40,589 nucleotides of DNA, from NCBI GenBank assembly GCA_005879805.1, contig VBKL01000067.1, positions 1 through 40,589 of the forward strand. The letters are read 5' to 3'. Position numbers and translations under genes: made by a program. The notes under the pieces were generated by a model, which worked only from the letters and a program-made list of their open reading frames with translations, made no database searches and was not told the DNA's origin. The DNA comes from Deltaproteobacteria bacterium. GTDB taxonomy: Bacteria > Myxococcota > Myxococcia > Myxococcales > 40CM-4-68-19. This document shows, in pieces, positions 1 to 40,589 of the stretch. Each line of letters starts with the position of its first letter. The stretch's first letter is position 1.

Positions 1-812
1 CGGAGCGATCGCCTGCCTCCTCTCCCACTGCAGACGTCTTCTGGCACGCCGAGCCGTACGCGGCGGTCGAGGCAGCGAACCGGGGAGAGCTGGCGCCGAT
101 GCCCCAGACGGCGTCCGACGTCCCCGGTCTCTTCCGTGATCCCACCGGCGCCTGGGTCGCGGTCGGCGGACGGGCGCAGGTGCTGCTCGTGGCGACCCAG
201 GCGCTGCACGGCCACGCCGCACCGTCGCGCCTCTCCGCCCTCACCGACCCGAGGTGGAAGGGAAAGGTCGCGCTGACGAGACCGACCTCGGGCCCCGCGC
301 TCGCGCACTTTGCCGCGCTCTTTCTCGCCTGGGGGGAGAAGCGGACCGAGACGTGGCTGCAGGGCCTCGGCCTCAACGACGCCCAGATCCTGCCGAACGA
401 CGAGGCGGTCCGGAACGCGGTCGTCGCCGGCCGGGCCGCCATCGGCGTCGTCTCCAGCGACGAGGCAGCCAAGGCAGCCGCAAGCGCCGCCAAGGTGGAC
501 GTCGTCTATCCGGATCAGCGCTCGATCGGCGTCTTCGTGTGGCCCACCGCGCTCTTCATGCCGAAGAATGCGCCGCACCCTGAAGAAGCGCGCAAGCTTG
601 TCGAGCGGCTCGCGTCGCGCGACATCGAGCAGCTTCTCGTCGCGCGCGCTCCCGGCTTCTTGCCGCTCCGACCCGGAATTCCGGTCCCGCCCGGCGTGCG
701 GTCCGCGGCGAATCTGGTGGTTGTCTCCGTCAATCCTGCGGCCATCGTCGCCGAGATCGCGCGGCGCAAAGACCGCATCACCGCCTGGACCGCGGCGATG
801 GAGCGGAAATGA
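1..812 (+). CDS. ABC transporter substrate-binding protein, Fe(III)-type (5' truncated by window edge)
   Basis: Periplasmic binding protein of the iron/thiamine/sulfate extracellular solute-binding family, which delivers substrate to an inner-membrane ABC permease. The reading frame is open from base 3, and the residues before the first ATG (base 99) already match the family (ADVFWHAEPYAAVE, the stretch that usually reads ADVFW-x-x-EP), so the gene enters from outside the window and the ATG at 99 is internal. Further family-like features are the DPRWKGKVAL block, the GRAAIGVVSSDEA stretch and a VYPDQ-x-x-IGVFVWPTA segment. The signal peptide and N-terminal lobe are outside the window. It ends 3 bp before the convergent carF-like gene. 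The permease and ATPase are not visible here. Ferric iron is the usual substrate of the subfamily, but this is inference. Confidence 0.85.
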   Translation, partial: ERSPASSPTADVFWHAEPYAAVEAANRGELAPMPQTASDVPGLFRDPTGAWVAVGGRAQVLLVATQALHGHAAPSRLSALTDPRWKGKVALTRPTSGPALAHFAALFLAWGEKRTETWLQGLGLNDAQILPNDEAVRNAVVAGRAAIGVVSSDEAAKAAASAAKVDVVYPDQRSIGVFVWPTALFMPKNAPHPEEARKLVERLASRDIEQLLVARAPGFLPLRPGIPVPPGVRSAANLVVVSVNPAAIVAEIARRKDRITAWTAAMERK

Positions 813-815
813 GCG

Positions 816-1610
816 CTATCCAGGTTCCGGGTTGGTCGCGTTGCCGGGACAGATCTGCTCTTCCTCGACGATCGCTTCGGCGGCATCGCGCCCGATGTCG
901 TCCTCGCGAGGCAACATCCCCGTCGTCGCGGAGATCACCCGCTCGAGCCCGCGGAAGAAACCGATCCGGTGCAAAGGCTCGTTCAGCCAGCCGACGGTGA
1001 TGCAGTAGTACGTGGCGAACGGCGCGGTGTGATGAACCGAATGGTGATCGCGGGGCAGGACGAGCGAGACCCGCTGCAGGAAGGCGACGACGGCCGGCGG
1101 ATCGTCCGAGTGCGCCCATTTGTGGAACTGGTTGGTGCAGAAGATCCACAGGCAAAGGGAGAAGACGAGCACCCCGACGAAGAGGCCCTGCCATCCGTCG
1201 AAGGAGACGAACGCCGCCGTCAGCGTCACCGGCGCGAGGCAGATGAAACAGTTGTTTCCGTTGGTCTCGATGAAGTCGTGCCGGGTGATCGCCTTCGGAT
1301 CGACGTGGTGCTCGCGGAAGGGGCGGATGAGCGCGCGCCCGACGAAAGGGAGGTCGACCGATCCCCAGGTGTCCGCCAGCCAATGCACCATGCCGGAGGT
1401 GAAGTCCGCCGCGACGAATCCGAGCATGAACGCGCTCGCCGTCAGAAAAGGGAACTCCAGCACCTGAGTCAGGAACCGGAGAAGCAGCCAGGCCATCGCT
1501 GCCGCAAAGACGGCGATGCTGGCGATCTCGAACCGGCGCACGGCCGGCCCGTAGCCCTCCCGGAGCGCGGACCCGGCGCGCTGCTGGATCTGCGAGCGTG
1601 CCTGGCTCAT
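816..1610 (-). CDS. carF: CarF/TMEM189-family plasmanylethanolamine desaturase
   Basis: Integral membrane di-iron-type desaturase (264 aa) that introduces the vinyl-ether double bond of plasmalogens. In Myxococcus xanthus the homologue CarF is needed for light/singlet-oxygen induced carotenogenesis. Seen here: hydrophobic segments at about residues 30-70 and 125-160 and the full family set of histidines, namely H76 in GMVHWLADTWGS, H101/H102 in FREHHVDP, H111 in TRHDFIETNGNN, H163/H167 in HKWAHSD, H189/H190 and H193/H194 in DHHSVHHTAPF, and H214. The ATG at 1610 follows a GGGGG stretch; the open frame continues upstream to 2117 but that part is antisense to the next gene. It is divergent from the cupredoxin-like lipoprotein gene and has no carotenoid gene beside it. 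The enzyme assignment rests on family knowledge and is strong. Confidence 0.92.
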   Translation of the reverse strand: MSQARSQIQQRAGSALREGYGPAVRRFEIASIAVFAAAMAWLLLRFLTQVLEFPFLTASAFMLGFVAADFTSGMVHWLADTWGSVDLPFVGRALIRPFREHHVDPKAITRHDFIETNGNNCFICLAPVTLTAAFVSFDGWQGLFVGVLVFSLCLWIFCTNQFHKWAHSDDPPAVVAFLQRVSLVLPRDHHSVHHTAPFATYYCITVGWLNEPLHRIGFFRGLERVISATTGMLPREDDIGRDAAEAIVEEEQICPGNATNPEPG

Positions 1611-1736
1611 CGATCCCCCGTGACATTCGATTCTCAGCGCAAAGGCCGGGTTCGCGGAAATCATCCCTGCCCGTCGCCACGGCCCCGTCACGAAGTTCGC
1701 TTGCGCCGAGGACGACCTTTTGTGACAAGTACGGAC

Positions 1737-2108
1737 ATGACGTTCCGTTGGATCTCCCTGACCGTCCTTCTTTGCGCGGCGTGCCAGAAGTCGGGAAATT
1801 CCCCACCCGCTGCCCAGGCTGGCTCGACCGGTTCTGCCTCCAAGGTCGTCCCCATCACCGTGACCGAAAAGGGGTTCGAGCCCGATCACGTGGATGCGGC
1901 GCCTTCCCAACCGCTGGTGCTGCGCTTCACGCGCAAGGCCGATCCCACCTGCGCAGACGCTGTTGAGGTACAGGGCGATCCGGTGCGCCACATGCTCCCG
2001 CTCAACCAGGCGGTGGACGTGAAGGTGAAGGTGCCGAAGAGCGGCGAGCTCGCGTTCGCCTGCCCGATGGACATGTACCGGGGCGCGATCAAGGTGGTCG
2101 GGAACTGA
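1737..2108 (+). CDS. Lipoprotein with cupredoxin-like domain
   Basis: Small lipoprotein (123 aa). A short signal peptide ends in the lipobox LCAAC (C16), followed by a Ser/Ala/Pro-rich linker and a cupredoxin-like beta domain from about residue 37 to the end. The C-terminal ACPMDMYRGAIKV resembles the CGM-x-M-x-x-G end of EfeO-like and P-type-ATPase-associated cupredoxins, with C72 and C109 conserved. The usual copper-binding histidine of blue copper proteins is not obvious, so metal binding through Cys/Met is an inference. Start ATG at 1737; an in-frame open stretch reaching back to 969 is antisense to carF and is rejected. It is followed 7 bp later by the hydrolase gene, so the two may be co-transcribed. 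Role unknown; copper or redox handling in the envelope is plausible. Confidence 0.8.
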   Translation: MTFRWISLTVLLCAACQKSGNSPPAAQAGSTGSASKVVPITVTEKGFEPDHVDAAPSQPLVLRFTRKADPTCADAVEVQGDPVRHMLPLNQAVDVKVKVPKSGELAFACPMDMYRGAIKVVGN

Positions 2109-2115
2109 GCTCCGC

Positions 2116-2931
2116 ATGGAACTCCGGCTGCGGTTCGAAGGTCGGGAAGCATTCCTCCGCGCCGAAGGACCCGCGGGCGCGAGGACGGTGCTCTTCCTGC
2201 ATCCCTTCCCGCTAGACGGCTCGTGCTGGACGGACTACCTCGGCCGCTGCGCCGCGGCCGGACTACGGGGCGCGGCCCTCGATGCTCCCGGTTTCGGGCA
2301 GAGCATGGCGGCAGGCCGGCCCTGCACGATGGACGATCTGGCGCGACTCGCAGCGGCCGCCCTCGACGCGCTGGGAGCGAAATCGGCCGCCCTCGCCGGC
2401 TGCTCGATGGGCGGCTACGCAACCCTCGCCTTCCATCGCCTCTTTCCTTCGCGCCTCGAGGGCGCCGCACTCCTCTGCACGAAGGCCAGCGCTGACTCCG
2501 AGGAGGCGAAGAATCGCCGCGAGGAGCAGGCCCGCGCCGCGCTCGACAAGGGGCCCGACGCCGTCACCGCGACGCTCCTTCCCAAGCTCCTGTCGCCCTC
2601 TTCGCCGCACATCTTTCTCGATCTCGCCACGAGCTTCGCGAGGACCGCCACGGCGCAAGGCGTGGCGGACGCGCTCCGCGGGATGGCGCTCCGTCCGGAT
2701 TCGTCGCCCGATCTTCCGCGCTGGCGCGTTCCCGCCGTGGTGGTCGCCGGCAAGGACGACCAGGTGATCCCGGCGGCCGAGACGGATGCGCTCGCGCGCG
2801 GCATCCCCGGAGCGGCCCACGCCGTGATCGAAGGCGCGGGGCATCTCGCCTTCCTGGAGAAGCCGGACGAAGTGTGGAGCGCGATCGAGGGGCTCCTTTC
2901 CGAGATTGACCGCCCGTCCGCGCGGCTATAA
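2116..2931 (+). CDS. Alpha/beta hydrolase
   Basis: 271-aa alpha/beta-hydrolase fold enzyme, cytoplasmic (no signal peptide). The oxyanion-hole region is FLHPFPLDGS (about 27-36). The nucleophile elbow is GCSMGG with S97, the acid is probably D214 or D215 in VVAGKDDQVIP, and the catalytic histidine is H243 in GAGHLAFLEKP. The order and spacing are those of the family, which includes esterases, haloperoxidase-like and MhpC-like hydrolases. The substrate cannot be read from the sequence. It follows the lipoprotein gene closely and is followed after 12 bp by the WYL regulator, so it probably sits in a short plus-strand operon. Confidence 0.88.
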   Translation: MELRLRFEGREAFLRAEGPAGARTVLFLHPFPLDGSCWTDYLGRCAAAGLRGAALDAPGFGQSMAAGRPCTMDDLARLAAAALDALGAKSAALAGCSMGGYATLAFHRLFPSRLEGAALLCTKASADSEEAKNRREEQARAALDKGPDAVTATLLPKLLSPSSPHIFLDLATSFARTATAQGVADALRGMALRPDSSPDLPRWRVPAVVVAGKDDQVIPAAETDALARGIPGAAHAVIEGAGHLAFLEKPDEVWSAIEGLLSEIDRPSARL

Positions 2932-2943
2932 CCAAGGACCATC

Positions 2944-4962
2944 TTGGATCGCACCGAGCGGCTGCTCGATCTCGTCGCGCTCCTCCTCGGCGCGAGCGAG
3001 CCGATCCCCTTCGCCGAGCTGCGCGAATCGTTTCCCGACGATTACGGCGGCCCGCGCGAGGCGGCGGAGCGCAAGCTCGAGCGCGACAAGGCAGAGCTGC
3101 TTCAGCTGGGGGTGCCCATCGAATTCGTGCCTCCGAAGTACGAGGACGGCCGCGACATCGGCGGATATCGCATCGATCGGAGCGCCTACTTCCTGCCCGC
3201 TCCGGGATTCGAGCCCGAGGAAGCGGCCGCGCTCTATGCCGCGGCCAGCGCGGCGCTGGCGGCGGGGGACTTCCCCTTCGCGCACGATCTGGCGCATGCG
3301 CTGCGCAAGCTCTCGGTCGCAGGGCAGCGATCGGCGTCCGGAGGCGAGGCCGCGGCTCGCGGGCTCCTGGTCGTCCGGCCCGGCGATCCGGGTCGCTCGG
3401 CCAAGCTGACCGCGCTGGCGGACGCGGTGGCGCGCCGCAAGCGCGTGCATCTCCGCTACCGGGCCCAGGCGACCCGCGAGGTCACCGAGCGGGACGTCGA
3501 TCCGTACGGCCTCGCCTTCCGGCACGGCGCGTGGAAGCTCGTCGGGTACTGCCATCTGCGCACCGATCAGCGCGTTTTCGCGCTCGACCGCATCGAGGCG
3601 CTCGAGATCAACGAGCAGAAGCCCGCCCAGGCCGACTTCACCATTCCCGAGGGATTCGACGCGGGCGAGGTGGCGGGCCTGCGTCCCTGGCTGTGGCGCG
3701 TCTCGGATCCATCGAAAGTGACGCTCCGCTTCGCGCCCGGGAGCGAGCTGCTCGCGGAGCGCGCCTTCGACGCGGCTCCCGACGCACAGGCACAGCTCAC
3801 CGTCACCAACATGGACGGGCTCCTTTCGCAGGTGCTCGGCCTCGGCGACCGAGTCTTCGTCGCCACGCCCGACGCGGCGAAGACACGCGCCCGCGTCGCG
3901 CTGGAAGCGATCCGCGATCGCCATTCCCGAGCTCCCGAGGTCCGCGCGCTCGAGCCGTCGCCGCCGCCGGCGCGCACTTCCGGCGAGGCGCCGCGACAGG
4001 CGGACAAGCGCGAACGGCTCCGGCGCCTCCTGCTCATCGTACCGGCGGCCCGGAGGCGTCCGGGGATCACCGTCGAGCAGCTCGCTCGCGAGCTGGGCCT
4101 CGGCACCGACGAGCTTCGCGCGGACATCGAATTGCTCGCGCTGGTCGGTCGGCCACCCTTCTCGCCCGACGATTACATCGACATCAGCGTGGACGAGAGG
4201 GGCCGCGTGGCGGTCTTCCTCGATCAGTCCTTCTCGCAGCCGCCGCAACTCACCGCCCTCGAGGCGCTTGCGCTCGCCACCGCGGCGCAGGAAACGGCAC
4301 CCGCCGATCCGGCGGTGAAGTTCGGCGTGGAGAAGATCGCCGCAAAGCTCCCGCCCCGCGCCCGCGAGCTCTACTCGACGCTCGCCCATCGCGTGGCGGC
4401 GGCGGCCCCCGTGCCCCGCGGCACGGAGGAGCTTCTCGCTACCATCCGGCGCGCCGCCGAGACGCGCCGCGAGATCGCGCTCGAGTACGACAAGGACGGA
4501 CGCGGTCAGACCAGCGAGCGGATCATCCGCCCCCGCGCGGTCCTCGACCACGCGGGCCGCTGGTACGTCTACGCCCATGACGTCGGCAAGGATGCGGCCC
4601 GCACCTTCCGCGCCGACCGCATCCGGAGCGCTCGCGAGACAGGCGTTGCCTTCCCCGACATGGGCCCGCTCGATCCCGGGCTTTTCGAGCGCGACACGCT
4701 CTTTTTCCCCACCGGCGCCGAACGCGCCGTGACCGTCCGCTTCTCGCCGGCGGTCGAAGCCTGGGCGCTGGCGCGTCACGGGGAAAAGGCCCGCCGGATC
4801 GAAGGCGGAGGAGCCGAAGCATCGATCGAGAGCGCCGGGGAGTCGTACATCGTGGCGCTCGTCCTCTCCTTCGCGGGAGAGGCGGAGGTGGTCGCACCGC
4901 CCGACGTCCGCGCGGCCGTACGGGACGCCGCCCAACGGGCGCTCCGCCATTACCTGGACTGA
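2944..4962 (+). CDS. Fused PafB-PafC-type WYL-domain transcriptional regulator
   Basis: 672-aa protein made of two tandem PafB/PafC-like units. Each has an N-terminal winged-helix-like part (residues about 1-70: ERLLDLVALLL, FAELRESFP, AAERKLERDK; and about 355-420: RERLRRLLLIVPAARRRPG) followed by a WYL domain (about 160-220, with WKLVGYCHLR and FALDRIEAL; and about 500-560, with WYVYAHDVG and FRADRI). In actinobacteria PafB and PafC form a heterodimer that activates DNA-damage genes; single-chain fusions of the two are known. WYL domains are thought to sense nucleic-acid or nucleotide ligands. The start must be the TTG at 2944: the frame has a stop at 2929 and no ATG or GTG between, and AAGGA lies 6-7 bases upstream. 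No proteasome or Pup gene is nearby, so the target is unknown. Confidence 0.85.
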   Translation: MDRTERLLDLVALLLGASEPIPFAELRESFPDDYGGPREAAERKLERDKAELLQLGVPIEFVPPKYEDGRDIGGYRIDRSAYFLPAPGFEPEEAAALYAAASAALAAGDFPFAHDLAHALRKLSVAGQRSASGGEAAARGLLVVRPGDPGRSAKLTALADAVARRKRVHLRYRAQATREVTERDVDPYGLAFRHGAWKLVGYCHLRTDQRVFALDRIEALEINEQKPAQADFTIPEGFDAGEVAGLRPWLWRVSDPSKVTLRFAPGSELLAERAFDAAPDAQAQLTVTNMDGLLSQVLGLGDRVFVATPDAAKTRARVALEAIRDRHSRAPEVRALEPSPPPARTSGEAPRQADKRERLRRLLLIVPAARRRPGITVEQLARELGLGTDELRADIELLALVGRPPFSPDDYIDISVDERGRVAVFLDQSFSQPPQLTALEALALATAAQETAPADPAVKFGVEKIAAKLPPRARELYSTLAHRVAAAAPVPRGTEELLATIRRAAETRREIALEYDKDGRGQTSERIIRPRAVLDHAGRWYVYAHDVGKDAARTFRADRIRSARETGVAFPDMGPLDPGLFERDTLFFPTGAERAVTVRFSPAVEAWALARHGEKARRIEGGGAEASIESAGESYIVALVLSFAGEAEVVAPPDVRAAVRDAAQRALRHYLD

Positions 4963-4975
4963 TGGAGGAGAACCC

Positions 4976-5326
4976 GTGATCGGACTCGCGCTTGCCGTCA
5001 TCCTCGCTCAGTTGCCGCAACCTGCCCCGGCGCCCGTGGCTCCTCAATCGGACGGGAAGAAGCTTTTCGCCACGGCGAAGTGCATCAAGTGCCACGGCGA
5101 GGACGGAAAGGGCGACACGGAAAAAGGCCGCGAGCTGAAGGCACCTGATTTCACCAGCGCGGACTTCCAGAAGGAGACCACGGACCGCGAGATGAGGAGC
5201 GGCATCACGAAGGGAGTGAAGGACAAGAAGAGGAAGGTCCTGATGCCGGCCTACGGCAACAAGCTGTCGGACGAGCAGATCCAGCTGCTCGCCCGCTACG
5301 TGCGTTCGCTCGGGGAGAACCGTTGA
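4976..5326 (+). CDS. Small monohaem c-type cytochrome
   Basis: 116-aa exported class I cytochrome c. It has a short hydrophobic N-terminus (residues 2-12), a Pro/Ala-rich linker, the haem attachment motif CIKCH at 36-40 and the probable axial methionine M90 in LMPAYGNKLS. The C-terminal helix QIQLLARYVRSL is typical. Translation starts at GTG 4976 after a good GGAGGAG Shine-Dalgarno sequence 13 bp past the regulator's stop codon. It could carry electrons in the periplasm between a dehydrogenase and an oxidase; no partner complex is in the window. The Lys-rich stretch around 80-88 is a little unusual and would favour acidic partners. Confidence 0.9.
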   Translation: MIGLALAVILAQLPQPAPAPVAPQSDGKKLFATAKCIKCHGEDGKGDTEKGRELKAPDFTSADFQKETTDREMRSGITKGVKDKKRKVLMPAYGNKLSDEQIQLLARYVRSLGENR

Positions 5327-5382
5327 CAAGGCGCGGGGTTCAGACCTAAGAGCATGCCCCCCGCGAACGCCTTGGAGGCGGA

Positions 5383-6687
5383 TTGGCCACGCGAGCGACA
5401 ACCCACGAGCACAAGCGTCCCACCGTCTACACCGAGGCGATGGAGGTCTTCCATCGCGCCGCGGATCTCATCGGGCTCGACCGGCGGGTGCGGATGGAGC
5501 TCGAGGAGCCCGACTACGAGCACATCTTCTACGTCACGGTGAAGCTGCACACGCGGCTGTTGCCGCTGCCGAAGGAGGAGCAGGAGAAGTACAAGGACCT
5601 CAAGGACAGCGAGCTCCTGCCCGACGGCCTCGAGCCGCTCCTCGACGGCAGCTTCGTCTTCAAGCGCCGCGCGCTCATCAATGCCAACGTCTTCATGCGC
5701 GACGGCGTCGTGCGCCTCAAGGACAAGGGCCTTTACAAGGTGCTCCCCGGCCGCCCCGAGCGCTTCAAGGCCTACCGGGTCCAGCACAACCAGGCCCGCG
5801 GCCCCTACAAGGGCGGCATCCGCTTCCACCAGGACGTCTCGCTCGACCTGTTCAAGGTGCTCGCCGCCGAGATGACCTGGAAGACAGCCATCTCCGACGT
5901 CCCGTTCGGAGGCGGCAAGGGCGGCATCAAGGTCGACCCGAAATCGCTCTCCAGCGAGGAGTTCGAGGCGCTCACGCTCCGCTACATGTACCGGCTGAAA
6001 TCCCTCGTCGGTCCCGACCTCGACATCCCCGCGCCGGACGTCGGCACCGATGCCAACGTGATGGGCCTCCTCTTGCGCCAGTACACGGACGGCGAGCGCG
6101 AGCGGCACCGCCTGCGCGGCATCGTCACCGGCAAGGACACCCGCATCGGCGGTTCGGAAGGCCGCGTGCGCGCGACCGGACAAGGACTCGCCTACACCAT
6201 CCAGGAGTGGTTCGCGGACCGCGGATCGGTCCCCGCGGGGGCGTCGTTCGTGCTGCAAGGGTTCGGGAACGTCGGATCGAACGCGGCGGAGATCCTCAAG
6301 GGACTCGGAGCGCGGCTGCTCGCGGTCAACGACGCGGGCGGCACCATCTACAACCCGAACGGCATCGACGTGACCGATCTCATCTCGTACGTCTACGAGA
6401 ACCCGTCGAACCTGCGTCGCACCGTAGCCGGCTATTCCAAGGCGCAGCAGATTTCCAAGACCGATCTGTGGGACGTCGAGGCGGACATCCTCATTCCCGC
6501 CGCGCTCGGTGGCGAGATCACCTACCGCATCATCCGGGACATCGCCCGCAATACGCCGCGCCGGACCGCCACGCACAATTCGGTCCGTTACTGCATCGGC
6601 AAGGAAGTCGACATGCGCACGGCGGCGATGGTTCTCGCGCTGAAGCGCATCGAGGCCCACTACCAGCTCGAAGGATTCTCACAATAG
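5383..6687 (+). CDS. Glu/Leu/Phe/Val-type dehydrogenase lacking part of the C-terminal core
   Basis: 434-aa member of the amino-acid dehydrogenase family (oxidative deamination of glutamate or a branched/aromatic amino acid with NAD(P)+). Substrate-binding and catalytic residues of the first domain are present: K143 in GPYKGGIRF, K167 in TWKTA, K179 in GGGKGG and D219 in IPAPDVGT. The Rossmann motif is GFGNVG (293-298). After ADILIPAALGGEIT (to 380) the sequence goes straight into a C-terminal helix region ending VDMRTAAMVLALKRIEAHY. The normal intervening block (the GANGPTT and NAGGV-x-VSYFEW motifs, about 60-70 residues, including the substrate-contacting serine) is missing in frame. The N-terminus is longer than usual (about 120 residues before the first family motif). 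TTG start at 5383 with GGAGG 4 bases upstream; an ATG at 5440 is an alternative. Confidence 0.85.
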   Translation: MATRATTHEHKRPTVYTEAMEVFHRAADLIGLDRRVRMELEEPDYEHIFYVTVKLHTRLLPLPKEEQEKYKDLKDSELLPDGLEPLLDGSFVFKRRALINANVFMRDGVVRLKDKGLYKVLPGRPERFKAYRVQHNQARGPYKGGIRFHQDVSLDLFKVLAAEMTWKTAISDVPFGGGKGGIKVDPKSLSSEEFEALTLRYMYRLKSLVGPDLDIPAPDVGTDANVMGLLLRQYTDGERERHRLRGIVTGKDTRIGGSEGRVRATGQGLAYTIQEWFADRGSVPAGASFVLQGFGNVGSNAAEILKGLGARLLAVNDAGGTIYNPNGIDVTDLISYVYENPSNLRRTVAGYSKAQQISKTDLWDVEADILIPAALGGEITYRIIRDIARNTPRRTATHNSVRYCIGKEVDMRTAAMVLALKRIEAHYQLEGFSQ

Positions 6688-6834
6688 AAACGGCCACGGT
6701 GGCTTCGTGGTGGCTGTAGCTCCGATGTGACGCTCTCCGATCCGGCGCCTCCGGCGCCTCTCCCAGGGGGGCCAGCTCGCTCGACTGGCGACTGGACCCC
6801 CAAGATCCAGGCTCTGCCCCGATTCAGGCTCTCC

Positions 6835-7815
6835 CTACTCCGAGCTGACGATCGGGCAGTTGACGATGAAGTTCGACGCGGCGAAGGGCACGCCGCCGGG
6901 ACCCGTGATCATCCCGTGGCTGACGAGCCCCTGGATGTCGCCGTAGTCGGTCTGGCGCAGGTTCCTCTTCGCGGCGACCGCCGCCGGAGTCCAGGCCGCG
7001 AGGTGGACGTCCCAGAGCGGGCTGAAGCGGCCCTGCGACGGGTCCCACCGCAATACGTTCAGGGGATCGAGCCCATCGAGGAGCGCCGAGTTGAGACCCT
7101 GCCGCTGGGGGTTCGCCTGGCCGGTCTGTCCGTTGACGAAGGCCGCGAGGCTCGCGCGCGAGGAGTGGGTGCTGTCGTCGTCGAGCGAAGGCGCCTGGTT
7201 GAGCCGGGGGACGAACGTGCTCCCTTCGAGGGCCGCGGCAACGTCGAGCGACGCATCGGTCGAGACGTACCGCACCGCCTTGCCACCGGCGAATCCGTGC
7301 GTCTCGCGGAGCGTTACCGTGCCGCCCGCGAAATCGATGGTGACGACTTTGTCGTGCAGCCCGCTGGCGTTGGCGACGTGCGGCGCGTTGCGGATGGTAC
7401 CGTCCGGCAACTGGATGATCGGGCTGTAGAACTGGTCCGCCACCGAGCCCGGGCCGGCAGCCGCGGGCGGAAATCCCTGCGGGCCCGGCGCGACGTTGCG
7501 CTGGGGCGAGAAATCCACGGTTCCCGGGAAGACGATGGCGCCGTTCACCATCGATACCTTCTGTACGGCCTGGGATCCGCGCGCGTTGGCGAGCTTGTCG
7601 ACCCGGCTGACGCCCAGCGTGTCCGCGTCCGCGCCATCGGAGGAATTGAAGATCACGTACCAGACCGTCTGTCCGTTGCTCGTTCCGCGATAGAGCGGGA
7701 AGGTAGCGGTGTCGTCGGGATTTTCGACCGCGCTCTGGATGAAGAGGGTGCGACCGCTTTCCGCGCGTGCGGCGAAGGCGGCGAGGAGAGCTGCGAACAC
7801 GAGGGCTCGTCTCAT
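6835..7815 (-). CDS. Secreted protein of unknown function
   Basis: 326 aa with a clear signal peptide (MRRALVFAALLAAFAARAES, cleavage after ARA). The mature part is rich in Gly, Asn, Asp and Ser and looks beta-rich, with stretches such as TVWYVIFNSSDGADAD, QFYSPIIQLPDGTIRNAPHVANASG and FSPLWDVHLAAWTP. The ending ASNFIVNCPIV holds its single cysteine. I do not recognise the family; the composition suggests a secreted or outer-surface globular protein. The start is supported by AGGAGGACC upstream of the ATG. It lies convergent to the dehydrogenase gene and upstream of no obvious partner. No membrane segments other than the signal peptide. Confidence 0.8.
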   Translation of the reverse strand: MRRALVFAALLAAFAARAESGRTLFIQSAVENPDDTATFPLYRGTSNGQTVWYVIFNSSDGADADTLGVSRVDKLANARGSQAVQKVSMVNGAIVFPGTVDFSPQRNVAPGPQGFPPAAAGPGSVADQFYSPIIQLPDGTIRNAPHVANASGLHDKVVTIDFAGGTVTLRETHGFAGGKAVRYVSTDASLDVAAALEGSTFVPRLNQAPSLDDDSTHSSRASLAAFVNGQTGQANPQRQGLNSALLDGLDPLNVLRWDPSQGRFSPLWDVHLAAWTPAAVAAKRNLRQTDYGDIQGLVSHGMITGPGGVPFAASNFIVNCPIVSSE

Positions 7816-7923
7816 GGCAAGGGGTCCTCCTGCGCGGGAAGGCGCATCGGCCTTCGGCGCTTTGGGGTTTGCGAGACGAGTGTTCCGGCGCGCGAAAGCG
7901 TTACAGCGCGCGCGGCCCGCGGC

Positions 7924-8346
7924 TCAATGCACGACGAGCACCGGCTTCTTGCAGATGTGGATCAGGCGGTGCGAGGTGCCGCCGAGAAGCATGCTGCCGA
8001 CGAGGGTCCGGCCCCGGCTTCCGACCACGACGAAATCGACTTCGGACGACTGCGCGGCTTCCGCCAGCACCTCCGCCGCGGGACCCGCGAGGAGCTGCGC
8101 TTGCACTTCGAGCCCGTCGTGGCGGAGCGAGTCCGCGATTTCGTCGAGCACCGCCTTGCCGCGCTCGTAGACGCGCCTCTCCAGCTCGGCGACGTCGGGA
8201 AGCACGGCGGGCTCGGAGAAGATCGGCGGCGGCGGCAGGACGTGCACGACGGTGAGCGATTCGCCGAGGCGCCGCGCGAGATCTGCGGCGCGGGTAGCCG
8301 CGCGCCGCGAAGGGTCCGATCCGTCGACCGCGACGAGGATCCGCAT
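7924..8346 (-). CDS. Universal stress protein (UspA family)
   Basis: 140-aa single-domain universal stress protein. Begins MRILVAVDGSDPSRRA, the usual first strand with the nucleotide-contacting Asp, and ends with the ATP-binding signature G-2x-G-9x-G-S/T (VVGSRGRTLVGSMLLGGTS), then the last strand KKPVLVVH. It therefore belongs to the ATP-binding (UspFG/MJ0577-like) branch. These cytoplasmic dimers help survival of stress or starvation; the specific role is unknown. It lies 108 bp upstream (minus strand) of the unknown secreted protein and divergent from the DUF3015 gene. The Shine-Dalgarno region is weak. Confidence 0.93.
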   Translation of the reverse strand: MRILVAVDGSDPSRRAATRAADLARRLGESLTVVHVLPPPPIFSEPAVLPDVAELERRVYERGKAVLDEIADSLRHDGLEVQAQLLAGPAAEVLAEAAQSSEVDFVVVGSRGRTLVGSMLLGGTSHRLIHICKKPVLVVH

Positions 8347-8394
8347 CGCCCGCGGAGGCTAGCGCAACCCGCGCCGGAGGTCGATGGCTGCGAA

Positions 8395-8421
8395 CTACAC
8401 GGCTTGGATGGCTTGGTGTAG
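8395..8421. promoter_or_regulatory. Inverted repeat upstream of DUF3015 gene
   Basis: Perfect 6-base arms CTACAC (8395-8400) and GTGTAG (8416-8421) flank a 15-base centre, which with the next base holds the direct repeat GGCTTGG-AT-GGCTTGG (8401-8416). It sits 48 bp before the DUF3015 start and 49 bp before the divergent stress-protein start. It could be an operator or a 5'-leader hairpin. It is only a pattern; no matching regulator is known. Confidence 0.3.
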
Positions 8422-8468
8422 CTTGTCGCCGCCGTTTCGGGATGGGGATGTCACTCAAGGAGGGACGA

Positions 8469-8969
8469 ATGCGCGGAGCACGTTTCGGGTTGTTCCTTGC
8501 CGTGATGCTGGGCGCCACCATGGCGCGCGCGCAGAATCCAGCTGCGCATGGACAGTCGACCTACGGCGCGGCCGGATGCGGCCTCGGTTCGATGATCTTC
8601 GGCGACCAGAAGGGCATGATCCAGGTCCTCGCCTCGACCACCAACGGTACGGTGGGATCGCAGACGTTCGGAATCACCTCCGGCACCTCGAACTGCGGAG
8701 AGGCGGGCTTCTCCAGCTCCGCGGCGAAGACCTTCATCGAAGGGAATCGCGAGGCGCTGGCGAAGGATGCGGCGCGCGGAAGCGGCGAAACCATCACCAC
8801 CCTCGCCTCGGTGGCCGGTTGCAAGGACGCCAAGGCCGTGGGCGCCGTCCTGCAGAAGCGCTTCACGCAGCTGTTCCCCGGCGAGAAGGCGCCGGCAACG
8901 GAAGTCTCCCAGAACGTGATCAAGGAATTGCGCGGCGACAGCTCGCTCGCGTGCCGCAACATCGGCTAG
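8469..8969 (+). CDS. DUF3015 family secreted protein
   Basis: 166 aa, exported. The signal peptide is MRGARFGLFLAVMLGATMARA and the mature protein begins QNPAAHG. The family signature is clear: YGAAGCGLGSMIFGD, then VLASTTNGTVGSQTFGITSG with TSNC following, and a Cys pair later (GCKDAK, LACRN). Four Cys in the mature part suggest two disulfides. An in-frame ATG at 8442 exists, but the ATG at 8469 is chosen because AAGGAGGG lies just upstream and the signal peptide then starts properly. Function unknown. It lies 50 bp upstream of the DUF4105 gene in the same direction, an arrangement I believe is shared by other proteobacteria. Confidence 0.9.
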   Translation: MRGARFGLFLAVMLGATMARAQNPAAHGQSTYGAAGCGLGSMIFGDQKGMIQVLASTTNGTVGSQTFGITSGTSNCGEAGFSSSAAKTFIEGNREALAKDAARGSGETITTLASVAGCKDAKAVGAVLQKRFTQLFPGEKAPATEVSQNVIKELRGDSSLACRNIG

Positions 8970-9019
8970 AGTGACGGTCAGGCGGGAGGGAGCCAGAGGC
9001 TCCTTCCCGGCCTTCTCGC

Positions 9020-10981
9020 ATGCAGCCGGCCCGCGCCGCCCTCCTCGCCTTGGCGCTTGCCGCCGCCGGCCCTGCCTTCGCAGGTGAGGACGCGAAGCCC
9101 GATCCTTCGTACCTGCCCGAGTTGCTCGCGGCGATCCGGTCGCGACCGCTTGCCGCGGAGCGTGCGTGGCTGCGCCTCGGACACTGGCGCAAAGGGCTTC
9201 TCGGCGGATGGGAGAGCGAGGCGGACGGCCCGGCCCTGTTCCTCTCGCCTCGAGGAAAGGTCGATCCAGCCGCCGAGATGGAAGCAACGGTAGCTGGGTT
9301 CTTCGCTCCCGGAGAGGCGGCTCCCGAGGGCGCGACGCTGGCCGATCCCTCGCTCGAGCATCCGATGTGCCGGTTCCCGGCGCGGTTCGCCTGGCTCGTC
9401 GCGGCGATTCCGATCGATCTCGCCCGGCTCCCTCCGCGCTCGTGCCCTCGATTCGAGGCGTTCTGGAAGAAGGTGAGCGCGCGGTCGGCGACGCTCGTCT
9501 TCTCTTCCTACTATCTGAACAACCCGTCTTCTGCCTTCGGGCACACCTTCCTGCGCCTCAACAAAGAAGAAGTCACCGCCGGCGGAGAACGCCTCGACCT
9601 CATCGACCAGGCCGTCGACTTCGCCGCGGTGACCGACACCTCGAACGCGATCCTCTACGCGTTCGAGGGACTCTTCGGATTCTTCCGCGGCGAGTTCAGC
9701 GCCCGCCCCTACTTCTACAAGGTCCGCGAGTACGCCGATTTCGAGTCGCGCGATCTCTGGGAGTACGAGCTCGCGCTCGACGGACGGAAGCTCGCGCTCC
9801 TCGTCGCCCATCTGTGGGAGCTCGGGCAGACCTGGTTCGACTACTACTACGCGACGGAGAACTGCTCGTACCAAATCCTCGGCGCTCTCGAGGCGGCGGA
9901 TCCGGAGGCGGATCTGCTCTCGCACGTGGGCCCGATGACCCTGCCCGCCGACAGCGTGAAGGCGCTCTTCCGCAATCCGCGCTTGGTGCGGACGGTGCGC
10001 TACCGGCCTTCGGCGCGGACCCAGCTTGCGGCGCGCACCAAGGACCTGTCGGGATCGGAGCTGGACGCAGTCGAGAGTCTCGCCGACACGGGTGACTCGC
10101 CGGGCCTCGACGGGATCGCTCTGGACGCGCGCGTGCGGGTGCTTGACGCCGCCCTCGACCTCGTCGACGTGCGCCACGGGCGCGACATCGTGGTCAACGC
10201 GGATGCGGCAGCCGACGCGCTCCGGCAGAAGCTGCTCGAGAGGCGCAGCGCGATTCGCGTTCCCAGCGCCCCGCTCGCCATCGCTCCTCCGTCGCTCGGC
10301 GGCCCCGAGCAAGGCCACGGATCGCTCCGGCTCGGCATCGGCGGCGGGGCTTCGCGCGAAGACGGCGCCTTGGCGGTCCTCGAAGGACGGCTCGCGCTCC
10401 ACGATCTCGCCGATCCGCCCGCTGGCTTCTCGCCGCGCACGCAGATCGAGTTCTTCAAGGCGCGGTTGACGGTCGCGGATCGCCATCGCCCGCTCCATCT
10501 CGAGGATGCGTCGGTGGTCGAGGTGACCAGCCTGAACCCGATCGACCGCTTCGAGCGGCGCGTCTCGTGGAAGATGCGTCTCGGCGCGACCCGGGTGGTC
10601 GACTCCGGCTGCAGCGGCTGCATCGCGGGCCTCTTCACCGTGGGGGGAGGCCCTGGATTCGTCTCCGCGAGCGGGACTTTTTCCGGGGCGCTGACCGCCG
10701 ATGCCGACGTGCTCGGCGCTCCGGACCTGCACGGCCTTTCCGGTAGCGGGTTCAGGCCAGGAGTCGGCCCCGGGGTGCTGCTCCGACTTCTCGGCGGCGA
10801 GCGCGCCGCGCTGCTCGGAACCGCCACCTGGCGCTATCTACCGCTCGCCTCGCCCAGGGCCACCTACGATCTGGGCGTTGAAGGCCGGGTGCACTTCGGC
10901 GGGGTTTCCCTCGCGGCTCGATGGCGCAAGGCACCGCTTGCAGAAGAGGTCGGACTCTCCGTCTTCTGGTACGGCCGCTGA
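9020..10981 (+). CDS. DUF4105 family envelope protein (possible lipoprotein N-acyltransferase-like)
   Basis: 653 aa with an N-terminal signal peptide (MQPARAALLALALAAAGPAFA). The DUF4105 domain spans about 150-320 and contains the motifs LNNPSSAFGHTFLRL (H175) and YATENCSYQIL (C282), a His/Cys pair that fits a papain/NlpC-like thiol enzyme. The rest (about 430-653) is Gly-rich and beta-strand-like, ending VGLSVFWYGR, so it may be an outer-membrane or periplasmic beta domain. I recall that some DUF4105 proteins have been reported as alternative lipoprotein N-acyltransferases (Lnb); that is a lead, not something shown here. It follows DUF3015 and is probably co-transcribed with it. Confidence 0.87.
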   Translation: MQPARAALLALALAAAGPAFAGEDAKPDPSYLPELLAAIRSRPLAAERAWLRLGHWRKGLLGGWESEADGPALFLSPRGKVDPAAEMEATVAGFFAPGEAAPEGATLADPSLEHPMCRFPARFAWLVAAIPIDLARLPPRSCPRFEAFWKKVSARSATLVFSSYYLNNPSSAFGHTFLRLNKEEVTAGGERLDLIDQAVDFAAVTDTSNAILYAFEGLFGFFRGEFSARPYFYKVREYADFESRDLWEYELALDGRKLALLVAHLWELGQTWFDYYYATENCSYQILGALEAADPEADLLSHVGPMTLPADSVKALFRNPRLVRTVRYRPSARTQLAARTKDLSGSELDAVESLADTGDSPGLDGIALDARVRVLDAALDLVDVRHGRDIVVNADAAADALRQKLLERRSAIRVPSAPLAIAPPSLGGPEQGHGSLRLGIGGGASREDGALAVLEGRLALHDLADPPAGFSPRTQIEFFKARLTVADRHRPLHLEDASVVEVTSLNPIDRFERRVSWKMRLGATRVVDSGCSGCIAGLFTVGGGPGFVSASGTFSGALTADADVLGAPDLHGLSGSGFRPGVGPGVLLRLLGGERAALLGTATWRYLPLASPRATYDLGVEGRVHFGGVSLAARWRKAPLAEEVGLSVFWYGR

Positions 10982-11129
10982 CCCAGGTGGCGGGAAGGAG
11001 GGCGCAGCGCATCGGGGGGAACCTGACGGGTGCGTCGCCCAATGCGAGCATCCGAGGCGGATACGCTGCGCCCCGCGAACCGCAGACACGGGGACGCCCC
11101 GGATATTCACGTCATGTCCGCTTCCTCGC

Positions 11130-12548
11130 CTACCAGGAGACGGAGCGCCGCTGTAGCGCACCCAGAGCGTCGTAGGCCGCGTATTTATAGAGTTCGGAAA
11201 GCGTTGGATAGTTGAACACCGCGTCCACGAACAGGTCGATCGTCGCACCCTGCATCATCGCCATGGCCCCGACATGGATGAGCTCGGTGGCGCTCGGGCC
11301 CAGGATATGCACGCCGAGGATTTTCCTGTCCGGTGCCACCAAAATCTTCAAAACCCCGCTCTCCGCGCCGAGGATCAGCCCCCGCCCATTGTCGCGCATG
11401 AACGCCTGGCCGACGACGTAGTCGGTCCCCCGCTTGCGCAGCTCCTCCTCGGAGGCGCCGACGTAGCTGAGCTCCGGGATGGTGTAGATGCCGTAGGGGA
11501 AGATCGGCGCGATCCGCTGCTGGTGGCCGAATCCGAAGGCGTGACAGACGGCGAGGCGGCCCTGCTCCATGCTCGTCGAGGCGAGGCCGGGAAACCCGAT
11601 CACGTCCCCTGCGGCGAGCACGTTGGGGACGGCGGTGCGGAAGACCTCGTCGACGGCGATGTTGCCGCGTTTGTCGGGGACGATTCCGATGGCGGCCAGG
11701 TTCAAGTCCTCGACGTTGCCGCTCCGTCCCGAGCTCGCCACCACCGCCTGCGCCGTCTCCGTCCGACCCGATTTCGTGCCGACCGTGCAGATCCGGGTCT
11801 TTTCGTCCAGACCGCACGACGCCGGTGCGTCGCCGAGGCGCAAGACGAGGCCCAGCCGCAAGAGCTCGGCGGCGAACCGATCGCCCATCTCCTGATCGAG
11901 GAACTCGAGGAGGCGCGCGCGGCCGTCCATCATCGTGACCTTCACGCCGAGCGCCGCGAAGATGCAGGCGTACTCGCTGGCGATGACTCCCGAACCGAGC
12001 ACGATCATCGTCTCGGGGATGGTCTCGATGGCGAGGATCTCGTCGGAGTCGTAGATCTCCTTTGCCTCGAAGGGGATGAAGGGCGGCCGGTAGGGATGAG
12101 ACCCCGTGGCCACGAGGACGAATTCGCCGCGCAGGACGCTCGGCTCGCTTCCGTCGCGAGGCGCGACCCGCACGGTGTGCGCATCCACGAACGAGCCGAC
12201 GCCCGAGTAGACGTCGATCCCCTCCCGCTCGAGATTCTTGCGAATGCGCCGCCGCTCCGATTCGACCACGATGTGCTCGCGATAGAGCAGCGTCGCCCCC
12301 GAGTACGGCCTGGGCATCGCCAGCACCGCCGCCTCGAGTCCGCGGGACATCATGCCGGTCAGGGCGAGCGCGCTCTCCCGCATCGTCTTCGAGGGGAGTG
12401 TTCCGGTGTTCGTGCAGGCGCCGCCGACCAGCGGCGCGAGAGGCTCGATCAACGCCACCTTCTTGCCGAAATACGCCGCCTGCGCGGCGCCCTTCTCCCC
12501 CGCCGGCCCGCTTCCGAGGACCACGAGATCGTACGAAGCGCGTTCCAT
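11130..12548 (-). CDS. sthA: Soluble pyridine nucleotide transhydrogenase (SthA/UdhA type)
   Basis: 472-aa flavoprotein of the disulfide reductase family that interconverts NADPH and NADH. FAD motif LVVLGSGPAGEKGA (9-22); NAD(P) motif VLGSGVIASEYA; second FAD motif NVLAAGDVIGFPGLAS; C-terminal dimer domain. The redox-active site reads GGACTNTGTLPSKT: only C45 is present and the second Cys is T50, the pattern that separates SthA from lipoamide dehydrogenase and glutathione reductase. The ATG at 12548 is chosen over 12695 because the family N-terminus (YDLVVLGSGPAG) begins right there. It is divergent from the membrane protein gene. Cytoplasmic; helps balance the NADPH pool. Confidence 0.92.
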   Translation of the reverse strand: MERASYDLVVLGSGPAGEKGAAQAAYFGKKVALIEPLAPLVGGACTNTGTLPSKTMRESALALTGMMSRGLEAAVLAMPRPYSGATLLYREHIVVESERRRIRKNLEREGIDVYSGVGSFVDAHTVRVAPRDGSEPSVLRGEFVLVATGSHPYRPPFIPFEAKEIYDSDEILAIETIPETMIVLGSGVIASEYACIFAALGVKVTMMDGRARLLEFLDQEMGDRFAAELLRLGLVLRLGDAPASCGLDEKTRICTVGTKSGRTETAQAVVASSGRSGNVEDLNLAAIGIVPDKRGNIAVDEVFRTAVPNVLAAGDVIGFPGLASTSMEQGRLAVCHAFGFGHQQRIAPIFPYGIYTIPELSYVGASEEELRKRGTDYVVGQAFMRDNGRGLILGAESGVLKILVAPDRKILGVHILGPSATELIHVGAMAMMQGATIDLFVDAVFNYPTLSELYKYAAYDALGALQRRSVSW

Positions 12549-12630
12549 CCCCGCCTCCTCGAAGCGGAAGGTATCATCCGCCCCCTCCGTGCTCGCCGGC
12601 GCTCCCACATCCACAGCAGATCCGGCGCGC

Positions 12631-14142
12631 GTGCACACGACCGACCCGCGACACCCGATCTGGAACCTGCTGCTCGCCATCGCGACAGCGACCAACGTCG
12701 TGGCGCTCTGGTCGGCGCCCTATCTGCCGTTCACCGACTTGCCCCAGCACGCGGCCGCGATCGCCACGCTTCGCCACTTCGACGATCCGGCCTGGAAGTC
12801 GCGCGAGTACTTCACGCTTGCGCTCGGAAGGTCGCAGTACCTGCTCTACTACCTCGCCGGCGCGCTGCTCGCCTTCCCCTTCGAGACTGCCGAGCGCGCC
12901 AACCTCGTGCTGCTCTCCCTGTCGGCGATCGCCTTCCCCTACGCGCTGCGATCGCTACTGCGCGCGCTCGGGGCGGACCAGAGGCTCGCGCTCTTCGCCG
13001 TCCCGCTCTTCTGGTCGCAGTCGCTCCTCATCGGGTTCTTCAACTACGTCGCGGCGCTTCCCCTCCTCCTCTGGGCGCTGGCCGTCTCGGTGCGCGAGGC
13101 GGAAGCGCCGCGTCCCGCGCGAACGGTCCTCCTCGCCGCCTTGTCGGTGGCGCTCTTCTACCTGCACCTCTCTGCTTTCCTGCTCTTCGCTCCGGCGGCG
13201 GCGCTCGCGCAGGTCATCCTGGGACCCCGCCGGCGGGCGGACCTCGCCCGGCGATTCGTCTGGACCCTTCCGACGCTGGGGCTGGGAATCGCGTTCCTGC
13301 TCACCAGCCCCGTCGTGCATCCCGACAGGGTCGGTTGGAACCAGCCCGTGGCGATCTGGTTCGAGCCTGCGGCGGATGCCATCAAGAAGCTCCCCGAAGC
13401 GCTCCTCGACATCTGGCCCGGAGACGAGGACCAGTGGATCTCGCTCGCGCTCGTCGCCGCGGCCGTCGCGCTCGCCATGCCCCGGGAAGCCGCCGTCCGG
13501 GTCCCGGGCCGGCGCTTCGCCCTCGCCCTTCTCTGGACCGCACTCGCGGTGGCGCTCTACTTCTGGTTCCCGATCTCCATCGGATGGCTGTGGCAATTGA
13601 ACGAGCGCTACGCGATCGCCGCGGCGCTCCTCGTACCGCTCCTCTTGCGGCCGCGACGCGGGCTGCGAGGCGCGCTACCGCTCCTCGTTGTTTTCGCCGT
13701 GGGAGTCGCCTCCGCCGGGGTCGCGGCGCGGCAGGCCCGCGAGTTCTCGCGCGAGGCGGACGGCTTCGATCGCGTGCTCTCCCGCGCACAGCCTGGCCGC
13801 CGCCTGCTCACGCTCGTCTACGAGCGGGGTTCACGGACGGCGAAGTTCGTCCCCTACCTTCATTTCGGGAGCTACTACCGGGCGCGGGGCGGCGGCATCG
13901 CCGCGTTCTCCTTCGCCGAGTTGCCGCAATCTCCACTGCGCTACCGGCCGGAGACGGAGCCTCCCCGTCATCCGGTGCACTGGGAATGGGAGCCGTGGCA
14001 ATTCGACCCGATCGTCGACGGCAACTACTACGACTACGTACTGGTCCGCGGAGCGATCGATCCGTTCGCGCGCGCCGGAACCGGTCCTCGTTTCCGGAGG
14101 ATCGCACACGAGGGTCTGTGGTCGCTCTACGCGAAGGACTAG
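12631..14142 (+). CDS. Polytopic membrane protein, possibly GT-C-like
   Basis: About 503 aa with around 10 hydrophobic segments spread between residues 10 and 375, followed by a soluble C-terminal part of about 120 residues that is rich in aromatics (YLHFGSYYRARGGG, DGNYYDYVLVRGAIDP). The first loop holds PYLPFTDLPQHAAAIATL with an acidic residue, which resembles the first periplasmic loop of GT-C-fold glycosyltransferases, but no definitive motif is present, so transfer of a sugar from a lipid carrier is only a possibility. Start codon uncertain: GTG 12631 or GTG 12589, neither with a strong Shine-Dalgarno sequence. It is divergent from sthA, and its stop codon overlaps the stop of the convergent PilZ gene (shared CTAG). 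Confidence 0.75.
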   Translation: MHTTDPRHPIWNLLLAIATATNVVALWSAPYLPFTDLPQHAAAIATLRHFDDPAWKSREYFTLALGRSQYLLYYLAGALLAFPFETAERANLVLLSLSAIAFPYALRSLLRALGADQRLALFAVPLFWSQSLLIGFFNYVAALPLLLWALAVSVREAEAPRPARTVLLAALSVALFYLHLSAFLLFAPAAALAQVILGPRRRADLARRFVWTLPTLGLGIAFLLTSPVVHPDRVGWNQPVAIWFEPAADAIKKLPEALLDIWPGDEDQWISLALVAAAVALAMPREAAVRVPGRRFALALLWTALAVALYFWFPISIGWLWQLNERYAIAAALLVPLLLRPRRGLRGALPLLVVFAVGVASAGVAARQAREFSREADGFDRVLSRAQPGRRLLTLVYERGSRTAKFVPYLHFGSYYRARGGGIAAFSFAELPQSPLRYRPETEPPRHPVHWEWEPWQFDPIVDGNYYDYVLVRGAIDPFARAGTGPRFRRIAHEGLWSLYAKD

Positions 14143-14510
14143 TGAACTGGACCGTTGCGCGTCGACTCCGACGACCGCGGAGTCACGAAGCGCAGCCCGA
14201 TCGCGCGCATGCCGGCCCGCGCCAGGTCCGCCCGGGCGTAATTGATGAAGCACTGGTAGCGGACCTCGCCTTCGAGGACCATCTCCGGCCCTCGTCCGGG
14301 GGAGGTGAAGGTCACCCGCACGCGGGACCCGAGCGGGAACGGCTCGCGCGTCTCCACGAACATCCCGGATTGCGTGATGTTGCGGCCGATTCCGGCGGCA
14401 ACCCCCCGCTCGCCTTCCAGGTATACGGGAAATGCCTTGTCGAACCGGGTCGGAAAACCGGGCTCACGCCGTGCAGCGGCCGGCCTGGATTGGTGCTCGC
14501 GGCTGGACAT
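14139..14510 (-). CDS. PilZ-like domain protein (myxobacterial type)
   Basis: About 123 aa. The domain covers about residues 20-110: FPVYLEGERG, then GRNITQSGMFVET, FPLGSRVRVTF and a C-terminal GMRAIGLRFV. This is the layout of the PilZ-like paralogues abundant in myxobacteria (TIGR02266-like). The canonical c-di-GMP motifs are weak: the RxxxR box is not clear and N/D-x-S-x-x-G appears as NITQSG. Binding of c-di-GMP is therefore uncertain. Starts considered: ATG 14510 (chosen) and TTG 14552; neither has a good ribosome site. A GGDEF cyclase with an intact active site is encoded at 31,640-32,557. Confidence 0.8.
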   Translation of the reverse strand: MSSREHQSRPAAARREPGFPTRFDKAFPVYLEGERGVAAGIGRNITQSGMFVETREPFPLGSRVRVTFTSPGRGPEMVLEGEVRYQCFINYARADLARAGMRAIGLRFVTPRSSESTRNGPVH

Positions 14511-14647
14511 GGGAAACGGGGGCACGGTAGGTGCGTAGGACGAGGGCGTCAAGGAAAGGGCGATCCGGGGGTATCGGCTCGCAACTCGGACCGCGACGTC
14601 TTACCTTGAGTTGAAGGGGGCGAAGGCTTGCTCCCGGAGGAAGCAGG

Positions 14648-14959
14648 ATGCACGGCCGGAAGGTAGGAAGCGCGTTGACTTCGGGCCTTCTGGCCCTGGC
14701 GATGGCACTGGCCGTCTTGCAGGCGACAATCCTCGCGCAGTCCACTTCGCCGGAACGCGTCACGACCTCCGCATCGTCTCCGCAGGCGCCCGTACACAAC
14801 GGAGCGGTTCCCTGGGCGCCCATCCCCTCCTCGCCGTCGGAGCGGGAGGGTCGGACTCCGGGCAGCAAGCCTCCGCGCGAGCAGCGCCGGCCGGGTTTGC
14901 GACCTCCGGGGATGATCCCGCAGGTCGGACCGCGGCCGACGCGCAAGGCCGTCGCCTAG
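14648..14959 (+). CDS. Small secreted Pro-rich protein
   Basis: 103 aa. Signal peptide or single membrane anchor at residues 8-30 (VGSALTSGLLALAMALAVLQ), then a low-complexity Ser/Pro/Arg-rich tail (SPSEREGRTPGSKPPREQRR and on to the end). A good GGAGG lies just ahead of the ATG, which supports expression. No domain recognised. It lies convergent to htrA with 5 bp between the stops. Given the composition it may be a poorly conserved exported peptide or an over-predicted frame, though codon third positions are G/C-rich as in real genes here. Confidence 0.55.
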   Translation: MHGRKVGSALTSGLLALAMALAVLQATILAQSTSPERVTTSASSPQAPVHNGAVPWAPIPSSPSEREGRTPGSKPPREQRRPGLRPPGMIPQVGPRPTRKAVA

Positions 14960-14964
14960 GACTT

Positions 14965-16596
14965 CTAGGACTTCAGCTTCACGGGCACGTAGCTCGAGGA
15001 CGGTCCTCTCTTCACCCGCAAGAGGATGGTTCCGCCTTTCTTCGACCGGCCGATCGCCTTCTTGTACTGGTCGACGGAGCCGACCTCCTGGCGGTTGACC
15101 TCCACGATCACGTCGCCCGGCTCGAGCTCGGCCGTCGCCGCCGGGGAATCCGGAGCCACGTCCGTGACCACGACGCCCTTGGTTCCCTCCTCGACGCGCG
15201 CCCTTTGCGCAAGATCCGGCGTGAGGTTCTGCACGCGCAGGCCGAGCGGGTCGCCCGGCGCCGATTCCGCGTTGCCCGGGGCAGGGCTGCGCTCGTTGAG
15301 ATCGTTGTCCTCGGGCCGCTCCTTGAGCTTCACTTCGAAAGTGCGCGTCTTGCCATCCCGCATGACGTCGACCTTCGCGACCTGGCCAGGCTGGACGCTT
15401 CCGACGTCGCGCTGGAACTGGTTGGGGTCGTTCACCGGCTTGCCGTTGAGCCCGACGACGACGTCGCCCGGCTTCAATCCGGATTCCGACGCCGGGCCTT
15501 TCGGCACCACCTCCGCGATGAGCGCGCCCCTCGTCGATTTCAGGCCGAGCTGATCGACCATGTCCGCGGTGATCGCCTGCGGCTGCACCCCCATGAAGCC
15601 GCGCACGACCCGGCCCTTCTGGCGTAGCTGCGGCAGGATCTGCTTCACCACCGCGATGGGGATGGCGAACCCGATGGTGTTCGCGCCGCTGATGATGGCG
15701 CTGTTGATGCCGATCACCTCTCCGCGCAGGTTGAAGAGCGGTCCCCCGGAGTTGCCGGGGTTGATCGAGGCGTCGGTCTGCAGGTAGTCGCTGTAGACGG
15801 AGCCCGGCCCGAGCGCGCGCTCCTTCGCGCTGATGATCCCGGCGGTGACCGTGGCCTGCAGGCCGAACGGCTCGCCGATGGCGATCACGTAATCGCCGAC
15901 CTGCAGCGCGTCGCTGTCCCCGAGCGTCGCGTGGGGCAGCTCGGCGACGTGCTCACCTTCGATCTTGAGCAGCGCGACGTCCGACTTGGGATCGTTCCCG
16001 ACGACCTTGGCGGTGAACTCGCGCGATCCGCCCGGCGCCGTCTCGTCCGTCGAGACCTTGATGTCGTCCATCGGGCGGAACTTGTTCGAGCCCGGATCCT
16101 GGATCTCGACCACGTGGTTGTTGGTCAGGACGTAGCCGTCGCCGATGAGGAAACCCGACCCGAGGCCGTGGCGCTCCTGCTGGTCGGGACCCTGGCCCTG
16201 GGGGCCGCCGCCGAAGAAGCGGAAGAACCGCTCCATCGGATCTTCCTGTCCCTGTCCGTTGTCGTCGTCGTCTCCCGGGTTGTCGAACGGGTTCGGGCGC
16301 TGCTGCCGGCCCTGCGGCGGCCGCTGGTTGCGGGCGATGCGCCTGGGCTTGAAGCGGGAGGCGACGTTGACGACGGTAGGACGGAGCTGTTTCACGATCG
16401 GGGCGAGCGACGGCAGGGTGGAGAACTGCCGATCGGCGGAAAGCTGCGCCGGAGCCGGCTGCGCCGCGGGAAGGGTATCCGCATGCGCGTCGGCGGCGAA
16501 CTGGCTTGGGTGATCGCATCCCGTGAGAACGACGGGCGCGAGCGCCGCGACGGCGGCGAAGTACACGATCAAACCGGTGAAACGAAAGCGAGACAT
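14965..16596 (-). CDS. HtrA/Do family serine protease, lipoprotein-anchored
   Basis: 543-aa periplasmic protease/chaperone of the Deg family. The N-terminal signal ends in the lipobox VLTGC (C27), so it is probably lipid-anchored, unlike E. coli DegP. A low-complexity linker (about 82-140, with GDDDDNGQGQ and FFGGGPQGQGPDQQ) precedes the trypsin-like domain with triad H161 (TNNHVV), D206 (KSDVALL) and S283 (INPGNSGGP). Two PDZ domains follow at about 325-420 (GFMGVQPQAI, GLKPGDVVVGLNGKPV) and 455-535 (LEPGDVIVEVNRQEVG). It degrades or refolds misfolded envelope proteins. It is the last gene of the minus-strand run after ftsH and the sigma-1.1-like gene. An upstream AT-richer stretch (about 16,670-16,730) may hold its promoter. 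Confidence 0.94.
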   Translation of the reverse strand: MSRFRFTGLIVYFAAVAALAPVVLTGCDHPSQFAADAHADTLPAAQPAPAQLSADRQFSTLPSLAPIVKQLRPTVVNVASRFKPRRIARNQRPPQGRQQRPNPFDNPGDDDDNGQGQEDPMERFFRFFGGGPQGQGPDQQERHGLGSGFLIGDGYVLTNNHVVEIQDPGSNKFRPMDDIKVSTDETAPGGSREFTAKVVGNDPKSDVALLKIEGEHVAELPHATLGDSDALQVGDYVIAIGEPFGLQATVTAGIISAKERALGPGSVYSDYLQTDASINPGNSGGPLFNLRGEVIGINSAIISGANTIGFAIPIAVVKQILPQLRQKGRVVRGFMGVQPQAITADMVDQLGLKSTRGALIAEVVPKGPASESGLKPGDVVVGLNGKPVNDPNQFQRDVGSVQPGQVAKVDVMRDGKTRTFEVKLKERPEDNDLNERSPAPGNAESAPGDPLGLRVQNLTPDLAQRARVEEGTKGVVVTDVAPDSPAATAELEPGDVIVEVNRQEVGSVDQYKKAIGRSKKGGTILLRVKRGPSSSYVPVKLKS

Positions 16597-16693
16597 GGCT
16601 ACGAGCCTCCAAGCGGGCGGTCGTTGCCAGAGAACAGCTATGCCCGCCCTGCATTTCGGGAAATCGAGTACCCGTTTTTACAGCTTGGACGCG

Positions 16694-16747
16694 GGCTGCG
16701 CAGCCGAGATTTAAAAGAATTGTCCTGCGGGCCGATCCGTACGGATC
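16694..16747. repeat. Two perfect palindromes between the sigma-1.1-like gene and htrA
   Basis: GGCTGCGCAGCC (16694-16705, 12 bp) and GATCCGTACGGATC (16734-16747, 14 bp) are exact palindromes separated by an AT-rich stretch (ATTTAAAAGAATT). The second overlaps the stop codon of the sigma-1.1-like gene. They lie in the region expected to hold the htrA promoter, so a dimeric regulator site is possible. No regulator or T-tract is seen, so neither operator nor terminator is established. Confidence 0.35.
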
Positions 16748-17042
16748 AGTGCTGGGTATCGGCCTCTGCCTCGAACCCGATCTCGTCGCCGACTTCCTCG
16801 TTCAGGGATCTTCCGGAGTCCGGCGATCGTTCTTCGACCTCGATGGCATGTCCCTCGCCGTCGCGGATTTCCACCCGCGAAGCCTTGAGCGAGTAGTAGA
16901 GAAGCCACCGCTCGGCATCGGTGAGGCTGCCCGGAGGCAACGCCTCGTCGATCTCCTCCACCGAGAGGAAGCCACGCCGGATCCCCCGGGCGAAGAGCGC
17001 TTTCCTGGCCTTGTGCGATCGGCCAATCTTCAGCGTGGACAT
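16746..17042 (-). CDS. Stand-alone sigma-70 region 1.1-like protein
   Basis: 98 aa. Residues about 14-60 (ALFARGIRRGFLSVEEIDEA, then LPPGSLTDAERWLLYYSL and VEIRD) match the pattern of sigma-70 region 1.1: a G-x-x-x-G-[YF]-L-[ST]-x-x-E-I-x-E-A-L-P helix-turn followed by a second helix and an acidic strand. In RpoD this domain occupies the polymerase DNA channel and keeps free sigma off DNA. Here it stands alone with an acidic C-terminal tail (EVEERSPDSGRSLNEEVGDE) and no regions 1.2-4. It could bind RNA polymerase or another basic groove; this is inference. ATG at 17042 follows GGGGGAGACTG. It is downstream of ftsH (119 bp) and upstream of htrA on the same strand. Confidence 0.72.
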   Translation of the reverse strand: MSTLKIGRSHKARKALFARGIRRGFLSVEEIDEALPPGSLTDAERWLLYYSLKASRVEIRDGEGHAIEVEERSPDSGRSLNEEVGDEIGFEAEADTQH

Positions 17043-17161
17043 CAGTCTCCCCCGACCCGCCTACCCCCGAAACCCTACCCCTTCCCCACGCTTGCTGCAG
17101 GCTTCGAGCGCCGCCCTGCTCGCCCCGCGAGGGACGGCGCCCGGCCTTCGGCCAACCGGCA

Positions 17162-19144
17162 CTATGCTCCGGCAGCCTGATCTTGCGGCGGAACCGGCGC
17201 GATCACCTCGCCGCGCCGATCATCCTCGGCGGCAGCGGGACCGCGCTTCTCCGGCACGGGCGCGCCCGCCTCGACCAGGATCCGGCGAAGCTCGTCGCCC
17301 TCGATGACCTCGATGGCCAGGAGCCGCGCGGCGACCTTGCCGAGCGCCTCGCGATTCCGGGAGACCAGGTCGCGGGCCCGGGTCATCGCTTCTTCCAAGA
17401 GACGCGACACTTCGTCGTCGATGCGCCGCTGCATCTGCTCGCTGTAGTTCTTGTCGCCGAAGCCGCCGAATCCCTTCTCGCCGTTCAGGAACGTCGAGCG
17501 CCGCTCGGCGAGATTGACGGGGCCGATCGCCTCGGACATGCCGTACTCGACCACCATCAGGCGTGCGATCTCCGTCGCCTGCTTGAGATCGTTCGAGGCG
17601 CCGGTCGAGATGCTGCCCACCATGATCTCCTCGGCGGCGCGCCCGCCCATGAGCCCGGCCATCTTGTCGAGCAGCTCTTCGCGCGACATGAGGTAGCGGT
17701 CCTCGAGGGGAAGCTGGAGCGTGTAGCCGAGCGCGGCGAGGCCGCGCGGGATGATGGAGATCTTCGTCACCGGCTCCGAGTAGCGGCAGAGCGTGGAGAC
17801 CACCGCGTGCCCCGACTCGTGGTAGGCGACGATCTCCTTCTCCTTCTCGTTCATGCGGCGGGTCTTCTTCTCCAGGCCGGCGACGACGCGCTCGATCGCC
17901 TCCATGAAGTCCGCCATCACCACCTTGTCGCGGTCCTTGCGGGCAGCGAGAAGCGCGGACTCGTTGACCACGTTGGCGAGATCGGCGCCGGCGAATCCCG
18001 GTGTGCGCCCCGCCACCTCGCGCAGATCCACGTCGGCGCCGAGCTTCACCTCGCGCGCGTGGATTCTCAGGATCTGCTCCCGGCCGCGCTTGTCGGGCCG
18101 GTCGACCAGTACCTGCCGATCGAAACGGCCGGGGCGCATCAGCGCCGGGTCGAGGATCTCGGGACGGTTGGTCGCGGCGATGACGATGAGCGCGGTGCGG
18201 GCGTCGAAGCCGTCCATCTCGGCGAGCATCTGGTTGAGCGTCTGCTCGCGCTCGTCGTGGCCGCCGAACATGCCGGCATTGCGGCTCTTCCCGATCGCGT
18301 CGAGCTCGTCGATGAAGATGATGGCCGGCGCCTTGGCGGCGGCCTGCTGGAAGAGATCGCGGACGCGCGCGGCGCCGACGCCGACGAACATCTCCACGAA
18401 CTCCGAGCCGGAGAGCGAGAAGAAGGGCACGCCGGCTTCGCCTGCCACGGCGCGGGCGAGCAGCGTCTTGCCGGTGCCGGGAGGTCCGACGAGGAGCACG
18501 CCCTTGGGGATGCGGCCGCCGAGGCGGCGGAACTTGTTCGGCGTCTTGAGGAACTCGACGATCTCCTTCAGCTCGTCGACCGCCTCGTCGATGCCCGCGA
18601 CGTCCTTGAAGGAGACGCCGGTCTGCGCCTCCATGTAGATGCGCGCCTTGGTCTTTCCGAAGCTCATCACCCCGGGCGGACCGCCCGGCATGCCGCCGCT
18701 CATCCGGCGCGTGAGCCAGCTGACGAAGAGGAGCCCGAGGCCCACCGGCACCGCGAGCATCCAGATCAAATCCATGGTGCTGCTCTCGGTCACCGCCTCG
18801 TACTCGAGATGCTTCTGCTCGAGGAGCGGGACGAGCGTGGTGTCGCCGGGAACGCGCACCGCGAACCAAGGCAGCTCGCTGCGCGCGGGCGTGTCGGTGC
18901 CCGGCTTCGCGTAGCACTTCACCCAGTCCTGGCTGAGGATGACTTTCGCACACCCGTCGCTGCGGATCCGTTCGACCAGCCTGCTGTAGGGAACGCGCTG
19001 GAAGCCCGCGTCCTGGAACAACGTGCGCAGCAGCAGGAAGGCGACGAGGACCAGCAAGACGTACGCCAGGGGCGAACCGAAGCGCGGCCCTGTCTGGCCC
19101 TGCTTGTCGGGCTTCTTGCCGCGCGGACTGGGCTTTCCGATCAT
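17162..19144 (-). CDS. ftsH: ATP-dependent zinc metalloprotease FtsH
   Basis: 660-aa membrane AAA+ protease. Two membrane segments (about 25-42 and 124-145) flank a short periplasmic domain. The AAA module has Walker A GPPGTGKT (220-227), Walker [10 protein letters not shown] (275-283) and the [20 protein letters not shown] (324-340). The zinc site is HESGH (442-446), and the C-terminal part carries the [18 protein letters not shown] block. It degrades misfolded membrane proteins and short-lived regulators. The periplasmic segment has two Cys (GCAKVIL, VKCYAK), which is unusual. ATG at 19144 follows GGGAGGGGAG. A Nudix gene lies upstream on the same strand; the sigma-1.1-like and htrA genes lie downstream. 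Confidence 0.96.
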
Positions 19145-19279
19145 TTCGGTGCTCCCCTCCCGGTGGGCGGACCTCTCCCCTGCACAAACCTAAGGTCCCG
19201 CCAGCCGGTCCGCCACCTGACCAGCCGCGGCATGAGGAACCTAGTTCGTAGGTCCAGGAGCTGAGCAGGCGCCGGATCG

Positions 19280-19675
19280 CTAATTGGTGAGATCGAGCAG
19301 CTGCGCGACGGTCTTCTCATCGGCCGCTGGAAACTCGTACTTGTCCATCTCGCGCGGCGCTACCCAACGGTGGTCGTGGACGCGGATGTTCTCGATCTCA
19401 CCGCCCAGGAGCGTGCAAGCGTAGACGCAGAAGTCGATGTCGTAGTGCGGGTACGAATGCTGCACATGCATGACACGATCGCGCACATCGACGTCGATCC
19501 CCATCTCCTCTTTCAACTCGCGGGCCAGGGCGGCCTCGTCGGTCTCTCCCTCTTCGACCCTGCCGCCGGGGAATTCCCACAGGAGGGGGAGGGTTGCGGA
19601 TGGGCGGCGCTGGGTGATGAGGTACTTGCCGTCCCGCTCGATCATCGCGGCTACTACGCGGATCTTGGCCGGCAT
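19280..19675 (-). CDS. Nudix hydrolase, MutT-like
   Basis: 131 aa. The Nudix box G-x5-E-x7-R-E-U-x-E-E-x-G-U is complete at residues 38-60 (GRVEEGETDEAALARELKEE, then MGI). The preceding LLWEFPGG and the first strand KIRVVAAMI fit the MutT/NTP-pyrophosphohydrolase subgroup that removes oxidised nucleotides (8-oxo-dGTP) or related dinucleotides. The substrate is not determined by sequence alone. The C-terminal WVAPREMDKYEFPAAD resembles the end of MutT proteins. It is divergent from the secreted protease gene and 135 bp upstream of ftsH; that gap holds no feature I recognise. Confidence 0.9.
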   Translation of the reverse strand: MPAKIRVVAAMIERDGKYLITQRRPSATLPLLWEFPGGRVEEGETDEAALARELKEEMGIDVDVRDRVMHVQHSYPHYDIDFCVYACTLLGGEIENIRVHDHRWVAPREMDKYEFPAADEKTVAQLLDLTN

Positions 19676-19785
19676 GACGCGGGACCATAGACCTCAGCCC
19701 CTTCGCGCGGCAAGGCAGGCGTGGAAGCGCCCGGCCGTTCTTTTTTGCTGCCGGGATAGGCTCGGCCAGCCAAGGAGGCAAGGGC

Positions 19786-21363
19786 ATGATCGGTTCGCTT
19801 GCAGTCCTTCTGGTAGCGGTCGGCGTTGCCCCGGCCGTCGCCAAGTCGACAACTCCGGTCCGGCCCGCCGCCAAGGCTCCCCGCCCCGCGCCGGCTCCGG
19901 CGCCGGTCCCCACGCTGTGCGAAGGCGACTACGCCGACAGCGTTCCCGCTGCTCGCGCGAGCGAGATCCTCGACGCGGTGAAGGACCAGTTCGTCTTTTC
20001 CATCCGCAACATCGCTACCTACGAGCGCGTCTACTACGGACGCGACGGCAAGCTCCGCCGCAACTACATCCGTTCGGTCGTGCACGGAACCGGCTTCGCC
20101 TACCAGGTGAAGGACGGCGAGACGCTCATCGTCACCAACGAGCACGTCGCGAACCGCCCGGACGTCACCGACGACGAGCACCAGGTCGACGGCGTTCCTC
20201 CGGGCAGCAAGAAGGTGCGCGAGCAGATCAAGATCGTCCGCGACGAAGAGGACGACTACGAACCCGGCCACGTGCCGCTCAAGCTCGCGCTCTCCGATTC
20301 CGCCGCCGACATCGCCATCGTGAAGGCCCGCAAGATCCTTCCGGTGATGCCCTTCCGCGTCGGCCGCTCCTCGGCGCTGCGCCCGGGCAACCTCGTGCAG
20401 GTGCGCGGCTTCCCTCTCGGCGCCTTTGCCGCCGTGAACGTCGGCAAGGTGGTCAATCCGTATACCGAAGACACCGAGCACGGCTGGAGCCACAGCGACT
20501 TCGTGGTCGACGCGCTCCTCAGCGCCGGAAACAGCGGCAGTCCGGTCTTCGCGGTCAACTGCCGTACCTCGCAGCCCGAGCTGGTCGGCGTCTTCCATGC
20601 CGGCTACTCCGATGCGGCGGCGCTCAACGTGGTGGTCAGCGTCGATCAGCTCCGTGAGGAGCTCGAGACCCTGCATGTTCCCAAGCGGGAAGGAGGCCTG
20701 CGCGCGGAGATCACCGCGCAGGATCGCGACCGTCTGGTGAAGGAGCTCTTCGCCGAGCAGACCCACGCGCTCACCTTCCCGTTCGGCGGGAGGATCGCCA
20801 CCGTGCGCCTCGCCGACCCGACCACGCTGCGCTTCTCGATCCTCGACGACGACTACCCCTTGGTGGTCAGGGAAGGCGTGACTCTCGTCGATCGCGGGGC
20901 AAACGGATTCGGCACCCTCGACGGAATCGTGGTGCCGGTCGATGGCGCTCCCGCCGAGGCTTCGCCTTCGCTCCTCGATGCCGAGGTGCGCGACCACTTC
21001 GACAAGCTCTACGACTCGCTCTGGCACCAGGTGCTGGGCGTGGTGGACTACCGGAGCCGGCTCGCGCGGGCGCAGAAGAGCGCCGACGCCTTCGCCGAGT
21101 CGCAGCAGGCGAAGATGCGGCTGCGCAAGCGGAACGGAGAGCAGAAGGAGCTTCTCGGCCTCTGCCTCTTCGACGCCGATCGCGCGGGAGCGGTCGCCCA
21201 GCGCGCCGTCGCGACGCCGCCCGTGGCGGTAGCGGCCCCGACGCAGCCGTCCGCGGACGACACGGTCGCCGCCGCTCGGAAGGATCCACCGGTACAACCT
21301 TCCTCGATCGCGCCGGTAGCGCCCTCGCAGACCGGCTCGGGCGGCGATCGGTCCGGCCGCTAG
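19786..21363 (+). CDS. Secreted trypsin-like serine protease
   Basis: 525 aa. Signal peptide (residues 1-19, MIGSLAVLLVAVGVAPAVA) followed by a Pro/Ala linker. The chymotrypsin-fold domain spans about 65-300 with triad H120 (IVTNEHVAN), D175 (SAADIAIVKA) and S250 (LSAGNSGSPVF), resembling HtrA-type catalytic domains but without a PDZ domain. The C-terminal half (310-525) has a segment FRFSILDDDYPL-like (RFSILDDDYPLVVREG), a charged helical stretch and a Pro/Ser/Ala tail. CAAGGAGG lies before the ATG. It probably acts in the periplasm or outside the cell. Its stop codon shares CTAG with the stop of the convergent CoA-binding gene. Confidence 0.87.
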   Translation: MIGSLAVLLVAVGVAPAVAKSTTPVRPAAKAPRPAPAPAPVPTLCEGDYADSVPAARASEILDAVKDQFVFSIRNIATYERVYYGRDGKLRRNYIRSVVHGTGFAYQVKDGETLIVTNEHVANRPDVTDDEHQVDGVPPGSKKVREQIKIVRDEEDDYEPGHVPLKLALSDSAADIAIVKARKILPVMPFRVGRSSALRPGNLVQVRGFPLGAFAAVNVGKVVNPYTEDTEHGWSHSDFVVDALLSAGNSGSPVFAVNCRTSQPELVGVFHAGYSDAAALNVVVSVDQLREELETLHVPKREGGLRAEITAQDRDRLVKELFAEQTHALTFPFGGRIATVRLADPTTLRFSILDDDYPLVVREGVTLVDRGANGFGTLDGIVVPVDGAPAEASPSLLDAEVRDHFDKLYDSLWHQVLGVVDYRSRLARAQKSADAFAESQQAKMRLRKRNGEQKELLGLCLFDADRAGAVAQRAVATPPVAVAAPTQPSADDTVAAARKDPPVQPSSIAPVAPSQTGSGGDRSGR

Positions 21364-21803
21364 CGGATCGCGCGGAACTCGACCATCAAGCAGCGATCCT
21401 GGACGACCAGCACCCCTGCCCGGGCCAGCGCCTCGGCGGTCTGGTCGTCGCGGATCCCGCTCTGCAGCCAGACCGCGCGCGGGCGCTTGGCGAGCAGGTC
21501 GGGAAGGTGCGGCGCGACGTCTCGCGAGCGCCGGAACACGTCCACGATGTCGATCTCGCCCGGGACCTCGGCGACCTTGCGGTAGACCTTCTCGCCGAGG
21601 ATGGTGGTGACCTCTGGATAGTACACGGGGACCGGGACGATCTGGACCCCCATTCGCTGCAGCGTCGCCGGAACGTAGAAGGCCGGCTGCCCCGACTGCG
21701 CCTCGGTCTTGATTCCGAGCACCGCGACGCGCCTCGTCGATCGCAACAGCTCCGCGATGCGGTCGTCGTCGTCCTCGATGAGGTTCTTGCGGAAGTCTTC
21801 CAT
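21360..21803 (-). CDS. CoA-binding domain protein (YccU-like)
   Basis: 147 aa, a single Rossmann-like CoA-binding domain. It begins with a short helix, then [20 protein letters not shown] (the nucleotide-binding loop), [42 protein letters not shown] and [11 protein letters not shown], the set seen in the YccU family. Members are cytoplasmic with unclear roles; they resemble the CoA-binding half of succinyl-CoA synthetase. It lies divergent from hutU with 68 bp between the starts. Confidence 0.9.
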
Positions 21804-21871
21804 GGAGGGAGGGTAACCCGCGCACCTGCGCCGCGACAGGCGTAAAGTGCGCCGCCGCCGGAGGGCAACCG

Positions 21872-23536
21872 ATGCCGCACGCCGTCCGCGCCGCGCGAGG
21901 AACCACCCTTTCCTGCAAGGGCTGGATCCAGGAAGCGGCGCTCAGGATGCTGCAGAACAACCTCGACCCCGAAGTGGCCGAGCGCCCGGACGACCTCGTC
22001 GTCTACGGCGGCAACGGCAAGGCGGCGCGGGACTGGCCGTCGTTCGAGCGCATCTGCTCCACCCTGCGGACGCTGGGAGGCGACGAGACGCTCCTCGTGC
22101 AGAGCGGCAAGCCGGTAGGCGTGCTGCGGACCCACGAGGACGCGCCCCGGGTGCTGATCGCCAACTCCAACCTCGTCCCGCGCTGGGCCACCTGGGAGAA
22201 GTTCCGGGAGCTGGAGCGCAAGGGCCTCATCATGTTCGGGCAGATGACGGCCGGGTCGTGGATCTACATCGGGACGCAGGGGATCTTGCAGGGAACGTAC
22301 GAGACGTTCGTGGCGGCGGCGCGGCGCCATTTCGGGAGCGAGACGCTCGGCGGGCGCCTGGTGGTGAGCGCCGGGCTGGGCGGGATGGGGGGAGCGCAGC
22401 CCCTCGCTGCCGCGATGGCCGGGGCCGTCTTCCTCGGATTCGAGGTCGATCCGTCGCGCCTGCGACGGCGGCTCGCGCAGCGTTATCTGGACGAGGAGGC
22501 GCCTTCGCTCGACGCGGCTCTCGCCCGGGTGTCGCGCGCCCGGGAGAAGGGCGAAGCGGTCTCCATCGGTGTGATCGCGAACGCCGCCGAGGCGATGCCG
22601 GAGCTCGTGCGCCGCGGGATCGTGCCCGACCTGGTGACCGATCAGACTGCTGCGCACGACCCGCTCAACGGGTACGTGCCCGCTGGTCTTTCCCTCGAGG
22701 AGGCCGCCGCGCTGCGCGCGAAGGATCCCGATGGATACATCCAGCGCGCTCGCGCCAGCATGGCGGACCACGTCCGGGCGATGCTGGAACTGCGACGCCG
22801 CGGCGCGCATGTCTTCGATTACGGGAACAACCTGCGGGCCGAGGCGCAGGAGGGCGGCGTCGCCGACGCGTTCGCCTATCCCGGCTTCGTTCCCGCCTAC
22901 GTCCGGCCTCTCTTCTGCCAGGGCGCGGGACCGTTCCGCTGGGTGGCGCTGTCGGGAGACCCTTCCGACATCCACGCGACCGACCAGGCGCTCATCGAGG
23001 CCTTCCCGGACAAACCATCGCTCCGCCGCTGGCTGACGATGGCGCGCACCCGCGTGCAGTTCCAGGGGCTGCCGGCGCGGATCTGCTGGCTCGGCTATGG
23101 CGAGCGGGCAAAGGCGGGACTCCTCTTCAACCAGCTCGTCGCCCGCGGCAAGGTGAAGGCTCCCATCGTCATCGGCCGCGACCACCTCGACTGCGGCTCG
23201 GTGGCTTCGCCGAACCGGGAGACCGAGGCGATGAAGGACGGCTCCGATGCCATCGCCGACTGGCCCATCCTCAATGCGCTCGTCAACGCGGTGAACGGAG
23301 CGTCCTGGGTATCGTTCCATCACGGCGGAGGCGTCGGAATGGGTTATTCGTTGCACGCCGGGCAGGTCATCGTGGCCGACGGCACCGAGGCGGCGGCGCG
23401 CAGGCTCGAGCGCGTCCTGACGAGCGATCCCGCGATGGGGATCCTGCGCCATGCCGACGCCGGATACGAGGAGGCGATCCAGGTGGCTCGCGAGCGCGGC
23501 GTCCAGATCCCCGGTTTGACGCGAAATCATCAATGA
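21872..23536 (+). CDS. hutU: Urocanate hydratase
   Basis: 554-aa cytoplasmic enzyme that converts urocanate to imidazolone propionate using tightly bound NAD+ (second step of histidine degradation). Hallmarks: [20 protein letters not shown] near the N-terminus, [27 protein letters not shown], the NAD-binding GLGGMGGAQ (168-176), [12 protein letters not shown], the catalytic-region cysteine at about 405 in [15 protein letters not shown], and the C-terminal [17 protein letters not shown] and [11 protein letters not shown]. Length is normal. GGAGG precedes the ATG. It overlaps hutI by ATGA, so the two are translationally coupled. hutH and hutG are not next to it. Confidence 0.97.
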
Positions 23537-24837
23537 CCGCCGCCACCCTGCTCATCCGCCACGGACGGATCGCCACCATGACCGGCGCGCAGAATGCCCC
23601 CGGCGAGGGCCCGCTCGGCCTGGTCGAGGACGGGCTGGTGGCGATCGCGGGCGAACAGATCATCCACGTGGAACCCGAGGCCACGGCCCGCGTGCGCAAG
23701 GGCAAGGCGAAGCCGCCGCCTGGCGAAGGCGTGGAGATCGAGGTCGCCCCGAACGCGGTGGAGATCGACGCCCAGGGACAGCTCGTCACCCCCGGCTTTG
23801 TCGAGCCGCACTCACATCTCCTCTTCGCCGGCGACCGCGCGAACGAGTTCTCGCAGCGCCTCGCGGGAGCGACCTACGCGGAGATCGGGCAGGCGGGCGG
23901 GGGGATCGTCGCCACGGTCAAGTCGACGCGCGAAGCGACGGACGAGGACCTGGTGCTGGCGGCGCGCGAGCGCCTGGGACGGCTGGCGAGGGCCGGAGTC
24001 ACGACGGCGGAAGTGAAGACGGGTTACGCCCTGAGCGTCGAGGGCGAATTGCGCCTCTTGAAGCTCATTCGCGAGGCGGCGAACGGGGCTCCCTGCGACG
24101 TCGTTCCCACCCTGCTCGCCCTGCACGCGGTCCCGCCCGGGATGGAGTCGCGCGCGTGGGTCGAATCGGTGCTCAAGGAGCTCTTGCCCCAGGCGGCAGC
24201 CGACAAGCTCGCGCACGGCGTGGACGCGTTTTGCGAGAAGGGCGCGTTCGGAACCGACGAATGCCGCACGATCCTCGAGGCGGGCGTTCGCGGCGGCCTC
24301 GTCGGACACTTGCACGCGGATCAGCTGACGAACAGCGGTGGAGCGGCGCTGGCGGCGGCGACGGGCTGCGCGAGCGCCGATCATCTGGAGAAGACGGGGA
24401 GCGTCGGGATCGCGGCGATGGCGAAGTCGGGCACGGTGGCGGTGCTGCTGCCGCTCGCGGCATGGTCGTTGAAGGATCCGCCCGCGCAGGCGCCGCCGTT
24501 CTTGAAGGCAGGAGTCCCGGTGGCGCTGGGCGGGAACCTCAATCCGGGGACGCAGCGGATGGAGAGCGTCTCGCTCTTGCTCGCGGCGGGATGCGTCCTC
24601 GCGGGGATGACCCCGGCGCAGGCGCTGTACGGGATGACGGCTGCGGCGGCGCGGGCGCTGCTGTTGCAGGAGAGCCGGGGGAAGCTGGTCCCGGGGCTAC
24701 GCGGGGACATCGTCGTGCACGGGACCAAGGATCCCGCACATCTGCCGTATCATGGAGCCGTCGAGCACGCGCGCGTGGTCGTGCGTCGCGGAAAAGTCGA
24801 GCTCGATCTGCGCAAGGAACCGCTGCGCTGCGGATAG
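23533..24837 (+). CDS. hutI: Imidazolonepropionase (with Asp-to-Asn at the usual active-site position)
   Basis: 434-aa amidohydrolase that opens imidazolonepropionate to formiminoglutamate, the step after HutU. Metal/active-site features: H93/H95 in [14 protein letters not shown]102, [13 protein letters not shown]165 in KTGYALS, H198 in ALHAVPP and H261 in HLHADQL, followed by SADHLEKTG. The residue that is normally the metal-bound catalytic Asp in (S/T)D-x-NPG reads N335 in [11 protein letters not shown] (codon AAC at 24535). An insert of about 20 residues ([20 protein letters not shown]) lies before the first His motif. Start ATG 23533 overlaps the hutU stop. Assignment is firm from synteny and sequence; whether activity is normal is open. 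Confidence 0.93.
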
Positions 24838-24838
24838 T

Positions 24839-26692
24839 TCAGTCGACCGACTCGCCGTCGTACATCGCGTCGATCTGCGACTTGAACTTCTGCGTGATGA
24901 CCTTCCGCTTCACCTTGAGCGTCGGGGTGAGGTCCCCCGCCTCCTGCGAGAGATCGCGATCGAGGATGGTGAACCGCTTGATCGTCTCGTAGGACGGCAA
25001 GGTCGAGTTGAGCTGATCGACCGCCGCCTGGATCTTCGCGCGCACCGCATTGCAGCGCGCGGCCTCCGCGTAGGTGCCCGCGGGTTCGCCGGCCTCGGCG
25101 GCAAGCTTCTTCGCCTGGTCCTCGGCGACGGTGACCACGACCGAGACGTACTTGCGCCGGTCGCCGATGACGACCACCTGGCTCACCATCTCGCTCATCG
25201 TCTTGAGCGCGCCCTCCAGCGCCTGCGGAGCGATGTACTTGCCGCCGCTCGTCTTGATGAGGTCCTTCTTGCGATCGGTGATGCGGAGGAAGCCGTCGCG
25301 GTCCACCTCCCCGATGTCGCCGGTGTGGAAGAAGCCCTCCGAATCGATCACCTCGGCGGTCGCCTCCGGCATGCCGAAGTACCCGCGCATGATGTGGCGC
25401 CCGCGCTCGAGGATCTCGCCGTCCGGCGCGATCTTCACTTCTACTCCCGGAAGCGGACGCCCTACCGTCCCGAGCTTGTTGAAGCCGGGCAGGTTCACGC
25501 TCGTGACCGCGATGGTCTCGGTGAGCCCGTATCCTTCGAGGATGTTGAAACCGAGCAGGTCGAAGAAGTAGGCGATCTTGCGCGCGAGCGGCGCTCCCCC
25601 GGAAACGAAGGTGTGGATGCGCCCGCCGAATCGCTTGTGGAGCTTCTGGTAGATCTTGGGGAAGACCAGCTTCTTCGCGATGGTGAAGGGGAACGACGAG
25701 TATGCCCGCCCCTCGTCTTTCGCCTTCGCGTATTTATCGAACTCCGCCATCGCCATGCGGAAGAGCCGGCCGGCGAGGCCGCCCTGCGCCATTCCTCCGG
25801 TGATGACGTTGTTGAACGCCTTCTCGAAGACGCGGGGCACCGCGGAGAGAACGGTGGGACCGGTCTCCGAGGCGTTGTCGACCAGCCGGTCCACCGACTC
25901 GGCAAAGATCATGGTGAGCCCGCTGCCGAGCCAGGCCGCCTTGATGATCTGTGCGAAGGAATGGGCGAAGGGCAGGAAGAGCAGATGGCTGTCGTCGCGC
26001 GAAAGTAGCCCGCTCCCGACCACCACCTCGGACGCAAAGAGCATCTGGTCGTTGGTGGTCATCACGCCCTTGGGCACTCCTGTCGTGCCCGAGGTGTAGA
26101 GGATGGTGGAGAGGTCGTCGCGCTTCTGCGCCGCGAGCCGCGCCTCGATCTCGCGGGCGCCGCCGCCCTGCTTCCCGCGAGCGACCAGCTGGGCGAAGGA
26201 GAGCGCCCACTCGCCGTCGCCTTCGCCGTCGATGACGACGACGTTGCGGAGCCTGGGAAGCCGGGAACGCGCCTCGCGGAGCTTGGCAAGCTGCTTGGGG
26301 TCTTCGACGACCGCCAGCACCGCGCCGCTGTTCTCCAGGATGTAGCGGATCTCCTCGGCTGTGGAGGAATGGTAGATGGGCACCGCGATCGCGCCCGCGA
26401 TCGCGACCCCGAAATCGAACATCGACCATTCCACCCGCGTGGAGGAGATGATGGAGACCTTGTCTCCGCCCTGGACGCCGAGAGCGACGAGCCCGTTCGC
26501 GACCTCCTCGGTATTCGACTGCAGTTCGCCCCAGGTGAGCGGAGTCCACGCTCCATTCTTCTTCCGCAAGGCCGCCGTGCGGCGCGCATCCTGCGAGGCG
26601 CGCGAGCGGAACAGGCCGCCGACCGATCGGATCGAGGCGAGCTCTTCGCGCTGCTTCTGCATTCCTTCGAAGGTCTTCTGTGCAGTCGCCAT
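24839..26692 (-). CDS. Long-chain fatty-acid--CoA ligase (FadD15-like)
   Basis: 617-aa acyl-adenylate-forming enzyme that activates fatty acids to acyl-CoA in two steps. The AMP-binding P-loop is YTSGTTGVPKGV; the adenine/acyl pocket region is ILEGYGLTETI; the hinge and C-terminal region is HTGDIGEVDRDGFLRITDRK followed by KDLIKTSGGKYIAP. The length and the PFTIAKKLVFPKI-type linker match the long FadD15/AcsL group rather than E. coli FadD. GAGGGAACCC precedes the ATG. It lies convergent to hutI (1 bp between stops). It may feed beta-oxidation or lipid synthesis; no other fatty-acid gene is adjacent. Confidence 0.94.
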   Translation of the reverse strand: MATAQKTFEGMQKQREELASIRSVGGLFRSRASQDARRTAALRKKNGAWTPLTWGELQSNTEEVANGLVALGVQGGDKVSIISSTRVEWSMFDFGVAIAGAIAVPIYHSSTAEEIRYILENSGAVLAVVEDPKQLAKLREARSRLPRLRNVVVIDGEGDGEWALSFAQLVARGKQGGGAREIEARLAAQKRDDLSTILYTSGTTGVPKGVMTTNDQMLFASEVVVGSGLLSRDDSHLLFLPFAHSFAQIIKAAWLGSGLTMIFAESVDRLVDNASETGPTVLSAVPRVFEKAFNNVITGGMAQGGLAGRLFRMAMAEFDKYAKAKDEGRAYSSFPFTIAKKLVFPKIYQKLHKRFGGRIHTFVSGGAPLARKIAYFFDLLGFNILEGYGLTETIAVTSVNLPGFNKLGTVGRPLPGVEVKIAPDGEILERGRHIMRGYFGMPEATAEVIDSEGFFHTGDIGEVDRDGFLRITDRKKDLIKTSGGKYIAPQALEGALKTMSEMVSQVVVIGDRRKYVSVVVTVAEDQAKKLAAEAGEPAGTYAEAARCNAVRAKIQAAVDQLNSTLPSYETIKRFTILDRDLSQEAGDLTPTLKVKRKVITQKFKSQIDAMYDGESVD

Positions 26693-26764
26693 GGGTTCCC
26701 TCGAGCTGCTGTGACGGGCTGGGATCTTCCCGCGTGGAGCCTAGCGCGGCCTTCTACGCGACGC

Positions 26765-27487
26765 CTAGTGCTTCGAGAGCCACTTCTTCGCGAGGTCCTT
26801 CATCCGCTTCTTCTCGGGAACGTCGCCCTGGAGGGGCGCGTCGAGGATTTCCTGCGCGATCTTCTTGGCCTCCGCGCCCTTTCCGTCCTCGGCGAGCGAG
26901 TCCGCCAGATAGAGCTTCGCGCGCAGGTTCCCCGGGTGCTGCTCGACCGCGGCAGAGAGCACCTTGATCGATTCGGCAACGTTTCGCTTGGGCCAGGGAA
27001 GCTTGAAGAAGTAGCGGCCCCAGACCGCCTGGGGGCCGCCGTCGAGGAAGTCCTTGTCGATCTTCAGCGCGGTCTGGATGCGATCGCGGAACTTGCCTTC
27101 GAGCCCCTGGCTCAAGGCGGTGAGGATGCCGACGCCCTCGGAGTAGAGCCCGAGGCCGGTACCCGCGAAGTAGTGGCCGCGAACGTCGTCGGGCTTCGCC
27201 GCGACGGCCTTGTCGCCGGCTTCCCACGCGAGCTTCCCGAGCGCGGCCTTGAGCTCGCTGCCGTCGGCGGCGGCGTCCGCCTGCCAGACGAGAAGCGAGG
27301 CGCGCCGCCAATTTCCATCGAAGGAGTCGGGATCCTTGGCCAGCTCTGCCTTCGCGATGCGGGCGAGCTCGTTCTGAGCGTCGGCGGTCTCCCGTTTCGC
27401 CCACAGCTCGTCCCAGCGCTGCTGGACGCTTTGAGCGTGGGCGGCGGTGGCTGCGCAGACGGAGAGGGCGAGTATTGCGGCTCGCAT
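26765..27487 (-). CDS. Secreted TPR-like protein
   Basis: 240 aa. Signal peptide MRAAILALSVCAATAAHA, then all-helical sequence with TPR-like repeats, for instance KVLSAAVEQHPGNLRAKLYL (about 175-195) and GDKAVAAKPDDVRGHYFAGT (about 90-110). The GPQAVWGRYFFKLPW segment with preceding repeats resembles the TatT-type TPR proteins linked to TRAP transporters and the RMDN family, but no TRAP genes are here, so no function is assigned. GGGGGACCG precedes the ATG. It follows the VWA lipoprotein gene on the same strand by 62 bp. Confidence 0.8.
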   Translation of the reverse strand: MRAAILALSVCAATAAHAQSVQQRWDELWAKRETADAQNELARIAKAELAKDPDSFDGNWRRASLLVWQADAAADGSELKAALGKLAWEAGDKAVAAKPDDVRGHYFAGTGLGLYSEGVGILTALSQGLEGKFRDRIQTALKIDKDFLDGGPQAVWGRYFFKLPWPKRNVAESIKVLSAAVEQHPGNLRAKLYLADSLAEDGKGAEAKKIAQEILDAPLQGDVPEKKRMKDLAKKWLSKH

Positions 27488-27549
27488 CGGTCCCCCGGGA
27501 GGAGCCGGGGTCGTATCACCGCGCCGCCAGGAGCGGCAACCCGCGCCAC

Positions 27550-28902
27550 CTAGCCGTTGGTGAGGTACCGCAGATCCCAGATGTCATCCGGCTGCAGCCG
27601 GCAAGTCCCCTGCAGCCGCACCACCGGCCCATCCGAAGTCTGCACGATGTCGTATCCCTGCCCCTGCACGCACTCCACCGTGCTGCCGCCCCGCTGGATC
27701 GACACCCGGAGAAGCTCTGGCGAGGAAGGAGGCGCGAGCAGCTCAAGCTCCGCCGGGATTCCCACGATCTTCGCGAGCCGCTGCAACGGATCGCTGGCGT
27801 CGTCGGCGCAGATGTTGGCCGTGAGCCCGCTGAACGCCGTTGCCATCTCCACGTAGCGGCGACCGGGTACCTGGCCGCCGCAGAAGGTCTTGCAGGCCGC
27901 CGTGCAGTCCGCCATGCACAAAGCGAGCGTCGGAGAGCCGGCGCAGGTGGCCTGGCACTGTTGCTGCTGCGGCGGCGCGTCGCATCGGGCGACGCAGCTC
28001 GAGTTGGCGCACAGCCCGGGATCGCGGGTCCCGTTCTTCAAGCTGACGAGCGCGGCGACCTCGATCTCCTTGGGGCTGCCATTCGAATCCTTGAGGGCGC
28101 GGAGGAAGTTCACGTAGCCCGCGACCGGCTCCAGCGAGGTGAGCGCACCGTCGATCGAGGCCGAATCCGCCGCGCACTTGTCGGTGATGTTCCCTTGCGC
28201 GTCCTTGACCAGCATCGACATGCGCTGCGCCGGGTCGGAGCAATCCTCGGCGTCGGTGACGAAGGCCACCACCACCTTGGCGCCGTCGCGCACGAAACCG
28301 TTCTGGGGGTCCCTGAGGGCGAGCTTCATCGCCTGCAGGCCCTGCGGCTGCCTTGCGCCGGCCGAGCCGGCCTGGACGGCCTCGCCGAGCCACTGGCTGA
28401 ACTGGGCCGCAGTGGTGTCGCGGCGGCGCAGCACCCGGGCGGGCGCCCCGGCGGCCTGGCGAAGCTGGCCGGCCTCGTCCGGGAAGTCGCGCACGCACGC
28501 CGAGGTCTTGCAGGCGTATCCGCTCGCGCCCCAGTCGCTGGAGCACTGGGCCGCGGCGCTGGCGTTGCCGTCCGGCGCGCAGGCGCCGAACCGTTCGAAG
28601 ATGGAAGTGGTGACCACCGCGGCCTGGTAGTCGACCGGAGGATCGAGGTTGTCCAGGGCGGTGGTGAAGTTCTGCAGGGCCTGGGCGAGTCGATCCTGCT
28701 TCTGCGACATCGAAAGGCTGTCGTCCACCACGAAGAGGATGTCGGCCTTGGTCGTGACTTTGACCTGGGAGTGCTGCTGCACCGCGACGAGTGTCGCAGG
28801 CTGCACAGGGACGGCGACGTAGCTCTGGCAGCCGCTCGCCACGGCGAGCACGGTGCAGAGGGTGAGGCCTTTGGCGGCGATCTGCGCGGGGCGGCTCGGC
28901 AT
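27550..28902 (-). CDS. VWA-domain lipoprotein with Cys-rich insert
   Basis: 450 aa. Lipobox VASGC gives a lipidated C25. The von Willebrand A domain runs from about 52 to 360, with MIDAS residues D60-x-S62-x-S64 (FVVDDSLSMSQKQ) and the later VTDAEDCSD. A Cys-rich insert at about 290-345 (LCANSSCVARCDAPP, QCQATCAGSPTLALCMADC, AACKTFCGG) holds a dozen cysteines and looks like a disulfide-bonded mini-domain. The C-terminal part is beta-rich with two more Cys (VECVQG, GTCRLQP). Such lipoproteins are common in myxobacteria; partners are unknown. It probably sits on the outer membrane. Start ATG 28902 with GGAG nearby. It is divergent from lon. Confidence 0.85.
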   Translation of the reverse strand: MPSRPAQIAAKGLTLCTVLAVASGCQSYVAVPVQPATLVAVQQHSQVKVTTKADILFVVDDSLSMSQKQDRLAQALQNFTTALDNLDPPVDYQAAVVTTSIFERFGACAPDGNASAAAQCSSDWGASGYACKTSACVRDFPDEAGQLRQAAGAPARVLRRRDTTAAQFSQWLGEAVQAGSAGARQPQGLQAMKLALRDPQNGFVRDGAKVVVAFVTDAEDCSDPAQRMSMLVKDAQGNITDKCAADSASIDGALTSLEPVAGYVNFLRALKDSNGSPKEIEVAALVSLKNGTRDPGLCANSSCVARCDAPPQQQQCQATCAGSPTLALCMADCTAACKTFCGGQVPGRRYVEMATAFSGLTANICADDASDPLQRLAKIVGIPAELELLAPPSSPELLRVSIQRGGSTVECVQGQGYDIVQTSDGPVVRLQGTCRLQPDDIWDLRYLTNG

Positions 28903-28992
28903 CTGGCTCCGGCAAGCTGGGAACGGCCCGGCAACCCGTCAAGGTTGCGCTGGCCTGCTTGGGGTTCGTCGAGCAAGATGCGCGCCAGCGTT

Positions 28993-29020
28993 CTTGCCAG
29001 ACCCCCTGGGGTGGCTACAT
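28993..29020 (+). promoter_or_regulatory. Candidate sigma-70-type promoter for lon
   Basis: TTGCCA (28993-28998) and TACATT (29015-29020) are separated by 16 bp, a good match to the vegetative consensus in an otherwise GC-rich 201-bp divergent region. It lies 84 bp upstream of the lon ATG and would read toward lon. A heat-shock (sigma-32) consensus is not evident. The match is by eye. Confidence 0.45.
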
Positions 29021-29103
29021 TGGCCGTCTACCGTTAGAGAGGAAGAAAAGTTCCCAGTGCTTTTGCCCAATCTTTTCCCAAGGACCCCGGAGGGAGCCAG
29101 GCG

Positions 29104-31569
<2,466 letters not shown>

Positions 31570-31594
31570 GGCAGGCTTTGCTGGCCTTACCCCG

Positions 31595-31636
31595 GCTTCC
31601 CGGTGCGGATGAACGCGCCGGGAAGCTTTTTTTTTT
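31595..31636 (+). terminator. Rho-independent terminator after lon
   Basis: A perfect 9-bp stem, GCTTCCCGG (31595-31603) with CCGGGAAGC (31618-31626), encloses a 14-base loop and is followed by ten T (31627-31636). It lies 26 bp past the lon stop. It is the only textbook intrinsic terminator seen in the window and ends just before the stop codon of the convergent GGDEF gene. Confidence 0.93.
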
Positions 31637-31639
31637 GCC

Positions 31640-32557
31640 CTACAGCGTCGGCTCGTCGCGACAGACGCGGTTCTTGCCTTCCTTCTTCGCGCGGTAGAGC
31701 GCTCGGTCGGCGCGGGCCATCAACTCTTCCAGGCTGGCGCAACCCACCGAATCGGTGACTCCGATGGAGATGCGCGTCTCGAAGGTCTGATCGAACACGG
31801 TGACCGGATGGGCCGCGATGCGGGCGAGAAGACGCTCGGCGGTGGCGGCGGCGCCTTCGACGGTGGTCTCCGGCATCAACGCCACGAACTCGTCGCCGCC
31901 GGTCCGGGCAGGGACGTCGCTCGCTCGGAGCGTCGCGCGGAGCAAGGTGCCGATGTGCTGAAGCACCGCGTCGCCGGCAGCGTGGCCGAAGCTGTCGTTG
32001 ATGTTCTTGAACGAGTCGACGTCGAGGGCGAAGCAGGCGATGGGGTGCCGATGGCGCTTGTGACGCACCCACTCGTGCTCGCCCTGATCGAGGAACGCCC
32101 GGCGGTTGAGCAGGCCGGTGAGCGAATCGTTGCGCGCGAGCTCGCGCAGCCTTCCCGTCATCGAAGCGAGCTGCGAGAGCATCTCCTGGTGCCGGCGGCG
32201 GAGCGCGTCCACCTGATCGGCCAGGTCCTCGGTGGCCGCGATCTCGCGGCCGAGACCTGCGACGAACGGCTTCTCGAGGGCGTAGAAGCGGTAGGTCGCC
32301 GGCACCAGCCGCTCGCGGCCTCGATGCATCACGTCGAGATTGAAGGCCACTCCGGAGTCGCGCTCCAGGGCGAGCGCCTGCGCCAGGCGGGCCGGGTACG
32401 GATCCTCCAGCGAGCGGGCGAACTCGGTTCCCGGCTCGACCAGCGGGACGGCGGAACGCAGGCCGGCGCTTGCGCGCACGACTTTCAGGTCCCCGTCGAG
32501 AACGACGAGGAGGTCGGGGCAACGCTCGACTAGCACTGACTCCAAGTACTGAACCAA
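31640..32557 (-). CDS. PAS-like/GGDEF diguanylate cyclase
   Basis: 305 aa, no membrane segment. An N-terminal PAS-like sensor (residues about 8-105: CPDLLVVLDGDLKVVRAS to VAGLGREI) is followed by a coiled coil (VDALRRRHQEMLSQLASMTG) and a GGDEF domain starting DSLTGLLNRRAFLD. The active site GGDEF is intact at 220-224, and the inhibitory I-site RASD lies exactly five residues before it (211-214). It should make c-di-GMP from two GTP with product inhibition. Start uncertain: TTG 32557 (GGGGG upstream) or GTG 32536; no in-frame ATG fits. It lies convergent to lon across the terminator. The open frame continues far upstream as antisense of other genes. Confidence 0.88.
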   Translation of the reverse strand: MVQYLESVLVERCPDLLVVLDGDLKVVRASAGLRSAVPLVEPGTEFARSLEDPYPARLAQALALERDSGVAFNLDVMHRGRERLVPATYRFYALEKPFVAGLGREIAATEDLADQVDALRRRHQEMLSQLASMTGRLRELARNDSLTGLLNRRAFLDQGEHEWVRHKRHRHPIACFALDVDSFKNINDSFGHAAGDAVLQHIGTLLRATLRASDVPARTGGDEFVALMPETTVEGAAATAERLLARIAAHPVTVFDQTFETRISIGVTDSVGCASLEELMARADRALYRAKKEGKNRVCRDEPTL

Positions 32558-32731
32558 GGTGCAATACCCCCATGGACAGCATAATCGCGCGCCGTCTCCG
32601 TGGAGAAGTCGGTTCGTAGGATTACGTGTGCGAGCGACTCGTACCTGCGGCGCCTTCCGCTCTTTCGGGGAATCCCCCCGGAACTTGTTCCAGTTGCGCG
32701 CGGCGTCGCTGCATGCCAACCACTCTATGTC

Positions 32732-33862
32732 GTGGGAAGCCGCGCGATTCTCATAACCGGGGCGAGGGGCCTCGTGGGCTCGCATCTTTGCGATGCCTTC
32801 GCGGATGGGGGGTGGGAGGTGCGCGCCCTCGACCGCCCCGGGACCCACCGTTCGCCCGTTCCCCCGAAGGCGACGTACACGGAAGCGGAGCTGGGAAGCC
32901 CGGAAGCCGCGCTCGTCACCGCCGAGCTCGCCAAGGGAACCTCGATCGTCGCCCATGCCGCCTTCCCGGGCGCGGGCCTCGACGAGGAAGCGCTGGAGAT
33001 GGCGCGCGCCTCGATGGCGGCGGCGCTCGCCGCCAAGGCCACCCTGCTCCTCGTTTCCAGCGCGACCGTGTACGGCCGGCCGCGCAACCTTCCCTGCGAG
33101 GAGGGCGAGCCGAAGCGCCCCGTCGATGCGCACGGGCAGACGCGCTGGGCGGTCGAGCGCGAGGCGTATCTCTGGCGGCGCACGCGCGGCTTGCGGCTCA
33201 TCGTCCTCCGCCCTGCCCTCACCTACGGAGCCGGGCAGCGGCGCGGCCTCGCCGCCGCGCTCACCGTCGCCGCGCTCGCCGCGCGCTCGGGCCGGCCGTT
33301 GTGGGTCCCGCGCCGCGGGCCGGTCGTGCACACCGTCCACGCCGAAGACGTCGCGCGCGCCGCGCTTCTCGTGGCTTCGGAAGATCCCGATTCGCTCGAC
33401 GGCAAGGCCTTCAACGTCGCCGACGACGTACCGCTTCCGCTCGAGGAGCTGGCCCGCGCCCTGCTCCAGGCTGCCGGCGCCGAGGAAGCCGGGCGCGTTC
33501 CGTACTCGCCCGCTCCGGCCCGGGCCTTCCTCTGGTTCTTGCGACGGATGCCGGGCTGGATGTTCTGGGGCCCGCTCAACCGGAAGCTCGCGCGGGCCTG
33601 GATCTCGGCGTGGGAAGGAGAACCGCCGGGCTCTCCGCCGGCGCTCGATCCTGCCCTGCTCGAACAGTTCAGCGCCGATCGGTACTACGACACCTCGCGG
33701 CTGCGCACGCTCGGCTTCGTTCCGCGATACCCGAGCGCCGTGGAGGGCCTCTTGCGCCTCGCCGTCGAAAGCCGTTCGCACGGTCTGCTCCCACCGCCCC
33801 GGGGGGCGCCCGCCTTGCCTCCCGCACCGGAAGTTGACAGGGCCGGTCCGCGGGCGATCTGA
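32732..33862 (+). CDS. NAD-dependent epimerase/dehydratase-like extended SDR with degenerate active site
   Basis: About 376 aa. Rossmann motif ITGARGLVGSHL (8-19), then a Val-Ser-Ser strand LLLVSSATVYGRP (106-117) and RLIVLRPALTYGAGQ, typical of sugar-nucleotide epimerases/3-beta-HSD-like extended SDRs. The catalytic YxxxK is changed: the equivalent stretch reads DAHGQTRWAVERE, giving H134-x3-R138. It may bind NAD(P) without normal catalysis. Start taken as GTG 32732, just before the Rossmann strand. A longer frame from GTG 32600 exists, but its third-codon G/C is much lower than in the gene, so I treat it as non-coding. The next gene follows after 9 bp, so they are probably co-transcribed. 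Confidence 0.78.
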   Translation: MGSRAILITGARGLVGSHLCDAFADGGWEVRALDRPGTHRSPVPPKATYTEAELGSPEAALVTAELAKGTSIVAHAAFPGAGLDEEALEMARASMAAALAAKATLLLVSSATVYGRPRNLPCEEGEPKRPVDAHGQTRWAVEREAYLWRRTRGLRLIVLRPALTYGAGQRRGLAAALTVAALAARSGRPLWVPRRGPVVHTVHAEDVARAALLVASEDPDSLDGKAFNVADDVPLPLEELARALLQAAGAEEAGRVPYSPAPARAFLWFLRRMPGWMFWGPLNRKLARAWISAWEGEPPGSPPALDPALLEQFSADRYYDTSRLRTLGFVPRYPSAVEGLLRLAVESRSHGLLPPPRGAPALPPAPEVDRAGPRAI

Positions 33863-33871
33863 TCCGGCGGA

Positions 33872-34465
33872 ATGGCCTTCTCCGCCGACGAGCTCGAGCA
33901 GCGTGCCGAGCGTGCCGTCCGGCGAGGCGAGCTGCTCCTGGCCCTCGAATTGTTCGAGTCGCTGCTCGCCGACAATCCAGAGGACGAGCGGGTGCGCCAG
34001 CGCATGGAATCGGTCCGCGCGCTCCTCCAGCCGAGCGAGCTCGTCAATCGCCGCCGCGCCGAGCCCGACGCTCCCGAGCAGGCGGCCCCCGAGGCACTGA
34101 GCGACGCGGAGCACGGCGAGATCCACGCCAGCGCCGGACGCTTCGAGGAAGCGACCCGCTGGTACGAGAAGGCCGTCGAGAAGAATCCCGGCAACGAGCT
34201 GCTCCGCGAGCGCCTCGAAGAGCTGCGCAGCTTCGCGCCGCCCGGAGCGCGAGCCGACCTCGCCGCGGCGGAGAAGCTGGAGGCGCCGCCTTCCCCTCCG
34301 CGTCCCGTGCCCAGGCAGCAGCTCGGCCGATCGGCCCGCGCCGCCGAGGCGAGCTTCGCGCCCCTCGACGAACGCCCGAAGGCGCGCGAACCGCTCCCGC
34401 GCGACCCGATCGAGATGTTGAAAACGCTGCTCGATCGCATCCGATCCGCGCGGCGGAACCCTTGA
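33872..34465 (+). CDS. TPR-containing cytoplasmic protein
   Basis: 197 aa, no signal peptide. Two TPR-like helical pairs: RAVRRGELLLALELFESLLA (about 14-33, followed by DNPEDERVRQRM) and HASAGRFEEATRWYEKAVEK (about 85-105, followed by NPGNELLRERL). After that comes a disordered Pro/Ala-rich stretch and a C-terminal Arg/Leu helix (DPIEMLKTLLDRIRSARR). Such short TPR proteins with a terminal amphipathic helix occur in myxobacterial signalling loci as adaptors; no enzymatic motif is present. It lies between the SDR gene and the kinase locus. Confidence 0.78.
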   Translation: MAFSADELEQRAERAVRRGELLLALELFESLLADNPEDERVRQRMESVRALLQPSELVNRRRAEPDAPEQAAPEALSDAEHGEIHASAGRFEEATRWYEKAVEKNPGNELLRERLEELRSFAPPGARADLAAAEKLEAPPSPPRPVPRQQLGRSARAAEASFAPLDERPKAREPLPRDPIEMLKTLLDRIRSARRNP

Positions 34466-34467
34466 TC

Positions 34468-34483
34468 GGGACGCTCTCGTCCC
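34468..34483 (+). other. Short hairpin after the TPR gene
   Basis: GGGACG (34468-34473), CTCT loop, CGTCCC (34478-34483): a perfect 6-bp stem with a tetraloop, 2 bases after the stop codon. No T-tract follows, so it is not a standard terminator. It may protect or pause the transcript before the 164-bp gap that leads to the kinase gene, which otherwise holds no feature I recognise. Confidence 0.35.
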
Positions 34484-34629
34484 ATACAGTGGCACGGCTG
34501 TCGCGCGCGGCTCGGTATCGTGCGTAAAACCTCTGCGCTGACGCGTGGTTGCCCTTTCCACACCGTGCGCCGAGGATCTTGCGCCGCGCGGTCGACCGCG
34601 ACATTGGTGCCCCGGGAGGAGCTTCCTCG

Positions 34630-36265
34630 TTGCAGCTCGGCCGCTACCGTCTCGACGAGCAGGTCGGCCAGGGCGGCATGGCCGTCGTGTGGCGCGGCTA
34701 CGATACCGAGCTGAAGCGGACCGTCGCGGTGAAGGTGCTCCATTCGCACCTGCACGCCCGCGCCGACAGCGCACGCGGCCGGGGTGGTGCATCGCGATTT
34801 GAAGCCCGAGAACGTCATGGTCCGCGAAGACGGAGTCGTGAAGCTCACCGACTTCGGCATCGCCGCCATCCTCGACCCCGAGGAGAAGTTCACGGCGACG
34901 GGCGCCATTCTCGGCTCCCCCGCGCATCTCGCGCCGGAGACGATCGAAGGCAAGCCTGCCGATCCGCGCAGCGACCTGTTCTCCTTCGGAACCATCTTCT
35001 ACTGGCTCTCCACCGGAGAGATGCCCTTCCACGCTCCGACCCCGGCGGCCCTGCTCCGCAAGATCCTCGAGGGCAACCCGAAGGACCCGCGGCTGGTGCG
35101 GCCGAGCATCGGCGATTCGCAAGCAAAGCTCGTCTTGCGCTGCCTGGAGCGCGATCCGGCCAAGCGGATCCAATCGGCCCGCGAGTTGCGGGAAAGCCTC
35201 GAGGCGGTGCTGGAGGAGTCCGGCATCGTCGAGCCGCTCGCGACGCTCGCCCGCTTCGTCAAGGCGCCGGGCGAAGAAGGACCGAAAGTGCGCGCGCAGA
35301 TCGTGGAGGCCTGCTTGCGCCGCGGGGCGGCGGACCTCGGCGCGGGAAAGACCACCGCTGCGCTGGCCGACTTCGGCCGTGTGCTGGCCCTCGATCCCAA
35401 GAACGAAGAAGCGCGCTCGCTGGTCGACCGCGTCCGCCGGCGCTCCCGCCTCGTCAAGCTCGCGCGGCGGGCGGCGATCTTCGTGGCGGTCGCGGGAGTC
35501 GTCGCGCTCGCCGGGGTCCCCGCGCTGCGCTTCGCGCAACGGACCCGGGAGCAATGGCGGGCGCAGCACACGCCACCAGCCGTCGCCGCGGAGGCCCCGG
35601 CTCCGCCCAGACAGACGCCGCCTCCTCCCGCGCCGGAACCGGTGCAGCCCGAGCCCCCCAAGACGGCCGTCGAGTCTCCGACGCCCGAGCCGAAAGAGAC
35701 GCCTGCGCCCCGGAAAGAGCGGCCTGCGCGCAGCGCTCGCCCGACTTCGCGCAAGCCTTCGCCTCCCAAAGTCATTGCGGCCGCCCCGCCGCCGCCCGTC
35801 GAGACCAAGCCCGAAGTCAAGGACGTTCCGGCGACGCTCACCATCGGCAGCCGGCTGCCGGCGCGGCTCTTCATCGACAACAAGGACCAGGGCTCCGCCA
35901 TCGTCTTCCGGCTGCAGCTCGCGCCTGGTCCCCACGATTTCGTCGTGCAGCACCAGTGCTGCGAGGAGAACCGCGGCGTCATCCAGATCGGGCCCAACAA
36001 GGAGCTCTACCCGCTGGACGTCGGCTCGCCGAAGCCCGGCCACCTCCGCGTCACCAACGCCGCCGATCCGGATACGCCCGTCTATCTCGTCGAGGACGAG
36101 ACCGGGAACATGATGCCTCTCGGCACGGTGCGCGATGTCGCCCGCTTCGACATCCCGATGCGCAAGCCCACCGAGGAACGGCGCTTCGTCATCGGTGACA
36201 GGGAACGGAAGAAGACGCTCGAAGCCGGCCGCGTCGTCACCATCGACGCCCAGGATGGACGATGA
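34630..36265 (+). pseudogene. Ser/Thr protein kinase with PEGA-like tail, internal frame-shifting deletion
   Basis: Two good halves of one Hanks-type kinase in different frames. First half (frame of 34630): TTG start with GGAGGAG 8 bases upstream, then LGRYRLDEQVGQGGMAVVWR with the Gly loop and the VAVKVLHSHLHARADS strand with the ATP-binding Lys. From about 34,769 the other frame continues AHAAGVVHRDLKPENVMV (catalytic loop), LTDFGIAA, HLAPE and the rest of the C-lobe. About 75 residues (helix C Glu, hinge, helices D and E) are missing, so no active kinase can form from this sequence. After the kinase domain follow a TPR-like stretch (about 35,290-35,430), one membrane helix (about 35,470-35,540), a long Pro-rich linker and a PEGA-like periplasmic domain (TIGSRLPARLFIDNKDQG). 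The stop overlaps the next ATG by ATGA. Real deletion or assembly error cannot be told here. Confidence 0.85.
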
Positions 36266-36974
36266 ACCTCGCAATCCTCGCGCTTTCCACCAGCGTCCTC
36301 TTCGCGCAGGCGCCCTCCCAGGCCGACGACGACCTCGCCGAGCAGGTCCGCCTCGCCAAGCGGGATGTCGACTCGGGAGAGTATGCGAAGGCCTCCCAGC
36401 GCCTCGCGCAGCTGGTCGAGGCCGGCCACTTCCAGTCGCAGGACTTGCGCTCGGAAGCGTACCGGCTCCTGGGCATCTCGCTCATCTTGCAGCAACCGCC
36501 AAGGCCCGAGGAGGCGAAGAACGCTTTCCGCGAGGTGCTGCTCGTCGACCCCGACACGGAGCTCGATCCCTTCTACGTTCCCCAGCGGGTGGTCGACTTC
36601 TTCGATCAGGAGAAGAAAGAGCTCGAGCCGCAGCTGGCCCCCATCCGGGCGCAGAAACGCGCCGAGCGCGATGTGCGTCGCAAGCAACTCGAGGCGGAAG
36701 CGGCAAAGCGGCGCGAGGAGGAGCAGCAGCGCCGGATCCGCTCGCTGCAGCCGAACGTCGAGCGGCGGGTGATCCAGCGCGAGTTCTGGGTCTCGCTCCT
36801 GGAGGCGCCGTGGACGCCGCCATCCACTTCAAGCCCGAGACCCAGCTGCAGGACAAGCTCCTCGTGCCGCCCGCGCCGGGCGCCCCCACCGGGTCGCTCC
36901 ATCCGGAAGAGCGGCGCGCCCCGCGGCACGCGAAAGCGGAGCCCGTCACAGCCTCGTACGAGGGGGCGCCCTGA
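36262..36974 (+). pseudogene. TPR protein with missing membrane segment and frame change
   Basis: Starts at ATG 36262, overlapping the kinase stop. It has a signal peptide (MNLAILALSTSVLFAQA), TPR-like helices (YAKASQRLAQLVEAGHFQ, PEEAKNAFREVLLVDPDTEL, DPFYVPQRVVDFFDQEKKEL) and a charged coiled coil (about 36,645-36,750) ending RRVIQREFWVSLL at about 36,800. The sequence then makes sense only two frames over: GAVDAAIHFKPETQLQDKLL to GAP and a stop at 36,974. In the related myxobacterial proteins I know, this joint normally spans a segment with a glycine-rich turn (PFG-x-GQFQNG) and membrane helices, roughly 80-120 residues; here it is absent. The frame starting at 36262 runs on to 37,320 only as antisense-like noise. 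Confidence 0.72.
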
Positions 36975-36977
36975 TTC

Positions 36978-38807
36978 ATGGCCACCCTGGTCCTTCATCT
37001 TCCCGGCTCGCCGCCGACCCCCTTCCCGCTCCTCAAACCACTCGTCAGCGTCGGGGCCGCGGCGGACAGCGACGTGCGGGTGCCGCACATGCGCGGCCTG
37101 GTCGCCATCCAGTTCGACGGGCGCAGCTTCACCGCCACCGCGCTCGAAGGCGCCCCGCTGGTCGTCAACGGCAGAAAGCGCGATCGCTGCGCGCTCGAGG
37201 ACGGCGACACGCTCGACGTCTCCGGCGCGCGTCTCGTCTTCGAGAAGGCCGACCGCGAGGTTGCGCCGGCGGAAACATCGGCGGCAACGGCGCGCACCGA
37301 AGCCACCGCGCTCGCCGTGACGAGGCTCGCGGAGTTCGCGCAAGCGCTCGGGCGCGAGCCGGCGCTGGATCGCGCGCTCATCCGCCTCCTCGACTCGATC
37401 GTCGAGGTGGTGAAGGCGGACAAGGGATTCGTCCTCGTCGTCGAGGGAGGGCCCCCCGAAGTCCTGGCGGCGCGCAATTTCCAGCAGCAGGACATCGAGG
37501 ACGCCGTCGAACGGCTCTCCGACTCGATCGTGCGCCGGGCCCTCGACACCAAGCAGCCCGTCATCGTCTCCGACGCGATCAACGACGAGCAGTTCAACGC
37601 TTCCGAGAGCGTGGTGAACCTGAAGCTGGCCTCGGTGATGTGCGTCCCGCTCCTCCTGCGCGGGGAGGTGTCGGGCGCCGTCTACGTCGGGAACGATCGT
37701 CTGGCGAGCCTCTTCACACCGAGAGAGCTCCTGCTCATGACGAGCTTCTGCTCGACGGCGACCTTGCTCCTGGAGCACGCCAAGACCCTCGACGAGCTCC
37801 GCGCCGACAAGGCGGAATTGCAGAGCCGGCTCGACGCGCAGGCCTATGGCGACATCATCGGCGCCTGCGAGGCGATGCGGGACATCTTCCGCAAGATCGA
37901 CAAGGTGGCGGCGACCAACATCGACGTGCTCGTCACCGGCGAGTCGGGAACCGGCAAGGAGCTCATCGCCCGCGAATTGCACCGGCGCTCGCCCCGCAAG
38001 AACGGGCCTTTCATCGCCATCAATTGCGGCGCCATTCCCGAGAACCTGCTCGAAAGCGAGCTGTTCGGCCACGCCAAGGGCGCTTTCACCGGCGCGATCG
38101 CGGCGCGGCCGGGCAAGTTCCAGGCGGCGAGCTCTGGGACCCTGTTCCTCGACGAGATCGGGGAGATGCCCCCGCCGCTACAAGTGAAGCTCCTGCGGGC
38201 CCTCCAGGAGCGCGCCGTCACCCGCGTAGGAGAGACGAAGAGCGAGCCTGTCGACATCCGCATCGTCTCCGCCACCAACAAGGACCTGGAAGCGGAGATG
38301 AATGCCGGACGGTTCCGCGAGGACCTCTACTACCGCGTGAACGTCGTGCACCTGCACCTGCCGCCCTTGCGCGAGCGGGGCGACGACGCGCTCATGCTCG
38401 CCAAGTTCTTCCTCACCCGCGCGACGCGCGAGCTCTCCGCCAAGGTCAAGGGCTTCAGCCGCCAGGCGCTCAACGCCATCCGGCATTTCCGCTGGCCCGG
38501 CAACATCCGGCAGCTCGAGAACCGCATCAAGAAAGCGGTGGTGCTCGCCGACGGACCGCTCATCACCCCCGAGGACATGGAGCTGCGGCCCGAGCATCTC
38601 GACCCGATCCTCCCTCTCGCCCAGGCGCTGGAGAACTTCCGCAACCGGTACATCAACGATGTGCTGGAGCGGAACGGCGGCAACCGCACCAAGACCGCGA
38701 AGGACCTCGGCGTCGATCCACGCACCATTTTTCGCCATCTGGAAAAGGAGGCGGAGGAGCGCGGAGAGGCGCTCCCCGCTAGCAGCGACGATGCCCTGGA
38801 ACCCTGA
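36978..38807 (+). CDS. FHA-GAF sigma-54-dependent transcriptional activator
   Basis: 609-aa bacterial enhancer-binding protein. N-terminal FHA-like domain (about 8-90), GAF domain (about 110-265, VVKADKGFVLVVEGG to ELLLMTSFCSTATLL), then the AAA+ domain with Walker A GESGTGKE (about 321-328), sigma-54-contacting GAFTGA (about 368-373), Walker B TLFLDEIGEM, and sensor/arginine region DIRIVSATNKDL, LYYRVNV. A C-terminal Fis-type helix-turn-helix (NGGNRTKTAKDLGVDPRTIF) binds DNA. It activates sigma-54 RNA polymerase. FHA domains read phosphothreonine, and such proteins pair with Ser/Thr kinases in myxobacteria. The FHA here lacks the conserved GR (VSVGAAADSD) and the RxxSxxH motif, so phosphopeptide binding is doubtful. 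The gene is intact and starts 3 bp after the TPR remnant. Confidence 0.94.
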   Translation: MATLVLHLPGSPPTPFPLLKPLVSVGAAADSDVRVPHMRGLVAIQFDGRSFTATALEGAPLVVNGRKRDRCALEDGDTLDVSGARLVFEKADREVAPAETSAATARTEATALAVTRLAEFAQALGREPALDRALIRLLDSIVEVVKADKGFVLVVEGGPPEVLAARNFQQQDIEDAVERLSDSIVRRALDTKQPVIVSDAINDEQFNASESVVNLKLASVMCVPLLLRGEVSGAVYVGNDRLASLFTPRELLLMTSFCSTATLLLEHAKTLDELRADKAELQSRLDAQAYGDIIGACEAMRDIFRKIDKVAATNIDVLVTGESGTGKELIARELHRRSPRKNGPFIAINCGAIPENLLESELFGHAKGAFTGAIAARPGKFQAASSGTLFLDEIGEMPPPLQVKLLRALQERAVTRVGETKSEPVDIRIVSATNKDLEAEMNAGRFREDLYYRVNVVHLHLPPLRERGDDALMLAKFFLTRATRELSAKVKGFSRQALNAIRHFRWPGNIRQLENRIKKAVVLADGPLITPEDMELRPEHLDPILPLAQALENFRNRYINDVLERNGGNRTKTAKDLGVDPRTIFRHLEKEAEERGEALPASSDDALEP

Positions 38808-38916
38808 CATCGATGTCGTGGATCGCGCAGGCTCGAGCCCACGCCAGGAGGCCCGCTCAGACCGGGGGCGGGCTGGCGCGCGGTTTGCTCTGAACGCAGG
38901 CGGGAGAGGTGTTTCT

Positions 38917-39591
38917 GTGGTCCTGCTCGGGCTTGGACTTTCCGGTTGTCTAGTCCCACAAAGCGTGGAGCAGAACGACAACGCCAGCCGACAACACACG
39001 GTGCCGATCATCGACCTATCGTCGCTGCCGTCGTACCTTTCGTCGCCGAGCATCCCTGTTTATCTGCAGGGAACGGACGACGTCGGGCCGCAGTGTCATT
39101 GCCACCTGCAGTTGCAGGTCCCCAACATCACCGATCAAGATCCCACCATCGATCTGCAGGCGCGCTGGTACGTCGATTACGACCTGGGAACTCCGCCGTC
39201 GCAGCTCCCGGCCGCGGTGCCCACGGACCTCCCAGGCTCGTTCAGCCAGCCCGGACTCTCGCGGGGAGGAGTTGCCTTCGACATCGACGCCGACGCGCTC
39301 GCGCCGGGGATTCACGTTATCGAGCTGGTGGTCGCCGAGAAGCAGGGATTCGCACCCGACAACGCGAACGTGATCTTGCCCCATCGTTCGCTCTTGCTCG
39401 GATTTGACGGCACGACGCTCAAGATCGTCGTGGAGGTGAAACCAGTGCGAAAGCTCCGTTTGCTTCCTCGGCGAGTGCCGTTCCACCGCCGCGGCGCTTT
39501 CCCTGGTGCACGCCGAAGTACACAGCGCCGATTCGCGCTACGGGGCGCTGCAGTCGAGCGCCATCGATCTGCGGAGGACCCCGGTCGCTGA
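38917..39591 (+). CDS. Lipoprotein of unknown function, coding frame lost near 39,437
   Basis: Short lipoprotein signal (VVLLGLGLSGCLVPQ, lipobox LSGC) starting at GTG 38917 with GGGAGAGG upstream; an earlier GTG near 38,816 is possible. The mature part holds IIDLSSLPSYLSSPSIPVYL, a Cys pair QCHCHLQLQVP, ARWYVDYDLGT, GIHVIELVVAEKQGF and LPHRSLLLGFDG, a pattern I know from small myxobacterial lipoproteins but cannot name. Third-position G/C is high up to TTLKIVVEV (about 39,437), then drops sharply, while the next frame (from 39,440) becomes coding-like. Loss of one A in GTGAAACCA would fuse the lipoprotein to the following repeat protein. The open frame formally ends at 39,591. Confidence 0.65.
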   Translation: MVLLGLGLSGCLVPQSVEQNDNASRQHTVPIIDLSSLPSYLSSPSIPVYLQGTDDVGPQCHCHLQLQVPNITDQDPTIDLQARWYVDYDLGTPPSQLPAAVPTDLPGSFSQPGLSRGGVAFDIDADALAPGIHVIELVVAEKQGFAPDNANVILPHRSLLLGFDGTTLKIVVEVKPVRKLRLLPRRVPFHRRGAFPGARRSTQRRFALRGAAVERHRSAEDPGR

Positions 39592-40589
39592 TTTCACCCT
39601 GCAGCCTTTGCTGACCGTGTCGGGCCGGGTGACGCAGCTGGCCGATCCGCCCGCAACCGGAACCGCTCCGGTACCGAACGCCACCATCGTGTTCACCGAT
39701 CTGGCGCCGCCGATCCCGGATCGGATCGTTTCCATCTCGGCCCAGAGCGACTCGAGCGCGGCGTCGGCGGGAACGTACACGGTCCAGCTGCCCGCCTCGA
39801 CCTACGACGTCCTCGTCGCGCCCTCGAGCGCGCCGGTGGCGCGTCCGGACGGTCCGGTCGCCGTCAGCAACCCCTCGCTCGATCTGGTGCTACCGGCGAA
39901 GGCGTCGCTCACGCACGTCACCGGAACCCTGCAGATCAACGGTACCGGTCGGCTCGCGGGCGCCCAGGTCTCCGCGGTCGATGCAGCCGGAACGTCGATC
40001 GCCGTTCCCCAGATCTCCGCCAGCGACGGGACCTTCGCGCTCGATCTGCCGCCAGGGCCGCCCGCGTTTTCGCTCCAGGTCGGACCTGCCGCCACTCCAT
40101 CCGCGACCGACCCGATTCCGAGCTTCAACGCCAAGCCGTTCGCTCCGGGGCAGCCGGCAGCTCTCGGGATCATCGACCTCGGAACGCTGCCGCCACCCGT
40201 GACCGTCACGGGCAAGGTGGTGGACGCGCGGGCTGCGGTGATCGCCTCCGCCCGCGTGTTCCTGCTCAGCACCGACGCGACCCCCTACGTGCTGTCTCGG
40301 CAGACGACCACGGCCAGCGACGGGACGTTCTCCGTGGTGGTGCGCGCCGGCACCTACCTCATCGTGGCGGCACCCGACGCGGATCCTGCGCAGCCCGCCG
40401 TCAGCGAAGCCCTCAGCGTGCCAATTCCCTCTTCGGTGAACCTGGGTATCGTCTGCCCCGACAAGGTGAAGGTGACCGGAACGGTAGTCCGCTCCGACGG
40501 CCGCGCGGCCTCGGCTGGATTCCGGGTCGATGCGACGCGCGTTGCGGACCAGCTCGTTGCCGGCCGGGGGACGCGAACCGCGACGACCG
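39440..40589 (+). CDS. Carboxypeptidase-regulatory-like repeat protein (start unclear, runs off the window)
   Basis: Frame open from 39440 to the window end. It begins NQCESSVCFLGECRST, a short Cys-rich knot-like stretch, then at least four Ig-like/CarboxypepD_reg-type repeats, each opening with a V-x-G-x-V strand: LLTVSGRVTQL, THVTGTLQING, VTVTGKVVDAR and VKVTGTVVRSDG, with YTVQLPASTYDVLVAP-type Tyr-turns between. No ATG is present in this frame; GTG 39506 is the only usual start and gives no signal peptide, while coding bias extends upstream to 39440. It is therefore probably the continuation of the lipoprotein gene after an indel (or a gene whose start was lost). Likely a secreted or surface protein. 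Confidence 0.7.

Follow-up and report, generated by a model that had tools for sequence, protein, structure and literature searches.

A stand-alone sigma-70 region 1.1 protein encoded beside one FtsH paralogue in the Myxococcales

The window analysed in this study is a stretch of 40,589 nucleotides (contig VBKL01000067.1) from a deltaproteobacterial genome assembly placed in the order Myxococcales of the phylum Myxococcota. Between a gene for an FtsH protease and a gene for an HtrA/DegP-type protease, an ORF on the minus strand, the strand common to all three genes, encodes a protein of 98 aa (MSTLKIGRSHKARKALFARGIRRGFLSVEEIDEALPPGSLTDAERWLLYYSLKASRVEIRDGEGHAIEVEERSPDSGRSLNEEVGDEIGFEAEADTQH), designated here S11 for stand-alone sigma-70 region 1.1 protein. 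The ORF starts with an ATG at position 17042, with GGAG a few bases 5′ of it, and its stop codon ends at position 16746; 119 bases separate it from ftsH and 149 bases from htrA. The features of the locus are listed in Table 1. Also observed in the window were a 103-aa ORF with a signal-peptide-like start, located on the opposite strand between pilZ and htrA, and a gene, divergent from nudix, that encodes a trypsin-like protein. The position of the trypsin-like gene is kept in the window's taxonomic family and in genome G015 (L056).

Table 1. Features of the S11 locus and of related loci (window positions unless a locus is named)
Feature	Position	Strand	Basis
S11, stand-alone sigma region 1.1-like protein, 98 aa	16746..17042	-	ORF, Pfam, homologues, hhalign, pN/pS
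S11 conserved folded core, residues 9-61 (H1, strand, H2, H3, strand)	16860..17018	-	23-member alignment, AlphaFold, Foldseek
S11 helix-3 patch, E44-R45-W46-L47-L48-Y49-Y50-S51-L52	16887..16913	-	Column comparison with RpoD
S11 C-terminal tail, residues 62-98, acidic, probably disordered	16749..16859	-	Alignment, charge, pLDDT
FtsH of the S11-associated type (FtsH-A), directly upstream of S11	17162..19144	-	Pfam Peptidase_M41, E 1.9e-65; bimodal paralogue split
HtrA/DegP-type protease, two PDZ domains, directly downstream of S11	14965..16596	-	Pfam; conserved synteny
NUDIX hydrolase (MutT-like), upstream member of the conserved block	19280..19675	-	Pfam; synteny
PilZ-domain protein, downstream end of the conserved block	14139..14552	-	Pfam; synteny
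103-aa ORF, signal-peptide-like start	14648..14959	+	
Trypsin-like protein	19786..21363	+	
grpE between S11 and htrA	L052 7325-7915; L046 7290-7850; L049 7340-7900	oriented along S11	
S11 of genome G018	L042 5219-5515		

The sole Pfam match of the window protein was Sigma70_r1_1 (PF03979), which covered residues 12–64 with an E-value of 3e-4 and a score of 21.1 bits, just below the curated cut-off of 22.5. Sigma regions 1.2, 2, 3, and 4 were not found in the 98-aa ORF by the Pfam scan, and an NCBIfam scan of the protein gave no match. The homologue from genome G032 scored 27.8 bits against PF03979, above the curated cut-off, and all 23 S11 homologues matched this family in a Pfam scan with E-values allowed up to 1, the best being 9.7e-10. 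Alignment of the S11 family profile with region 1.1 of RpoD from the same order by hhalign gave a probability of 96% and an E-value of 2e-9 over about 59 columns; the first PDB matches of the family profile were sigma factors only.

Two AlphaFold models of S11 were obtained. The single-sequence model had a mean pLDDT of 79, and the model built from seven sequences had a mean pLDDT of 71, lowered by the tail. Both predicted a helix-strand-helix-helix-strand fold with a pLDDT of about 80–93 in the core, and residues 77–95 had low pLDDT in one model. In Foldseek searches with either model, the first two PDB matches were B. subtilis sigmaA models, one of which is the NMR structure of region 1.1, and E. 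coli sigma70 in the complex with Gp2 was also among the matches. The rmsd between the S11 model and region 1.1 of B. subtilis sigmaA (5mww) was 1.7–1.8 Å over 56 columns. The sigmaA matches had probabilities of 0.99–1.00 and E-values of 0.08–0.5, a weakness that the small size of the domain may explain. With homologue matches, profile-profile alignment, predicted fold, and the pN/pS values given below taken together, the identification of S11 as a region 1.1 domain is firm, even though the window protein by itself is borderline. A free-standing region 1.1-like domain without any other sigma region had been proposed in a sequence-only reading of the window, and both parts of this proposal were borne out; the profile search and structure prediction suggested there returned a PF03979 match and the region 1.1 fold, so the proposal was not refuted.

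In relatives, RpoD is intact, including its region 1.1, and is encoded by a gene separate from that of S11; as a rule, two PF03979 matches were obtained per genome with S11 and one per genome without it. The window's own assembly (G000), which is 88% complete, yielded no region 1.1 of RpoD; a genome of the same genus (G001) has an intact RpoD besides S11. The possibility that S11 is a piece split off from an incomplete RpoD was therefore ruled out.

S11 was sought first in 60 relatives and next in 195 Myxococcota genomes, with a threshold of E below 1e-25. At this threshold, 103 of the 145 genomes belonging to the window's order had S11, and none of the 50 other Myxococcota genomes gave a match. 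Weaker matches in the phylum search comprised 28–62 residues and showed region 1.1 inside frames several hundred codons long; those that were read were RpoD. Coverage beyond Myxococcota consisted only of a close-relative scan of 84,980 species, in which six related deltaproteobacterial/myxobacterial MAGs carried matches. With regard to a mobile or phage origin, S11 had no match in plasmid or phage collections. Judged from the genomes searched, S11 is an order-specific, single-copy gene, separate from and alongside intact RpoD.

The alignment of 23 S11 members contained 13 invariant residues (R13, K14, L16, F17, L26, E30, R45, W46, L47, L48, S51, L52, and A54), and comparison of the window protein with six relatives gave pN/pS values of 0.10–0.25 for the core. 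On these substitution ratios, S11 is a real gene under strong purifying selection. A chance ORF, or a decaying and functionless fragment of RpoD, might be suspected from the single window protein, which scores just under the Pfam cut-off. Given the conservation throughout the order, the invariant residues, the low pN/pS, and the conserved genomic position, the probability of such an origin is negligible, and a chance ORF was ruled out by the conservation and the pN/pS values.

Column comparison showed that the H1-strand-H2 half is common to S11 and RpoD, with K14, L16, G20, G24, L26, E30, A34, L35, and P36 in both and the same G-x-x-x-G-x-L-T-x-x-E-I-x-x-A-L-P segment. The two differ in charge. 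The region 1.1 core of RpoD is strongly acidic, with a net charge of -6 to -10 in 18 RpoD sequences from the same order, whereas the 53-residue core of S11 is neutral to slightly basic (0 to +5 in 22 of the 23 members, and -1 in the remaining one). The tail of the window protein carries a net charge of -10 over 37 residues; among the 23 members, tail length varies between 0 and 53 residues and tail charge between -14 and +4. The acidic tail pointed out in the sequence-only reading is thus present in the window protein, but, as the aligned members indicate, it is not a trait of the S11 family. This tail is what speaks for S11 acting as a DNA mimic that occupies the DNA channel of RNA polymerase in trans, as had also been suggested. 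With the negative charge of the core lost and the tail so variable, that suggestion was not borne out, and we regard it as very improbable.

The other half of the core is where the surface has changed. Helix 3 of RpoD reads D/E-Q-I-D-D-V-M-S-M-F, with an acidic residue at position 54, and that of S11 reads A-E-R-W-L-L-Y/F-Y-S-L, with A54; R45, W46, L47, L48, S51, and L52 of this patch are invariant in all 23 members. Replacement of the acidic face of helix 3 by an invariant or near-invariant ERWLL(Y/F)YSL-A patch indicates selection on a new surface. Residues W46, L47, Y50, S51, and A54 would lie on the outer face of the helix, as read from the alignment register (in which I45, V48, M49, and F52 of region 1.1 face inward) and not from coordinates, and this orientation makes a new docking surface on helix 3 likely.

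A further possibility is that S11 binds DNA as a winged-helix protein and regulates its own cluster, ftsH-grpE-htrA. The predicted fold of S11 is small and helix-turn-helix-like, helix 1 is basic (R13 and K14 are invariant, and positions 19–23 are rich in R/K), and the gene lies inside the cluster that would be regulated. However, winged helices usually recognise DNA through helix 3, which in S11 is hydrophobic and aromatic instead of polar or basic, and genome G018 retains S11 away from all genes of the cluster. Autoregulation of this kind is considered quite unlikely.

Across the order, S11 belongs to a conserved block on one strand, arranged as nudix, ftsH, S11, (grpE), htrA, and pilZ. In most taxonomic families other than that of the window, grpE lies between S11 and htrA (the intervening genes were identified by Pfam GrpE, with E-values of 4e-32 and 2e-35), and S11 directly adjoins htrA mainly in the window's own family. 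Of the position between ftsH and htrA that the sequence-only reading had stressed, the ftsH side is therefore conserved order-wide, while the htrA side holds mainly for the window's family, and a specific link to htrA is weakened. The conservation of gene order, for which a check across Myxococcota had been proposed, extends over the window's order and not to the 50 genomes outside it, where S11 was not found. The distance from ftsH to S11 ranged from -4 to 174 bp, with a 4-base overlap in four loci; overlaps of 4 bases are typical of translational coupling. No CIRCE heat-shock operator, with up to 3 mismatches allowed, was found in the window or in the loci examined, and a scan of positions 16400–19800 for sigma-70 promoters and terminators gave nothing above chance.

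FtsH matches in the 145 genomes of the order fell into two separate classes, FtsH-A, with at least 64% identity and at least 784 bits, and the others, with at most about 58% identity over partial alignments and at most 644 bits. In raw genome counts, uncorrected for phylogeny, S11 and FtsH-A were both present in 102 genomes and both absent in 41; S11 occurred without FtsH-A in one genome and FtsH-A without S11 in another. The 102 include G011, in which a partial FtsH with 77% identity lies at a contig end. The genome with S11 only is G006, an 88% complete assembly in which no FtsH-A was detected, and the genome with FtsH-A only is G149, in which grpE directly follows ftsH. In at least four families (f1, f3, f4, and f6), some members have neither gene of the pair but still have RpoD and GrpE. 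Genomes with the pair and genomes without it occur within each of these families, and also within f9, where this depends on a genome that is 69% complete. The loci of G027 and G041 lack both ftsH and S11, with nudix immediately next to grpE-htrA. It was also observed that FtsH-A is absent from whole genera with otherwise near-complete genomes.

In G012 and G018, S11 and FtsH-A are located on different contigs, and both are kept. The S11 gene of G018 stands alone, away from ftsH, grpE, and htrA. The co-occurrence of S11 with FtsH-A supports a functional link; it is not proof of one, since loss of one gene easily takes its neighbour with it. Hitch-hiking through single deletions may account for much of the co-occurrence, and retention of both genes when unlinked was seen in two lineages only.

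As the best explanation, we tentatively favour, with a confidence somewhat short of an even chance, that the region 1.1 fold has been re-used as a docking partner of the FtsH-A quality-control module. S11 would be a cytosolic protein-docking module working with the FtsH-A protease, as a partner or adaptor either of FtsH-A or of its clients. Binding would use the invariant helix-3 face, ERWLL(Y/F)YSL-A, together with the conserved basic start of helix 1 (RK), and would not involve imitation of DNA. Since they are encoded in one gene cluster, the dose of S11 would probably follow that of FtsH-A and usually those of GrpE and HtrA. Both docking through helix 3 and service to the FtsH-A module are what we infer from the sequence comparisons and gene distribution. 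The near-strict co-occurrence with FtsH-A, the unlinked retention in G012 and G018, and the new surface of helix 3 count in favour of docking; the existence of G149 and G006 counts against it, as does the fact that known proteins of the region 1.1 fold act on RNA polymerase. S11 resembles the small regulators and adaptors associated with FtsH in being small and in being encoded beside, and co-occurring with, a membrane AAA+ protease. We know of no FtsH partner with a region 1.1 fold.

The main rival to docking on FtsH is binding of S11 in trans to RNA polymerase or the primary sigma factor, by which promoter opening would be tuned under quality-control load; the level of S11 may in addition be set by FtsH-A proteolysis. 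This is possible but, in our judgement, doubtful. The fold of S11 is that of region 1.1, conservation between S11 and RpoD is highest in the H1-strand-H2 segment, and the neighbouring genes ftsH and grpE are members of the classical heat-shock set. There is also a laboratory precedent for action in trans: isolated sigma70 region 1.1 restores full Gp2 inhibition of a holoenzyme lacking region 1.1, and full inhibition of the sigma38 holoenzyme is obtained with it too (PMC3778932). However, the S11 core has lost the negative charge by which region 1.1 is proposed to stand in for DNA (PMC3778932). Moreover, S11 co-occurs near-strictly with one FtsH paralogue and not with RNA polymerase, which is common to all genomes, and these genomes retain region 1.1 within RpoD. 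A messenger role, in which the split-off region 1.1 binds RNA polymerase or sigmaA and the FtsH-A encoded next to it sets its level, is unlikely; if true, the Myxococcales would have a sigma-1.1-based counterpart of the FtsH-sigma32 circuit.

A comparison with region 1.1 has been made for the folded domain of the delta subunit (RpoE) of Gram-positive RNA polymerase, of the HARE-HTH type. S11 and delta are both small and free-standing, and some S11 members have an acidic tail. In contrast to the variable tails of S11, delta has a long acidic disordered C-terminal half, and the genomic context and phylum of S11 are also different. No HARE-HTH match was given by Pfam for any of the 23 S11 members, and delta was not among the Foldseek matches listed for the S11 models. 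With region 1.1 of primary sigma factors, S11 shares homology over the aligned columns and the predicted fold; it differs from those factors in being a separate protein without sigma regions 1.2–4. Region 1.1 has been described as present only in major sigma factors (PMC3778932), and no description of a free-standing region 1.1 protein was found in the literature searched, which was mostly without subscription papers. What is new in S11 is the setting and the altered surface; the domain itself is known.

As a conserved separate gene with a region 1.1 fold and an altered surface, tied to one FtsH paralogue, S11 shows that the region 1.1 domain can be re-used on its own. The protein is small and easily tested, it occurs in the order to which the model organism belongs, and it allows one to ask whether myxobacteria have a link between protein quality control and RNA polymerase. 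Among the extra PF03979 matches outside the order, reading covered those at L167 and L171, leaving aside L166, L168, L169, L170, and L173. Both are sigma factors; some other Myxococcota have a second sigma factor with a region 1.1 of its own.
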